Shown here: positions 1-64,000 of the stretch, piece by piece
How the letters are laid out: every line of letters starts with the position of its first letter
How positions within the stretch are numbered: position 1 is the first letter of the stretch
DNA from: Fluviicola sp.
GTDB lineage: Bacteria > Bacteroidota > Bacteroidia > Flavobacteriales_D > Crocinitomicaceae
Length of the DNA stretch: 64,000 bases
NCBI GenBank assembly: GCA_002734085.1
Contig: NVXV01000019.1
Coordinates: 1 to 64,000, forward strand
Reading direction: 5' to 3'
Notes under the pieces: model-generated
What the model was told of the DNA's origin: nothing
Seen by the model: the letters and a program-made list of their open reading frames with translations, nothing else
The model's database searches: none
Made by a program: the position numbers and the translations under genes

Positions 1-77
1 AATTTTAGTATATTCATCTTGCTTTTTTCTTCAAAACTAGACCGGCAGAACTTATTCTATTTACGTGCTGGTATTTT

Positions 78-344
78 GTGGGGGAATCAGTTTATTTTAT
101 TAGAAAAAATGAAATAGAAGATACATTCAAAATTGCAGAAATACTCGTAAACGACAAAGACGAATACGTACAAAAAGCAGTTGGAAGTTGGATTAGAGAA
201 GCTGGAAAACGGAGCGAAGAAAAATTAAAGAAATTTCTTAATAAATATGCAACTGAAATGCCAAGGATTACACTTCGCTATGCAATTGAGAAATTTGACA
301 AGGAAACGAGAGAATATTATTTAAGTTTAAAGAGTAGAAATTAA
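78..344 (+). pseudogene. DNA alkylation repair enzyme (AlkD/COG4912-like), C-terminal fragment
   Basis: Protein has 'VNDKDEYVQKAVGSWIREAGKR...MPRITLRYAIEKF', typical of the AlkD C-terminus; only ~88 aa, GTG start, in-frame stop at 6-8, so 5'-truncated. Confidence 0.7.
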
Positions 345-361
345 TAATACAAAAAGACGCA

Positions 362-952
362 ATGAATCAGAAAGTAGATTGGTTCTTCGACAAAGACAGT
401 AATTGGCAGAAGGAATATAGAAAACTTCGAGCAATCGTTTTAAGTTGTGGACTTATCGAAGAATTAAAATGGGGAGTTCCTTGTTATACATTTCAGAAAA
501 ATAATATTGTTTTAATCCACGGATTTAAAGGATATTGTGCACTTCTATTTCACAAAGGTGTATTGCTTAAAGACACCAATAATATTTTAATTCAACAAAC
601 CGAAAATGTTCAATCTGCTCGTCAAATTCGATTCATAAATTTTCAAGAAATAATTGATTTAGAACAAATTATAAAAACCTATATTTTTGAGGCTATTGAG
701 GTAGAAAAGGCAGGGTTAGAAGTAAAAATGAAGAAGACTTCCGAATTTAAAATGCCTGATGAATTTAAAAACGCATTGGAAAATAATTCCGATTTAAAAT
801 CTGCATTTTATGCTTTAACACCTGGACGACAAAGAGGTTATCTTCTGCATTTTTCACAAGCAAAACAATCCAAAACTCGGGAGTCGAGAATTGAAAAGTG
901 TACAGATAAAATCCTCAACGGAATTGGCTTGAACGATAAGTATAGTAAGTGA
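362..952 (+). CDS. YdeI/OmpD-associated, DUF1801-like protein
   Basis: N-terminal 'ELKWGVPCYTFQKNNIVLIHGFKGYCALLFHKG' and C-terminal 'ALTPGRQRGYLLHFSQAKQSKTRESRIEKC' motifs. Confidence 0.85.
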   Translation: MNQKVDWFFDKDSNWQKEYRKLRAIVLSCGLIEELKWGVPCYTFQKNNIVLIHGFKGYCALLFHKGVLLKDTNNILIQQTENVQSARQIRFINFQEIIDLEQIIKTYIFEAIEVEKAGLEVKMKKTSEFKMPDEFKNALENNSDLKSAFYALTPGRQRGYLLHFSQAKQSKTRESRIEKCTDKILNGIGLNDKYSK

Positions 953-1009
953 GAGCGAAAAAAAACGTTACACAACAATGTATACAAAACCGTTAAACGA
1001 AATATAAAA

Positions 1010-1297
1010 ATGGCAGACATGTACTATATTCTTTTTTACAAAACGATTGACAATTATATTGAAAAACGAGTTCCTTATCGTGGCGAACATTTGAAACATG
1101 CGAAAATGGCGGAAGAAAAAGGAACTTTAATTATGGCGGGAGCACTCGCAGAACCACCAGACGGAGCAGTTCTCGTTTTCAAAGGAGATAGCATTGAAAT
1201 AGCAAAAGATTTTGCAAAAAATGACCCTTACGTAAAAAACGGACTAATTACTGAATGGTATGTTCGCCCTTGGACAGTAGTTATTGGAAATAATTGA
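1010..1297 (+). CDS. YciI-like (YCII domain) protein
   Basis: 'RGEHLKHAKMAEEKGTLIMAGALAEPPDGAVLVF...DPYVKNGL' YCII pattern. Confidence 0.85.
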   Translation: MADMYYILFYKTIDNYIEKRVPYRGEHLKHAKMAEEKGTLIMAGALAEPPDGAVLVFKGDSIEIAKDFAKNDPYVKNGLITEWYVRPWTVVIGNN

Positions 1298-1308
1298 AAG
1301 AATAAATT

Positions 1309-1734
1309 ATGACAGAAACTGAATTTCCCGTAACGTTGCCATTGAGAATAGACTGGAGTGAATTAGATTACTTCGGACATGTAAACAATGTTTCATTCTT
1401 TAAATATGTACAAGCTTCTAGAGTTAATTATTGGGATCATATTGGCCTGACAAAATCTCACAGAGAAACGAATATTGGACCAATGCTAGTATCTTCAAAG
1501 TGCGATTTCAAAAAGCCATTGTTCTACCCTGGGCAGGTAAAAATACTTGCTCGTGTAGAATTTATTAAGAATACTAGCTTTAGTATTTTTCATAGGCTAT
1601 TAAATGACAAAAAAGAAATTGCTGCAGAAGCGCAAGATATTATGGTTATGTACGACTTTAATCAAAACAATAAAATTCAGTTTCCGACAGACTTAAAAGA
1701 AAAGATAGAGCATTTGGAAAAAAGAATATTTTAA
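1309..1734 (+). CDS. acyl-CoA thioesterase (hotdog, 4HBT family)
   Basis: 'LRIDWSELDYFGHVNNVSFFKYVQASRVNYW' hotdog motif. Confidence 0.85.
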   Translation: MTETEFPVTLPLRIDWSELDYFGHVNNVSFFKYVQASRVNYWDHIGLTKSHRETNIGPMLVSSKCDFKKPLFYPGQVKILARVEFIKNTSFSIFHRLLNDKKEIAAEAQDIMVMYDFNQNNKIQFPTDLKEKIEHLEKRIF

Positions 1735-2117
1735 AACGAATATAAAGCGTATTCGCCCAACAAAGGCTAAAAAAACATACGGGCTGAAAGGATAAGATGA
1801 AATTTAGTGTACAATAGCTGTTATTGTCCGTAAGAAAGAGATAATAATATCTATTTACTTACTGAGGGTAATCTTGCGGGCATAACTTGTTTTTTAATGC
1901 TAAACGATATAAAATTGCACTTTCAACTAATAATTTAAAGTGTTTGTTTTATTTCTGATGAATTTTACAACTGCCCAAAATAGCAGACTTTTTCCAGTTA
2001 AGATGAATAAATAATTCTTTGTTATAGTTTGATTATATTTGATAATAATAAATATCAGCTATAAACTATGACACAAAACTATCTCGTACTTCTATTCCTA
2101 ACTATACATATATAAAG

Positions 2118-2864
2118 ATGAAATTCGGAGAAATATTAAAAAAGACTGAACACCGCCCCTGGAAAATACCAAGTGGAAGTGGTAAGTTTTATCAAGAATG
2201 GAATAACGCTATATTTTTGCATTGGCAAGTAGATTTACCTACATTAAAAAAGTTTGTTCCGGAAGAATTAGAAATAGATTTGTTTGAAGGCAAGCCATGG
2301 GTGTCATTAGTTGCTTTTACTGTGGAGAAAATTAGACCAAAAAATCTACCTTCCTTTTCGCCAATTTCAAATTTTGATGAAGTTAATATTCGTACATATA
2401 TAAAATCAGGGGAAAAGTCTGGGGTTTATTTTCTTAGTATTGAAGGAGGTAAACGATTATCTTGCAAGGTAGCCAAGGGAATTTCTGAACTTCCATACCG
2501 CTTTTCCTCTATTAAACGATCAAAAAAAGCATTTGAAAGTTCAAACGTCGAATTTAGAGATCAACTAAAAATTCAGTATCAGCTTGGAAAACCAAATAAC
2601 AATAAAGACGAATTGGATAAATGGCTCACGGAGAGATACGCGCTTTTTCAAGACACCCCCAACAGCATCAACGAATTTGAAGTGCATCATTTAGAATGGA
2701 ATATCAATGAGATCCAAATAGAAGACTTAACAGTCAATTATCCAAGGTTTAGTAAGTTAATTAAAAACAAACCGAATAAAGCACATTATTCAAAAGGGGT
2801 AAAAGTCATTGCTTGGGGTAAAATAAAAAAGAAGAGAGTTATAGCTTATCGAAGAAAGATTTAA
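2118..2864 (+). CDS. DUF2071/YqjF-like protein
   Basis: 'FLHWQVDLPTLKKFVPEELEIDLFEGKPWVSLVAFTV...NVRTYI'-like pattern. Confidence 0.75.
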   Translation: MKFGEILKKTEHRPWKIPSGSGKFYQEWNNAIFLHWQVDLPTLKKFVPEELEIDLFEGKPWVSLVAFTVEKIRPKNLPSFSPISNFDEVNIRTYIKSGEKSGVYFLSIEGGKRLSCKVAKGISELPYRFSSIKRSKKAFESSNVEFRDQLKIQYQLGKPNNNKDELDKWLTERYALFQDTPNSINEFEVHHLEWNINEIQIEDLTVNYPRFSKLIKNKPNKAHYSKGVKVIAWGKIKKKRVIAYRRKI

Positions 2865-2955
2865 AATCTAAACACCTCTATTTCAAAATATTATTTACTT
2901 TTGCCGACAATAAGTATCTACTACTATAGATTGACCTAAAAAAGATTAAAGATTC

Positions 2956-3357
2956 ATGAAGTATTTGATAGTTATACCCCTAATGCTTACGATTGCATCG
3001 TTTACAGGACTCGGGCAAAAAGAAAGTCCCATACCAACAATGATTTTTAGCTACGAAAAAATAACGGAATTCAAATTTGATAAAGATGTTCAAGATTTTG
3101 TAGCTATAGATTCAATCGTATTTTCTGATTCAATTATGATTAGTGAAAGCGAAGTTTTTGTTAAAGGCTATTCAAATAAACCAGACAAATCACTAATGGT
3201 TATAAATGTTGGAAAGAAAAGGGGTTCAAGTAAAAAGAGGTACACCTGTCAAAATGGTGAAGAATTATACGCTGTAGTTGTTTCGCCAGATAAAAAATAC
3301 ATTTCCATAATTGGAGTTCATAATAAGTATATTTACGAAATAAAAGCAAGTAATTAG
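2956..3357 (+). CDS. exported protein of unknown function
   Basis: ORF with N-terminal signal peptide (LIVIPLMLTIASFTGLGQ). Confidence 0.55.
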   Translation: MKYLIVIPLMLTIASFTGLGQKESPIPTMIFSYEKITEFKFDKDVQDFVAIDSIVFSDSIMISESEVFVKGYSNKPDKSLMVINVGKKRGSSKKRYTCQNGEELYAVVVSPDKKYISIIGVHNKYIYEIKASN

Positions 3358-3374
3358 AAGAACAATTAAAAGAA

Positions 3375-3809
3375 ATGAATTCTATAAAGCAAAATTATTT
3401 CATTATTCTAATCTCTATTATCACACTTACTATCCTCTTATCCTCTTGTGGATTTAATACACAAAGATCTTCGAAGGCAAAGGGTAAACAATGGGTTTAT
3501 ATAGAGTTAACCACCGTAACAACATCTGACACAACAAACTATTACTATTATGGACAGGTAAAGAAATCTTTAATTCGAGATATTGATTCTAATGCTGGAT
3601 TAACGGGTTTATTTACGTTGTCTAATATTAGATATTGGAATGATAATGATTTATTAGAAGTCTACGAGGATGAAGACTTAGAAGGAAGTCTTGTATTCAG
3701 TATACAAGACATTAAAGAAATTGTATTATACAAAGTTGATCCAGTATATTCGTTTGAAATAGATGAATTACATGCAACATGCAAAGCTATAAGAGCCAAA
3801 AAGAAGTAA
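3375..3809 (+). CDS. putative lipoprotein of unknown function
   Basis: N-terminal hydrophobic segment and lipobox (ILLSSC). Confidence 0.6.
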   Translation: MNSIKQNYFIILISIITLTILLSSCGFNTQRSSKAKGKQWVYIELTTVTTSDTTNYYYYGQVKKSLIRDIDSNAGLTGLFTLSNIRYWNDNDLLEVYEDEDLEGSLVFSIQDIKEIVLYKVDPVYSFEIDELHATCKAIRAKKK

Positions 3810-3854
3810 CTCATCACATATGCGATTCAAAACCAACACGTTAAAATCATTAAC

Positions 3855-6155
3855 ATGGCGAATAAAAATGTATTCTTTCTACTGCTTTTCCTACCAGTAA
3901 TTGGCTTATCTCAACTTTCGGAGAAGGATAAAGAATTTATTCGTCAGGAACTATCTGAAAAAATTAATGGTCTTCGAGTTAGTTTAGGCGTAAAACCACT
4001 GAAATTGAACGACACGCTTCAAAAAGCGGCAGCATTTCATAGCGAGTACATGGCGAAATATGATGTACTTAGTCATGATGAAACAAGGTCAAAGTATAGA
4101 ACACCTAAGAAACGTGTAAGCGAATTTGAAGGTGATATTTTTGATATTGTGGGCGAAAACATTCTCTACTCTACTCCACAATCTTTCCCGCTAAAAAAGA
4201 AAGAACTCGTTGCTCTGGCTAATGAAATGTTTACGAGTTGGAAAAATTCACCACCTCATTATGCCAACATGATCGACCCAGAATACGTATTTGCTGACTT
4301 AGGTTTTAAGACAGAAATAAAGAAAGATATCGTCTATGCTACTCAGGTTTTTGGAAGAAAAGGACATGTATTTGAAAATCAAATTTCAGACAATGCTTAT
4401 GGATTGGTTCAGGCTCCAAAAGATTGTGAAAAAGAATACAGTACTTTCTCTAACCTTATCATGAGTATGGGGAATAATCTAGAAATTAAAGGAAATGAAG
4501 TAATCTTGTATTATCATAATATCGACTATTTCAAAAAAATGTTTTCAAACCCTACCGATGGAGTTGCGATAGACTTGATTTCAAAAAATCAAATGGCGTG
4601 TGGTAAACCAAATGAACTAGATGTTAGTCCTGTCTATGATGGTATTTTATTAAAACCCATTTACTCACAAGAAATGCTCGCAAACAATACAGCTAAAAGT
4701 GATTACCGCGTAATTACAAAAGTGGGCGAAATTCCGGCTGAATATCTAGATAAAGACTATACTCCATCCATTGTTCTTATAAAAAATGGAAAGGCTTGCA
4801 AGTACCTCTACCCTTCCCAAACCCTCAGTAAAGCGTATGATTTGAGGCCCATTGAGCCTATAACCAAAGACGAACTCTCGGTTGAACTACTCAGAGAAGG
4901 TATTGTACAGTCACAAATTGTGAATTACGATTTTAAAACGAACGTTACCAGAGCGGTTACAAATCCAACTATCTATAATTATTCTGAACCTATTCATTCT
5001 ATTCGAATCCTCTCCTATAGTTCAGTTGAAGGTGATTCGATTAATAATGATAGACTTCACAAAGCAAGGGCGGATTATATTCAAAATCAGCTAACGCGTA
5101 AACTAAGTGTTCCTAATGAGAAAATTGAAATTGATGCTCGAGAAAACTGGAGTATGATGGATTTTCAGCTGAATTACTTCGAACGAGAGGAACTCACCTC
5201 TATTCCCCATGATTCGCTTAAATCAATTCTTGCAACCGATGATAAATCTCTTCCGTGGGACTCTTTACTCTTTAGTCAGCGAAGAGCAACAGCAATAATT
5301 AATTATGAAGGACAATTTAACGATAGTCTTTCTTTAGAATCATTGGGTGCATTTAATCTAAGAACAGCTGTTGCATACAACGATCCTGACCTTGCCAACA
5401 AAGCACTTTATAATATGTACAATTCAAAAAACTACAATCCATACATATTATTCGAACCACAAATTCGAGAATTCATCGAGTCCAACCCAAAGACAATTTG
5501 TAATTATTCAGCGCTGTTGTCATCCAACTACTCAATAGATCCCTATGCCGTTTCTAGCTTTATTCACAATTGTTTAGTCAGCGTAAAGAAACTTGATTTA
5601 GACACTCGTACAAACTTACTTCACCTCTACACGCTCGTTGGAAAATATCTTTTGGATAACTGGGACGTACCTTCTGAAAGACTTTCAAATGTCATTCATC
5701 CATTAAAAATTAAAAAATTTAGTTCAACTGAAATCAAGAATGAACTTATTTTGAATCTGCACTTAACATTCATCGATTATTTCGGGCAGGTAAATGATGG
5801 ACCAAATATCTCCAAGTCCTTTTATTTCATTGCCGACTACTTTAAAACACGCTCTTTAGAACCAGAAGACGATGTAGATCTCGCACTCTTTTTCAATAAG
5901 TGGAGCATGTACACAATGGCTATAAAACACCTACTTCCAAGATTTGAAGAGAATAAATTAAATGAAGACGGTGTATTTGTACTTGCAAAAACAATGAATT
6001 TTACGAATTATGGCGACGAAACCGGTGAGTATATTGAAATCCATCAAAAAGCACTTGAAGTCAACCAGAAAAGATGGTGTAGATGGATCAATATTGACTT
6101 TCAAGTAAAGAGAAATCACAAAATTAAAAGGCTTTACTGTGAATCGTGTGAGTGA
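3855..6155 (+). CDS. secreted CAP (SCP/PR1) domain protein with C-terminal OmpA-like region
   Basis: CAP motifs 'AAAFHSEYMAKYDVLSHDE', 'GENILY', 'SWKNSPPHYANMI'; later 'IRILSYSSVEGDSINNDRLHKARADYIQNQL' OmpA-like. Confidence 0.75.
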   Translation: MANKNVFFLLLFLPVIGLSQLSEKDKEFIRQELSEKINGLRVSLGVKPLKLNDTLQKAAAFHSEYMAKYDVLSHDETRSKYRTPKKRVSEFEGDIFDIVGENILYSTPQSFPLKKKELVALANEMFTSWKNSPPHYANMIDPEYVFADLGFKTEIKKDIVYATQVFGRKGHVFENQISDNAYGLVQAPKDCEKEYSTFSNLIMSMGNNLEIKGNEVILYYHNIDYFKKMFSNPTDGVAIDLISKNQMACGKPNELDVSPVYDGILLKPIYSQEMLANNTAKSDYRVITKVGEIPAEYLDKDYTPSIVLIKNGKACKYLYPSQTLSKAYDLRPIEPITKDELSVELLREGIVQSQIVNYDFKTNVTRAVTNPTIYNYSEPIHSIRILSYSSVEGDSINNDRLHKARADYIQNQLTRKLSVPNEKIEIDARENWSMMDFQLNYFEREELTSIPHDSLKSILATDDKSLPWDSLLFSQRRATAIINYEGQFNDSLSLESLGAFNLRTAVAYNDPDLANKALYNMYNSKNYNPYILFEPQIREFIESNPKTICNYSALLSSNYSIDPYAVSSFIHNCLVSVKKLDLDTRTNLLHLYTLVGKYLLDNWDVPSERLSNVIHPLKIKKFSSTEIKNELILNLHLTFIDYFGQVNDGPNISKSFYFIADYFKTRSLEPEDDVDLALFFNKWSMYTMAIKHLLPRFEENKLNEDGVFVLAKTMNFTNYGDETGEYIEIHQKALEVNQKRWCRWINIDFQVKRNHKIKRLYCESCE

Positions 6156-6448
6156 AGGTGTTAAGTTGCTTACAACGAGCTTTGAATTACAAACGCAAAG
6201 AATCAATTCAAAGATGAAAAACATCCATTATCAAATGTTTCATCGTTTTTGATAACTAAGAGCATGTAACTGAGGAACATTATTATAGATAACCTTAGAA
6301 GCATAATGAATCGCTATGACGAATCATAAAAAAACAGTAACTTTGAGTGGATATACATCACTAAAAAGTATCATTAGCATGACAACGGGTGTTGGATAAT
6401 GATCAAAAAGGTGTTGTTATAAGCAAGTTATGTTTAATATATCATGAG

Positions 6449-7828
6449 ATGAGAATTACTACAATAATTTTATTACTCGTATCATTTAATTTAAATGCTC
6501 AGGATGAATTGTCCGTTGAGCAAAATTGGAGTAACCCTAAAGAATTACCGTTTCAGATTATGAGCAGTGCGCTGTATTTTACTAAAGTTGATGGTGAGCA
6601 TTATGCGGAGTTTGAAATTCGAGAAAATGATAGTGTTTCATCAACTTTTTATATGAACATTGATGATGGATTAAAGCATGCTAGTTTTCTTAAAATAGAT
6701 AAGAACTTGTCTTTAGTTCCTGTGACAAATCCCGAACTTACGAAAGAACTTTTTTTTAAAACAGATTACCGCACAGAATGGAGTACGAAAATTTTCGAGG
6801 GAAATTATGATCGAATTAAAAATTCAGACGGTACTCTTTCTTTCACTCGTGAAATCATATGTAGTTACAAAGGAAACAACTATAAGACGCAGGTATCATA
6901 TACGAAAAAGCCATTTGAATGGAATTTAATCACATCATCAATTATTTCTAATGAAAAGGGGTTAGATGCGATCTATCTTTGCCCTGTAAATATTGGAGAT
7001 ACATTTGCTAATGTTTTTTTTATTCATTTTTCTTCCGAATTGAAGGATTTTGAAATTATAAAAAAGAACATATTATATAGCGATTTTGGTTTTAACGCCA
7101 ACGAAATTACGCCTATAACAAATTATGGCGACTACGAATTTTTGTTCAAAGACACTCCTGGTTTATTATTCAGGTTTAACTTGAACAATTCTTCTTCATT
7201 AGGTCTTAGTACTGTCCTATTTGACCTTGAGAAAAATGAGATTAATATTAATTCAAAACAATTTGATAATAAAGAAATTAACCTCATACCAGACTTCAAC
7301 GAAGCACAAGCCAAAATAAAGTCAAGCGGAGAGTTTTTGGATTACTTTATTAATCTGTCTCGAACAAAAATGTCTAAAGGCAACAAATCCAATACAGGAT
7401 TTGATGCTGATTCTGGAGAAGATGTATTATATGTCAGATTGAAAGATAAAGAATACAGTGAAGCAAAAGGATTTAAAAATGTCCGTAAAAATTATCATTT
7501 ATTAAAAACGTCTAGATTAAATGAAGATTTTTATTTCATATATGATGAATTTCCTGAAGAAATAAGTTATGATGACAAAATAATCCTCGGTAAGGATAGT
7601 TCTTTTAAATTATGGATTATTCAATTTTCGAAGAATAAAACAATTCTATATGAGATTGGATTTGACTATTCCGAGATTGATAGTTCAATAAATGATAATT
7701 ACATAAGTTTTGATCAAATAGATAACTCCACAATAAACATAGTTTTGTACCTCAGTGGTAGTATGTTCAAACCAACTAATAAGTACTTAATCGGAAAAAT
7801 AAACATAACAGCAAATAAGCGGCACTAA
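6449..7828 (+). CDS. exported protein of unknown function
   Basis: ORF called from GTG 6389; ATG 6449 gives a clean signal peptide (MRITTIILLLVSFNLNAQ). Confidence 0.55.
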   Translation: MRITTIILLLVSFNLNAQDELSVEQNWSNPKELPFQIMSSALYFTKVDGEHYAEFEIRENDSVSSTFYMNIDDGLKHASFLKIDKNLSLVPVTNPELTKELFFKTDYRTEWSTKIFEGNYDRIKNSDGTLSFTREIICSYKGNNYKTQVSYTKKPFEWNLITSSIISNEKGLDAIYLCPVNIGDTFANVFFIHFSSELKDFEIIKKNILYSDFGFNANEITPITNYGDYEFLFKDTPGLLFRFNLNNSSSLGLSTVLFDLEKNEININSKQFDNKEINLIPDFNEAQAKIKSSGEFLDYFINLSRTKMSKGNKSNTGFDADSGEDVLYVRLKDKEYSEAKGFKNVRKNYHLLKTSRLNEDFYFIYDEFPEEISYDDKIILGKDSSFKLWIIQFSKNKTILYEIGFDYSEIDSSINDNYISFDQIDNSTINIVLYLSGSMFKPTNKYLIGKINITANKRH

Positions 7829-7860
7829 CGCGACCGCCTATTTGCAAACCGTTTCAGTTA

Positions 7861-8436
7861 ATGCGAGTATTCTTAATCATATGGATTTTAATCAGCTTAG
7901 TTTTTATTTGGGTTTCATACGAAACTGAGGAATCTAATGACTTTTATGATATTAAGGGGCTTAATTCAGACCTGAAGAGAAAGCTTGATATAGACTTGCT
8001 TGAAATCAAGAAAAATACAGACTCAGTACACGAAGTTTACAAAAACTTTTATGACGACTTTCTAAAAGCACCGTATGAAAGTTTTTCTACTGACTATTTT
8101 GAATTGGCAAACATTCCGTTTGATCTAGTTAACTCTAATGGGTTGAATTTAAGCGAAACTAAGGACTCAGATTCTTTAGCTAAAATTATGATGTTGAGTT
8201 TGGCTGATAATCTCAAAGATGATAATTGTAGCAGAAAATCTACAGACTCACTTTGCATTTATAAACTTGAACTGAAAAGAATTTTACAGGAACGAAATCC
8301 AATGGAGGAGCAAACATCATATATGTACTTTACTTCATTACTAAAGCCTTTAATGGACAGAGATTATTTGTCCGAAGAGGAGTTAAACTATCTGATTCTT
8401 TATAATCATTATTTGGTAACTTTAATAGGGGAATAA
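7861..8436 (+). CDS. hypothetical membrane-anchored protein
   Basis: ORF with N-terminal TM segment (LIIWILISLVFIWVSY). Confidence 0.5.
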   Translation: MRVFLIIWILISLVFIWVSYETEESNDFYDIKGLNSDLKRKLDIDLLEIKKNTDSVHEVYKNFYDDFLKAPYESFSTDYFELANIPFDLVNSNGLNLSETKDSDSLAKIMMLSLADNLKDDNCSRKSTDSLCIYKLELKRILQERNPMEEQTSYMYFTSLLKPLMDRDYLSEEELNYLILYNHYLVTLIGE

Positions 8437-8472
8437 ATGTAACATTCCTATCTAGTAAACTGTTTAACTAAT

Positions 8473-8874
8473 ATGATGAAATGGTTTTTAATGTTACTTC
8501 TTGTTGTATTATATTTCAATTGTACTTGTCAAGAAAAGCTAAATACTTCTAATATCGAACTAGATAGTACAAGTTTTAAAAAAATAAAAGAGCAATTAAA
8601 TGGGTGTTGGAAAACCAAGTACTATCAATTTAAATATCAAAATAATCTTGGTGGTGAATATAAAAGTCGTGTTCATTCATCCGCTCCTATATTTAAATTA
8701 ATCATTAAAGATGGTGAGGTTTTCCTCGAATGGATTGAACTCACAGGAGGAGGGTCTTTTCAAAAAGTAATCTCAATTAATAAGAATAAGTTAATTGTTG
8801 AAAACGAAGATAACCTAAAAGTCATTTATAAGAGAAATAAGAATTGTTCTTCCCAAGTTAGAGGTATTAAATAA
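8473..8874 (+). CDS. small exported protein; domain shared with C-terminus of the OmpA protein at 11956-12747
   Basis: Signal peptide; 'GEYKSRVHSSAPIFKLIIKDGEVFLEWIELTGG' resembles 'GECKSEEYISTAPVFKLMRQDEVTIIRWLDLTGG'. Confidence 0.6.
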   Translation: MMKWFLMLLLVVLYFNCTCQEKLNTSNIELDSTSFKKIKEQLNGCWKTKYYQFKYQNNLGGEYKSRVHSSAPIFKLIIKDGEVFLEWIELTGGGSFQKVISINKNKLIVENEDNLKVIYKRNKNCSSQVRGIK

Positions 8875-8974
8875 TCCAGACAAATAAAAACAATAAGAAA
8901 ATAGACGGTTGGGGATTGAAGAAGACAAAGAAAATTCTTAACGAATACAATCTAACTATAGACTAAATCTGTCA

Positions 8975-9349
8975 CTAAAAATCCAAATCCTCCTTCCCCT
9001 TGGTCTGAATCGTCTGCAGCTCCATAATTGACAGGATAAAGTACATGATTAGGATAATAATCGAGAAAGGCCAAAAGAAGAAGTTTACTTTAGCTACTTT
9101 ACCGCCAGAGACAATAAACAGTCCTGCGACCAAAGCTAGTAACGCATAAATGCTCCAAACTACAATTCGATAAGCTCCTATTTTTTGTTTCGAAATCAAG
9201 TGAAGTAAGGAGCTCACAATAATCCAACCTGTTAAGCCAAGAAGTATCCAATAAAGATAACCTGTCGTTCCGAAAAACAATAACAGAATGATGCCAGTCA
9301 TAAAGGCAACGGCTTGTAAAATCGTATCTAAGAGTTTAATTGGGTACAT
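8975..9349 (-). CDS. small multi-pass membrane protein of unknown function
   Basis: Four hydrophobic segments, adjacent to symporter gene. Confidence 0.6.
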   Translation of the reverse strand: MYPIKLLDTILQAVAFMTGIILLLFFGTTGYLYWILLGLTGWIIVSSLLHLISKQKIGAYRIVVWSIYALLALVAGLFIVSGGKVAKVNFFFWPFSIIILIMYFILSIMELQTIQTKGKEDLDF

Positions 9350-9352
9350 ATT

Positions 9353-10729
9353 TTATAGTTTTCGTTTAGGATATTCATCGTCCCAATCCAGAACGTTTGG
9401 TTCGCCTACTTTTCCAACGGATTTTCCCACAATCATAGAAACTGCAGCGTCTCCTGTAACGTTTACAGTTGTTCGTAGCATGTCGAGCGGTCGATCAATG
9501 GCAAAAATCAAAGCCAAACCAGCTTCTGGGATTCCCGCTTGTGCGAGGACGATCACTAACATTACCATTCCAGCTCCAGGAACAGCTGCCGAACCAATAC
9601 TTGCGAGTGTAGCAGTCGCAATTATTCCCAATTGGGTACCAAAATCGAGATCCATTCCGAAAGCTTGAGCAATAAATATAGCTGCTACGGCTTGATACAA
9701 ACTTGTTCCATCCATATTGATGGTTGCACCAATAGGCAGTACAAAGCTCGTTACCTCTTTACTGACTCCCAGGTGTTCCTCTACCCTTTCCATTGTTACA
9801 GGAAGCGTTGCTGCTGATGAACTTGTACTAAACGCTAAAAGCTGTGCTGGAGAAATACCATTCAAAAAGAACCTTGGAGATTTCTTTGTGATCAGGCTTA
9901 CTAAAGTAACGTAGAAGATAATCATGATTAGTAAACCCAGGACAACACTCACAGCATACCATAAAAGCGCCACAAATAGGTCTTTACTGGGTGATTCGAC
10001 CACCAGGGAGGCTAGCAGTGCGAAAACACCGTAAGGAGCCGCTAACATGATTAAATCGATCAATTTCAAGATGACTTCATTAAATCCATCAAAAAAGGCT
10101 TTGACAGGTTTGGAGCTGGATTCGGGAATCAGAATTAAACCGATACCAAAGAAAATGGCAAAAACGATTACCTGCAACATGTTTCCATTATCCGACGCAG
10201 CGAAGAATATGTTGTCTGGAATTAAATCTTCCAACGCTTGTAATGGGCCGTTCTCCTTTTGTTTCGCCGCATTGTCAATATTTTTTTGGGCGTCGCCCAT
10301 ACTACTTTCTACAAGGTTTGTTCTAGTTTCTTCATCAATTGATTTCCCAGGTTGGATAATGTTTACAATAGTTAAACCAATACAAACAGCTATTACAGTC
10401 GTTCCCAGATAAGTTAAGATTGTTCTAAGTCCCATTTTAGAGAGCTTTGAAATGTCTTTTAAATCAGAAACACCTTTGATTAAGGAAGCAAGAATCAAAG
10501 GGACTGCTATCAACTTTAACGCATTGATAAACATGTTTCCAAAAGGCTTAATCCAGTTACGTACGAATAATCCAGCACGTGTTATATCGACTTCTTTTCC
10601 ATCAACGGTTATTGAGGTCATACTTGCCCCCCAAGAAGTACTTAAAAGCACCAAACTAAAAATCACACCGACAGCCATTCCAATCAGTATCTTCCAATGT
10701 AATGCTACCCCCTTTTTCTTTTTTGACAT
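9353..10729 (-). CDS. dicarboxylate/amino acid:cation symporter (SDF/GltP family)
   Basis: 'AFSTSSSAATLPVTMERVEEHLGVSKEVTSFVLPIGATINMDGTSLYQAVAAIFIAQ' signature. Confidence 0.97.
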   Translation of the reverse strand: MSKKKKGVALHWKILIGMAVGVIFSLVLLSTSWGASMTSITVDGKEVDITRAGLFVRNWIKPFGNMFINALKLIAVPLILASLIKGVSDLKDISKLSKMGLRTILTYLGTTVIAVCIGLTIVNIIQPGKSIDEETRTNLVESSMGDAQKNIDNAAKQKENGPLQALEDLIPDNIFFAASDNGNMLQVIVFAIFFGIGLILIPESSSKPVKAFFDGFNEVILKLIDLIMLAAPYGVFALLASLVVESPSKDLFVALLWYAVSVVLGLLIMIIFYVTLVSLITKKSPRFFLNGISPAQLLAFSTSSSAATLPVTMERVEEHLGVSKEVTSFVLPIGATINMDGTSLYQAVAAIFIAQAFGMDLDFGTQLGIIATATLASIGSAAVPGAGMVMLVIVLAQAGIPEAGLALIFAIDRPLDMLRTTVNVTGDAAVSMIVGKSVGKVGEPNVLDWDDEYPKRKL

Positions 10730-10733
10730 AAAA

Positions 10734-11801
10734 TTATAGTTGCGTTGTTTTACTTCGTAATAAATGGTCTAACAGCGTCATAGCAGCCATAGCCTCAACA
10801 ATTACTACAGCTCTTGGAACTACACAGGGATCATGTCTCCCTTTTCCTTCGACCGTAACTTCTTCACCTTTATTATTGATGCTTTTTTGATCGCGCATAA
10901 GCGTGGCCACAGGTTTAAATGCTATACGCATATTAATCTGTTCACCGTTAGATATTCCACCTTGTACACCTCCACTATTATTTGAAGTAGTTCTATTATT
11001 AGCCTTAATTAAATCGTTGTGTTCGCTACCAAACATTTCAGAGCCAGCGAATCCAGAGCCAAATTCAAATCCTTTAACAGCATTGATCGAAAGCATTGCT
11101 TTTCCGAGATCAGCGTGTAATTTATCAAATACAGGTTCTCCGAGTCCAATAGGTGTTCCCATTACTTGACATTGAATCACGCCTCCAACGGTATCGCCTT
11201 GTTTTCTAACCTCTTTCAGAAAAGTTATCATCTCCTCCGCCACTTTCGGATTTGGGCAACGAACAATGTTCTGTTCCGCAACTGAGTAATCTATGTCTTC
11301 AACTGAAAGCATTTTTATTTTCCCCACCTGTTCAACAAACGCATGGATTTCGATTCCTTGTGCTTTTAAAAATTGTTTGGCAATTGCACCCGCTACAACT
11401 CTAGAAGCTGTTTCACGAGCACTTGAACGCCCTCCTCCTCTATAATCACGGTGACCATACTTTTTATCATAAGTGAGATCAGCATGAGAAGGACGGTACT
11501 TATCTTTTATATGCGAATAGTCTTTCGATTTCTGATTTTCGTTGTGAATGACAAATCCGATGGGAGCTCCTGTCGTTTTTCCTTGAAAAATTCCCGATAA
11601 GATCTGAACTGTATCCGATTCCTTGCGCTGTGTCACAATCTCTGACTGACCCGGCTTTCTTCGGTCTAATTCCTTCTGGATTTCAGCTTCATCAATCTCG
11701 AAATTCGCAGGTACTCCATCAATCACTCCCCCAATAGCGACTCCATGAGACTCACCAAAAGAAGTTAATCGAAAAATTTGACCAATTGAATTACCTGCCA
11801 T
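10734..11801 (-). CDS. aroC: chorismate synthase
   Basis: '[17 protein letters not shown]', '[25 protein letters not shown]', '[17 protein letters not shown]'. Confidence 0.98.
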
Positions 11802-11955
11802 ACCACAAAGCTAACGTTTTCGTAAAAATAATGAAATTTGTATTGGAGTGGTTTAAAATGATGGAATGTTATGAACTTGTTGGTTTAGCACATTCAAATT
11901 TATCGCATGCTAAAATAACGAGAAGTGTAGCGACCAGAAATAATTACTTCATAGT

Positions 11956-12747
11956 TTAATCTTTTTTTAAATATTGAATCTTTGCTCCTTCATGCTGAAC
12001 AATCATACTACTGGATGTCAACCCAAGAATTATAAAATCAAATTCTCCACCCGTTAGATCTAGCCAACGTATTATTGTTACCTCATCTTGTCTCATTAGC
12101 TTAAACACTGGCGCTGTTGAAATATACTCTTCAGATTTACACTCTCCTTGAAAGGTGTCCTCAATGAATCTAAAATTTTCAACTATAGTGTCGTTCTCCC
12201 AATACCTAAACCACTGCCCTTTCATTGAGTTTTTGACATCAGAAAGATTTGATAAATCGATAGTATCTGACTCATAATCGGTGCTTAATATTTTAAATTC
12301 AGTTCGTCGATTCGTTTGATGAGCTTTTTCCACTTCTTCCAACGATTTTAATTTATTAATTTTTTCTTCAGGTATAAGTGGTTCTGAATCGTTATAACCT
12401 TTGGAAATAATTCGATCGGGGGCTACTTCTTTGTAGATTAAATAAGTCCTAACAGCCCTTGCACGTTTGCAAGTCAAACACATTGAATATTTATCTGACC
12501 ACCTTGTATCAGTGTGTACCCCTACTTCAATTACCAGTGATTTGTTTCTTAACAAAAAACTAGCAAGACTGTCGAGGTAAGTATAAGATTCCTGTTGAAT
12601 AATTGCATCAGCTAAAGAAAACCTAATTGGATGCGCAGAAAGCTTGTCCCCTTTTTTAAAAATCGTGTCTTTAAAAATGACGGTCTGCCCATTGATCAAA
12701 AAAGGGCAAGTAAAAAACAGTACTATGATGAATACAAGTTGTCTCAT
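11956..12747 (-). CDS. OmpA family protein with extra C-terminal domain
   Basis: 'SLVIEVGVHTDTRWSDKYSMCLTCKRARAVRTYLI...ISKGYNDSEPL' OmpA-like; C-terminal domain shared with 8473-8874. Confidence 0.8.
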   Translation of the reverse strand: MRQLVFIIVLFFTCPFLINGQTVIFKDTIFKKGDKLSAHPIRFSLADAIIQQESYTYLDSLASFLLRNKSLVIEVGVHTDTRWSDKYSMCLTCKRARAVRTYLIYKEVAPDRIISKGYNDSEPLIPEEKINKLKSLEEVEKAHQTNRRTEFKILSTDYESDTIDLSNLSDVKNSMKGQWFRYWENDTIVENFRFIEDTFQGECKSEEYISTAPVFKLMRQDEVTIIRWLDLTGGEFDFIILGLTSSSMIVQHEGAKIQYLKKD

Positions 12748-12792
12748 TCAAATCTTTTCTACAAAAATAAATATTAATCGAATCGGAAATTT

Positions 12793-13776
12793 TTACAACA
12801 AAAAGCCCATTTTATCTTCAACAGGAGCAGGAATATCGGTATCATTAATCATTTCTCTCAGGTCAATCTCAATTCCAGTAGAAATAGATGTTATAGGAAC
12901 ATCATTATACGTTCCTTCAAAAGGGTTTTCCGAATAATCACCAATTTTCTCCATTAAAAAGAATACCCAAATAATCATGCCCGACACAATTGGACATAGC
13001 ACTTGTGATAAAATATCGCCTTTGAAGATATCAATCAAACCAAAAGGAACTATAGCACAAAAAACAAATGTCAACCAAACCGCTGTTGACGCGTATTGTC
13101 GAGGAAAAGGAAAGTTTTTTATACGCTCTGCCTTACCTTGCCCAGCGTATAAATTATTGATATGGTGATGAAACTCCATGTGTCTAAAGTCATCAAAGTA
13201 GTCTTTGTAATTTAATTCTTGAAGTCTTACTGATTGATTCTTTAATAGTTGTGTAGCAGGATTCGACTTGCTTTTTATCTGTTCAATCTCTTCAGCTGTG
13301 AGGTATTTCTTAAGGTCGTTAATGAGTTGATTTTCATACTCTTCGCAAACAGTCGGTGCAAAAACTCCTTTCAACCTTTCCTCCTTATGTTCCCAGGGTT
13401 TACTTAACCTTAATTGATATCGAAGACAAGTAAGCCAGGCAATATGTCTATAAAGAATTTCTTTTTTAATGTCATCTGAATGATCCCCTTTTATAAAAGC
13501 AACAGTGGCAACCCCCATTGATCTGCTATCATTCACAATACCCCCATAAATTTTACGCGCTTCCCAGGTTCTGTCGTAAGAACTATTGTTTTTAAAACCA
13601 AGGTAAAAAGCAACAGCAATACCGATCACACCAATAGGTTGCCAGGGCAAAGAAAAATGAAATTCAAAATAGTATGCAGCGAAACATATAGCTCCTGCAT
13701 AAAGAATTCCTAATAAAAAAGGCCATTTTGACCAATTAAAGGTCATCCAAAAGCTATAGTTCTTTTTTATATACAT
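12793..13776 (-). CDS. bestrophin family ion channel
   Basis: 'NNSSYDRTWEARKIYGGIVNDSRSMG' and 'NPFEGTYNDVPITSISTGIEIDLREM'. Confidence 0.9.
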   Translation of the reverse strand: MYIKKNYSFWMTFNWSKWPFLLGILYAGAICFAAYYFEFHFSLPWQPIGVIGIAVAFYLGFKNNSSYDRTWEARKIYGGIVNDSRSMGVATVAFIKGDHSDDIKKEILYRHIAWLTCLRYQLRLSKPWEHKEERLKGVFAPTVCEEYENQLINDLKKYLTAEEIEQIKSKSNPATQLLKNQSVRLQELNYKDYFDDFRHMEFHHHINNLYAGQGKAERIKNFPFPRQYASTAVWLTFVFCAIVPFGLIDIFKGDILSQVLCPIVSGMIIWVFFLMEKIGDYSENPFEGTYNDVPITSISTGIEIDLREMINDTDIPAPVEDKMGFLL

Positions 13777-13885
13777 CAGTCTGAATAATAATTATGTATT
13801 TGATTAACAATTAGTAAATATAGATATTAATATTATTACAAATAATCCAACTCTTTTATTTTTAAAAAGATCAACTTTAATGTTT

Positions 13886-14761
13886 TTACTCCTTATTAAC
13901 ATCAACTTTTAAAGGAGCATTAGACTCATAATTTTTTACCTCGATTATAGTCGCAGGCATACTGTAGTCATTAGCTACTAACCTAGCTATTACATCATTC
14001 ATAACTTGCGATCTAATTGTTCTATGCTCTGAACTTCTGGTGGTTTTAAAAGTATCTACCCAGAACTGCACTTTAATATTAATGGTATTTGTGGACAATT
14101 CATCAATCGTAACAGAAGGCTTTTTATCCCCTTGAAGCACACCTTCGATCTTAATGAGCTCTTCAGAAATAAGATGAACGGCCTTTGTTGCATCATTTTC
14201 ATACGCAATTCCCACCACAAATTCATACCTTAAAAAACCATCTATCGTATAATTTTGTAAAGGATTTTTGAGGATAATTGCATTTGGCAAAAAAACATCC
14301 TTTCCATCCCGCGTTTTAATAAGTGTTTCTCGTATGCTTATGTCCTTTACAAATCCGATGATATCATTGACTTCAATCAAATCATCTAATTTAAAAGGGC
14401 TTTTAAATGCGAGAATTATCCCGGCTAAAAAATTCTCTCCAATATCTTTAAGTGCGAATCCTATAACAAAAGTTAAAAGTCCTGCTCCAGCTAATATTTT
14501 GTTTGTGAAAGAGTCGAGACCAATCAAGTACAGACTTATTAAAATCACAATTGTTTTTATAACAAAACTGACAATTTGAGATATGAAAGTAGATGTAATA
14601 TAGTTCGGTGACTTATTAGCTAAGTGCTTCCTAACTCTACGTTTTATGAAATTGGCAATAATAAACCCTAAAACAATAAACAGAATGGTTAATCCAAGAT
14701 TGATATAGTTTATTTTCAAATATTGAACGACATCGTTGTAAAATTGAACTGTCTTATCCAT
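13886..14761 (-). CDS. MscS family mechanosensitive ion channel
   Basis: 'GLLTFVIGFALKDIGENFLAGIILAFKSPFKLDDLIEVNDIIGFVKDISIRETLIKTRDGKDVFLPNAII'. Confidence 0.95.
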   Translation of the reverse strand: MDKTVQFYNDVVQYLKINYINLGLTILFIVLGFIIANFIKRRVRKHLANKSPNYITSTFISQIVSFVIKTIVILISLYLIGLDSFTNKILAGAGLLTFVIGFALKDIGENFLAGIILAFKSPFKLDDLIEVNDIIGFVKDISIRETLIKTRDGKDVFLPNAIILKNPLQNYTIDGFLRYEFVVGIAYENDATKAVHLISEELIKIEGVLQGDKKPSVTIDELSTNTINIKVQFWVDTFKTTRSSEHRTIRSQVMNDVIARLVANDYSMPATIIEVKNYESNAPLKVDVNKE

Positions 14762-14822
14762 TTCTCGTTATCTATTAAATAGATTTTTTTAATATACAGA
14801 CGAGTTTCTCGCAACTAGAAGC

Positions 14823-15119
14823 TCAGTACATTAAATGCTGTTTTGATTTATCTTTCCAACCTGCTTTATAATCGGAATCAACAAAATATATTTTTTTATC
14901 TGCCTTGTAATCTGAATCCGTAAAGTACCATTTACCATCATTTCCATCGGCTTTGTAGTCAGAATCAACTTTGTAAACCAATAGATCAGCTTTATAATCC
15001 GAGTCCACAACAAAGACTTTAACATCCGCTTTATAGTCAGAGTCTACGGCATAAACCTCTTGGGCTTTGAAACTACCTATTATAAATAAAATTGAAAGAA
15101 TTGCAAATGCTTTTTTCAT
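14823..15119 (-). CDS. secreted short-repeat protein, five 'VDSDYKAD' units (DUF6150-like)
   Basis: ATG at 15119 gives signal peptide; repeats AVDSDYKAD/VVDSDYKAD/KVDSDYKAD/FTDSDYKAD/FVDSDYKAG. Confidence 0.75.
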   Translation of the reverse strand: MKKAFAILSILFIIGSFKAQEVYAVDSDYKADVKVFVVDSDYKADLLVYKVDSDYKADGNDGKWYFTDSDYKADKKIYFVDSDYKAGWKDKSKQHLMY

Positions 15120-15185
15120 GTTGTTTTGGTTATTTAAGAAAACCATTCTCATTTCTATCCAAATGTAATAAAAAACTAAGAATAA

Positions 15186-15947
15186 CTAGTTATATGCTTT
15201 TCTGACAGTCTCAGGAATACTAGGATCATCTATTTTATAAATATGATTTAATTTATATTCATAAGTATTCTCTCCAATCGTTCTTTTATAGTAAATCATC
15301 CCGATCCCTTTAGCATAATAAGAGTACTGATCATAAACAGTCGTTTCTATTATATTTTCAAATTTTGTTCTAGTAATCAAATATTTATCTCTGAAGACTA
15401 ATGCTTCAACTTTTTTATTTTCAAAATCTATCTCAACAGCATTTCCAGTATAAGTTCTTGTTCGTTGCATTTGTTCTTTTACCCCTTCCGTATTTGCAAC
15501 AGTCATCGTATAGCTCCAAATAAAGCTATCATCCTTTTCTAGTTGCCCTTCAAATACAACATCCGATTTTATATGAGAACGCATTGGAACTTCAGAGCCT
15601 TGATAGCCATGATAAATCATTGTATAATTTTCAACATAAGCTGATTGGCGTGTGACCCTTTCCTTTAACCATTCAATATGCGAGACCTTACCTTTAGAAT
15701 CTAAAGAATAAGAATCTGTAATCAAAAACTCCTCACCTTGTGAGCTTTCAGCATATAACAACCAATACATGTCCGGTTCATTTGAGTCTGCAGGCTTATA
15801 ATGATAAACCTTGGGTTGTTTTAAATCATCAATTGGAAAGTAATATTCCATTCCATCACCTACTTTACCCTTGGGCTCTCCAGGAGTTTGATTACAGCTC
15901 AAAAGCATTACTAAGAAAATACAAATTGTTAAAAGTAACTTTCTCAT
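15186..15947 (-). CDS. lipoprotein of unknown function
   Basis: Lipobox 'FLVMLLSC'. Confidence 0.7.
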   Translation of the reverse strand: MRKLLLTICIFLVMLLSCNQTPGEPKGKVGDGMEYYFPIDDLKQPKVYHYKPADSNEPDMYWLLYAESSQGEEFLITDSYSLDSKGKVSHIEWLKERVTRQSAYVENYTMIYHGYQGSEVPMRSHIKSDVVFEGQLEKDDSFIWSYTMTVANTEGVKEQMQRTRTYTGNAVEIDFENKKVEALVFRDKYLITRTKFENIIETTVYDQYSYYAKGIGMIYYKRTIGENTYEYKLNHIYKIDDPSIPETVRKAYN

Positions 15948-15948
15948 A

Positions 15949-18120
15949 CTAATTCTTTATTCCTTCAAGATCTAATAAAAATGCATATTCTAAAGCAACT
16001 TCTTTGTAGCGCTCAAAACGACCCGAAGCTCCACCATGACCGACATCCATATTACAATACATGTAAAGTTGATTGTCGTTTGTTCTCAAGTCTCGCAGTT
16101 TCGCTATCCATTTTGCTGGCTCCCAATATTGCACTTGACTATCCCAATACCCGGTTGTAATCAGCAAGTTCGGGTAATCTTTTTCTTCAATATTATCGTA
16201 TGGTGAATAAGACTTGATATAATGATAATAGGTCTCATCTTTTGGGTTCCCCCATTCATCAAACTCACCAGTTGTTAGCGGAATACTTTCATCAAGCATT
16301 GTAGAAACAACATCTACAAAAGGTACAGCTGCTATAACACCATTCCAAAGCTCCGATCTCATATTGATTACAGCCCCCATTAATAGTCCTCCTGCACTAC
16401 CCCCTTGCGCATACAGGTGAGATTTATTAGTGTAGTTTTCTTCAATTAAATATTCTCCACAAGCTATAAAGTCAGTGAAAGTATTTTTCTTCTTCAATAG
16501 TTTACCATCTTCATACCATTGACGTCCCATTTCTTGTCCTCCACGGATATGAGCAATTGCAAAGATAAATCCTCGGTCGAGTAAACTGAGACGAACAGAA
16601 CTAAAATAAGGATCCATAGAGGCACCATAAGAACCATAGCCATACAGCAAAAGTGGCTGCTGACCATTCTTTTCTATTCCTTTCTTATAAACAATTGAAA
16701 TTGGTACTTGTACCCCATCGGAAGCCGTCGCAAAAAGTCTTTCAGATCGATAATTCTCAGGAGAAAAATCGTCGTCAAGTACTTTTTGTTGCTTCATCAA
16801 TGTACGGTCCTTTGATTTCATATCGTAATCATAGACACTGGAAGGAGTGGTTAAAGAAGTATACCCAAATCTCAGAACATCTGTATTAAACTCTGGGTTT
16901 TGACCAACATTCGTCGTATATGTAGGATCATTAAATGAAATGTAATGCTCTTCAGAGTTATCCCAAGACATCACTCTAATTTGGGTTAGACCGTTATTGC
17001 GTTCTTCCACCACTAAGAAGTTCTTGAAAATTTCAATATCTTCGAGTAAAACATTGTCTCTATGCGCGATAACTTCTTTCCAATTTGATTTTTCTGTTTG
17101 ATTAACTGGTGTTTTCATTAAACGAAAGTTTTTCGCGTCTAAATTTGTTACAATGTAAAAGTGATCGCCGAAATGCTCCACGTCATACTCTAAATTCCGC
17201 TCTCTCGGTTGAATTACTTTCCACTCTCCATCTGGAGTATTTGCATCCAGAACTCTCAACTCTGAGGAAAGTGTCTGGTAACTCCCTATCATAATATAGT
17301 CATTGGATTTTGATTTTTTTACTCCACAGTTAAAAGTCTCCTCTGTCTCTTCAAAAACGAGTTCATCATCTTCTGGATTTGTTCCCAAAACATGTTTATA
17401 CACACGGTATGAACGCAACGTAACAGGATCTTTACGGGTATAGAACAACGTTTTATTATCGTTCGCCCAAACAGCACCACCTGTTGTGTTTCCTATAACA
17501 TCGTCTAAAACTTCACCTGTTTCTAAGTTCTTTATAGACAACGTATATTGTCGTCTAGACACAGTATCTATTCCGTACACTAAGAAATTATTATCTGGAC
17601 TCACTGAACGTCCAGCAATATTGAAATAGGCATGACCTTTTGCCATTTTAGGACCATCTAGCATGACTTCTTCTTTTTGTGGACCTTCATCTGCCTTTTT
17701 TCTCAAATATTTGGGGTAATCATCGCCTTCATCAAACTTTTGATAGTACACGTAGCCATTTTTCTCGACAGGCACGGACTCATCTTTCTGTTCTATTCGA
17801 CCGACAATTTCTTCGTAAAGCTTATTTTGCAATTCATCCGTATGCTTCATTGATTCTTTTAAGAATTCATTTTCGGCATTGAGGTAATCTACTACTTTCT
17901 GTGTTTGTTTATCAGGCTGAACAGCTTCCTTTTGTTCATCAGACAGTCTCATCCAAAAATAAGGGTCAACTCGAGTATCACCATGCGTAGTAATTTCATG
18001 ATCTACCTTCTCAGCTCTAGGTTCAGTTAATTTATTTTGTACTGGATTATCTTCCTTCATATTTTCATTACAACTTAAAAGCAGCGTCAGAGCTCCTCCA
18101 AATATTAAAATTTGTTTCAT
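15949..18120 (-). CDS. S9 family prolyl oligopeptidase / oligopeptidase B-like lipoprotein
   Basis: 'YGSYGASMDPYFSSVRLSLLDRGFIFAIAHIRGGQEMGRQWYEDGKLLKKKNTFTDFIACGEYL' and 'GGSAGGLLMGAVINMRSELWNGVIAAVPFVDV'. Confidence 0.95.
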   Translation of the reverse strand: MKQILIFGGALTLLLSCNENMKEDNPVQNKLTEPRAEKVDHEITTHGDTRVDPYFWMRLSDEQKEAVQPDKQTQKVVDYLNAENEFLKESMKHTDELQNKLYEEIVGRIEQKDESVPVEKNGYVYYQKFDEGDDYPKYLRKKADEGPQKEEVMLDGPKMAKGHAYFNIAGRSVSPDNNFLVYGIDTVSRRQYTLSIKNLETGEVLDDVIGNTTGGAVWANDNKTLFYTRKDPVTLRSYRVYKHVLGTNPEDDELVFEETEETFNCGVKKSKSNDYIMIGSYQTLSSELRVLDANTPDGEWKVIQPRERNLEYDVEHFGDHFYIVTNLDAKNFRLMKTPVNQTEKSNWKEVIAHRDNVLLEDIEIFKNFLVVEERNNGLTQIRVMSWDNSEEHYISFNDPTYTTNVGQNPEFNTDVLRFGYTSLTTPSSVYDYDMKSKDRTLMKQQKVLDDDFSPENYRSERLFATASDGVQVPISIVYKKGIEKNGQQPLLLYGYGSYGASMDPYFSSVRLSLLDRGFIFAIAHIRGGQEMGRQWYEDGKLLKKKNTFTDFIACGEYLIEENYTNKSHLYAQGGSAGGLLMGAVINMRSELWNGVIAAVPFVDVVSTMLDESIPLTTGEFDEWGNPKDETYYHYIKSYSPYDNIEEKDYPNLLITTGYWDSQVQYWEPAKWIAKLRDLRTNDNQLYMYCNMDVGHGGASGRFERYKEVALEYAFLLDLEGIKN

Positions 18121-18174
18121 AAGTAATCTGTTTTGAACGAAAATACTATTTTTAAAGAAACAAATTTATTTTCC

Positions 18175-18672
18175 ATGCGATTAATTCAATATCGACTTAT
18201 TATACTCTTCGTTTCTGCCCTATTTAGCTGTAAAAATGACAAGGATAAAACCACTATATTCCTTGTGCGACACGCTGAAAAAGATACGACAGTAGATCAA
18301 TATGATCCTCCATTAATTAAGGAAGGATATGAAAGAGCTGATAAGTTAAGGGATGAATTAACTGATAAAGAAATCAAATATATTTTTTCGACTAAATTCC
18401 AACGAAACAAAAACACTGTCGGTCCTTTAGCTAACCACATAAGCAAGAAGATTCATATTTACGAATACCATAAATGGCAAACTATGCTGGATTCAGTAAA
18501 AACCATTCCAGAAAATCACCTCATTTGCGGACACAGTGATAATTTACTTCCAATGATAGAATACCTCGGCGCAGATGTTGGGAAAGAAAAATTAGGGTAC
18601 CTTGAATATGATAATTTGTTTAAGGTGACTATTGACGAGGAGACCGTTAACGGGGAAATTATTAAGTATTAG
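18175..18672 (+). CDS. histidine phosphatase family protein (phosphoglycerate mutase-like)
   Basis: 'IFLVRHAEKDT' and 'HLICGHSDNLL'; likely lipoprotein from ATG 18175 (LFSC). Confidence 0.85.
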   Translation: MRLIQYRLIILFVSALFSCKNDKDKTTIFLVRHAEKDTTVDQYDPPLIKEGYERADKLRDELTDKEIKYIFSTKFQRNKNTVGPLANHISKKIHIYEYHKWQTMLDSVKTIPENHLICGHSDNLLPMIEYLGADVGKEKLGYLEYDNLFKVTIDEETVNGEIIKY

Positions 18673-18682
18673 AATTGATTTG

Positions 18683-18773
18683 TTTGCGACAATGCGATTT
18701 CCCGCCTAAAAGCTCGAAATGACGCATTAGTTTATTAGTAATTCGAGTAAAATGAGAAATCGCATGTCGCAAA
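18683..18773. repeat. nested intergenic inverted repeat
   Basis: TTTGCGACAATGCGATTTC / GAAATCGCATGTCGCAAA with inner CTCGAA/TTCGAG. Confidence 0.85.
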
Positions 18774-18793
18774 CCAAGGAGCCAAGCATATCT

Positions 18794-20536
18794 TTATACA
18801 CGCAATTCCTTCGTCCCTCTACCCCCTAATTCAGTATTTCTCCAACCGTCAAATGCGTTGACTTGATTTTTGTCCGCTTTCTCAACAGTAGAGAGCCAAT
18901 AACGTTGATAAAAAGGTCTATTCGTAACGGGAATCGTAAATGTAACCACCTCCCCATTTCTCTCTACTATAAATTCCTTAATGTCTTCTAAAAAATAACC
19001 TACCCATCGATGTAGGTCTGAATTCACTTTTACACCATTTATAGCCAGTACCTCATCTCCTAACATTCCTCCTGCTAAGTCATAAGCACTTCCTGGGTAG
19101 ATAGCAACAACTTTAGTTTTACCATCTTGGATAACTTTTGCTCCAAGCCATGCTGCTATAGGATCCTTAACGGGTTCGTGATTCATTTCTAGTCCGATTG
19201 TTTCGAAACAATCTAATAAAAGAGAAGCGTATGCTTTGGTACCATGCACATATTCTTCGAAAAACCAATCAAAAGAATCCCCAGCCACATTTTTAATAGC
19301 ATCCTTATAATCAGATTCTGAAACTCCAACACCTCTTTTACCGAAGTTAAAATAAAGGCTGCGCATAACATCGTCTAACCCTTTCTTGTTTTTAGTTGCT
19401 TTCAAAATGAGAATATCTGTAATAAAAGCAATCAAACAGCCTTCTGTATAGATTGATACTTTTCTACCCGGAGCACCTAACTCATACCCATCAAGCCAAG
19501 TATCCCAAGAGGACTCAGCTACAGAATAATTAAATCGTCCAAAATTGTCAAAGTGTCTTTGCAGTTGAGAATTCATCTCATTTAAGTATTGATCGAGATT
19601 AAATACCCCACTTTTATAGAGCATCAAGTCTCCCATGTAAGTAGTAATCCCCTCAGCAATATAACCGAGTTGACTAAAATTCTCTTGTGTGAAATCATAA
19701 GGCATCATCTCGATTGGACGTATCGATTTTACATTCCAAGTGTGATACAGTTCATGTGAACTCACCCCCAGCAACTCTTTATACAACTCTTCAAACACAG
19801 CGTAGCTTGGTCCAAGTGTAATGACCGTACAGTTTTTATGTTCTACACCATGATAAGCTTTATACGGTAGGATTTGAAAGAAGAAATGATACTCTTTAGT
19901 TGGAAACTCAAGGAATTTTTCAATTTGTTTGTCAGTGAACTTTACAAAATCGCTGATGAGCATATCCCAGTCCGGTTTTACTGTTCCATTAAACCAAAGG
20001 TTGAATTTTGTTCCTTTCACTTCGTAAAAAGCATGTTGAAGCTGATTGGAACAAATAAAAGGGCTGTCTACTAATTCATCAAAGTTCTGCGCTTTGAACT
20101 TATTCTTCTTTGTTTCTAGAGAATTTGCCACATCCCAGTCCTCTGGAATATCCAATTCAACCGTAATCTCCTCCTCTATTTGATCCGGATTAAAAATACA
20201 ACAGTTCACGGGGTTGACATATAATTGTGATGCATCGAGGAAGGTCGAACCAGCATTCAATTCGTTTGCATAAAAATGATAATCGACAACAAGGCTATCC
20301 ACTCCTTTTGTTTCCACTTCCCAAGTGCTTTTACCAATCTTATTAAAGTTTAAGCGACTTCCTCCCTTTTCAAACACTTGAAAATGCTTTATTTTTTTAG
20401 CAAAATCAGCCGTTTGATATCGACCTGGACGCCAAGTTGGAAACTCTAAAACTGTAACGTCTTCAGTTGCTTTGAATGTTACTTTTAAGTGAATGAATTG
20501 TTGTTGAGGAGATTTTACGCTGAATTGGTAATGCAT
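18794..20536 (-). CDS. M61 family metallopeptidase with PDZ domain
   Basis: 'GVSSHELYHTWNVKSIRPIEMMPYDFTQENFSQLGYIAEGITTYMGDLML'. Confidence 0.93.
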   Translation of the reverse strand: MHYQFSVKSPQQQFIHLKVTFKATEDVTVLEFPTWRPGRYQTADFAKKIKHFQVFEKGGSRLNFNKIGKSTWEVETKGVDSLVVDYHFYANELNAGSTFLDASQLYVNPVNCCIFNPDQIEEEITVELDIPEDWDVANSLETKKNKFKAQNFDELVDSPFICSNQLQHAFYEVKGTKFNLWFNGTVKPDWDMLISDFVKFTDKQIEKFLEFPTKEYHFFFQILPYKAYHGVEHKNCTVITLGPSYAVFEELYKELLGVSSHELYHTWNVKSIRPIEMMPYDFTQENFSQLGYIAEGITTYMGDLMLYKSGVFNLDQYLNEMNSQLQRHFDNFGRFNYSVAESSWDTWLDGYELGAPGRKVSIYTEGCLIAFITDILILKATKNKKGLDDVMRSLYFNFGKRGVGVSESDYKDAIKNVAGDSFDWFFEEYVHGTKAYASLLLDCFETIGLEMNHEPVKDPIAAWLGAKVIQDGKTKVVAIYPGSAYDLAGGMLGDEVLAINGVKVNSDLHRWVGYFLEDIKEFIVERNGEVVTFTIPVTNRPFYQRYWLSTVEKADKNQVNAFDGWRNTELGGRGTKELRV

Positions 20537-20682
20537 GATGCTTATTTGTTTGAAAACAAAATTAATATTTTAATCTTGTTTTCAACTCCAATGTGTATTA
20601 ATACTGAAGACGATTGGCAAAGATGCTTTCTGTCACGATTTTTGAAACAAAAATACGCGCCATAAAGGTGATGATGTGTTTT

Positions 20683-20748
20683 CTACAACTACGGGTTGAA
20701 ACCCGTGGTTATAGATATTATGTAATCCCTACGGGATTTATTACATAG
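20683..20748. repeat. REP-like double palindrome
   Basis: ACGGGTTGAAACCCGT and TATGTAATCCCtacGGGATTTATTACATA side by side. Confidence 0.75.
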
Positions 20749-20790
20749 CAACTCAAATGAATTTATCAAAAGTTTAATTCATCTGCTTTA

Positions 20791-20824
20791 AAAAAGAAAA
20801 AGGCTGTACCAAGTGATACAGCCT
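20791..20824 (-). terminator. intrinsic terminator of glnN
   Basis: AGGCTGTA/TACAGCCT stem, minus-strand T-run TTTTTCTTTTTT. Confidence 0.85.
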
Positions 20825-20851
20825 CTTCATTATAATGATTGAACTCATTTA

Positions 20852-23035
20852 TTAGCTTGTAAACAACATTTCTCTTAATTTTGGGAAAGGCCAAAGTTCA
20901 TCATCTACAAATACCTCGAGTTTATCACAGTGGTAAGCTATTTTGTCAAAGTGAACTTTAACAGTGTCGCGATAAGCTACCGATTTCTTTGCTATGTCTT
21001 CTATTGCATTTGCTTTCTTTCTGCATTCTAACATTTCAATAGCATGTGCTTGCATATCATTCATGTGAGAAGAAAGTTTTTGTAAAATGTAACGTTGCTC
21101 TTTTGTTCCTGCCTCAGCATTCTTACCAAGTAAGTTATTCAGTCCTTCGATATTCTTTATCAGTTTGTTTTGATAGTTAACTACAGCAGGAATAACGTGG
21201 TTTTGTGTCAAATCTCCAATCAAACGAGATTCAATTTGTACACGCATGATATACTTTTCGTATTCAATCTCTTGCCTTGCCAACAACTCTCTTTTTGTAA
21301 AAACATTCATCTTTTCGAAAAGATCAATTGATCTTTTTTCTTCCCAAACTTTAAGTGCACTTGGCGTATCTTTTAAGTTTTTCAGGCCTCTTTTCTTAGC
21401 TTCTTTCACCCATTCCTCACTATAACCATTTCCTTCAAATCGAATATTTTTAGATTCTTTAATGAGTTTTTGAAGTTCTTTAAGGATTGCTTCGTCTTTA
21501 CCGTCTCCTTTCTTTATGCGCGTATCAACATCCTTTTTAAAAATCTCTAGCTGATTCGCCATGATTGTATTCAACACGATCATAGATTGTGCACAGTTTG
21601 CAAGTGAACCTACTGCTCGGAACTCAAATTTATTTCCTGTAAATGCAAAAGGTGAAGTTCTATTACGATCAGTATTATCCAAAAGGATTTGAGGAATTTT
21701 ACCGATGTTTAATTTCAATTCTGTTTTATCCTTAGGTGTCATTTTTCCAGCCTTGATGTTCTCCTCAAGATCATCTAACACTTTTGTCAACTGAGAACCG
21801 ATAAATGCTGAAATGATTGCCGGAGGTGCTTCATGTCCGCCTAATCTGTAGTCATTCGTTGCACTTGCAATTGAAGCTCTCAATAAGTCTGCGTTATCGT
21901 GAATGGCTTTAATCGTGTTCACGAAAAATGTCAAGAACTGAAGATTGCTTTTTGGATTTTTACCCGGCGCTAATAAGTTCACCCCAGTATCCGTAGCTAA
22001 CGACCAGTTATTATGTTTTCCAGAACCGTTTAATCCAGGGAAAGGTTTTTCGTGAAGAACTATTCTGTAGTCATGTTTACGAGCTACTTTTTCCAGCAAA
22101 TCCATCAAAAGAAGGTTGTGATCATTTGCAAGGTTACATTCTTCAAAGATAGGTGCACATTCAAACTGATTTGGTGCTACTTCGTTGTGTCTGGTTGTAA
22201 CAGGAATTCCCAAACGAATTGCTTCGCGTTCAAAATCACGCATAAAAGCAGTTGCTCTTTCAGGTATAGACCCAAAATAGTGATCATCTAACTGTTGTCC
22301 TTTAGCTGGTGCATGTCCAAAAAGAACTCTTCCCGTCATCATTAAATCAGGTCGTGCATTGTAGAATGCTTTATCTACTAAGAAGTACTCTTGCTCCCAA
22401 CCTAATGTAGCGCTAACACTAGTAACATTCTTATCAAAATATTTACAAACCGCTATAGAAGCGTTTTCAACAGCATTCAAAGCTTTCAATAAAGGCATTT
22501 TATAATCGAGTGCCTCACCTGTATACGCGATAAATATTGTAGGAATACAAAGTGTATTTGCAATAACAAATGCTGGCGAAGAAGGATCCCAAGCTGTATA
22601 ACCACGTGCTTCGAATGTATTTCTTATTCCACCATTAGGAAATGAAGAAGCATCAGGCTCTTGTTGCACTAATAATTCACCACTAAATTGTTCTATCGCA
22701 TGCCCCGGAGAAACTGGTTTAAAAAATGCATCATGCTTTTCAGCGGTTGCCCCTGTCAATGGTTGAAACCAGTGTGTATAATGCGTTGCTCCTTTATCCA
22801 ACGCCCACTCTTTCATTGCCGAAGCAACTTGATCAGCTACTCTTCTTTCGATACGTGTACCTTTAGAACTAGCTTCCTTGATAGATTTATATGCTTCATC
22901 TGGCAAATACTCACGCATTACTTCAAGATGAAATACATTTTCACCAAATACTTTAGAAATTTTACCTGATTGTTCAATTTGTTTTGGAACTCGGTGCAAA
23001 ACATCTTGATACGCTTGCTTACGGACTGTTGACAT
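20852..23035 (-). CDS. glnN: glutamine synthetase type III
   Basis: 'GWEQEYFLVDKAFY', 'NEVAPNQFECAPIFEECNLANDHN', 'LNGSGKHNNWSLAT'; 727 aa. Confidence 0.97.
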   Translation of the reverse strand: MSTVRKQAYQDVLHRVPKQIEQSGKISKVFGENVFHLEVMREYLPDEAYKSIKEASSKGTRIERRVADQVASAMKEWALDKGATHYTHWFQPLTGATAEKHDAFFKPVSPGHAIEQFSGELLVQQEPDASSFPNGGIRNTFEARGYTAWDPSSPAFVIANTLCIPTIFIAYTGEALDYKMPLLKALNAVENASIAVCKYFDKNVTSVSATLGWEQEYFLVDKAFYNARPDLMMTGRVLFGHAPAKGQQLDDHYFGSIPERATAFMRDFEREAIRLGIPVTTRHNEVAPNQFECAPIFEECNLANDHNLLLMDLLEKVARKHDYRIVLHEKPFPGLNGSGKHNNWSLATDTGVNLLAPGKNPKSNLQFLTFFVNTIKAIHDNADLLRASIASATNDYRLGGHEAPPAIISAFIGSQLTKVLDDLEENIKAGKMTPKDKTELKLNIGKIPQILLDNTDRNRTSPFAFTGNKFEFRAVGSLANCAQSMIVLNTIMANQLEIFKKDVDTRIKKGDGKDEAILKELQKLIKESKNIRFEGNGYSEEWVKEAKKRGLKNLKDTPSALKVWEEKRSIDLFEKMNVFTKRELLARQEIEYEKYIMRVQIESRLIGDLTQNHVIPAVVNYQNKLIKNIEGLNNLLGKNAEAGTKEQRYILQKLSSHMNDMQAHAIEMLECRKKANAIEDIAKKSVAYRDTVKVHFDKIAYHCDKLEVFVDDELWPFPKLREMLFTS

Positions 23036-23266
23036 GACTAAAATTTTATATTTTAGGCAAATGTAGAGAATTTTTAAGGGGTATTATTAATAATTTTATA
23101 CATTTTATTAACAACACCCTATTTATTTCAGGGGTAGTCTAAAAATATTTGAATAATTTAAAACAAACACCCCCACATAACAGTTTCTATAAATTTAAAA
23201 TCAAAAATAAAGTAGCGCTTTTTTTCGTAGTTTAACGGTTTAACTATCATTTATAAGTAACAAAAT

Positions 23267-23803
23267 ATGACAAAAAGAGAATTTTGGACCATTCTAATCA
23301 AAGCTTTAGGACTTTATGCATTAATAAACTTAATATTCTTTCAGTTTATTGATGATATCTGGTATTTAATTTTTAGCATCTCGACTTATAGCATCATTTC
23401 TTTAATTGTAAAAACAGTTTTACCTACCATTCTATTTATTGCTTTATATTCCAATGTAGACAATATAATAAGACTCCTAAAACTTGATAAAGGATCTGAA
23501 GAAAAGAAAATTGAATTTGGAAATATAAACGCTTTTGACATTGTGAGAGTAGCTGTATTCATTATTGGAGGTTTATTAGTTATAGAAAACACACCTTCAT
23601 TTATAAACAATGCTCTCGTTGCGTTTAGTGATAAAGAATTGGGAGACGGGTTTCTACAACCCAAAAGTTACAGTTGGGCAGTTTGTGCAACAAACATAGT
23701 AATAGGTTCTTTACTCATGATGTATAAAGACACCATTTCTAAGGTCTTTATAAAGAAGAAAGAAGAGGTTGATGAAGATATTATTGATGAATTAGAAAGT
23801 TAA
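23267..23803 (+). CDS. integral membrane protein of unknown function
   Basis: Multiple hydrophobic helices. Confidence 0.65.
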   Translation: MTKREFWTILIKALGLYALINLIFFQFIDDIWYLIFSISTYSIISLIVKTVLPTILFIALYSNVDNIIRLLKLDKGSEEKKIEFGNINAFDIVRVAVFIIGGLLVIENTPSFINNALVAFSDKELGDGFLQPKSYSWAVCATNIVIGSLLMMYKDTISKVFIKKKEEVDEDIIDELES

Positions 23804-23881
23804 TTATAATTAAAAATTACTATATTTCTATCCTTAAAAGCCTACAAAAGTTATGAAGTGGCTCAAAATAAAAACATTACT

Positions 23882-24346
23882 ATGTCAAAAGAAATCAATA
23901 AAAAACAAGAACCAACAAAGTCTTCAAATCTAGAACCTAAAGTAACAGGTATAGGGGGAATATTCTTCTTTTCAGACAACCCAGAAAAAACGAAAAATTG
24001 GTACGCCGAGAATTTAGGATTAGCTGTGAATGAATGGGGCTCAAGTTTTGAAACGCGCAATGCCAATCGTCCTAACGAGATTAACTACACCCAATGGAGT
24101 CCTTTTAAAACAGGTTCTGAATATTTTGACCCATCGAAAAAAGAGTTCATGATCAACTACCGTGTTCAAAACATCGAGGGATTAGTTGAGAAGCTGAAGA
24201 AAAATGATGTAACTATTTTGGATAGTATTGAATCCTATGAATACGGTAAATTTGTTCACATCATGGATGCTGAAGGGAATAAAATTGAACTTTGGGAACC
24301 CGTTGATAGCGTTTTTACTGAGATGGGCGGTGAAACTACAAAGTAA
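23882..24346 (+). CDS. VOC family (glyoxalase-like) protein
   Basis: 'GGIFFFSDNPEKTKNWYAENLGLAVNEWG...DAEGNKIELWEP'. Confidence 0.9.
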   Translation: MSKEINKKQEPTKSSNLEPKVTGIGGIFFFSDNPEKTKNWYAENLGLAVNEWGSSFETRNANRPNEINYTQWSPFKTGSEYFDPSKKEFMINYRVQNIEGLVEKLKKNDVTILDSIESYEYGKFVHIMDAEGNKIELWEPVDSVFTEMGGETTK

Positions 24347-24364
24347 ATTATAAAAAAATAAGAT

Positions 24365-24736
24365 ATGAAATTAGGAGCATTTTCGGTGAGTTTAAGTGTA
24401 AAAGACATAAATAAGTCAAAAGCGTTTTATGAGAAACTAGGGTTTGAAACATTTGGTGGCGATATAGATAAAAATTATCTCATCATGAAAAATGAAAGCA
24501 CTTTAATTGGGTTGTTTCAAGGAATGTTTGAAGGCAACATTTTAACTTTTAATCCTGGCTGGGATTCAAATGCAAACAACCTTGAACAGTTTGATGATGT
24601 CAGAAAAATTCAAGAACATTTAAAAGCGAACGACATCAAATTAGAAAACGAAACTGATTCAAATAAAACTGGACCTGGTAGTATAGTGTTGACTGATCCA
24701 GATGGCAATAGTATTTTGATTGATCAACATGTTTGA
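24365..24736 (+). CDS. VOC family (glyoxalase-like) protein
   Basis: 'VSLSVKDINKSKAFYEKLGFETFGGD...LTDPDGNSILIDQH'. Confidence 0.9.
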   Translation: MKLGAFSVSLSVKDINKSKAFYEKLGFETFGGDIDKNYLIMKNESTLIGLFQGMFEGNILTFNPGWDSNANNLEQFDDVRKIQEHLKANDIKLENETDSNKTGPGSIVLTDPDGNSILIDQHV

Positions 24737-24886
24737 TAAAAGTCGTGACATTCTCACAGTTTCTAAACGAATGTTAGGATATTCAACAAGCCTGCCTGAC
24801 GGCTTACAGAGGAAAGAGAACTTTGAATGTGCGACTTCTTAAATCTGCGGTTCCATATTCGATATTCTGCAGTTCATTTTTTTTTA

Positions 24887-24917
24887 AATAAAAAAACTCT
24901 CCGTGTGGTCGGAGAGT
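24887..24917 (-). terminator. intrinsic terminator downstream of ssrA
   Basis: ACTCTCCG-accaca-CGGAGAGT followed by TTTTTTT on the minus strand. Confidence 0.85.
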
Positions 24918-24937
24918 CTCATTTCACTCTTCATTTG

Positions 24938-25339
24938 TGGAGCTGGAGGGGTTCGAACCCTCGTCCAAACAATGAAATTGTTAGCTTTCTACATGTTTAG
25001 TTTGTGATTGGGTTTTCGATTACGGAACGGACACAAACACCCTTACCGTAACTTATCTTCGTTAAGTTTCACTTGCAAACAGAAGCCGTTTACAAGCTAT
25101 CCTCATTTTGTTGATTTCCCAGAGTCCAGTTCTCATGAGGCGGGAGATCTGGTGGGAAACTCGTCCATCTTACTGTTCTTCAGATTGGATTAAGCACAGT
25201 CAGTTTGACTGACTACGCTGCGAGGTTATATGACGTGTTGTCAATTATCGTTTGTGACCAGAGATTTACGAGACTCACCACATGGCTCGACATGCTTACA
25301 CTAACCATCCGCAATTGCTGTCAAATCCAAGTCAGCCCC
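24938..25339 (-). ncRNA. ssrA: tmRNA
   Basis: Minus strand 5' GGGGCTGACTTGGATTTGACAG...; 3' GGACGAGGGTTCGAACCCCTCCAGCTCCA; acceptor GGGGCUG/CAGCUCC pairs; tag ORF ends ...DNTSYNLAA-stop. Confidence 0.95.
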
Positions 25340-25452
25340 AAATGTTTAATGTGTTGCAAAGATACGACATGTTTTTCGATGAATGGAATATATTAACAGA
25401 ATTTAAACAAAAAATGGATGGAACCTAAGATTATTCTTGAATACAGCAAACA

Positions 25453-26151
25453 TCACTTTGTAAAACCTTTCAAGTTCCAGTAGAAACTAATTTTACACCA
25501 TAGTCTATGTCTATCAATATCGGGAAAGTACGGATCTGTTCTATAATCAAAGCTTAATTCTAATTTCTTAGTTCTGTTAAAGAAATGACCCATACCGACC
25601 ACCACTCTATTCTCTATTGAAGACTCACCTTCTTGGAGTGCATATATCACTTCGTTCGATAATAAAAAGTATTTCTCACCATCATCAAGCTTATCACCTT
25701 GTAAAGGAATATCTGTTGAAGCTCTATACCTTAAACGATACTCTGGACTAATACTCGGTGAAAACTTTTGATCTGCGCGAAGCCTGCTTCCGAGACGAAA
25801 AATCCTGAATTGATTCAACCAAGTGAGTTGCTGGATACTTCGATGGCTGTTATCACCGTCTTCAATTCTATACTGATAACCAATTGCTGTTTTAATTCGT
25901 GTAGTAAGTTTAAACTCTAGAAAAGACTGTAAATCCGTTTGGTTGTGGTAATAACTCCAATCTTTATTATGTGTGGCATCGTTTCTGAATAATCCGTTTT
26001 GAGATTCGATTTTAGCTGTAAACTTCAATTTACTACTCAAAGGCACATTAACCCCTAACTCGGGGAAAATTCCTGCATACAGTCTATCATTCTGAGCACT
26101 AACAAAAGTACACGATATTAAAAGAAAGCCCGATATCAGTAGGAGTCTCAT
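25453..26151 (-). CDS. DUF2490-like outer-membrane protein
   Basis: 'RLWCKISFYWNLKG'-type C-terminus, amphipathic repeats, signal peptide. Confidence 0.75.
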   Translation of the reverse strand: MRLLLISGFLLISCTFVSAQNDRLYAGIFPELGVNVPLSSKLKFTAKIESQNGLFRNDATHNKDWSYYHNQTDLQSFLEFKLTTRIKTAIGYQYRIEDGDNSHRSIQQLTWLNQFRIFRLGSRLRADQKFSPSISPEYRLRYRASTDIPLQGDKLDDGEKYFLLSNEVIYALQEGESSIENRVVVGMGHFFNRTKKLELSFDYRTDPYFPDIDRHRLWCKISFYWNLKGFTK

Positions 26152-26741
26152 TAATAATTTAAGTTATCAGTTGGACGCAATTGAATTTCTCGTTTCATCA
26201 AAATCTCTCCGTTTGGGCTCAAAAGTAACTCATACATTTTCCATCCATCCTCGCTCGACTTCCCCTCTAATTCAACCTCAAAATTATGTGGAATAGTTTC
26301 ATTGGTATCAGTAATCAATTTATTGAGTTCACTATTAGTTCCTTTGAATTGCCTCTGAATTTTTACCCATTTGAATTTTTCGAATTCCTTTAAAATTCCA
26401 CTTTCGAGACTTCTTAATTCTTCTTGAGTTAGCTTTCGTTTTTTTACCAACACCTCTATATCCTCAATGACTCCAAGTGTATCAAACTCTACACTATAAA
26501 ACTTACTATTCGCTTTAAATTTGCATTCATAACTATCTCTACCTGAAGTTCTTTCTTTATACCACTTCGTTTTATTCTTCAACCCTAGTTCACTCACAAA
26601 TGTTAGTGCTTTTTCAGGAACCACGTCTTCCGATACACGAGACTCTTCTTCAATTTTCTGCGCAAAAGAGGAAAATTGAAAAAAGAAAATAAGAATTAAA
26701 AAGAATACTTTTTTACTCGACATTAATACAAATTTATTCAA
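26151..26741 (-). CDS. exported protein of unknown function (PepSY-like character)
   Basis: Signal peptide; next to the DUF2490-like gene. Confidence 0.55.
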   Translation of the reverse strand: MNKFVLMSSKKVFFLILIFFFQFSSFAQKIEEESRVSEDVVPEKALTFVSELGLKNKTKWYKERTSGRDSYECKFKANSKFYSVEFDTLGVIEDIEVLVKKRKLTQEELRSLESGILKEFEKFKWVKIQRQFKGTNSELNKLITDTNETIPHNFEVELEGKSSEDGWKMYELLLSPNGEILMKREIQLRPTDNLNY

Positions 26742-26901
26742 ACATTTTGGTTTGATTTGCTAGCCTAAGTTAACAAATCAATAATTATAAGGTCAAGTTT
26801 AATTTTGATAGCTTAAAGTTAATTTTCCATCTAACCAATAATCCCAATCTACAACCGTTTTAAGAAATAAAATAGTACATTCGCAACTGAAAAATCGTTT
26901 C

Positions 26902-28419
26902 GTGAAAAAACTGAGCATTTTCTATATAAAATCATTTATTGGGCCGTTTTTAGCGACCTTCTTTATTTCCATGTTCATGCTTGTAATGCAGTTTTTATGG
27001 AAATATATAGATGATTTAATGGGAAAAGGATTAGAGCTAAATATAATTATAGAATTGCTTTTTTATGTATCCGCTAGTTTACTTCCATTAGCTCTACCAT
27101 TGGCCATCTTACTTTCTTCACTTATCGTTATGGGGAATCTTGGGGAATACAACGAACTCACAGCACTTAAATCTAGTGGTTTATCGATTTATCGAATCTT
27201 AAGACCTCTCTCTGTAATTATCGTTATTATATCAATTAGCACATTTTATTTCTCAAACTACGTGATCCCAATCGCAAATTACAAGTGGCATTCAATTATC
27301 TGGGATATTCAGGAAACTAAACTCACCTCCTTTTTAAATCCTGGCTCCTATACACAGGAGATTGATGGATTCAGTATTAAAATAAATGAAGGGAACGGGA
27401 ACTCATTCAATGGTATTATTATTCACGACAGAAGAGATCCAAAAGTATTAAAAACCATTGTAGCTGATTCTGGAGAGTTTTACAGATCAAATAATGGTGA
27501 TTACCTTTACTTTAAGTTGTACAATGGTAATGTTATCGAAGAACTGGCTGAAGGACCTAATTTTAATGACGAAAAAAGACAAAAAAGTACTCATCCCGGA
27601 AGAAAATCCACATTTGGGACTGCTACTTACAAAATGAACTTAACTGGTTTCAAAATTCAAAGATCTGAAGACGATCTATTTAAAAACAATTATGAAATGC
27701 TTAATGTATTTCAGATTGAAGAAACCGTTGATTCTTTGCAAAAAAACTATAAGGAAGTTTCGCGAAGCTTGTCTTTCAATACGAAGTCAAAACATCAATA
27801 CTTTGAATCGCTACATTATGCTAATCAACTTAAAAATGACTCTATACAACGTCAAATAAATATAAAGAAATCCGAAAAAGATTCCTTAAAGCCTCGAGAT
27901 TCTCTGTCTTCAGAAGGTAAGGTAAAGATAAGAGAAGATTCAGTTCAGATCTTTGACATAAACGATATGACTTCTAATGAGGAGAAAAAAGCTTATGTAC
28001 ATTTAAAAACTACACTTCGAACCAAGATTAACTCAACCGAACGACAAATTGAAATTAAAGAGTCTCGTTATAAAGCCTTAAGAAAATTTGAGATTGAGTT
28101 CCACAGAAAATTTTCTTTGTCCTTTTCTATCATTATACTTTTCTTTATTGGCGCACCACTCGGAGCTATTGTAAAAAAAGGTGGTTTTGGTGCTCCTGTA
28201 GTCATTGCTGCATTATTGTTTATGATTTATTTCGTTCTGATCTCTCTTGGCGATGGCATGGCTCAAAAAGAAGTTATTTCACCGTTCTTTGGTATGTGGG
28301 GACCCAATTTTGTCCTCACTCCTTTTGCCATATTTCTGATGGTTAGCGCTGCAAATGACAAAAGTGTCGTCGACTTAAATAAGTTTATAAGTAGGTTTAA
28401 AAAGAAAAAGAATGATTAA
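26902..28419 (+). CDS. LptF/LptG (YjgP/YjgQ) family permease
   Basis: 'FIGPFLATFFISMFMLVMQFLWKYIDDLMGKG...ALPLAILLSSLIVMGNLGEYNELTALKSSG'. Confidence 0.95.
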   Translation: MKKLSIFYIKSFIGPFLATFFISMFMLVMQFLWKYIDDLMGKGLELNIIIELLFYVSASLLPLALPLAILLSSLIVMGNLGEYNELTALKSSGLSIYRILRPLSVIIVIISISTFYFSNYVIPIANYKWHSIIWDIQETKLTSFLNPGSYTQEIDGFSIKINEGNGNSFNGIIIHDRRDPKVLKTIVADSGEFYRSNNGDYLYFKLYNGNVIEELAEGPNFNDEKRQKSTHPGRKSTFGTATYKMNLTGFKIQRSEDDLFKNNYEMLNVFQIEETVDSLQKNYKEVSRSLSFNTKSKHQYFESLHYANQLKNDSIQRQINIKKSEKDSLKPRDSLSSEGKVKIREDSVQIFDINDMTSNEEKKAYVHLKTTLRTKINSTERQIEIKESRYKALRKFEIEFHRKFSLSFSIIILFFIGAPLGAIVKKGGFGAPVVIAALLFMIYFVLISLGDGMAQKEVISPFFGMWGPNFVLTPFAIFLMVSAANDKSVVDLNKFISRFKKKKND

Positions 28420-29584
28420 AGTTTTACATTTTTCGAATAAACCAGCATTTCCAATGGTAGATGGCGGATGTGTAGCTATATCGAGTGTTCTAAAGTCATT
28501 ACTTTCCAGTAAAAATATAGACGTTTTTCATTTTGCCTTGTCTACACACAAACATCCATTCGATGCATCTAACTATCCTGAAACATGGTGTTCTCGAATG
28601 AAAATGGATGCTCAATTCATTAACACTAAAACAGACCTCTTCGGAGCTGTTTTCCACTTATTTAAAAATAAATCGTACAACATTTCAAGGTTTTACGATA
28701 AAAAGGTTTCTGCTAGAATTGAAGAGATCATTAAAGAGCAAAATATTGAAGTCGTTTTTTGTGAGAGTATTTATACCCTCCCTTACATAGATTTATTCAA
28801 AAAGTATAAGCTTAAAATTATTTTACGTGCCCATAATGTGGAGCATGAAATTTGGAAGCAGTTAGGTGAACAACCCGGCTTCCTACTAAAGAAATGGTAT
28901 TATAACAAATTATCAAATCAGTTAAAACGTTACGAACTGAAACAACTCAAAAGAGTTGATGGAATTATTGCTATATCTGAAGAGGACGCTTTGTTTTTTC
29001 AACAGTTTGAGCCAAATGTTCGTGTGACGGCAATTCCAACAGCGGTTAAAACCAATTTTTCTGAACCCGATTACAAATTAAATGACTTTTACTTTTTAGG
29101 GGCAATGGATTGGAAACCGAATCAGGAAGGAGTAGATTGGTTGTTAAAAGAAGTCTTACCAGAAGGAATAAAAGGTTCTACACTTTCTATCGCTGGCAAA
29201 TCCTTAGCAAAAAATGAAATTGATCACCCCTCTGTGATTTGTGAAGGAGAAGTACAAAACGCATTAAATTTCATACAGTCTCATGGAATATGTCTCATCC
29301 CCATGCATTCTGGAAGTGGAATAAAAATTAAACTTTTGGAAAATCTGGCGATGGGCAAACCGATAATCACAACATCTGAAGGTGTTCGAGGTGTGGATGT
29401 AGAACACAACAAAGAAGTAATGATAGCAGATGACCCTGAATCATTTAGAGAAGCTATGTATACAATGCACATGGAAAGTAGTAAAAGAAAAGTCCTGGGT
29501 CAAGCTGGGAAGAAGTTTGTAATAAATAATTTTGGAGAAGAAAAAATAACTAGAAGACTCATTGCATTCATCGAAGAAATATAA
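28412..29584 (+). CDS. glycosyltransferase family 4
   Basis: 'IIAISEEDALFF', 'IPMHSGSGIKIKLLENLAMGKPIITTSEGVRGVD'. Confidence 0.9.
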   Translation: MIKVLHFSNKPAFPMVDGGCVAISSVLKSLLSSKNIDVFHFALSTHKHPFDASNYPETWCSRMKMDAQFINTKTDLFGAVFHLFKNKSYNISRFYDKKVSARIEEIIKEQNIEVVFCESIYTLPYIDLFKKYKLKIILRAHNVEHEIWKQLGEQPGFLLKKWYYNKLSNQLKRYELKQLKRVDGIIAISEEDALFFQQFEPNVRVTAIPTAVKTNFSEPDYKLNDFYFLGAMDWKPNQEGVDWLLKEVLPEGIKGSTLSIAGKSLAKNEIDHPSVICEGEVQNALNFIQSHGICLIPMHSGSGIKIKLLENLAMGKPIITTSEGVRGVDVEHNKEVMIADDPESFREAMYTMHMESSKRKVLGQAGKKFVINNFGEEKITRRLIAFIEEI

Positions 29585-30737
29585 AAAACTCGTCGTCTTT
29601 ACTTCGCGATTCCCCTACCCTTTGGAAAAGGGCGATAAACTTCGTGCATATCATCAAATCAAAGAACTTTCTTCTTATTTTGAAATTCACTTATTCTCAA
29701 TTTCCGAACAGAAAGTTCAACGAGCTCATTTAGATGAATTAAAAAAGTATTGTTCCGAAGTACATACATTCTATCTTTCACCGATTAAAAAATGGTCTGG
29801 AGCATTTTTCAATGTATTTGGAAAAAAGCCTATTCAAGTAGGTTACTTCTACAACTGGTCGATTCATAAAAAAGTGAAGAGGTTGATTGAAAAAATAAAG
29901 CCAGATCACATCTATGCACAACTCATACGTTCTAGTGAATATGTTAAGCACTATCATGATTGTCCAAAAACGATAGACTATATGGATGCTTTATCCAAAG
30001 GATTAGAAAGAAGATCTGAAACTGCTACAGGGCTTAAAAAATGGATCTTTCAGATGGAATTTAAGCGATTAATGGACTATGAGAATTCAATTTTTGAATA
30101 TTTTGAAAATCATACTATTATTTCAGAGCAAGATAGAAAATACATTTTTCATAAACATAGGGATCAAATTGAAATTGTTCCGAATGGTGTTAATACAGAT
30201 TACTTTAAGATATCTACGAAAGAAAAACGAGCAGATTTAGTATTTACTGGAAACATGAGTTATCCACCTAATATTACTGCGTCAAAATATATAGTTCAAG
30301 AAGTATTACCTTTATTAAATAAGAATATAAAAATTATTTTGGCTGGAGCAAACCCGTCAAAGGAAGTACTTGCATTACAATCAGATCAAGTTGAAGTAAC
30401 AGGTTGGGTTGATGATATTCGAACTTGTTATACCGCAGCAAAAGTTTTTGTTGCCCCTATGTTTATTGGAACAGGATTACAAAACAAACTATTGGAAGCT
30501 ATGGCTATCGGTGTGCCTTGTGTGACTACAACATTAGCAAACAATGCTTTGGGTGCCGAAGTAAACGAAGAAGTTTTACTTGCGAATGATGCGGAAAGTT
30601 TTCGGGATAAAATAATGGAACTTCTCAACAATGAAACTAAAAGTCAATATATTTCTAAAAATGCAAAACGATTTGTACAGGACAATTATGATTGGAAACC
30701 TGTAACGAGAAAACTTATTGAGTTGATTGATTTTTAA
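29562..30737 (+). CDS. glycosyltransferase family 4
   Basis: 'SRFPYPLEKGDKLRAYHQIKELS', 'VPNGVNTDYF', 'VAPMFIGTGLQNKLLEAMAIGVPCVTT'. Confidence 0.92.
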   Translation: MHSSKKYKKLVVFTSRFPYPLEKGDKLRAYHQIKELSSYFEIHLFSISEQKVQRAHLDELKKYCSEVHTFYLSPIKKWSGAFFNVFGKKPIQVGYFYNWSIHKKVKRLIEKIKPDHIYAQLIRSSEYVKHYHDCPKTIDYMDALSKGLERRSETATGLKKWIFQMEFKRLMDYENSIFEYFENHTIISEQDRKYIFHKHRDQIEIVPNGVNTDYFKISTKEKRADLVFTGNMSYPPNITASKYIVQEVLPLLNKNIKIILAGANPSKEVLALQSDQVEVTGWVDDIRTCYTAAKVFVAPMFIGTGLQNKLLEAMAIGVPCVTTTLANNALGAEVNEEVLLANDAESFRDKIMELLNNETKSQYISKNAKRFVQDNYDWKPVTRKLIELIDF

Positions 30738-30894
30738 CCTGCTCGAAATAAAATATTATTCTTGAAAATTTTTAAATGTTCGAGATTAACCCGTTTATTG
30801 TCTCAAAACACAGCACCACACAAGATCAAATGATATTTTCATTACTGTCATTATGAAATAGTCGGGTTAACTTTATGAAACACATTTAATATCG

Positions 30895-30902
30895 TATCTT
30901 TG
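30895..30902 (+). promoter_or_regulatory. Bacteroidota -7 promoter element (TATCTTTG) for ribBA
   Basis: Exact TAnnTTTG match 17 nt upstream of the ATG. Confidence 0.6.
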
Positions 30903-30919
30903 CACAAGAATTTATAGTT

Positions 30920-32134
30920 ATGTCAGATAAGTTAAACACGATAGAGGAAGCACTGGAAGACATCAAAGCAGGTAAAGTTGTTATTGTTGTGGATGATGAA
31001 GACCGTGAGAATGAGGGGGATTTCGTTACAGCAGCGAGGAATGTTACTCCAGAAATTATAAACTTTATGGCTACGCATGGACGTGGATTAATTTGCGCGC
31101 CATTAGTTGAAGATAGATGTGATGACTTAGGCCTAGGTTTAATGGTTCAGTCTAATTCAGCAGCGTATGAAACTCCTTTTACTGTTTCTGTGGACTTGAT
31201 CGGACATGGCTGTACTACGGGTATTTCTGCTAGCGACCGTTATAAAACGGTTAAAGCATTAATCGATCCTGAAACAAAGCCTGAAGAATTAGGGAAGCCT
31301 GGTCACATATTTCCTTTACGTGCAAAAAAAGGGGGTGTTTTAAGACGAGCTGGTCACACAGAGGCTTCCATTGACTTAGCTAGACTTGCGGGGTTTGAGC
31401 CAGCAGGTGTTATTGTTGAAATCTTGAATGAAGATGGGACAATGGCTAGACTTCCAGAGTTAATGAAGATTGCAGAAAGATTCGATCTTAAAATTGTAAC
31501 CATTGAAGACTTAATTAAATACCGTCTTTCAAAAGAAACATTAGTTGAAAGAGAAGTGAAAATTAAGTTACCTACCGAATTTGGTGATTTTGATATGATT
31601 GCGTATACCGATAAAAATAGCGGTGAAGAACATTTAGCTATTATAAAAGGCGAATGGAAGGAAGATGAACCTGTTTTAACGCGTGTACATAGCTCATGTA
31701 TGACAGGTGATATTTTTGGTTCTTGTCGCTGTGATTGCGGTCCTCAATTACACGAAGCGATGCGAATGATTGAAAAAGAAGGTAAAGGTGCTATCGTTTA
31801 TATGAATCAGGAAGGTCGTGGAATTGGAATGATGAATAAATTGAAAGCCTACAAACTTCAAGAGGAAGGATACGATACTATTCAAGCGAACGAAAAACTT
31901 GGTTTTAAAGGTGATCATCGTGATTACGGAATCGGAGCACAAATCTTAAGAGATATCGGCATTCGAAAAATGAGGTTAATGTCTAATAACCCAACAAAAC
32001 GTACAGGATTAGTTGGGTACGGTCTTGAAGTTATAGAAAACGTTGCATTAGAAATCAAAAGTAATAAGCATAACGAGTTTTATCTTGAAACGAAGAGAGA
32101 TAAGATGGGGCACTCCATTAAGGTGGATAAGTGA
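30920..32134 (+). CDS. ribBA: bifunctional DHBP synthase / GTP cyclohydrolase II
   Basis: '[15 protein letters not shown]', '[10 protein letters not shown]', '[23 protein letters not shown]', '[11 protein letters not shown]'. Confidence 0.97.
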
Positions 32135-32385
32135 CAATAGTGACCAGTGACATCACCTCGCGTTGCAAGGTTTAGTGACGAATTTTTAGTACTTGGTTTT
32201 ACGTCACTGGCTATTTCATTTTTTGATGAGTGTGAATTATGGAGACAAAAATAATTAATAAGAATTTTCCTATGTCCCGTATGAGTTAAATAACCACTAA
32301 CTCGTCGTGTATACTTGATTAATAAAAATTAGAAAATATAATGTCTAACTAATTAGTCACTAAAACTTGGCTTACCAAGTAGATG

Positions 32386-32417
32386 TCACTCGTCACTCGT
32401 CACTCGTCACTCGTCAC
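32386..32417. repeat. tandem heptanucleotide repeat (TCACTCG)x~4.6
   Basis: tcactcg tcactcg tcactcg tcactcg tcac, covering the stop codon of the minus-strand CDS 32400-34010. Confidence 0.95.
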
Positions 32418-34010
32418 TTCCTTTTTCTTAACCACAGTTCCGTCTTCTGATATTAAAAGTTCACACTCTGGTAAATCTGTTGTCGTTAGTTTTATAATTT
32501 CTTTTATAACTTCGTTTGATTCGTCAATTTGTGGTCCGCCCTCTCCTACTTGTTTAACAGAAATAATCTGAGCTTTCTCGAAAACACCTTTATCATCAGT
32601 GGTTACTTTAATGATTGGCGCTATTCCATTTATTCCTCTAAGATTAAAACGACCATAGGTGGCAAAATTCCCAAGACTATATGAAATGAATCGATCTTTG
32701 TACAAATCAATTGCTCTGGTAACATGCGGTCCATGCCCAAAAACGATATCCGCTCCAGCGTCAATAACTAATCTTGCAAATTCATGTGGGTTTCCTCTAT
32801 TTTCACCAAGGAATATTTCTCTCTTCTTGTTGATGTGACTATGACTCGACCCTTCCGCACCTCCGTGAAACGATACAATAACAATATCAACAATGGTATC
32901 CAAATGCGATACAATTTCTTTTGCGCGGTCATATTCATTGATTCTTACTGTACCTGTGTTAGGAGAAAATGCGACAAAACCATAGGTCAATCCTCCTTTT
33001 TCAAAAGTCGTGTATGGATAATCTAATAGTCCTGCAAAAGCAATCTCTTCTTCCTCTAGGCGCTTCACAGTATTTTTACGTCCCGTATCACCAAAATCAC
33101 CAACATGGTTATTGGCAACACTCAAAACATCAAAACCAGCAGATTTTAGGTAACTCAAATAGTGGTCAGGACTTTTAAAAGCGTAGCAATTTTTGGGGTC
33201 GCCACATTTTTTAACATTCCCATCTCCAGTTAAAATTACACCTTCGAGGTTTCCGAAAGTTATATCCGCATCATTTAAAATAGAATCAACGGGCTTTAGA
33301 AGATCTTTCCCATCATTTGGTGGTAAATAGCTATCGGAAGGAAAGTTAGTCCCTAACATGATGTCTCCTACACCAATAATATTGACAGATCGTTTTACTG
33401 GAGTAACTGTATCGTCTTCCACTATTAACTCTCTTATCTGAGCTCTTGACAGCGTTGTATCAGGAGGTGCTTGAAAAGAAACTTCATTTTTTATCGGTAA
33501 TCTTCCCGCAAATAAAAAACGTTGTTCATAGTAAGATCTCGGAAACTCATCAATTACAATACCTCTTCGGCAGCTGTGCATCATTTTTAATCCAATGGAG
33601 TCACAACCAATAACAACTGCAATATGACCTACAGTATTGACAGAAGTATTACGACCTTGGAAAAACAAAAAATCTCCTTCTTGAACTTCATCAATATCGA
33701 CTTTATTTACAAACTGCCCTATGGAGCGAGATGTTCTTGGGATTTCTATAGAATGACTATTAAAAATATGCTGTAAGAAGCCACTACAGTCAAACATGAC
33801 ACCTGACTGTGGGCGATATCTGTATGGCTTCCCCAGAAAGTTTTTACCGTAATCGATCACTTCATAAATAACAGAATCGATAAAATCCGGAGTAATATGA
33901 GAAGAAAAGAAACTACTACTAGCCGTATTCATCTGACTAAATGCTTTAGGTGAAGCAAGTAGAAATGATATTCCAATGAATAAAATAGATTTCTTTACTA
34001 ATGTTATCAT
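32400..34010 (-). CDS. NlpC/P60 (C40) peptidase fused to CapA/PgsA-like phosphoesterase
   Basis: 'GVMFDCSGFLQHIF' and 'GHIAVVIG'; then 'VGDIMLGTNFP', 'FGNLEG', 'ANNHVGDFGDTGRKNT', 'FGHGPHVTRAID'. Confidence 0.9.
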   Translation of the reverse strand: MITLVKKSILFIGISFLLASPKAFSQMNTASSSFFSSHITPDFIDSVIYEVIDYGKNFLGKPYRYRPQSGVMFDCSGFLQHIFNSHSIEIPRTSRSIGQFVNKVDIDEVQEGDFLFFQGRNTSVNTVGHIAVVIGCDSIGLKMMHSCRRGIVIDEFPRSYYEQRFLFAGRLPIKNEVSFQAPPDTTLSRAQIRELIVEDDTVTPVKRSVNIIGVGDIMLGTNFPSDSYLPPNDGKDLLKPVDSILNDADITFGNLEGVILTGDGNVKKCGDPKNCYAFKSPDHYLSYLKSAGFDVLSVANNHVGDFGDTGRKNTVKRLEEEEIAFAGLLDYPYTTFEKGGLTYGFVAFSPNTGTVRINEYDRAKEIVSHLDTIVDIVIVSFHGGAEGSSHSHINKKREIFLGENRGNPHEFARLVIDAGADIVFGHGPHVTRAIDLYKDRFISYSLGNFATYGRFNLRGINGIAPIIKVTTDDKGVFEKAQIISVKQVGEGGPQIDESNEVIKEIIKLTTTDLPECELLISEDGTVVKKKEVTSDE

Positions 34011-34052
34011 ATTACAAATATCTCATTATTAGCACTGCAAAGATACACAATT

Positions 34053-34982
34053 TCAAGAAGTCACAAACAAAAGTTGATCGCTCCATTTTTTTGCTCCTTG
34101 AATTCCGCCAGTATGTATAAATAAGCATTTATCATCTTTTGAGATAAGTCCCTCCCTATAATCCTGAAGCATAGCATACATTGCTTTTCCAGTATAAACA
34201 GGGTCTAGCGGAATATCAGTTTGTTGATAAAACGTATTAATAAAATTGATAAGCTCCTGATTTACTTTGCCATAACCTCCAAAATGGTGGTTTGTATTAA
34301 GAATCAATTGTTTGTAACTTGAATGGGACTCAGCTTCATTATAGGAAAGATTCTGAAGTCCTTTTAGTACTTCATCTCCTAAAAAATCTCCTTTTAATGC
34401 AGAAACCAAGTGAATTTTAGTTACAGATGGGGCACTACTAATTACTCCAACTGCAGTAGTTCCTGTTCCTCCCGCTAGATAAACATGTTTAAAATCATTA
34501 GGGGTTTCTTGCAGGATCTCTTGACAACCAATCGCACCATAGAAATTTGCTCCTCCTTCTGGCACAATAAAAAATTGCGAGAACTGGTCCCTCAGCTGAT
34601 ACAGGTAATCATATTCATATCTTTTTTTGTAATCTGAACGCGAGACAAACTGTAATTCCATTCCAAACTCAGTACACTTCTTTAAAGTAGCATTACTTTC
34701 ATTTGTCAATTCATCACCACGAACTACACCAATTGAATTTAGACCATTTAATTTACAAACTTTAGCTGTTGCAATTAAATGATTTGAAAAAGCACCACCA
34801 AAAGTTAAAATACCTTTTGATTTTTGGTGCTTTGCCTTTTCGACGTTGTATTTTAGTTTACGCCATTTATTACCCGATACAACTGGGTCAATTAGGTCAT
34901 CACGTTTTATCCAAAAAGTAAAAGGTTCGCAATTCTCGAGAGAAAAGCGAACCTTTTGAAGTATTGATCGACTTGTATCCAT
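34053..34982 (-). CDS. PLP-dependent ACC deaminase / D-cysteine desulfhydrase family protein
   Basis: 'IKRDDLIDPVVSGNKWRKLKYN', 'TFGGAFSNHLIATA', 'GGTGTTAVG'. Confidence 0.9.
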   Translation of the reverse strand: MDTSRSILQKVRFSLENCEPFTFWIKRDDLIDPVVSGNKWRKLKYNVEKAKHQKSKGILTFGGAFSNHLIATAKVCKLNGLNSIGVVRGDELTNESNATLKKCTEFGMELQFVSRSDYKKRYEYDYLYQLRDQFSQFFIVPEGGANFYGAIGCQEILQETPNDFKHVYLAGGTGTTAVGVISSAPSVTKIHLVSALKGDFLGDEVLKGLQNLSYNEAESHSSYKQLILNTNHHFGGYGKVNQELINFINTFYQQTDIPLDPVYTGKAMYAMLQDYREGLISKDDKCLFIHTGGIQGAKKWSDQLLFVTS

Positions 34983-34994
34983 AGATACTACAAT

Positions 34995-36437
34995 CTAATT
35001 CCCTTGTTGCTGCTGTTGTTGCTGCATTTGTTGTTGAATTTGCTTCATTTGCTCTTCAGTGATCTGAGGTTGCTGTTGTTGCCTTGGCTGAACTAATGTT
35101 CCAGGCTCACCAAAATCCAATATTTCCATCTCGAAAGATAGTGTTTCAAACGGTGGAATACTTCCATTTCCTTGTTCGCCATACGCTAATTGATAAGGTA
35201 GCACTAATTTATAACGACCACCTTTCTTCATCATTGGAACAGCTTTTTGCCATCCATCCACAACTCCATTCAAAGAGAACTTAGGAGGCTGTTGACCTTG
35301 TTCCATAGACATCATGTAACTATTCTCAACCATTTCTCCTTTAGAATTTGAAAGAATGTAATGTGCTTGTACATCACTACCTTCAGGCACTTTAGCACCT
35401 TCTCCTTTTTCTAAAGTTATTAATACAAATCCAGACTCATCTACATAAGCCCCCGGTGTATTTTTCGCCTCTTCCAATACTTTTTTACCGCGCTCCTTAG
35501 CTACAGTGTTTAACTCATATTGACCCAATACTTTTGAATATACTTTCAATGCAGAAAATGGAGGTATCACATAGCTAGAAGACTGTTGATTCATCAAACC
35601 TTTCTCGCCAAAACCGAGTTCATAAGGAATGTAGAGAGTATACTCTGCACCAACTTTCATATCTTTTGCCGCCATTTTCCATCCTTCTGGAAGAACTATG
35701 TCTGTTGCATTAATAACCTGTGAATTTTCTAAGTCTGAAAGACTAGGATCAATTGTAGTAGAAATAATTGTATCACCTACCACATTTGTCATGGTATAAA
35801 CGATCTCATATTCCTTATTTAAATCAATTGGCGCTCCATCTGAACCTTCTGTTTCTACTAGAATATAGCCTGAATCATCAAATCCTTCAGTGTTTTCATT
35901 TGCTGCGTCAGAAATAAACTCTTCACCTACAAGCTTATTCAAATCATTATTAAAGTCAACAATCATTTGTTTACGTTCTTCTTTTGGAATAAGCGTATCT
36001 GCTTTAATCAATGCATCTTTAAAACCAATCTTTGCTATATCAGCGTTAACTTGATCTAGCGCTTTTTTAGAAGTCAATGATTTTCTCATCATTTCTCCAA
36101 AAATAGATCCATAGCAATGTGAAATTTCTTTCATACTGTGATCAGTCGTGTCTATACCTTGTCTTGAAGCGAATGCTGTTCTTAAAATGTCCTGACAGTC
36201 TTCTGATTTTTTATCTTCAGAAGTCAAAAACTCATAAAATCCATCTTCAAGTGCTTGTTTATCCAATACACTGTATATGTCTTCAGGAATATTTGCGAAA
36301 TTTGCCCCCATATCAGCACCTAAAGCGTAGGAGATTCTTTCTTCGAAGTTTTCTAAATCAATTTCAGAAGCATCTTTTGGATCTCCTCCACAAGCGAAAA
36401 GCAGAGCTGAAAGTGGTATAATAAATAACTTTTTCAT
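34995..36437 (-). CDS. two-domain FKBP-type peptidyl-prolyl isomerase lipoprotein
   Basis: 'LPEGWKMAAKDMKVGAEYTLYIPYELGFGEKG' and 'VVDGWQKAVPMMKKGGRYKLVLPYQLAYGEQG'; lipobox; Gln-rich tail. Confidence 0.92.
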   Translation of the reverse strand: MKKLFIIPLSALLFACGGDPKDASEIDLENFEERISYALGADMGANFANIPEDIYSVLDKQALEDGFYEFLTSEDKKSEDCQDILRTAFASRQGIDTTDHSMKEISHCYGSIFGEMMRKSLTSKKALDQVNADIAKIGFKDALIKADTLIPKEERKQMIVDFNNDLNKLVGEEFISDAANENTEGFDDSGYILVETEGSDGAPIDLNKEYEIVYTMTNVVGDTIISTTIDPSLSDLENSQVINATDIVLPEGWKMAAKDMKVGAEYTLYIPYELGFGEKGLMNQQSSSYVIPPFSALKVYSKVLGQYELNTVAKERGKKVLEEAKNTPGAYVDESGFVLITLEKGEGAKVPEGSDVQAHYILSNSKGEMVENSYMMSMEQGQQPPKFSLNGVVDGWQKAVPMMKKGGRYKLVLPYQLAYGEQGNGSIPPFETLSFEMEILDFGEPGTLVQPRQQQQPQITEEQMKQIQQQMQQQQQQQGN

Positions 36438-36518
36438 AAATTAATTTTGCTTAAATTTTTTAATTTTTACGAACTTAATAAATAGTATTGGATTTATAAG
36501 TTTGAAAATGAGAAAATA

Positions 36519-37475
36519 CTATTCTCCGAAGAGTGAATCTACAAAGGCTCTTTTATTGAACGCTTGTAAATCAGTCATTTTTTCACCCACACCAATATAT
36601 TTTACTGGAATTTTCATTTGATCAGAAATACCAATCACTACTCCCCCCTTAGCTGTTCCATCTAACTTCGTAATTGCTAGGGCATTAATCTCTGTAGCTA
36701 ATGCAAATTGCTTGGCTTGTTCAAATGCATTTTGTCCAGTTGAACCATCAAGCACCAATAAAATCTCATGTGGTGCGTCAGGTACTACTTTATTCATCAC
36801 TCGTTTGATTTTACTCAACTCATTCATCAAATTCACTTTATTGTGGAGTCGACCAGCAGTATCAATAATTGCCACATCTGCACCTTGCGCCTTTGCTGCT
36901 TCAAGCGTCTCAAAAGCTACAGAAGCGGGATCGGCTTGCATTCCTTGTTCAACAATTGGTACGCCTACTCTTTCGGACCAAATAATAAGTTGATCTACGG
37001 CAGCAGCTCTAAAAGTATCTGCAGCACCAAGAATTACCTTTTTATTCATTGACTTAAATTGATGCGCAAGTTTTCCGATGGTTGTTGTTTTACCCACACC
37101 ATTCACTCCAACAACCATAATCACGTGAGGATTTCCATCTGGATGTGTAGGAATATCGTAATCAATATCGCTCGTATTATTTTCTTCCAATAACGCTGCA
37201 ATCTCGCTTCTAAGGACTTCTTGTAATTCCGAAGCATTAACGTATTTATCTTTCGAAACACGCTCTTCAATTCTATCAATTATTTTAAGCGTTGTTTGCA
37301 CCCCTACATCTGAAGTTAGAAGCACTTCTTCCAATTCGTCAAGAACTTCGGCATCCACTTTAGATTTACCAACAACTGTACGCGTTAATTTTGATAAAAA
37401 AGACTCCTTCGTCTTTTCCAGACCTTTATCCAGGTCTTTCTTTTTATCCTTATTAAATAATCCAAATAGTGCCAT
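36519..37475 (-). CDS. ftsY: signal recognition particle receptor FtsY
   Basis: 'GVNGVGKTTTIGKLA', 'AADTFRAAAVDQL', 'DTAGRLHNKVNLMNEL', 'TKLDGTAKGG'. Confidence 0.98.
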   Translation of the reverse strand: MALFGLFNKDKKKDLDKGLEKTKESFLSKLTRTVVGKSKVDAEVLDELEEVLLTSDVGVQTTLKIIDRIEERVSKDKYVNASELQEVLRSEIAALLEENNTSDIDYDIPTHPDGNPHVIMVVGVNGVGKTTTIGKLAHQFKSMNKKVILGAADTFRAAAVDQLIIWSERVGVPIVEQGMQADPASVAFETLEAAKAQGADVAIIDTAGRLHNKVNLMNELSKIKRVMNKVVPDAPHEILLVLDGSTGQNAFEQAKQFALATEINALAITKLDGTAKGGVVIGISDQMKIPVKYIGVGEKMTDLQAFNKRAFVDSLFGE

Positions 37476-37543
37476 ATATTAAACTACAAAGAGCTTCCTA
37501 CCGATGGTAAGAAGCTCAAAAATATAATTAAAGGTTGCAAACA

Positions 37544-37696
37544 TTATTTATTTGCGAACCACTCTTTTACTTTATCGTTGTGAACAATTTCTTCACGAAA
37601 AGAGTAAGAACCTTTTTCGTTCTTGACCATCTTTACTACTTTCGTGTGGATTTTACCACCTCCTGTTTGTAATGTTGCTACTGTCTTCTTAGCCAT
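37544..37696 (-). CDS. DUF4295 small protein (likely Bacteroidota-specific ribosomal protein)
   Basis: 50-aa ORF not in the supplied track: MAKKTVATLQTGGGKIHTKVVKMVKNEKGSYSFREEIVHNDKVKEWFANK; lies between rpmG and ftsY. Confidence 0.85.
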   Translation of the reverse strand: MAKKTVATLQTGGGKIHTKVVKMVKNEKGSYSFREEIVHNDKVKEWFANK

Positions 37697-37703
37697 AACT
37701 TAA

Positions 37704-37886
37704 CTATTTAATTTCTTTGTGAATTGTATATTTCTTAAGAATAGGGTTGTACTTTTTGATCTCTAAACGATCTGGAGTATTTTTTCTATTCTTAGTACTG
37801 ATATAACGAGAAGTTCCAGGCATACCTGAATCTTTGTGCTCAGTACACTCTAAAATAACTTGAACTCTATTTCCTTTCTTAGCCAT
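37704..37886 (-). CDS. rpmG: 50S ribosomal protein L33
   Basis: '[58 protein letters not shown]'. Confidence 0.97.
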
Positions 37887-37924
37887 TTTTTTATTAATTT
37901 CCTAGTGCGAATGCACGTGGTATT

Positions 37925-38161
37925 CTACTTTAAAAATCCTTTTGCTCTAGCTTCTTTCACGCATGCTGTAATACCATTTTTATTGATAGTACGCAATGCA
38001 GATGTTGAAACACGAAGCGTTAAAAACTTATCTTCTTCTGGAAGATAAAATTTCTTTGTTACTAAATTAGGGTAAAACTTTCTCTTAGTTTTAGCGTTTG
38101 AGTGAGAAACATGATTCCCAACCATTACCTTTTTTCCTGTTAACTGACAAACTCGTGACAT
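37925..38161 (-). CDS. rpmB: 50S ribosomal protein L28
   Basis: 'MSRVCQLTGKKVMVGNHVSHSNAKTKRKFYPNL'. Confidence 0.97.
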   Translation of the reverse strand: MSRVCQLTGKKVMVGNHVSHSNAKTKRKFYPNLVTKKFYLPEEDKFLTLRVSTSALRTINKNGITACVKEARAKGFLK

Positions 38162-38354
38162 AATTAAATAGTTTTTGCTAATTACAAAAGCGGGTGCAAA
38201 GAAACGTATTATTTCTAAATATACAAAGGTTTCAAAGGTTTTTTTAATTATTTTTTTTCTCCAAAGTCAAACTAAGAACTATACAAATACAAATCTATGT
38301 AAAACCCTTTAATAATCAAACATTTAATGAAATATTGATAATCGAGACGTAAAC

Positions 38355-39056
38355 TTATTCTACACCATAGTCTCGAAGAGTGTAATGCGTCTCCCATCCA
38401 TTTTGAATATCAGTGGTATCAAAGTTTGATATTTCTAAATTTTTAAATGAACGGTGTACTAAACCTATATTTTTCGCGTAAACTTCGTACTTTCGATCGT
38501 AGTCTATCAAAGTAACATAGTCTTCATACTCCACCCTGGCAGTTGATTCCAACGAAAACCCATTAATCGAATAGGGTTCATCAATGGATTCATAGTAAAC
38601 CTCTTGTTCTTCTTCTGGGTTAAAAGCATTTACATCCCATATTTTATCAATTGTTACGGCAAATACCATTCTGATTTTTCGCTGATTCTCCTCTACAACC
38701 TCTCCTCTACCTTGATCAATGATTGATGTCCACACACGCTCATCTATGAGCTCTTCAGTTTGTGAATCATAGGCGTAACGGTATAATTTCTTAGCTGTTC
38801 GACCTTCATTATCTATTATGTTTTCCCCGACAACTGTTTTTAGAATATATTTAACTGTATCTGAATTACCATCATGAGAAATCTCCATCACATCATAAGA
38901 TACAAAACGACCTTCAGTCAAACCAAAATATTCATATCCAAAATCGACTGATTCGTCACTCTTTTTACAAGCACCCAACAATAGGATAGCGAAAACAATA
39001 ATTAATACCTGTTTCATATAAACATAACGTGAGTTCACACTAAATAGTTGTGCCAA
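38355..39056 (-). CDS. lipoprotein of unknown function
   Basis: Lipobox 'AILLLGAC' (likely internal start MKQVLII). Confidence 0.65.
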   Translation of the reverse strand: MAQLFSVNSRYVYMKQVLIIVFAILLLGACKKSDESVDFGYEYFGLTEGRFVSYDVMEISHDGNSDTVKYILKTVVGENIIDNEGRTAKKLYRYAYDSQTEELIDERVWTSIIDQGRGEVVEENQRKIRMVFAVTIDKIWDVNAFNPEEEQEVYYESIDEPYSINGFSLESTARVEYEDYVTLIDYDRKYEVYAKNIGLVHRSFKNLEISNFDTTDIQNGWETHYTLRDYGVE

Positions 39057-39057
39057 C

Positions 39058-39816
39058 TTAATTATTAGGATTAATTCCTTCTTCTTTGAATTTCTCCATC
39101 ATATTCTCAAGTTCTTTTCCCTCTATTTTTTCACCTTTGTAGTAATACGTTCTTCCTGTCTCTTTTCCTGATGCATCGTAAGAAATCCACCAACCATGCT
39201 TACGGCGATTTTTCCACCTTTCTAAAATCATCAAACGCCCATTAGGGTGATATCTTTTAGCGGTTCCATCAAATCGACCATCTTTATAATTGCCTTCAAG
39301 TTTAGTTCCGCCGCCTGGGAAATATTCTTTTACAGGACCATTTAGTCTACCATTCACATAAATTGCCTCGCGCATCACTTCAACTCTTGTGTCTTCCAAT
39401 AACTCAGGAACATAGTAAGTTATTCTCTTACCATGCAAGACATCTTCTTTGTAGGTTTCTTTGAAGCTAATTCTACCAGAAGGACCGTAGTGTGTCCAAA
39501 CACTGTCTTTTTTAAAGTTCTTATATATTCCGAATGCCAGTAAGTTTTTATTCTCGTGATAAAAGTAGGCTTCACTTCTGGGACTATCCTCCTCATGAAT
39601 TATGATACTTTTTATTTTGTTTGAAGGATAATAATACACAAATTTACCAACAGGCTTATCATTCTCAAATTGACCTTTGTATTGAGGAACATTAGAACTT
39701 TCATAATACTTTATCCATTCTCCTTGTTTTCTCCCTTGTTTATCCACTTGATTTACTTGTGCGAAAAAAGTTAGTGGAAATACTACTATCACTAATATGT
39801 TTAAAATTTTCATCAT
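39058..39816 (-). CDS. exported MORN-type repeat protein (YwqK-like)
   Basis: Repeated 'G.W..Y...G......Y..G...G' units; signal peptide. Confidence 0.85.
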   Translation of the reverse strand: MMKILNILVIVVFPLTFFAQVNQVDKQGRKQGEWIKYYESSNVPQYKGQFENDKPVGKFVYYYPSNKIKSIIIHEEDSPRSEAYFYHENKNLLAFGIYKNFKKDSVWTHYGPSGRISFKETYKEDVLHGKRITYYVPELLEDTRVEVMREAIYVNGRLNGPVKEYFPGGGTKLEGNYKDGRFDGTAKRYHPNGRLMILERWKNRRKHGWWISYDASGKETGRTYYYKGEKIEGKELENMMEKFKEEGINPNN

Positions 39817-40376
39817 TTTATTTCATTCAAAATTAAAGCGAATTCCTTTAAGCTTTCTACAGTTAGATCAGGTTTTTCAGTAACAACCTCTTCAGAGTTT
39901 ATCAATACTGTCTTCATTCCAAGATTTGTTCCAAATTTAATATCACTATCGGTATCTCCAATCATAATGGATTTTTCAAAGTCTATATCTGGATCTATTT
40001 CTTTTGCTTCTAAAGCCATGGATTTATTTGGCTTCCTTCTATCGTTCTCTGCACCTCGCCTATTTATTGCTGTAAATATTGCATCAAATTCAAAATTTAT
40101 ATTTGATTTTAGTTCTTGGGACATATAACGATGAACTTCATCTAGGTTACGCTTAGACATGATTTTTTTTGCTACACCTTGTTGGTTCGTAACTAGAATT
40201 TTCTTATCAAATAAACCATTAAATATTTTTAAAGCATCAAAAACGCCTGCTTTGAACTTAAATTGATTTGGTGAGGTTATGTATCCTTCAAAGTTTCTTT
40301 CGTTAATTACACCGTCACGATCTAGAAACAGTGTCCATGATTTATCAATACGCCATTCTTTAACGATCAATGTCAT
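39813..40376 (-). CDS. HAD-IIIA family phosphatase (GmhB-like)
   Basis: 'LFLDRDGVINERNFEGYI', 'VTNQQGVAKKIMS', 'MIGDTDSDIKFGTNLGMKTVLI'. Confidence 0.88.
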   Translation of the reverse strand: MTLIVKEWRIDKSWTLFLDRDGVINERNFEGYITSPNQFKFKAGVFDALKIFNGLFDKKILVTNQQGVAKKIMSKRNLDEVHRYMSQELKSNINFEFDAIFTAINRRGAENDRRKPNKSMALEAKEIDPDIDFEKSIMIGDTDSDIKFGTNLGMKTVLINSEEVVTEKPDLTVESLKEFALILNEIK

Positions 40377-41335
40377 TCAAGGGTTTTTTCAATAAGATAC
40401 ACATTTCTCGAAGAAGAGTTACGACCTATCATTTCGGCAACAAAACCTGCCAAGAAAAATTGGGCTCCAATAATCATAGCCGTTAGCGCAACAAAAAATT
40501 CTGTTCGCTGTGCCAATAAAGGAGCTGGATTTCCAGAAAATAAGCTAACAGTTTTATCAACACCTAAATAAATAGCAAAACCAAATCCTATAATAAACAA
40601 TAGAGTTCCAATTGCTCCGAAAAAATGCATCGGTTTTTTTCCAAATTTCCCCATAAAAACAACAGAGAGTAAATCTAGAGGTCCATTCAAAAAACGATTT
40701 AATCCAAATTTTGTAGTACCGTATTTACGAGCTTGATGTTGAACTACTCTTTCTCCAATGCTAGAAAATCCAGCGTACTTTGCCAAGGGTGGAATATATC
40801 TATGCATATCACCATACACCTCTATACTTTTGACAACTGCAGATTTATACACTTTTAGACCGCAATTAAAGTCATGCAAATGAATCCCTGTCAATCTTCT
40901 TGCTGTCCAATTATATAATTTTGTTGGAATTGTTTTAGATAGAGGATCATATCTCTTTTTTTTCCATCCAGAGACTAAATCAAGGTCTTGGTCTTTCATC
41001 ATTTCAATCATAGGAGGAACTTCCTCTGGAGAATCTTGTAGATCAGCATCCATTGTGACGACATAATCACCAATAGCCATTTCAAACCCTTTCTGTAGTG
41101 CAGCTGATTTACCATAATTCCTTTGAAACTTAATGCCTTTCACATTTTCATTACGTCCTCTCAATTCCTCAATAACCGCCCAAGACTTATCTTTAGATCC
41201 ATCATCAATAAAAATAACTTCGTATGTAAAGTTGTTTTCTTTCATCACTCGAACAATCCAATCATGAAGCTCTGGCAACGATTCATCCTCATTAAACAAA
41301 GGAATCACTATTGATATCTCTATATTTTTATTCAT
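40373..41335 (-). CDS. glycosyltransferase family 2 (dolichol-P-mannose synthase-like) with C-terminal TM helices
   Basis: 'ISIVIPLFNEDESLPELHDWI', 'VVTMDADLQDSPEEVPPMIE', 'DFNCGLKVYK'. Confidence 0.93.
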   Translation of the reverse strand: MNKNIEISIVIPLFNEDESLPELHDWIVRVMKENNFTYEVIFIDDGSKDKSWAVIEELRGRNENVKGIKFQRNYGKSAALQKGFEMAIGDYVVTMDADLQDSPEEVPPMIEMMKDQDLDLVSGWKKKRYDPLSKTIPTKLYNWTARRLTGIHLHDFNCGLKVYKSAVVKSIEVYGDMHRYIPPLAKYAGFSSIGERVVQHQARKYGTTKFGLNRFLNGPLDLLSVVFMGKFGKKPMHFFGAIGTLLFIIGFGFAIYLGVDKTVSLFSGNPAPLLAQRTEFFVALTAMIIGAQFFLAGFVAEMIGRNSSSRNVYLIEKTLE

Positions 41336-41537
41336 GCTACAACAAAACTACATATTTTTTTCATGTTTCAACATGGAGTTATAACCAGAAACTATTAAAA
41401 ATCGAATTCACCAACCACAATTAATGTTTAATTCTTTAAAATTTAATTTTAATTCAAAAATCACTTTAACCAGCCATAAATAACACATATCCCATAAAAC
41501 AAAAAAGTCAATTAACTAATTATTAACGTTTTTCAAT

Positions 41538-41567
41538 TTGTTACTTCAAAATATTTTAATAATTTAG
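41538..41567 (+). promoter_or_regulatory. putative promoter TTG-N19-TAATTTAG, copy 1
   Basis: One mismatch to TAnnTTTG; TTG at 41538-41540; same spacing as copy 2. Confidence 0.5.
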
Positions 41568-41646
41568 CCCTGATTTAGGTGGTTAGGTTAGGTTGATTAG
41601 AAAGAGGGATAAAGGACGCTCGTCCACGTCCCTCTTTCGTTTTTTA
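41548..41646 (+). repeat. 99-bp direct repeat, copy 1
   Basis: Differs from copy 2 at two positions by eye; offset 184 bp. Confidence 0.95.
41568..41646 (+). ncRNA. putative small RNA (twin 1) with intrinsic terminator
   Basis: Promoter-like element, G-rich segment, hairpin GAAAGAGGGAU..GUCCCUCUUUC followed by G and TTTTTT. Confidence 0.5.
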
Positions 41647-41721
41647 CGCTACCTAATACTACTCTCATTATCAAATACTTGATATCTATTTGTGTTTTCA
41701 AGACAATTATGATTTATTCTT

Positions 41722-41751
41722 TTGATTATTTAAAATATTTTAATAACTTAG
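41722..41751 (+). promoter_or_regulatory. putative promoter TTG-N19-TAACTTAG, copy 2
   Basis: TTG at 41722-41724, identical spacing although the spacer and upstream bases differ. Confidence 0.5.
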
Positions 41752-41830
41752 CCCTGATTTAGGTGGTTAGGTTAGGTTGATTAGAAAGAGGGATAAAGGA
41801 CGCTCGTCCACATCCCTCTTTCGTTTTTTA
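41732..41830 (+). repeat. 99-bp direct repeat, copy 2
   Basis: See copy 1. Confidence 0.95.
41752..41830 (+). ncRNA. putative small RNA (twin 2) with intrinsic terminator
   Basis: Same architecture; G-to-A change turns a U-G pair into U-A in the hairpin. Confidence 0.5.
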
Positions 41831-41853
41831 TAAACTTTTAATTATTGAATAAA

Positions 41854-43140
41854 ATGAGTTTGAAATTTCTGCTTGCATTACTTTTGGTAAGTCCATATTG
41901 TATATCGCAATCCTACGACTACTATTATAATGGTGACACTTCAGATGTAACCACTTCACCTTCTTACGGCATTTGTCTTATGGGCGGTGCATCGGAAAAC
42001 GACCTTGGGGCGGAATGGTTTTTAAATCGCGCTGATGGCGGCAACATTTTAGTACTTAGAGCAAGTGGCTCTGATGGTTATCAAAACTATTTTTATAATG
42101 ATTTAGGTGTTACAGTACAGTCTGTTGAAACGATTGTCTTAAATAACGCTTCAGCAGCAAGTGACCCTTTCGTATTGAGCAGAATAGAAAATGCAGAGGC
42201 TATATGGTTAGCAGGCGGAGATCAATATTTATACGAATTGTATTTTAAAACAACTATGATTAAAACTCTTCTCAACGCACATATCAACACTAAAGGCGCA
42301 CCAATTGGAGGTACAAGTGCTGGAATGGCTGTTTTGGGAGAATTCTATTTTAACGCAGAAAACGGAACCATAACATCTAGTGATGCATTAAACAACCCCT
42401 ACCACACAAATTTAACAGTGGAATCAGATTTCATAAATATTCCTATTCTAGCGAACACAATTACTGACACACATTATGACAATCCTGATAGAAAAGGAAG
42501 ACATATTACATTCTTATCACGCATGCAAGAAGGTGATGTCAATGCAGATTACTTCGGAATAGCTTCGGATGAATTTGTAGCCATATGTATTGATGGCAAT
42601 GGAATTGCTACCGTTTATGGCGAATACCCAGACTATGAAGATAATGCGTACTTTATCAGAACAAATTGCGAAAGAACTCAACCTTCAGTCCTCCAGAGTA
42701 ACACACCTTTATCTTGGAATGGAAACGATCCAGCTATTTTAGCCTGTAACATAAAAGGGGCGGCGAATGGTCTAAATCAATTTAACTTAAATACATGGTT
42801 AGACATAAATGGTGGTAGCTGGGAAGGCTGGTCTGTAGATCAAGGTCAATTAATTACTGAGCAAATCCAGCATTCTGGATGTATTTCAAATGTTGGTGAG
42901 GTCAACATTGATAATACAACTACCGTGCTCTACCCCAACCCTGCGACAGATAAATTTTCTATCAATAGTAATCAAGATATAGTGAAAATTGAGATGTATG
43001 ATTTGAAAGGAAAACTTCTTTTGTCTAAACACAGTAGTAACTCTTTATCAATCAGTGAATTTAACAAAGGAGTCTATCAAGTTAAAGTATATTTATTGAA
43101 TAAAGAAACGGTCAATAGAAAATTAATGATCATAGACTAA
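41854..43140 (+). CDS. secreted cyanophycinase-like (peptidase S51) protein with T9SS C-terminal sorting domain
   Basis: 'GICLMGGASENDLGAEWFL', 'IWLAGGDQYLY', 'APIGGTSAGMAVLGE'; C-term 'YPNPATDKFSI...MYDLKGKLL...GVYQVKVY'; ATG at 41854. Confidence 0.88.
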   Translation: MSLKFLLALLLVSPYCISQSYDYYYNGDTSDVTTSPSYGICLMGGASENDLGAEWFLNRADGGNILVLRASGSDGYQNYFYNDLGVTVQSVETIVLNNASAASDPFVLSRIENAEAIWLAGGDQYLYELYFKTTMIKTLLNAHINTKGAPIGGTSAGMAVLGEFYFNAENGTITSSDALNNPYHTNLTVESDFINIPILANTITDTHYDNPDRKGRHITFLSRMQEGDVNADYFGIASDEFVAICIDGNGIATVYGEYPDYEDNAYFIRTNCERTQPSVLQSNTPLSWNGNDPAILACNIKGAANGLNQFNLNTWLDINGGSWEGWSVDQGQLITEQIQHSGCISNVGEVNIDNTTTVLYPNPATDKFSINSNQDIVKIEMYDLKGKLLLSKHSSNSLSISEFNKGVYQVKVYLLNKETVNRKLMIID

Positions 43141-43255
43141 CGACATATTTAACAAAAAACGGATTAAAACTTATTTTTATTAAAAAAAACTTAATTCAGG
43201 TAATAAAGTTTTATATATTTGCTTTAATCTTACTTAAGAATTGAAATTCAATCAA

Positions 43256-43741
43256 ATGAAATTACAGTATATCTTTATTTTCGCATTATTATTGACTGCC
43301 TCATGTGACAATACTGAGAAGGAGCAAGTTGATTCAGATAAAAAAACTAGTGAAAAAGTCATTAGTAATGATGAGGAACAAACTCCAGCAGAAAAGTTAT
43401 CAAAAAGATGGGTTCTTGTAAAAAGAACAAGCATCGACGGAGAAAAAGTTATTGAATTTGATGAGAATAACTCTTCAATCATTACTTTTTTTGAAGACAA
43501 TGGTTATTTCAGAGTGTATGACTCTTTAACTGATCACGACAAATCGCACGGAGTTAAGAAAATCGAACAACGTCAGTCAGGACAGTGGGAAATTACAAAC
43601 GACAAATTAATTTTACGTTATACACTTCCAGATACTGTTATTATTGAAGAACACATCGTTGAAAAATTAGAAGATTCAGAACTAATTTTAAAATCTACTG
43701 ATAAAGAACAGATTAACAAATACATTGTTAAACCTGAATAA
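43256..43741 (+). CDS. lipocalin-like lipoprotein
   Basis: Lipobox 'LLLTASC'; 'KLSKRWVLVKRTS...ENNSSIITFFEDNGYFRVYD...GQWEITNDKLIL'. Confidence 0.65.
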   Translation: MKLQYIFIFALLLTASCDNTEKEQVDSDKKTSEKVISNDEEQTPAEKLSKRWVLVKRTSIDGEKVIEFDENNSSIITFFEDNGYFRVYDSLTDHDKSHGVKKIEQRQSGQWEITNDKLILRYTLPDTVIIEEHIVEKLEDSELILKSTDKEQINKYIVKPE

Positions 43742-43765
43742 AATAATTAATACCGAATTGAATTA

Positions 43766-43799
43766 ACATCGTTCTGAATTAATGAACGGTGTTTTTTTT
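43766..43799 (+). terminator. intrinsic terminator
   Basis: ACATCGTTC/GAACGGTGT stem followed by TTTTTTT. Confidence 0.85.
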
Positions 43800-43819
43800 A
43801 TCCCATTAATTTCGTTCTA

Positions 43820-44026
43820 TTGAACTTCGATAAGCTAAAACTATATTTAAGAAGCCTACAGGGACCAACTAAATTCTTTGTTCGTTTAGTCTACCCTATT
43901 GTATTGTTTCTAATCATGTATTTTGTTTTCATCTATGGTTTGGGCATTGAAGCGTCTACCATTCAACTCGTATTTATCTTGATTTGGGCATTTTTAGAGT
44001 GGAAATTTTTTCTTAGTAATAAATAA
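43820..44026 (+). CDS. small two-TM protein of unknown function
   Basis: 68-aa ORF with two hydrophobic segments. Confidence 0.4.
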   Translation: MNFDKLKLYLRSLQGPTKFFVRLVYPIVLFLIMYFVFIYGLGIEASTIQLVFILIWAFLEWKFFLSNK

Positions 44027-44180
44027 TCAAAATAAGTACATAACGACCAAACTACACAACCTGTCAAGGTCATTCTCAAATAGTATAAAGTAACTTCAAT
44101 TGAATTTCTTTAAGCTTTATAGCATATTCAATTTAAAGCAGTTTCAAAACAAACTGAGAGGAGTTATTCCAATCAGCTCA

Positions 44181-46523
44181 CTACTGTTTTATAACTTTAT
44201 GCTTTTCAGTCCCAATCTGCAGTACATATATACCGTTAGTCAGTCTATCCGTATTTATAATTGTTAAATTGCCAGAAGTAGATGTCTCGACTTTCATAAT
44301 TTTTCCATTGAGATCAAAGAGGAAAATATCTCCTTCATATTCACCTTCAATAGTCAGTTTATCGTTAAATGGATTTGGATATACTGTGTGGCTTATCAAC
44401 TCATCCTTTTGCTCATCAATACTTAAAATATCCCCTTCTGAAACTCTGAAGTTATCAAATCCAGCCTCCGTAATATTTGAATAAGAGAAGAAATCTGAAG
44501 TACTAATAAACAATTGCATCGTTGAAGTTGGAGTTATAAAATCATTCACTTTTACAGATACAGGCACCCACTGTTCAAATAGAGATTCATCACTACCTTG
44601 GGCGTCAATCTCTACAAAATCTGAACCATTTGACAGAATAACTTTTAACGTATCGTTAAACGGAGTTTGCCCATAATAACAATAGAACCAACGCTCATAA
44701 TAAACGTGCGGATCACTCATTCCAGTCATATCAAATATGGGAGAAATAAGTGTTACCGTTCCATCAGAAACATTACCACTAATTCCGGGTTGATTATCTG
44801 TCACAAAAGCGTATTCACCACAATCTAGAGGAGAATCAACATTTGGGTTGGCATAATAATCTCCAACTTGCTCTCCTTGGGGAACACCTCTTTCCCATTG
44901 ACCAGAGGAAGCGTCAGAAGTTGTGGACCAACCAAAGTCAAAAGAAAAGTCATCATAATAACCATCTGGCAGCACGACTGTTATAGATACATTGTTTTCA
45001 TCAATAAAAATATCTTGACAACTCGTAACATAGCCCCACTTTCCAACGACCACATTATAGTTGTCGTCAAATACCAATGAAAAATCGGCAACACCTAAGC
45101 CATCTGTTGTTTGATTAAATTCATTGATACCGTGATCGAGTCTAACATCAGCATCTAAAATCGGATTACCGTTTTCATCTTCCACATTTACTGTAAAATC
45201 AAAATCTGGAATTGGAGTCAATTGAACATCTTGAATCACTGTATCTCCCGCAGTAAGTGTAGTTGAAATAGTTTGAGCTTCGTACCCATATTTCTCATAC
45301 AAAACATCGTAAGTACCAGATGCACCTACTCCAGTTTTATAGTCACCTCCCAAACTTGTTACTTCAACCTGAGGACTTCCAACGACTGTAACATCAACAC
45401 CTTGTATAGGATTACTTGTACTTGAATTTGTTACATTGCCTTCAAGTTTCGCACCATACGTATAGTTCGGACCTAAAACAAAAAGTCCGTTATCGATATC
45501 AGTGGCTAACAAAGTGCCTGAAGGAAAAAATGGATATGCTCCCCAATTACCAGTAGTTGAAGTAGAGGTCCCTGGATAAGTATCATACCTTCCGATTTCA
45601 ACCATATTAGACGGGTCTGAAACGTCGTGAATCACTACACCATCTGCATAATAAGAAGTCACTAGAAAATCACCTAGAACATGTGCGTTATGAGGAACAA
45701 CTGCATCCCCTGGACTCGATTGAATACGGTCAACTTCAAAAATATTATTTGGATCAGTCACATTGTACGCCGTGATGTACGCATCAGAAACTTCATCTGT
45801 AGTAAAAACATAATCACCATCTTCGCTTAACCAAATATTATGAGCGAAACTAGATGGGGTCTCTTTTGTACCCAAAAGGACAGGATTCGACTTGTCGGTA
45901 ACATCAACCATTGAGATAAACCCGTCATATACGTGTGCTAAATACATAATATCATTTTCAACAAAACCATCATGTACATACCAGTCCTCAAAAGAGCCTA
46001 CTTCGATTGGGTTCATAGGATCAGTGAATAAATCCAAGATAATTACACCTCCTTCGTCTCTACTTGAACCAAAAATATATCCGTAACCATTCTCGTCTAT
46101 ATATAAATTATGTGCTGAAGTCCACATACCTCCAGACGGTCCATAGTAGTTTGTAGTATTTGTAATAGTTCCTCCAGGCAGTGGAGACAAATCGATAATT
46201 TGCAAACCATCATTTCCTTCCGTTGTTATATATGCGTAATCTCCATTCACTTTTAAGTCTCTCCAAGTACTATTTGAACCCGACAGCCAAAAAATTTCAG
46301 TTGGATTTGTTGGGTCCGTAACATCAAGTACTGAAACACCTTTTTCAGCACCGACTAAAGCATATTCATTTCCATCTTCATCTACATATCCCCAAACGTC
46401 ATTCAATGCTGTATTGTGGAGAGATTGATAATTAACATGACTTAATAAGTCTATATTCACGCCTTGGCTGTTTACATTATAAGATGTAAATAAAATCAGT
46501 ATAAAAATTAAAGTATTCTTCAT
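44181..46523 (-). CDS. choice-of-anchor B / LVIVD-repeat secreted protein with T9SS C-terminal domain
   Basis: Repeated 'VLDVTDPTNP', 'MVDVTDKSNPVLLG', 'IHDVSDPSNMVEIG'; C-term 'VYPNPFNDKLTIEG...LFDLNGKIM...NGIYVLQI'. Confidence 0.88.
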   Translation of the reverse strand: MKNTLIFILILFTSYNVNSQGVNIDLLSHVNYQSLHNTALNDVWGYVDEDGNEYALVGAEKGVSVLDVTDPTNPTEIFWLSGSNSTWRDLKVNGDYAYITTEGNDGLQIIDLSPLPGGTITNTTNYYGPSGGMWTSAHNLYIDENGYGYIFGSSRDEGGVIILDLFTDPMNPIEVGSFEDWYVHDGFVENDIMYLAHVYDGFISMVDVTDKSNPVLLGTKETPSSFAHNIWLSEDGDYVFTTDEVSDAYITAYNVTDPNNIFEVDRIQSSPGDAVVPHNAHVLGDFLVTSYYADGVVIHDVSDPSNMVEIGRYDTYPGTSTSTTGNWGAYPFFPSGTLLATDIDNGLFVLGPNYTYGAKLEGNVTNSSTSNPIQGVDVTVVGSPQVEVTSLGGDYKTGVGASGTYDVLYEKYGYEAQTISTTLTAGDTVIQDVQLTPIPDFDFTVNVEDENGNPILDADVRLDHGINEFNQTTDGLGVADFSLVFDDNYNVVVGKWGYVTSCQDIFIDENNVSITVVLPDGYYDDFSFDFGWSTTSDASSGQWERGVPQGEQVGDYYANPNVDSPLDCGEYAFVTDNQPGISGNVSDGTVTLISPIFDMTGMSDPHVYYERWFYCYYGQTPFNDTLKVILSNGSDFVEIDAQGSDESLFEQWVPVSVKVNDFITPTSTMQLFISTSDFFSYSNITEAGFDNFRVSEGDILSIDEQKDELISHTVYPNPFNDKLTIEGEYEGDIFLFDLNGKIMKVETSTSGNLTIINTDRLTNGIYVLQIGTEKHKVIKQ

Positions 46524-46548
46524 AGTTTCTTTGTGATTACTGCAGTAA

Positions 46549-46653
46549 TTATAAAAAGAAAATTGCAGCTATTATAAAAATTAATATTATTACTAAGTAT
46601 TGCCAAATATCAACAAAGTAAGGATGATATTTCTTAAACAACTTCTTAACCAT
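46549..46653 (-). CDS. 34-aa single-TM protein
   Basis: MVKKLFKKYHPYFVDIWQYLVIILIFIIAAIFFL; start 10 nt after the upstream stop; called in the track as part of a longer ORF. Confidence 0.5.
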   Translation of the reverse strand: MVKKLFKKYHPYFVDIWQYLVIILIFIIAAIFFL

Positions 46654-46663
46654 TACGTGCAAT

Positions 46664-47428
46664 TTAGTGATTTCGTTTGAATTCTGAGAAATTCTGGAAG
46701 TTAATATGTTTAAGTGTAGCTTTGGTTGAGTTAAAAACTGATTTTGCTGATTTCTTTGTAGGAGTTGGATACACACAAATCAATTTATAATCGTTTAGTA
46801 CTTCAGCAATCGTTTCTAATTCATACTTTTTCTTTGAAATATTTGCATCAGATAAATTAAAATCAATTGTTTTAACTGCAGTTTTCTTTGAATGATTAAC
46901 CAAATCCACTTTAAAACTTAACTTGATCTTTTCGCTCAACTGGTTGATTGGAAGATCTCTGTCCCAATCCAGAAATCTGTTTGACTGGTAAAGTGCTTTC
47001 CATTTTAAGTGAAATACAGGTCGATTTCGACTTGATTTAGCAATTTTCTCGCCCAATATTTTTTGTACAAGTTGTTCGTAAAAAGCTTCATTCAACCATT
47101 CGTTTACGGATACAGGATCTGAATATTTAATCGCTCCCTTTGTGAGTTTACTCAGTCTAGCAAACTCCTCTTGCGAGTAATGCGGGTTAAAAAGCATTAA
47201 TTCATTATTGCTCTTTCTATAATTCTCAATTTTTTGCTTTAATGATTTCAAATGTCTTTGGAGCGCTAAAAACGTATTTTTATGAACACTGTGCTTCAGT
47301 AATTTCAAACGCTGATCAGAAAGATAAAAGAATGGTCCCTCTCCTCCACCAAGGAACAATCCAACTGCAAGGTGCTCGTCTGTTATTGAATTTGTTTTAA
47401 CATAAATAATTGAATAAAAAGTTTCCAT
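46664..47428 (-). CDS. protein of unknown function (possibly DUF3037-like)
   Basis: 'FYSIIYVKTNSITDEHLAVGLFLGGGEGPFFYLSDQRLKLLK'; adjacent to the next ORF. Confidence 0.5.
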   Translation of the reverse strand: METFYSIIYVKTNSITDEHLAVGLFLGGGEGPFFYLSDQRLKLLKHSVHKNTFLALQRHLKSLKQKIENYRKSNNELMLFNPHYSQEEFARLSKLTKGAIKYSDPVSVNEWLNEAFYEQLVQKILGEKIAKSSRNRPVFHLKWKALYQSNRFLDWDRDLPINQLSEKIKLSFKVDLVNHSKKTAVKTIDFNLSDANISKKKYELETIAEVLNDYKLICVYPTPTKKSAKSVFNSTKATLKHINFQNFSEFKRNH

Positions 47429-48130
47429 TTACAATTTCAATATATAGTTTTTAAGTTCTGCGTTTGTATAATTCATGAATTCGGGATCAAAACATTTCTG
47501 CATTTCATTCCAGTAGATATTTCTAACTTCAGGATACAGACTCACGCGGTACTTTAAATCTGCTTTTAATTTATTGTGATTTAACGCTTCAAAATCTTCC
47601 AAATAAACCAGTAAATCATTTTTCATGTGCTTAAAAAACGAACTAATTCCTGCTAAAGTCATTCCCAGTTGAGCTGGGGTGGTTGGTTCAAACGATAATA
47701 AGGTGAATTCGTTTTCAGGAACTGGGTGAATAGCAAATTGATTCTTTTTTCCTGCTAGGATATATCTTTTACTTCCATTAAACAAAGGAAAGTACAAATC
47801 AACGAGAAAACTAGAGAATAAAGTCTTAGGAGACAAAAACTGATTGAACTTTCTTTTTGAATCCCAGAGAAATACATTCCACGAATCAAATTCTGCTGCT
47901 CCGTCTATTTCCTGGTAACAATAGTACTTTTTACCTTTCAAATTAAAAACACCAACTTTTAATCGATCAATTTTAAAATGCTTAGACAAAAAATCTAGAA
48001 TCTCATTAGAAGTTCTAATATTATTATCTACTGGTCGATATAAAGTATAGGTTTCTAAATCTTTGGTTAATAGTACGGTTGGGTCACCTAAAACACTATT
48101 AGAAATTGTCAAAGGACTCAACTCTTCCAT
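47429..48130 (-). CDS. protein of unknown function
   Basis: ORF abuts neighbours on both sides; no motif recognised. Confidence 0.55.
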   Translation of the reverse strand: MEELSPLTISNSVLGDPTVLLTKDLETYTLYRPVDNNIRTSNEILDFLSKHFKIDRLKVGVFNLKGKKYYCYQEIDGAAEFDSWNVFLWDSKRKFNQFLSPKTLFSSFLVDLYFPLFNGSKRYILAGKKNQFAIHPVPENEFTLLSFEPTTPAQLGMTLAGISSFFKHMKNDLLVYLEDFEALNHNKLKADLKYRVSLYPEVRNIYWNEMQKCFDPEFMNYTNAELKNYILKL

Positions 48131-48780
48131 TACTTTACTGTTTTCTCTAACATGGGAACAAAACTGAAGTCACCATAAGTATCTTTGGTGATTTCATCAT
48201 TTGAAACTTTTATGTATCGTGTCATAATTTGAGAATCACCTTCTCCTATTGGAATCACCAAGATCCCACCTACTTTTAATTGACTCATTAATTCTTCAGG
48301 AAGAAATGGAGCTCCACAAGTAACGAGAATTCTATCATAAGGAGCATAAGAAGGCTGACCTTTATAACCATCTCCATAAAACAATTTTGGATTATAGCCC
48401 AGACCATAAATAATTCTTTTTGCTTTTAAATAGAGTTCTTTCTGTCTTTCAATCGAATATACTTTCGCTCCCATAGCAGCGAGAATAGAGGTTTGAAAAC
48501 CACTACCCGTTCCAATTTCCAATACTTTATTCCCTTTAGAGACATTGAGTAATTCAGACTGAAAGGCTACTGTATAAGGGTGTGAAATCGTTTGTCCTGC
48601 TCCTATTTGAAAAGCCACGTTTGAATACGCTTGGTTCGTAAAAGCTAAGTCGAGAAAAAAGTGGCGTGGAACCTTATCAAATGCATCCAAAACATTTTTG
48701 TCGCTAATTCCTCTACTACCCAACTCCTCTATAAGTTTTCGGCGCATTCCTTTATGTCTGTAGCTATCTTCCATCGTCAC
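48130..48780 (-). CDS. pcm: protein-L-isoaspartate O-methyltransferase
   Basis: 'VPRHFFLDLAFTNQAYSN', 'IGAGQTISHPYTVAFQ', 'KVLEIGTGSGFQTSILA', 'DRILVTCGAPFLPEELMSQLKVGGILVIPIG'. Confidence 0.95.
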   Translation of the reverse strand: MTMEDSYRHKGMRRKLIEELGSRGISDKNVLDAFDKVPRHFFLDLAFTNQAYSNVAFQIGAGQTISHPYTVAFQSELLNVSKGNKVLEIGTGSGFQTSILAAMGAKVYSIERQKELYLKAKRIIYGLGYNPKLFYGDGYKGQPSYAPYDRILVTCGAPFLPEELMSQLKVGGILVIPIGEGDSQIMTRYIKVSNDEITKDTYGDFSFVPMLEKTVK

Positions 48781-49072
48781 AAATTTAAGTTTATCTCTTT
48801 GAACTATGATCAGTAGAACTGTTTTTTAATCACCAAACGAATGTTAAATGAATATGAGAGTACTTTAAGCAAGTGACATCTGGTGAGTGACATCATCTTA
48901 CTACGTGAGATTTATTTACGAATAGCTCGTCCAATCGACACCACTCGTAACTCGTTACATTAATTTTAGTAAAAAATACTTTTAAAATTTTGAGGGATTG
49001 AACGCCAAATACCAACCCTAAATCAAAAGACTTTCTTATTTTTGTTAGACATAAAAAAAAACATATTTAACG

Positions 49073-50344
49073 ATGATAAAAGCAAATGATCCATCTATAC
49101 AATCTTGGTTAGATGTACCAGAAAATTCAGACTTTCCAATTCAAAACATTCCATTCGGGGTTTTTAAATCAGAAAATGTATCAGCGAGAGTTGGAACACG
49201 TATTGGAGATCATGTGATTGATCTAAATGCGTTATTCATTTTGGGTTACCTTGACAATTTGCCATTCGCAAATACAGACTTCAATACAGACTCTTTGAAT
49301 AAAATAATGAAGAAAGGAAAGAAAGCCACAACGGACTTAAGAAATAGAATTTCTAAACTATTCAATAAAGAGAATAACGACCTTAGTAGTAACGCTCACC
49401 ATGTTCAACAAGTAATATTTCCTGTTGAGCGAATTGAAATGTGTATGCCTGTTCAGGTTGGAGATTATACAGATTTTTATTCGTCTAGAGATCATGCCAC
49501 AAATGTTGGAACAATGTTTCGTGACCCAGACAATGCATTACTTCCTAACTGGTTATGGATACCAGTTGGATATCATGGTCGCGCAAGTTCAATAATTCCT
49601 TCAGGAACGGCCATTAGAAGACCGAAAGGACAACAAAAACCTTCTGAAAATGAAGCCCCAGTATTTGGTCCTTGTAAACTGTTAGACTTTGAGTTGGAAA
49701 TGGCGTTTGTCACTTTTGATGGCAAACCATTAGGCGATTCAATTTCAACGAAGGAGGCAAAAGATTACATTTTTGGAATGTGCATCATGAATGACTGGTC
49801 GGCAAGAGACATTCAAAAGTGGGAATATGTACCCTTAGGACCATTCTTAGCAAAAAGTTTTGCTTCTTCCGTTTCACCTTGGATCGTTACAATGGACGCA
49901 CTTGAGCCTTTTAGTATTGAAGGGCCAAAACAAGAGCCTGAAGTGCTTCCTTATTTAAAATATGAAGGCAATCATCATTACGATATTAACCTGGAGGTAG
50001 GAATTATTCCAGAGAAAAGCGAAGAAACAGTAGTTTGTAAGTCCAACTATAAGCACATGTACTGGAATATGGCTCAACAGCTAGCACATCATTCAGTGAA
50101 TGGGTGTAATATCCGATGTGGTGACATGATGGCTTCCGGTACAATTTCAGGACCTTCACCAGAATCATTTGGTTCGATGTTGGAAATCTCTTGGAAGGGA
50201 ACAAAACCTGTTAAACTAAAAGATGGTTCGGAACGCAAATTTATACAAGATACTGATACAGTAGTTATGCGCGGTCATTGTAAAAAAGATGGTGTTCGCA
50301 TAGGTTTTGGAGAAGTTTCTACAAAAGTGTTACCAGCAAATTAA
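49073..50344 (+). CDS. fahA: fumarylacetoacetase
   Basis: 'SWLDVPENSDFPIQNIPFGVF', 'DYTDFYSSRDHATNVGTMFR', 'GYHGRASSI', 'MNDWSARDIQKWEYVPLGPFLAKSFASSVSPW'. Confidence 0.97.
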   Translation: MIKANDPSIQSWLDVPENSDFPIQNIPFGVFKSENVSARVGTRIGDHVIDLNALFILGYLDNLPFANTDFNTDSLNKIMKKGKKATTDLRNRISKLFNKENNDLSSNAHHVQQVIFPVERIEMCMPVQVGDYTDFYSSRDHATNVGTMFRDPDNALLPNWLWIPVGYHGRASSIIPSGTAIRRPKGQQKPSENEAPVFGPCKLLDFELEMAFVTFDGKPLGDSISTKEAKDYIFGMCIMNDWSARDIQKWEYVPLGPFLAKSFASSVSPWIVTMDALEPFSIEGPKQEPEVLPYLKYEGNHHYDINLEVGIIPEKSEETVVCKSNYKHMYWNMAQQLAHHSVNGCNIRCGDMMASGTISGPSPESFGSMLEISWKGTKPVKLKDGSERKFIQDTDTVVMRGHCKKDGVRIGFGEVSTKVLPAN

Positions 50345-50356
50345 GTAGAATAATAA

Positions 50357-52615
50357 GTGGAGAACGAAGGACATCAGGAAATCGATTTAGAGCAAGAGCG
50401 TAAAGAAATTCTCAACGCTTTCAAGGGATTATTGCGTGTAACTAAAGACATTCGATCGGCCAAGGATACAAAAATGATCCGTAAGGCATTTGATGTTGCA
50501 GTTGAAGCGCATAAAGATATGCGTCGAAAATCAGGGGAACCTTACATTTATCATCCAATAGCGGTTGCTAAAATATGCGCTGAAGAAATGGGTTTAGGTC
50601 CAACAGCTGTTATTTGTGCTCTACTTCATGACACCGTTGAAGACACATACATCACTTTAGAAGATATTGAAGAATTGTTTGGTGACTCAGCCTGTCAAAT
50701 AATTGACGGTCTAACCAAAATTCCTGAGGTATTTGACGAAAACATCTCGATACAAGCAGAGAACTTCCGTAAAATGATCTTAACCATTTCGGATGACCTT
50801 CGTGTTGTGTTAATAAAATTAGCGGATCGCTTGCACAACATGCGAACACTGAGCAGTATGCGCTCTGATAAGCAGTTGAAAATTGCTTCCGAAACTAATT
50901 TTCTTTATGCCCCGCTCGCCCATCGTTTAGGACTCTATACAATTAAAAGTGAGTTAGAAGACTTATGCTTGAAATACATGAATCCGACAGCTTATGAAGA
51001 GGTTGAATCAAAACTGAAGTCCACGAAAGCAGTCAGACAACGTTTTATCCGTCGTTTCATGAATCCAATAAAAGATGCATTGAATAATGAAGGATATGTT
51101 TTTGACATTAAAGCGAGGACAAAATCTGTATCTTCTATTTGGCGTAAGATGAATTCAAAAAAGATTCCTTTTGAGGAAGTCTTTGACCTTTTTGCGATTC
51201 GAATTATACTTGACACACCCGAAGAGTTGGAAAAACCTGACTGTTGGCGGGTATATAGCATTGTTACAGACTTTTATCAACCCAACCCGAATAGACTACG
51301 TGACTGGATTTCTACTCCACGAGCAAATGGTTATGAATCGTTGCACACAACCGTTATGAGTCCGAATGGCAAATGGGTAGAAGTACAGATTCGATCATTA
51401 CGCATGGATCAAATCGCTGAAAAAGGACTAGCTGCTCATTACAATTACAAAGAATCCAAAAATGGAGAAAATAAATTCGACCGTTGGATTGGCGAAATCC
51501 GTGACTTGCTAGAGAATCCATCTCAGGATGCTATGGATTTTGTAAATGAATTCAAACTCAACCTATTCAACGAAGAGATTTATGTATTTACTCCAAAGGG
51601 CGAATTACGTGTCCTTCCAACAGGTGCAACAACCCTAGATTTTGCTTTTGATATACACACCGATATTGGTCTGCAATGTATTGGTGCAAAAGTGAATAAC
51701 AAACTCGTCCCATTAAGTCATGAGTTAAAGAATGGCCATCAGGTTGAAATAATCACTTCTAGCAAGCAAAAGCCAAATGAAGAATGGTTGAAGTTTGCCA
51801 TCACGGCTCGTGCTAAGCAAAAAATTAAAGGCGCTTTAAATGAAGAGCGCAACAAAATTGCAGACGACGGAAAAGAGATCTTAGATCGAAAATTCAAGCA
51901 ACACAATATTCGTTTCATTAGTGAGAATATCTCCCTGTTGGAGAAATATTACAATGTTTCTACAGCGACTGACTTATACATCAGGATAGCAAAAGGAAAA
52001 GTAGACTTAGCCAAACTGAGACAAATAAAAAATGTTGGAGGGGTTCTAAAGTTAGAAGAGGAAAAGAAAAAACCGAAGAAGCTTAGAAATCATAAGGATG
52101 TCAATAAGCGAATAGATAAGAAAAAAGACACCCTTATTATTGGTGACGATTTTAATAATATCGACTACCAATTTGCCAAATGTTGTAATCCACTTCCTGG
52201 TGATTCAGTTTTTGGTTTTATCACCATTAATGACGGAATCAAGATTCACAGAACGGATTGTCCGAATGCGGAGAATATGATGTCAAAAATGGCTTATCGC
52301 TGTATCAGTGCTCGCTGGAAGGCAAAAGAAGTTAAGGAACACATTGCCAAATTGAGAATCATTGGGATTGATGATATCGGAATAGTAAATAAAATCACTG
52401 AAATCATTTCATTTCAGCACAACGTGAACATGAAATCGATTAGTTTCGAATCGTTAGATGGTTTATTTGAAGGACGCATAGAAGTTTATGTCATGGACCG
52501 ATACCATTTGGAAGAATTGATTGAAAAGTTTGAAATTTTGGAAGGCGTTAAGCGCGTTGAAAGGTGGGATGACAAAGAAATTGAAGAGAACGAAGATTTT
52601 GAACAACATTTTTAA
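50357..52615 (+). CDS. RelA/SpoT family (p)ppGpp synthetase/hydrolase
   Basis: HD domain 'CALLHDTVEDTYITLEDIEELFG', synthetase 'RVYSIVTDFYQPNPNRLRDWISTPRANGYESLHTTV', TGS and ACT regions. Confidence 0.97.
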   Translation: MENEGHQEIDLEQERKEILNAFKGLLRVTKDIRSAKDTKMIRKAFDVAVEAHKDMRRKSGEPYIYHPIAVAKICAEEMGLGPTAVICALLHDTVEDTYITLEDIEELFGDSACQIIDGLTKIPEVFDENISIQAENFRKMILTISDDLRVVLIKLADRLHNMRTLSSMRSDKQLKIASETNFLYAPLAHRLGLYTIKSELEDLCLKYMNPTAYEEVESKLKSTKAVRQRFIRRFMNPIKDALNNEGYVFDIKARTKSVSSIWRKMNSKKIPFEEVFDLFAIRIILDTPEELEKPDCWRVYSIVTDFYQPNPNRLRDWISTPRANGYESLHTTVMSPNGKWVEVQIRSLRMDQIAEKGLAAHYNYKESKNGENKFDRWIGEIRDLLENPSQDAMDFVNEFKLNLFNEEIYVFTPKGELRVLPTGATTLDFAFDIHTDIGLQCIGAKVNNKLVPLSHELKNGHQVEIITSSKQKPNEEWLKFAITARAKQKIKGALNEERNKIADDGKEILDRKFKQHNIRFISENISLLEKYYNVSTATDLYIRIAKGKVDLAKLRQIKNVGGVLKLEEEKKKPKKLRNHKDVNKRIDKKKDTLIIGDDFNNIDYQFAKCCNPLPGDSVFGFITINDGIKIHRTDCPNAENMMSKMAYRCISARWKAKEVKEHIAKLRIIGIDDIGIVNKITEIISFQHNVNMKSISFESLDGLFEGRIEVYVMDRYHLEELIEKFEILEGVKRVERWDDKEIEENEDFEQHF

Positions 52616-52647
52616 AGACTACACACTCAAATTAATAACAGAATAAA

Positions 52648-52684
52648 CAAAGCAGGTACTAAATCGCACCTGCTTTGTTGTTTT
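52648..52684 (+). terminator. intrinsic terminator of the relA/spoT gene
   Basis: CAAAGCAGGT/ACCTGCTTTG stem followed by TTGTTTT. Confidence 0.85.
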
Positions 52685-52694
52685 ATGTTTCAGC

Positions 52695-53114
52695 TTATTT
52701 CAAGGTAATCTTCTTTACCTTTTTCTTTTTGGAATCTGGTTTTGGTATTGAGATATTCAGCACACCATCATTGCTCGAGGCATTGATTTTATCTACATCT
52801 ACTTCTCTAGGCAAAGTAAAAGAACGCGTAAACGACCCATAAGAGAACTCTCTTCTAGTATAACGATCTTTTGTTTCATCAGTTTCGTAAGAAGTTTCAG
52901 CACTTACAATTAATTTGTTTCCATCAATTTCAATGTTAATGTTTTCCTTCTTTACTCCAGGAATTGCCATTTCGATTACAAAATCGTCGTCGCATTCTTT
53001 TATATTAACCGCCACATTAGTAAAGCGATCCAGACGTTCGTCGTTGAACAAATCACTCTCGAAGTTCCCGAAAAAAGAGGGTAATAAACCGTTATTTTTT
53101 CTTATGATATCCAT
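52695..53114 (-). CDS. Hsp20/alpha-crystallin small heat shock protein
   Basis: 'VNIKECDDDFVIEMAIPGVKKENINIEIDGNKLIVSAE...FTRSFTLPREVD...NDGVLNISIPK'. Confidence 0.96.
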   Translation of the reverse strand: MDIIRKNNGLLPSFFGNFESDLFNDERLDRFTNVAVNIKECDDDFVIEMAIPGVKKENINIEIDGNKLIVSAETSYETDETKDRYTRREFSYGSFTRSFTLPREVDVDKINASSNDGVLNISIPKPDSKKKKVKKITLK

Positions 53115-53292
53115 AGCATTTTGTTTTTTAAGTTTTGATAATTAATCATCAAACTAAATACCAATGGAAATAACTGTCAAAATGAAAGAGATTTCAAAAA
53201 TTTAAAAATAAAAAACTGTCAAAAAGACATAAACAACTGTTTACTAATGACATAAATACACATTTTCAGTCTTTAACTGCAAGAACACGAGA

Positions 53293-54804
53293 TTAATTCT
53301 GTAGTTTATTTCCTGACAAACCTTGAATATTATCCTTTTTACTACTTTTTGAAAGTACTAGTAACCCTATAAAACAAAGCACCCCATTCACACCAAGGAT
53401 TTCGTGTCCCGACTGATAACCATCAAACCAGTAGGATTCATAGGTTTTAAAAATATAGATTAAGACGGGCACCACCAAACATACAACCCAAGTTAAATGA
53501 TCTGCCACTTTTCGTTTTGATAAAATTCCAAAGAAAAACAGCCCAAGTAATGGGCCATAGGTATATCCTGCGAGTGTGAACAGTGTATTTATTACGTCCT
53601 TCTCTTTGAATTCATTAGCTAATAATATAACAATAAACAAAACAGCAGTCATTCCTACGTGAATCCATTTTCTAACCTTTTCCGCTTTTTGCGTGTCTTT
53701 CCATTTATCTAATTTAAAAAGATCGACACTTGTAGAGGTTGTCAATGATGTTAATGCCGAATCTGCAGAAGAATAAGCTGCTGCCACTAATCCCAGTAAA
53801 AAAGTAATTCCAACAAACACACCTAATCCTCCGTTTAGTGCTATCAATGGAAACAACCTATCTGATTGTTTATTAACAGGCATTTTTTCAAGTGCTGAAA
53901 GTATTTCCGTATGCTCCTGAGCGTATAAAAATAAAAGTCCACCTAGAATTAAAAACACAAAGTTTACAACGAACAATACCACAGAAAACCAAATCATATT
54001 TTTACGCGATTCCTTCTCATTTTTACAACTCAGGTTTTTCTGCATCATATCCTGGTCAAGACCAGTCATACCCAGTGTAATAAACAAACCACCTAAAATT
54101 CCTTTTAACCAGTAATTATTTGCTTTTGGGTCTGAAGTAAAGAACCAATCGGTCATTCCAAGTGATTTTAGACCTTCGGTAGAAGTTTCTGTACCAATGG
54201 CATTACTAATAAGAATGACACTAACTACAAGCGCAACAAGCATAAACAAAGTCTGGAGAGTATCTGTCCAAACAATTGTTTTTATTCCACCTCTATAGGT
54301 ATATATATATATAAGAATCAACGTAAGTAAAACAGAGAATTCAAACGAAACACCGTATTGTCTAAGCACAAAGAAGTCCAGAATGTCTGCGACTAAAAAG
54401 AGCCGTACTGAAGCTCCTAAAACCCTTGAAAGAATAAAAAATGAGGCACCGATCTTATGGGTTGTTTCGCCATACCTTCTCCCCAAGTAGGAATAAATTG
54501 ATGTAAGGTTAAGTTTATAATACAGCGGAATAAGCACAAAAGAGATAATTGCATAACCGATCATATATCCGATTACAATTTGCATGTAAGTGAACCCTGA
54601 TTTCCCTACTAATCCAGGTAATGAAATAAAAGTAACACCTGAAAGTGATGCGCCAATCATTCCGAAACTAACCAAATACCATTTTGACGAACGATTTCCT
54701 GTAAAAAAAGTATCATTTTTAGCGCCTCTGGAGGTCAAGTACGATATCGTCAACAAAATAGCAAAATACCCTACAATAACAGATAAAATAAACAATCCAC
54801 TCAT
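53293..54804 (-). CDS. sodium:solute symporter (SSS family)
   Basis: 'GNRSSKWYLVSFGMIGASLSGVTFISLPG' and 'GLVAAAYSSADSALTSLTTSTSVDLF'. Confidence 0.95.
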   Translation of the reverse strand: MSGLFILSVIVGYFAILLTISYLTSRGAKNDTFFTGNRSSKWYLVSFGMIGASLSGVTFISLPGLVGKSGFTYMQIVIGYMIGYAIISFVLIPLYYKLNLTSIYSYLGRRYGETTHKIGASFFILSRVLGASVRLFLVADILDFFVLRQYGVSFEFSVLLTLILIYIYTYRGGIKTIVWTDTLQTLFMLVALVVSVILISNAIGTETSTEGLKSLGMTDWFFTSDPKANNYWLKGILGGLFITLGMTGLDQDMMQKNLSCKNEKESRKNMIWFSVVLFVVNFVFLILGGLLFLYAQEHTEILSALEKMPVNKQSDRLFPLIALNGGLGVFVGITFLLGLVAAAYSSADSALTSLTTSTSVDLFKLDKWKDTQKAEKVRKWIHVGMTAVLFIVILLANEFKEKDVINTLFTLAGYTYGPLLGLFFFGILSKRKVADHLTWVVCLVVPVLIYIFKTYESYWFDGYQSGHEILGVNGVLCFIGLLVLSKSSKKDNIQGLSGNKLQN

Positions 54805-54896
54805 TCCCTCTGATTAATTTAGGATAAAAATAGAATTTTAAGTGGTAGCTATAAGTTTAAAATAGAGAAGTAATAAAACCTGACTTGTTGAAAAGA

Positions 54897-55286
54897 CTAC
54901 GCCCCAATCACTCTTTTAAGATCGTTGATGGTGTTTTCCCAATAGAGTTGAACTTCTTCAAGCTCATCTTCATCAGCGAAACTAGTTAGGTTGAGTACAA
55001 CAGCTTTGGTCATAGGATCGACTTTAAACCTGATTTCAACATAAGTATCTAAGTCCTCCTCTTCGTCTTCCAACCATTGAAACTTAATATATTCATTCGC
55101 TTTTTTTCCAAGTAAACGTGCTTGCTCTTCACTTCCATTCCAGTAAAAAGTATAGACATCATCTTTTATATTCACATCATCTGAAAACCACTCACTCAAC
55201 CCACTCGGCGACATCAACATCGAGTTAAGTACTTTTGGAGAAGTTTTCAAAAGGTACTCTTGCTCAAACTTAATTTTTTCTGACAT
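54897..55286 (-). CDS. START-like (AHSA1-type) domain protein
   Basis: 'EYLLKTSPKVLNSMLMSPSGLSEWFSDDVNIKDDVYTFYWNGSEEQARLL'. Confidence 0.85.
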   Translation of the reverse strand: MSEKIKFEQEYLLKTSPKVLNSMLMSPSGLSEWFSDDVNIKDDVYTFYWNGSEEQARLLGKKANEYIKFQWLEDEEEDLDTYVEIRFKVDPMTKAVVLNLTSFADEDELEEVQLYWENTINDLKRVIGA

Positions 55287-55357
55287 GTTCGAATATATTA
55301 ATTATTTCTATCTTCGCCAAGGAAGAATTATAAACTGCAATATACAAAAACTTTTAA

Positions 55358-56107
55358 ATGGCTCTAATACATTCCCTTGAAAAATCTGGAAATACCTTAT
55401 TTAAGTACCGAGGACAGATACCAGTGATTTTATTTATTCTTGCTGTCCCTGTTATTTACTTTACTGATTACAGTTTTATTTTCAGCGAAGATATCACCTA
55501 CTGGATCTTAATGGGGGTAGCAGTACTCCTGTCTCTATTAGGGCAGGTAATACGCGCCATTGCAATTGGAACAGCCAACAAGAATACTTCAGGAAGAAAC
55601 ACCAAAGAACAAGTTGCAGAAGCGTTGAACACAAAAGGCATCTACTCCACTATGCGCCACCCTCTTTATGTAGGTAATTATTTCATGTGGATAGGTATTG
55701 TTGTCTTTACAGCGAATATTTGGTTTGTTTTAGCAGTAAGTTTAGCGTTCTGGTTATACTATGAGCGTATTATGTTTGCTGAGGAAAGATTTCTTGAGAG
55801 AAAATTTGGACAAGACTATCTTGATTGGTCTTTAAAAGTACCTGCTTTTTGGCCTTCGTTCAAGAATTATATCCCTTCACCGATTTCTTTTTCAATGAAA
55901 ACGATCTTAAGAAGAGAATACTCTGGAGTAACAGCAACAATAATAGGGTTTCTATTTGTGGAGGTGTTAAGAGATGTTTTTACGACTGGAACCTTTGAAT
56001 TTAAAATTCATTACATTGTAATACTGGCAGTGGCCTTGTTTATTTCATTGTTTTTAAGAACATTAAAGCATCACACAAAAATTTTATTCGAAGAGGATCG
56101 TTCTTAG
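55358..56107 (+). CDS. isoprenylcysteine methyltransferase-like (ICMT/PEMT family) membrane protein
   Basis: 'GIYSTMRHPLYVGNYFMWIGI' and 'YYERIMFAEERFLERKFGQDYLDW'. Confidence 0.9.
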   Translation: MALIHSLEKSGNTLFKYRGQIPVILFILAVPVIYFTDYSFIFSEDITYWILMGVAVLLSLLGQVIRAIAIGTANKNTSGRNTKEQVAEALNTKGIYSTMRHPLYVGNYFMWIGIVVFTANIWFVLAVSLAFWLYYERIMFAEERFLERKFGQDYLDWSLKVPAFWPSFKNYIPSPISFSMKTILRREYSGVTATIIGFLFVEVLRDVFTTGTFEFKIHYIVILAVALFISLFLRTLKHHTKILFEEDRS

Positions 56108-56171
56108 GTCTAGAATTTAAAAAAACTTCTAAATCTGCACCTTCAAAACCAACAAATCGTTTGTTTTAATT

Positions 56172-56321
56172 GTGTGTTGGCTCAGGATACTAACAAAATC
56201 GTCAGTATTAGAGCGCAGGATTCATAACCCTGAGGTCGGGAGCCTTGACGAAATGAATTTTTCAAAATTCTTTTGTCAAGATACTGATCAGAGCATCAGC
56301 ATTCAAATCTCCCTCGCGCCA
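56172..56321 (+). pseudogene. tRNA(CAT)-like copy A with hairpin insertions in D-loop and T-arm
   Basis: Identical anticodon arm to the intact tRNA at 56494; inserts at 56186-56208 and 56243-56301. Confidence 0.9.
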
Positions 56322-56360
56322 TACAGTCTTACCTCTAAATAATTCAATCCTTTTCAAGTT

Positions 56361-56429
56361 ATTATTTCATTGTTTATAAGTGCTTTGAAGTTTCGTTTCA
56401 AAATTTTATGCGAAGATGATCATTCATAA
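56361..56429 (+). pseudogene. 3'-end relic of the ICMT-like gene
   Basis: 23 codons (IISLFISALKFRFKILCEDDHS*) align without gaps to FISLFLRTLKHHTKILFEEDRS* at 56039-56107, ~51/69 nt identical by eye. Confidence 0.8.
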
Positions 56430-56451
56430 GTACAGAATTAAAAAAAACTTC

Positions 56452-56459
56452 TATATTTG
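56452..56459 (+). promoter_or_regulatory. -7 promoter element TATATTTG of the intact tRNA
   Basis: Exact TAnnTTTG; degenerate TAAATCTG at the same place upstream of copy A. Confidence 0.65.
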
Positions 56460-56493
56460 CACCCTCAAAACCAACAAGTAGTTTGTTTTAATT

Positions 56494-56567
56494 GGCGTGG
56501 TAGCTCAGTTGGTTAGAGCGCAGGATTCATAACCCTGAGGTCGGGAGTTCAAATCTCCCTCACGCCA
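56494..56567 (+). tRNA. tRNA-Met(CAT) (elongator type; Ile2 not excluded)
   Basis: GGCGTGG-TA-GCTC..GAGC-G-CAGGATTCATAACCCTG-AGGTC-GGGAGTTCAAATCTCCC-TCACGCC-A folds as a cloverleaf; CCA not encoded. Confidence 0.95.
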
Positions 56568-56578
56568 CTAGAAAGAAA

Positions 56579-56625
56579 AGAGAATGAGAGACAGAGTGAG
56601 AGCGATGACTCTCATTCTCTTTTTA
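56579..56625 (+). terminator. intrinsic terminator downstream of the tRNA
   Basis: 12-bp perfect stem AGAGAATGAGAG/CTCTCATTCTCT followed by TTTT. Confidence 0.85.
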
Positions 56626-56661
56626 CTTAATTCTCACCTCTCCTTCCCTATCTAACCTATA

Positions 56662-56925
56662 ATGAAATACTACACTTACATTTTTAAATCTATTAATCAT
56701 GATGAGTATTATATTGGTCAAACCAACAATATAGTTAATCGTCTCGAAAGACATAATAAAGGCTACGAAAAATATACTAGCAAATATAAACCTTGGGAAA
56801 TAGCTTTGAAAATCGAAAAAAACAGTCGCTCTGAAGCTATTATACTTGAAAGAAAGCTAAAGAACTTAGGGGGTAAAAGACTTAAACAATTTATTGAAAA
56901 GTATAGCCGAGGTCGGGAGACTTGA
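56662..56925 (+). CDS. GIY-YIG nuclease domain protein (COG2827-like)
   Basis: 'YYTYIFKSINHDEYYIGQTNNIVNRLERHNKGYEKYTSKYKPWEIAL...EAIILERKLK'; last codons SRGRET read tRNA-derived DNA. Confidence 0.92.
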   Translation: MKYYTYIFKSINHDEYYIGQTNNIVNRLERHNKGYEKYTSKYKPWEIALKIEKNSRSEAIILERKLKNLGGKRLKQFIEKYSRGRET

Positions 56926-56999
56926 CGAAATGAATTTTTGAGAAATTCTTTTGTCAAGATGCTGATCGGAGCATCAGCATTCAAATCTCCCTCACGCCA
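56909..56999 (+). pseudogene. tRNA 3' half (copy C), variable loop to discriminator base, with 60-nt insertion in the T-arm
   Basis: GAGGTCGGGAG-[60 nt]-TTCAAATCTCCCTCACGCCA. Confidence 0.92.
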
Positions 57000-57005
57000 C
57001 TAAAA

Positions 57006-57052
57006 AGAGAGTGAGAGACAGAGTGAGAGCGATGACTCTCATTCTCTTTTTA
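57006..57052 (+). terminator. duplicate of the tRNA terminator
   Basis: AGAGAGTGAGAG/CTCTCATTCTCT with TTTTT; near-identical to 56579-56625. Confidence 0.8.
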
Positions 57053-57084
57053 CTTCATCCTCACCCCTCCTTCTCTACTCCATA

Positions 57085-57150
57085 ATGAAATTCTACACCT
57101 ACATTCTAAAATCCATAAATCATCAGTAGTATTACCTAAATGCTGTGACT
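57085..57150 (+). pseudogene. 5' remnant of a second GIY-YIG gene
   Basis: MKFYTYILKSINHQ*YYLN versus MKYYTYIFKSINHDEYYIG. Confidence 0.8.
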
Positions 57151-57202
57151 TTGTGGCTTTTTAAATTTTCAACCATTATACTGAAATATCTTTTTTATCA
57201 TT

Positions 57203-58027
57203 TCAATAATTTTCAAGATTTTCACCCAATAAGTAGCCATCAATAAGTAAAGGTAAGGTATCACTTGCTAATTCAAAAAACGATAATTCTCCAGTTTCAA
57301 TCTTGTGGTTCAGTTCATCCTTGGGTAGAAAATGATTGGCGTGGTCTAAATAAGTTCCTTTCATCAAGTGTCTGAATTCATGTTGGAATATTACCGCGGC
57401 GAATCCATCTAATCTCCCACGTTGAATCTCACCTTTTTTATTTTGACACTCATATTCAATCCATTTAAATGTTGCTACATTCCCTCTTTTTTCTCCCTGG
57501 GCACTTAAGCATCCATGCCAGAAGTTCTTACGTTCCTTAGAAACATTGGTGATTTTTGGATTAATAAAAACCTGTTTTTCAACGGGCCCTAAAACTTTAT
57601 ATCTTGGATTACCAACCTTAGCTTCTATAATAAATATTTGCAATCTCTTCCCTAGTTGATTGGCCGCAATCCCTACTCCCTCCTTTCGCAGCATAATTGT
57701 GTACATACTATCTATAAAAGTGTTAAGCTCAGAAGAATTGAACTCTTCTTGTTTGATTCTTCTTGGATCTAAGTATAGTGCATTTTGGTCTCTTCCTACA
57801 GCGTCCATGGGAATATTTTGGACTACCTCAAATCCTTCTTTAGGAATTTTTAATGTGAGTGACACGTCTTCTGAACAGCCTGTTTGGAATAGCGCTATCA
57901 TAAGTATAATGATATAAATAAAATGATTTCTAATCACAAAATTTTCGATTAAGAACAAGCTTTGACACGAGCCTAAAGCCTTAATCATATTACTAATTCG
58001 CTTATTTTTTGTATACATTTTTACCAC
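57203..58027 (-). CDS. peptide deformylase-like protein with lipoprotein signal
   Basis: 'GVGIAANQLG', 'HGCLSAQG', 'FQHEFRHLMKGTYLDH' correspond to PDF motifs I-III; 'IIILMIALFQTGC' lipobox; exact start uncertain. Confidence 0.85.
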   Translation of the reverse strand: MVKMYTKNKRISNMIKALGSCQSLFLIENFVIRNHFIYIIILMIALFQTGCSEDVSLTLKIPKEGFEVVQNIPMDAVGRDQNALYLDPRRIKQEEFNSSELNTFIDSMYTIMLRKEGVGIAANQLGKRLQIFIIEAKVGNPRYKVLGPVEKQVFINPKITNVSKERKNFWHGCLSAQGEKRGNVATFKWIEYECQNKKGEIQRGRLDGFAAVIFQHEFRHLMKGTYLDHANHFLPKDELNHKIETGELSFFELASDTLPLLIDGYLLGENLENY

Positions 58028-58036
58028 ACGTTTTTA

Positions 58037-58756
58037 TTAATTATAGTAAATATAATAAGTTAAAATAATTGCAGTCATATTGTAAATTCCGTGAGCCACT
58101 ATTGAAGCTGTTAATCGTTTGGTAGTTATGAATAATAAAGTATACATAATAGTCGGAATAAGAATATCAAACCAATCTAATGCAGAAACTGGCATATGAC
58201 CGAATGAAAATATTACAATAGATGAAATTGCAGAAAACCATAATCCTATTTTTGAGTTTTTAAAGACATCTTTAAGCACATTAATGAAATATCCTCTGTT
58301 AAAGAGTTCCTCAGTAATTCCACCTCCTATTACTCCCAATGTAATAAATGAAATTGTTCCAATTAAACTTCCATCATACATTCCCAACATCCCATTAATG
58401 TCTGGACGATTTACTCCACCTGTATTTGGTATTATGAGTAAAAACTGAAGAATAGTCCATAAAGCTCCAAAAACAAAACCTAGCGCGATGTCTTTTTTTA
58501 AGTTCTCAAACTTAAGACCGATATAACTAAAGTCTTTTTTTAATATTTTAAGTGAAGCATAAAGTAAAGCTATGATAGATAAAAATTGAAATATAGCAAT
58601 GAAGAATAAATTAACACCAATCTTTCCTCCATTGATTTTTGTAACTCCAAAGAAAATATCTGGAATAATAAAAAGCGTATAACCAATTATAATAGTAAAA
58701 ATAAAAACAAGAATTGTCTTTGTTTTACTAACTGTTCTTCGATTTGTTTCTGTCAT
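58037..58756 (-). CDS. CPBP (CAAX-type) intramembrane metalloprotease
   Basis: 'GGGITEELFNRGYFI' (EExxxR), 'FSFGHMP', 'IVAHGIYNMTAI'. Confidence 0.92.
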   Translation of the reverse strand: MTETNRRTVSKTKTILVFIFTIIIGYTLFIIPDIFFGVTKINGGKIGVNLFFIAIFQFLSIIALLYASLKILKKDFSYIGLKFENLKKDIALGFVFGALWTILQFLLIIPNTGGVNRPDINGMLGMYDGSLIGTISFITLGVIGGGITEELFNRGYFINVLKDVFKNSKIGLWFSAISSIVIFSFGHMPVSALDWFDILIPTIMYTLLFITTKRLTASIVAHGIYNMTAIILTYYIYYN

Positions 58757-59066
58757 TTTGTATTATTTATGTAAGTTCTCATTTATGACGATTAACTTGT
58801 CTTTTTGTTACACTTCAAATGTATGTTAACGTTCTAGATGAGCAATAACGGGTTTTAAGTGACTCCTTTTCAGTTTACAATATACTTTAATTTAATGAAA
58901 AATAGTTCGAGTTAGCACTCTAACCATTATTGTTTATATCTGTCATAAAACTGTGTATACCCAACAATCTGTATGTAGACATAAGAGCTTTTTGGATCAT
59001 TATTCAATCAGAAATAGTCTTTTTAAATTACAATTCAAGGTTAGCTACTTATCTCTATTAGTATTT

Positions 59067-59747
59067 TCAAACCATCAGTTGTTCATAGAACCCACCTGTC
59101 TCCTCTTCTTCATCTATAAAATGAATTTCATAAATCCAGTGACGTGGGTTTCCATGCCGATCTTTTGCAGACATAGGGGTATGATTGTCAGGATGAATAT
59201 AATTTGTTACTTCTTCTCCCTGAATCTTTTCATGTGGGAAATTACCTATGAGATGACCACAGTGTTCGTTGCCATAAGACCAGTTATATGATTTTGCCAG
59301 CTTTGAAGTATAATCGTAAAACTGAGCTCCAGTAATTGTCTCTTGATGTGTTAAAAAGAATTCCTTCCCTTTCTTCCAGGCTTCAGCGATATCGCATACC
59401 AATTGTTTCTTTTTAGGATTATCACCTATTACATAAGTCCGACCAAAATCAGCTTCCCATTCTTCAAAAACGGGACCGAAATCCAGAAATAAAATATCAT
59501 CCTCTTGTAAAATTAAATCAGGCGGATTTTCACGGTAAGGCAACAAAGTATTTTTGCCAGCACGAACAATTCTTTTATGCCAGTACTTGCGAATACCATA
59601 AAGTTCTTCAGCTAAAGCATAGACCGATTTATTTAATTCCTTTTCAGTGATTCCAGATTTAATTAACCCGCGTGATTCTATCATTTGGAAAAGGTGTGCA
59701 GCTTTCTTTTCGGCTTCAATTAATTGTGTTATCTGGTTTTTAATCAT
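59067..59747 (-). CDS. M24 family (Xaa-Pro aminopeptidase-like) metallopeptidase
   Basis: 'ILFLDFGPVFEEWEADFGRTYVIGD', 'GHLIGNFPHE'. Confidence 0.9.
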   Translation of the reverse strand: MIKNQITQLIEAEKKAAHLFQMIESRGLIKSGITEKELNKSVYALAEELYGIRKYWHKRIVRAGKNTLLPYRENPPDLILQEDDILFLDFGPVFEEWEADFGRTYVIGDNPKKKQLVCDIAEAWKKGKEFFLTHQETITGAQFYDYTSKLAKSYNWSYGNEHCGHLIGNFPHEKIQGEEVTNYIHPDNHTPMSAKDRHGNPRHWIYEIHFIDEEEETGGFYEQLMV

Positions 59748-59772
59748 GTTTAACTGAAATTGAAATGTTTCT

Positions 59773-61476
59773 CTAAATTTTCCATCCGATCAAACCATCC
59801 ACTTCCTCCTTTGAAAGCAAGAAGTCTGTCTTCTTTCCTTCTAATTGCATAGATAGATATCTTTTAGTTGGATTCATCCAGCTTTCGTTGTTTGTACTCG
59901 TTTCGTTGATACAGATTACCAACTGATACAACGTTGTCAGTTCATTGAATATATGTTTAGCTGTTAATTCCATTTCATCGCGCTCTAAGTTTGCAATTTC
60001 TTCGGCTGAAGATGAAATTTTATTGTGCTTAGATTTTATAAGGTTGCTGTATTCACTATTAGATGAAGCCGTTTTCTGAATCTCCGAGAACATTGCTTTG
60101 AGTCCTTCTGATTTGAACGAAGCTCTTAGCATATCTAGGGTCATTATGTTTCCAGCACCTTCCCAAATTGGTAAAACCATCACATCGCGCATGATTTTAG
60201 GCAGTACACCATCTTCAATGTATCCCATACCACCCATCAGCTCCATGCTTTCTCGAACAATATAAACTGATTTTTCAGCCGACCATTTTTTAACCATGGG
60301 TGTTAGGATTCTCGAAAGGTTCGTTGCGTGTTCGTCGCCGTTGTCTGCTTCATCTAAGCACTCAATCGCTTTCCATGTCAAATAGAAATTAGCCACATTT
60401 AAACTACCTAGTTCAAAAAATTTATCTCGAATTAATGCGTGATTGATGGCTTGTTTACCAAAACTTGTGCGATGAACATTGAATGTATACACTTCAATCA
60501 ATGCTCTACGAGCTCCAGACAACGCCGCTACTGAGTTATAAAGTCGGGATAGGTTAATCATATCGGTCATGATCTTAAAGCCTTTAAACTCCTCTCCTAT
60601 CCGCCTTCCAATTGTTCCATCGAGCAAACACTCAGCACTTGCCATAGAGCGTACTCCGAGTTTTTCTTTTAACCGAATGATTGGTAATGGGTTTTTCTCT
60701 CCATTTGGAAGGTGTTTTTCAATTAAAAAAATAGACAGTCCACGTGTTCCTTGAACTTCTTTATTGGTTCTCGCCAATGCAAAGATTATATCTGCATTTA
60801 CGTTACTACAAAACCATTTTTCACCACTCAATGAATATAAGTCATCCGTACCCTCTAACTTTTCAGCTTTTACAATATTTCGACCTACGTCAGAACCACC
60901 TGATTTTTCTGTTAGAAACATTGCACCTGTGGATAGTTCTTCAATTTGCTTGGTTGCGATTTTAGGAATTAATCGTTGTTTATCTTCCTCCGTACAATAG
61001 ATGTCAATTAAACGGGCTACACCGTCTGTCATGCAAAGTGGACAATACTGCCCCAGTTCACCCATTGCGTAAATGTACCCGCTAGAAAAGCCTAATTTGT
61101 GTAAGTCCTTTTGAAACTTATTCTTCAACTCTGGATCCCATTTCACCGTAAACATTTCAGAATCGATGGCAATCTGCAGTAAACTATCGTAAGCAGGATG
61201 GAACTTTATCTCATCAATGGTTTCTCCCAGGTTATTACGTTTGATTAAAGTCGGACCATTTTGGTCAGCATCTAATGATAATTCATCCATCACCAAAGCG
61301 GCAGCTGAACCAACCTCTTCCCACTTGTCTGACATATAGTCTTTAGCAGCTGTACTAAGCTTCCTCTCCAGATATTCTTTGAGAACAAGATCGCTCTCGA
61401 AGAAGTTGTGACTTTTGGATTGGTTTTCAGACAATACTTGGTTTTTTATTGCCTCCTTAGCTTTCGTTTCGGACAT
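59773..61476 (-). CDS. acyl-CoA dehydrogenase family protein
   Basis: 'GAMFLTEKSGGSDVGRN', 'EKWFCSNVNADIIFALART', 'LMGGMGYIEDGVLPKIMRDVMVLPIWEGAGNIM'. Confidence 0.95.
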   Translation of the reverse strand: MSETKAKEAIKNQVLSENQSKSHNFFESDLVLKEYLERKLSTAAKDYMSDKWEEVGSAAALVMDELSLDADQNGPTLIKRNNLGETIDEIKFHPAYDSLLQIAIDSEMFTVKWDPELKNKFQKDLHKLGFSSGYIYAMGELGQYCPLCMTDGVARLIDIYCTEEDKQRLIPKIATKQIEELSTGAMFLTEKSGGSDVGRNIVKAEKLEGTDDLYSLSGEKWFCSNVNADIIFALARTNKEVQGTRGLSIFLIEKHLPNGEKNPLPIIRLKEKLGVRSMASAECLLDGTIGRRIGEEFKGFKIMTDMINLSRLYNSVAALSGARRALIEVYTFNVHRTSFGKQAINHALIRDKFFELGSLNVANFYLTWKAIECLDEADNGDEHATNLSRILTPMVKKWSAEKSVYIVRESMELMGGMGYIEDGVLPKIMRDVMVLPIWEGAGNIMTLDMLRASFKSEGLKAMFSEIQKTASSNSEYSNLIKSKHNKISSSAEEIANLERDEMELTAKHIFNELTTLYQLVICINETSTNNESWMNPTKRYLSMQLEGKKTDFLLSKEEVDGLIGWKI

Positions 61477-61568
61477 AGTATAATAAGTTATTCAGTTGTT
61501 CTAAATATAATAAATTAAAGCAACTCAGAATTCTAAAACGAAATATTAAACAAGTTTGATATATATGG

Positions 61569-62429
61569 TTATATAAACTTAAAATCTACCCTACGATTAC
61601 GTTGTTTTCCATCAGGTGTATTATTTGAATCTACGGGTTCTCGTTCTCCTTTAAAATCAATCTCTAACTTGTCTGGTTCAATTCCCTGAGATTTAAAGTA
61701 ATCTTTGATTGCCTTTGCGCGTCGTTTTGATAGACCTACGTTGTATTCGTCTGTACCAACAGCATCTGTATGACCGATAACCTCTACACGCAAATCGTAA
61801 ATTCCATCGAGTATTCGGGCCATTCTATTTAAATAGTCGTAATGTTCCGGGCGTATCTCAGATTTATCGTGATCAAAATATATGGGCTCAAATTCAAAAT
61901 TTTCTCGCTCCTTTTCTCTGATTTCAGGTGCTGGATATCCTTTATTGTAATCTCTTATGAATCGCTGTTTCCAGTAATGAGTAGCAGTGAATTTCTCTTC
62001 ATCGTTAAACTCCTCGTCCACTCTAAAAAGAATGATCTCCCCTATTTTGTTACGACAATCAGTACTCCTGAAGTTTCCCTTGAAGTATCCAGTCGAGTCA
62101 TCGTAAACCATCTCATAAACTAATTTACACTTAGGGGCAACACGAGAGTGAGTGGATGATTTAAGATATTCCTCAGAAAGAGTTATATGGTTGTTTTTAA
62201 GTTTTCCTTCTACCGTTTTTACGGCAAAATCTTCTGTATTTAATATTTCAATTCTAGATTTTCCTTCGACTTTATCTGCACTACCAGAAAGCGTAAAGAA
62301 AACAACGTCAGCCTCCCCTAAACTTTGATAAGAGAACTTTAATATCCCTTTCCATTCTCCTTTGAAATCAATTTGAGAAAATGAGAAAAATGTACAACTC
62401 AATAAAATAAAAAATACTAAATACTTCAT
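61569..62429 (-). CDS. OmpA family protein
   Basis: 'IYDLRVEVIGHTDAVGTDEYNVGLSKRRAKAIKDYFKSQGI...NRRVDF'. Confidence 0.93.
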   Translation of the reverse strand: MKYLVFFILLSCTFFSFSQIDFKGEWKGILKFSYQSLGEADVVFFTLSGSADKVEGKSRIEILNTEDFAVKTVEGKLKNNHITLSEEYLKSSTHSRVAPKCKLVYEMVYDDSTGYFKGNFRSTDCRNKIGEIILFRVDEEFNDEEKFTATHYWKQRFIRDYNKGYPAPEIREKERENFEFEPIYFDHDKSEIRPEHYDYLNRMARILDGIYDLRVEVIGHTDAVGTDEYNVGLSKRRAKAIKDYFKSQGIEPDKLEIDFKGEREPVDSNNTPDGKQRNRRVDFKFI

Positions 62430-62653
62430 GCTTATTACTTATTCGTATAAAACCAAAAAATGTTCCAAATATATTGTTTTGATATTGTGTTAGACATTAG
62501 ACTTTAGATTATAGACTTTGAAAGTTGGACGTGGTAGGATTTAAGATGAATATTGATTCTATTTTTGAAGGATTTTACTTTTTATTGTATTAGTAAATTT
62601 GATTGGATATGATTTAAATTAAATCTATCTCAATTGATTCTTATATTTGCTGA

Positions 62654-63631
62654 ATGAAGCAATTCTTAATCATACAAACTGCTTTTCTGGGTGATGTTAT
62701 CTTGTGTACACCTGTTGTATCGGAGTTAAAACGCATTTATCCCGATGCTTTAATAGATATAGTGGTAAGAAAAGGAAATGAGTCTCTGCTTCAAAACAAT
62801 CCAAAGCTGAACGAAGTCTTTATCTGGAATAAAAAACAAGGAAAATACAAATCACTTGTTTCAATCATCAGGCAGATAAGAAAAAAAAAATATGACGAAG
62901 TGATCAACCTTCAACGTTTTACATCTGCAGGTTTAATGTGTCTTCGCGCAAAAGCAGACTCAAAAATTGGTTTTAATAAGAATGCTTTTGGTTTTATATA
63001 CAGCAAAAAACTTCAGCACAACATAGGCGATGGAAGACATGAAGTGGAAAGAAACCTTTCGACAATTGCTCATCACGGAGCACGTAAATTAATCAGGCCC
63101 GAGCTGTTTCCTTCTAAAGAAGATTACTCATCTGTTGAACGCTGGAAAGAATCAAACTACTTCTGTTTAGCACCAGCATCTGTTTGGGAAACCAAAAAAT
63201 TACCCTTCAAAAAATGGATTGAACTAATTGAATTATTAAAGAGCAAAGGAAATATCTATTTGCTCGGTGGACCAGATGATTTAGACTTATGTACCAAGAT
63301 CAAGAAACGCTTTACTGGAAATATAACTATTCTTGCCGGTCAGTTAACCTTACTTCAAAGTGCTGCGTTGATGAAAGATGCAGAAATGAATTTCGTAAAT
63401 GATTCAGGTCCCTTACACTTAGCTTCTGCTATGAATGCGCCGACAAGAGCGTTTTTCTGTTCAACAATAAAAGACTTTGGATTTGGACCTCTGGCAGAAA
63501 ACAGTAAAGTAGTTGAGATCAATTATGACCTCGATTGTCGTCCCTGTGGTTTACATGGTTATCATTCCTGTCCAAAAGGACACTTTAAATGTGGGAATGA
63601 TATTGATATTAAAACTTCAATACTTTCATAA
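62654..63631 (+). CDS. glycosyltransferase family 9 (heptosyltransferase-like)
   Basis: 'QTAFLGDVILCTPVVSELKRIYPDALIDIVVRKGNESLLQNNP', 'FVNDSGPLHLASAMNAPTRAFF'. Confidence 0.93.
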   Translation: MKQFLIIQTAFLGDVILCTPVVSELKRIYPDALIDIVVRKGNESLLQNNPKLNEVFIWNKKQGKYKSLVSIIRQIRKKKYDEVINLQRFTSAGLMCLRAKADSKIGFNKNAFGFIYSKKLQHNIGDGRHEVERNLSTIAHHGARKLIRPELFPSKEDYSSVERWKESNYFCLAPASVWETKKLPFKKWIELIELLKSKGNIYLLGGPDDLDLCTKIKKRFTGNITILAGQLTLLQSAALMKDAEMNFVNDSGPLHLASAMNAPTRAFFCSTIKDFGFGPLAENSKVVEINYDLDCRPCGLHGYHSCPKGHFKCGNDIDIKTSILS

Positions 63632-63635
63632 AAAG

Positions 63636-63669
63636 AAAAAGACACCTAGATAATCTAGATGTCTTTCTT
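63636..63669. terminator. bidirectional intrinsic terminator
   Basis: AAAGACAcCTAGATaATCTAGaTGTCTTT between convergent genes. Confidence 0.8.
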
Positions 63670-63694
63670 GCATGTTCAATAAGTAGTTTAATCT

Positions 63695-64000
63695 TTATTT
63701 TAGAACATTCACAAACCCTTTAAATTCGTATTTATTATCATTTTCAGCATCTCTTGCACTAATTTTCCAGACGTATGTACCATCTTTCACTAGTCCCATA
63801 CCGCTGTAAGTTCCATCCCAAGCTCCATCTGGATCAAACGATTCGAAAATCAATTCTCCCCATCGGTTAAAGACTTCTAAATGAAAACTACTAACATCAA
63901 TTCCTTGAATGTATACTCTCCATTTGTCATTAAACCCATCAGTATCTGGAGTAAATGTGTTTGGAGCAAAAATCAATACTTCATTTTGTATTCTTACTAG
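63695..64000 (-). CDS. C-terminal part of gliding-motility-type (T9SS type B sorting domain) protein, truncated by window edge
   Basis: 'FAPNTFTPDTDGFNDKWRVYIQGIDVSSFHLEVFNRWGELIFES...WDGTYSGMGLVKDGTYVWKI'; open frame to the window end. Confidence 0.92.
   Translation of the reverse strand, partial: LVRIQNEVLIFAPNTFTPDTDGFNDKWRVYIQGIDVSSFHLEVFNRWGELIFESFDPDGAWDGTYSGMGLVKDGTYVWKISARDAENDNKYEFKGFVNVLK

Follow-up and report, generated by a model that had tools for sequence, protein, structure and literature searches.

A hairpin-split tRNA-Met copy in Fluviicola sp., apparently a trace of GIY-YIG nuclease and palindrome units in tRNA genes

What a tRNA-Met copy with hairpins in both its D-loop and its T-arm represents, beside an intact tRNA-Met gene, is the question raised by a stretch of 64,000 nt of Fluviicola sp. 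(positions 1 to 64,000 of contig NVXV01000019.1, hereafter the window). A first-pass annotation, made from the letters of the window, had placed the hairpin-bearing copy at 56172-56321 and set two readings side by side, a decayed pseudogene or a structured RNA with elongated D and T arms. The best reading is that this copy, here called copy A, is a relic without function, left from a tRNA-Met gene that palindromic DNA insertions had split. A wider reading, to which a probability of roughly 0.6 is given, takes copy A as a relic and the inserted element as a selfish GIY-YIG/palindrome repeat unit living in tRNA genes.

The locus runs from the ICMT gene through the broken copy A and an ICMT 3' relic with promoter to the intact tRNA-Met, and continues with a terminator, a GIY-YIG gene, the broken copy C, a further terminator, and a GIY-YIG relic. 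The features are as follows.

55358..56107, + strand, ICMT/PEMT-like methyltransferase gene (Pfam PF04191/PF04140), the ancestral upstream neighbour of tRNA-Met, which it precedes in 7 sister genomes.
56130..56137, + strand, -7 box of copy A, degenerate in sequence (TAAATCTG, opposite TATATTTG at 56452-56459 in the alignment; sister genomes have TATATTTG or TATCTTTG).
56172..56321, + strand, copy A, a tRNA-Met relic interrupted in the D-loop and the T-arm, uncalled by ARAGORN and Rfam.
56186..56208, + strand, D-loop insert of copy A, resembling hairpin 2 (hp2) of the double-hairpin element and aligning with hp2 of locus L134.
56243..56301, + strand, T-arm insert of copy A, a double-hairpin element according to the double-hairpin model (hairpin 1, or hp1, at 56243-56280; hp2 from 56281).
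56362..56493, + strand, second copy of the 3' end of ICMT with the promoter region of the tRNA (direct repeat D1, 81% over 133 nt), absent from the sister genomes.
56494..56568, + strand, intact tRNA-Met(CAT) (ARAGORN; Rfam RF00005, 69 bits).
56576..56623, + strand, terminator-like inverted repeat after the tRNA (inverted repeat I3, direct repeat D2), with a second occurrence at 57003-57050.
56662..56925, + strand, small GIY-YIG nuclease gene of 87 aa (Pfam PF01541, E 3.9e-14), its stop codon within hp1 of copy C.
56909..56999, + strand, copy C, the tRNA-Met 3' part with a double hairpin between GGGAG and TTCAAAT, 93% to copy A.
56920..56979, + strand, double-hairpin element of copy C (double-hairpin model; fold z -6.1).
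57003..57134, + strand, second unit, truncated, with the repeated terminator and a GIY-YIG ORF relic that covers the beginning of the gene (direct repeats D2, 93%, and D3, 79%).

The insertions described for copy A are present in the sequence. The D-loop carries a 23-nt insert (GATACTAACAAAATCGTCAGTAT), whose score against hp2 of L134 was matched by 0 of 5000 plain and 3 of 5000 arm-preserving shuffles, and the 59-nt palindrome sits precisely at the GGGAG/TTCAAAT junction of the T-arm, where it was matched by double-hairpin model R1 at 67.4 bits (E 2.8e-15). A segment of 35 nt (TTAGAGCGCAGGATTCATAACCCTGAGGTCGGGAG) is identical to 56513-56547 in the intact tRNA. The ICMT relic, put at about 74% identity in the annotation, was measured at 75% over aligned columns (68/91), the intergenic and promoter stretch agrees between copy A and the intact locus at 88% (56/64), and the tRNA body without the inserts agrees at 65 of 70 positions. 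The degenerate promoter that had been reported also held, as the aligned -7 boxes above show. Copy A was called by neither ARAGORN nor Rfam, both of which gave just the intact tRNA-Met and a tmRNA on the window, and it thus went unrecognized by the covariance and heuristic tRNA models that a functional tRNA gene would be expected to match.

Three features had been overlooked. The first is copy C, a third partial copy with the same 59-nt element, which consists of GAGGTCGGGAG, the palindrome as in copy A, and then TTCAAATCTCCCTCACGCCACT, and was matched by model R1 at 69.5 bits. The second is the intact GIY-YIG ORF between the intact tRNA and copy C, which begins about 90 bases past the intact tRNA-Met and overlaps copy C at its end. 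The third is a similar insert at a tRNA-Gly elsewhere in the genome.

The ancestral state was read from 7 genomes of the same genus, all of which have the ICMT gene followed by one intact tRNA-Met with a normal promoter; conservation of copy A in sister genomes had been proposed as a check, and it was absent from 7/7. In 6 of the 7, no GIY-YIG gene was seen in the stretch read at the tRNA-Met locus. The seventh (G078) has the intact tRNA-Met and then, across assembly gaps, at least two units of 3' half, terminator, and GIY-YIG; the end of one of these units is formed by GAGGTCGGGAG, a double hairpin, and TTCAAATCTCCC. Because the sisters show a single intact tRNA-Met, copy A stands at the ancestral tRNA-Met position yet is decayed, and the downstream copy is the intact one. 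The term decayed pseudogene therefore fits the tRNA body of copy A, with its decayed promoter and acceptor and its absence from the sisters. It does not fit the inserts. These are no product of random decay but members of a palindrome family that is conserved, shows covariation, and is associated with GIY-YIG nuclease genes.

In the model from 8 seed copies, drawn from different tRNAs and genomes, the element consists of two abutting hairpins. Hairpin 1 reads YYTGAC, a bulged G, a variable stem, and GTCARR, and hairpin 2 reads RTGCTGAY...RTCAGCAY; single examples fold far better than shuffled sequences (z -4.5 to -6.9). Within the family, the model was matched first in 10 of 119 genomes and then in 29 of 241, with strong matches also in two other families of the class. 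The model search gave 3 double hairpins in this genome and 1-6 per genome in others. Across 55 distinct sequences, 96.4% of cells are paired in an alignment that was fitted to the structure, which favours this percentage. Compensatory changes, which the first-pass annotation had named as a test, were found in the double hairpin, with 12 of 16 pairs changed on both sides against 6.6 in shuffles and 2-6 for slid structures, and the bulged G is retained in 53 of the 55. A double-hairpin subfamily (CATGACGATTAGC...) of one genus, at G100:C8, G620:C8, and G632:C47 (L185, L187, L198, and L202), does not lie in any recognisable tRNA copy.

The element is placed in tRNA genes at fixed sites. The flanks of 43 of the 47 scored double-hairpin copies match a tRNA at 17-20 of 20 bases, compared with a median of 11 and a maximum of 16 in 78 random placements; the other four, all in one genus, are without recognisable tRNA flanks. 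Nine isotypes serve as hosts (Met, Val, His, Asn, Ala, Gly, Asp, Arg, and Ser). The 43 tRNA-matched double hairpins are always in the D- or T-arm and never in the anticodon or acceptor arm. In the D-arm, the insertion points are near tRNA positions 10/11 and 19/20, the 5' half is retained, and the copy is upstream of the intact tRNA. In the T-arm, they are at the GGGAG^TTC boundary or just past TTCRA, and such copies usually comprise the T-stem strand and the 3' half alone, downstream of the intact tRNA. Most copies have lost the anticodon arm, so the set is explained neither by splicing nor by conservation of a tRNA-like RNA. At L066 (G000:C27:97900-99000), an intact tRNA-Gly(GCC) stands between two part copies, upstream a 5' half whose D-arm contains structured insertions and downstream a 3' half with the double hairpin, and no GIY-YIG gene is nearby.

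The GIY-YIG protein of the window belongs to its superfamily by score (PF01541, 53.1 bits against a curated cut-off of 22.6) and by residues, Y5, Y16, R26, and E62 being invariant in the alignment with the window row included; Tyr, Arg, and Glu are the catalytic residues of GIY-YIG nucleases. A tblastn search with the window nuclease gave no match in 72,556 plasmids or 50,697 phages, and hence no sign of a plasmid- or phage-borne element. For roughly half of the double hairpins, a small GIY-YIG gene is no more than about 450 nt away. Small GIY-YIG domains, 104 distinct ones taken from genomes of the family and from GTDB contigs, were classed by the sequence 3' of the gene into those with a double hairpin, with a single hairpin replacing the anticodon arm in a tRNA copy, with non-tRNA palindromes, and with none. 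An intact tRNA was found at most 600 nt upstream for 12/15 of the double-hairpin class, 4/4 of its variants, and 27/36 of the single-hairpin class, compared with 9/21 of the class with none of these and 0/26 for non-tRNA palindromes. The upstream tRNA is mostly 30-110 nt from the GIY-YIG gene.

Two further kinds of locus were observed. At L065 (G000:C3:205900-207600), a second small GIY-YIG gene has on one side a tRNA-Val 3' half without its 5' half and on the other a tRNA-Val copy with a hairpin as its anticodon arm; ARAGORN called the latter 'tRNA-Stop(tta)', which is a spurious annotation. Small GIY-YIG genes of a separate clade, class 'PAL' (L077-L090, L106, L110, L111, L117, L119, and L123-L125), are flanked by non-tRNA palindromes such as CTTCGACAGGCTCAGTGACC. 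In G023, the palindrome beside a gene of this class was found again at more than 10 other places. As a lead only, 'PAL'-class GIY-YIG is a candidate partner of REP-like repeats that lack a transposase, and related GIY-YIG lineages may mobilise dispersed REP-like palindromes without a known transposase.

In an out-of-sample test, a profile of the double-hairpin GIY-YIG clade gave matches in 92 of 299 genomes of the phylum (E <= 1e-15). Among the 30 best loci of this search, an intact tRNA is upstream on the same strand in 23, the window locus included, and just downstream in three more; after many of the 30 comes a tRNA copy with a G+C-rich hairpin in place of the anticodon arm. Near-identical tandem arrays of 3-5 GIY-YIG units of 300-450 bp, in two polarities, were found at L255-L262, mostly in single-contig assemblies, beside an intact tRNA-Leu, Asp, Pro, or Ser. 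At L256, an intact tRNA-Asp is followed by five 315-bp units, at L257 (a draft genome) an intact tRNA-Pro by four 322-bp units, and at L255 a tRNA-Leu by five 450-bp units without an obvious broken tRNA. L258, L259, and L262 have the opposite polarity, GIY-YIG units with broken 5' halves coming first and the intact tRNA last.

For the double-hairpin subtype, the unit consists of the tRNA remainder from the T-loop, the terminator, the GIY-YIG gene, the T-stem 5' strand, and the double hairpin, and its place is precisely the junction of T-stem and T-loop or the mirror site in the D-arm. This junction accounts for one intact tRNA beside one or more hairpin-broken part copies. That nuclease lineages go with hairpin classes, as described below, also speaks for a selfish unit. 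We infer the mobility of the unit and the action of the nuclease in it. The nuclease would recognise palindromic DNA, either its own hairpin or tRNA arms or both, tRNA arms being natural palindromes with exposed loops. It would cut at the target, and repair or recombination would copy the unit in. As one end of the unit would rebuild the tRNA, insertion would be tolerated, the target regenerated, and arrays able to grow. Recombination or deletion between repeats would leave solo relics such as copy A, whose D-loop hairpin would derive from an hp2 of this family that has decayed. D-arm copies that lack a nuclease gene would have been moved in trans. About half of the double hairpins, including the tRNA-Gly locus of this genome and D-arm arrays, have no GIY-YIG gene within about 450 nt, so the mechanism needs trans action or gene loss at these places. 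Single units each hold one tRNA isotype, and movement between isotypes is unaccounted for by the mechanism. The 81% ICMT/promoter duplication before the intact tRNA is an extra event that the mechanism does not require. The same reading extended to the phylum, in which Bacteroidota harbour selfish units that each pair a small GIY-YIG lineage with its own DNA palindrome, insert in a tRNA arm, regenerate tRNA and target, and grow as tandem arrays, stands at about even odds.

It is also conceivable, though unlikely, that hairpin-broken tRNA copies came about by ordinary tandem duplication and decay, that the palindromes were spread by another enzyme, and that GIY-YIG is a passenger or repair nuclease. 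Unequal crossing-over between near-identical units can grow arrays, many double hairpins have no GIY-YIG gene nearby, and the genome has two Y1 transposases elsewhere; neither of the Y1 genes, however, shares a contig with the element loci found in this genome. The pairing of nuclease with hairpin is a further difficulty for this explanation. On a tree of the 104 GIY-YIG domains (73 columns, many open forks, class labels set by hand from the downstream sequence), hairpin class took 16 changes against 55.1 with shuffled labels, and host genus took 69 against 79. With few changes of class and many of host genus, the nuclease lineage tracks the hairpin and not the host. The reading frame argues the same way, as in 8 of 15 double-hairpin loci the GIY-YIG frame stays open across hairpin 1 and is closed by the TGA of hairpin 2. 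Genes of this kind, with a tail such as SSDELLLIQKLSEC, were observed at L206, L208, L210, L168, L199, L171, L211, and L107.

An RNA-level role was weighed in two forms. That copy A and its relatives are functional tRNA-like RNAs with long D and T arms, for instance nuclease decoys or guides, is quite improbable. In its favour, copy A does fold as a cloverleaf with the long D and T arms that had been described (-44.2 kcal/mol, z = -3.7, equalled by 0/200 shuffles), the hairpins covary, and the anticodon arm is unchanged. This arm had been called untouched, which is correct in that it has no changes, but the pattern is only mildly unusual (P = 0.027, post hoc, for 5 changes over 70 tRNA positions with none in the middle 35, a pattern picked out in hindsight). 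The intact arm was considered as a sign of selection and rejected on this post hoc P and because relatives do not keep the arm. Copy A is moreover missing from the 7 sister genomes, its promoter and acceptor are decayed, and in nearly all relatives just the 5' half or just the 3' half of the tRNA flanks the insert, with the anticodon arm lost or scrambled; a structured RNA with elongated arms is thus unsupported as a general function. Selection at the RNA level would favour G-T mispairs over A-C, and no clear excess of this kind is seen in the double hairpin (13 vs 6, or 20 vs 15 with terminal pairs). A functional long-armed RNA is accordingly an unlikely identity for copy A itself. In the second form, to which we attach similarly little credence, the double hairpin would act as RNA, for stability or autoregulation, where the GIY-YIG mRNA ends, and its placement in tRNAs would be secondary. 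The ORF does end inside the double hairpin in 11 of 15 loci, the 8 with the TGA of hairpin 2 and 3 others, the window included, with the stop elsewhere inside the element; the element also occurs, however, in D-arm copies upstream of tRNAs with no GIY-YIG gene ahead of it, and at fixed tRNA sites. Introns removed from precursor tRNAs can practically be dismissed, for although copy A minus both inserts approximates the intact tRNA-Met, most interrupted copies other than copy A lack one half, so that splicing would give no tRNA, and an intact tRNA usually adjoins the broken copies.

Returning to the selfish-unit reading, the GIY-YIG/palindrome units would by analogy work most like REP/REPIN sequences with their RAYT (TnpA-REP) enzymes, whose features are partly documented in PMC3733652 and PMC3116915. 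In both systems the palindromes are short and imperfect and keep an unpaired feature, a dedicated nuclease gene is flanked or adjoined by its cognate palindromes, and non-autonomous copies occur elsewhere. The enzyme differs, being GIY-YIG here and a Y1/HUH tyrosine transposase in RAYT, and the two Y1 genes of this genome are on contigs other than that of the window's GIY-YIG locus. The palindromes here are in tRNA D-, T-, or anticodon arms, and the units carry part of a tRNA and form tandem arrays. There is no GTAG foot, the conserved unpaired feature being the bulged G in GAC-G...GTC, and the copy number is low where REP sequences show high-copy intergenic dispersal. CGTC-tagged palindromes have been reported without a dedicated transposase in Bacteroidetes and other phyla (PMC3733652); compared by motif alone, their unpaired CGTC-type motif resembles the GAC-G(bulge)...GTC of the double hairpin, which reads GAC...CGTC when taken from the opposite strand. 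The CGTC-tagged repeats are scattered between genes, whereas the double hairpins here are in tRNA copies.

Free-standing GIY-YIG homing endonucleases have the nuclease gene beside the presumed target, which is rebuilt or protected. The units here share the small GIY-YIG domain with an intact motif and the position of the gene beside a presumed target, but they have no intron or intein, the target is a tRNA arm, and an intact target remains alongside, which allows arrays to form. In tRNA islands and tycheposon-like elements, which use tyrosine recombinases, the tRNA is restored by an element-borne piece and a tRNA fragment is left at the other end. Insertion in a tRNA gene and restoration of the tRNA are common to both, but the units here are 300-450 bp in size, have a palindrome at the junction, and occur in 5' and 3' polarities; no integrase was noticed in the ORF list of the window. 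The nearest solved structures to the window nuclease are the UPF0213/YhbQ small GIY-YIG proteins 1ZG2 and 1YWL, a weak sequence match (E 0.001-0.008) to entries described as hypothetical proteins. No prior description of GIY-YIG/tRNA-palindrome units was found in the open-licence literature, which is weak evidence of absence.

Copy A is apparently one of the traces left by a GIY-YIG/palindrome system that is widespread, seemingly undescribed, and at home in tRNA genes. If this is true, GIY-YIG nucleases would join the Y1 transposases as a second class of enzymes partnered with palindromic repeats in bacteria, and tRNA genes would be the niche of palindrome-partnered GIY-YIG nucleases. The question of what mobilises REP-like palindromes without a transposase (PMC3733652) would become testable. 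The system would also explain why many small GIY-YIG genes stand next to tRNAs in Bacteroidota and why false tRNAs are called, as with the ARAGORN 'tRNA-Stop' in this genome.
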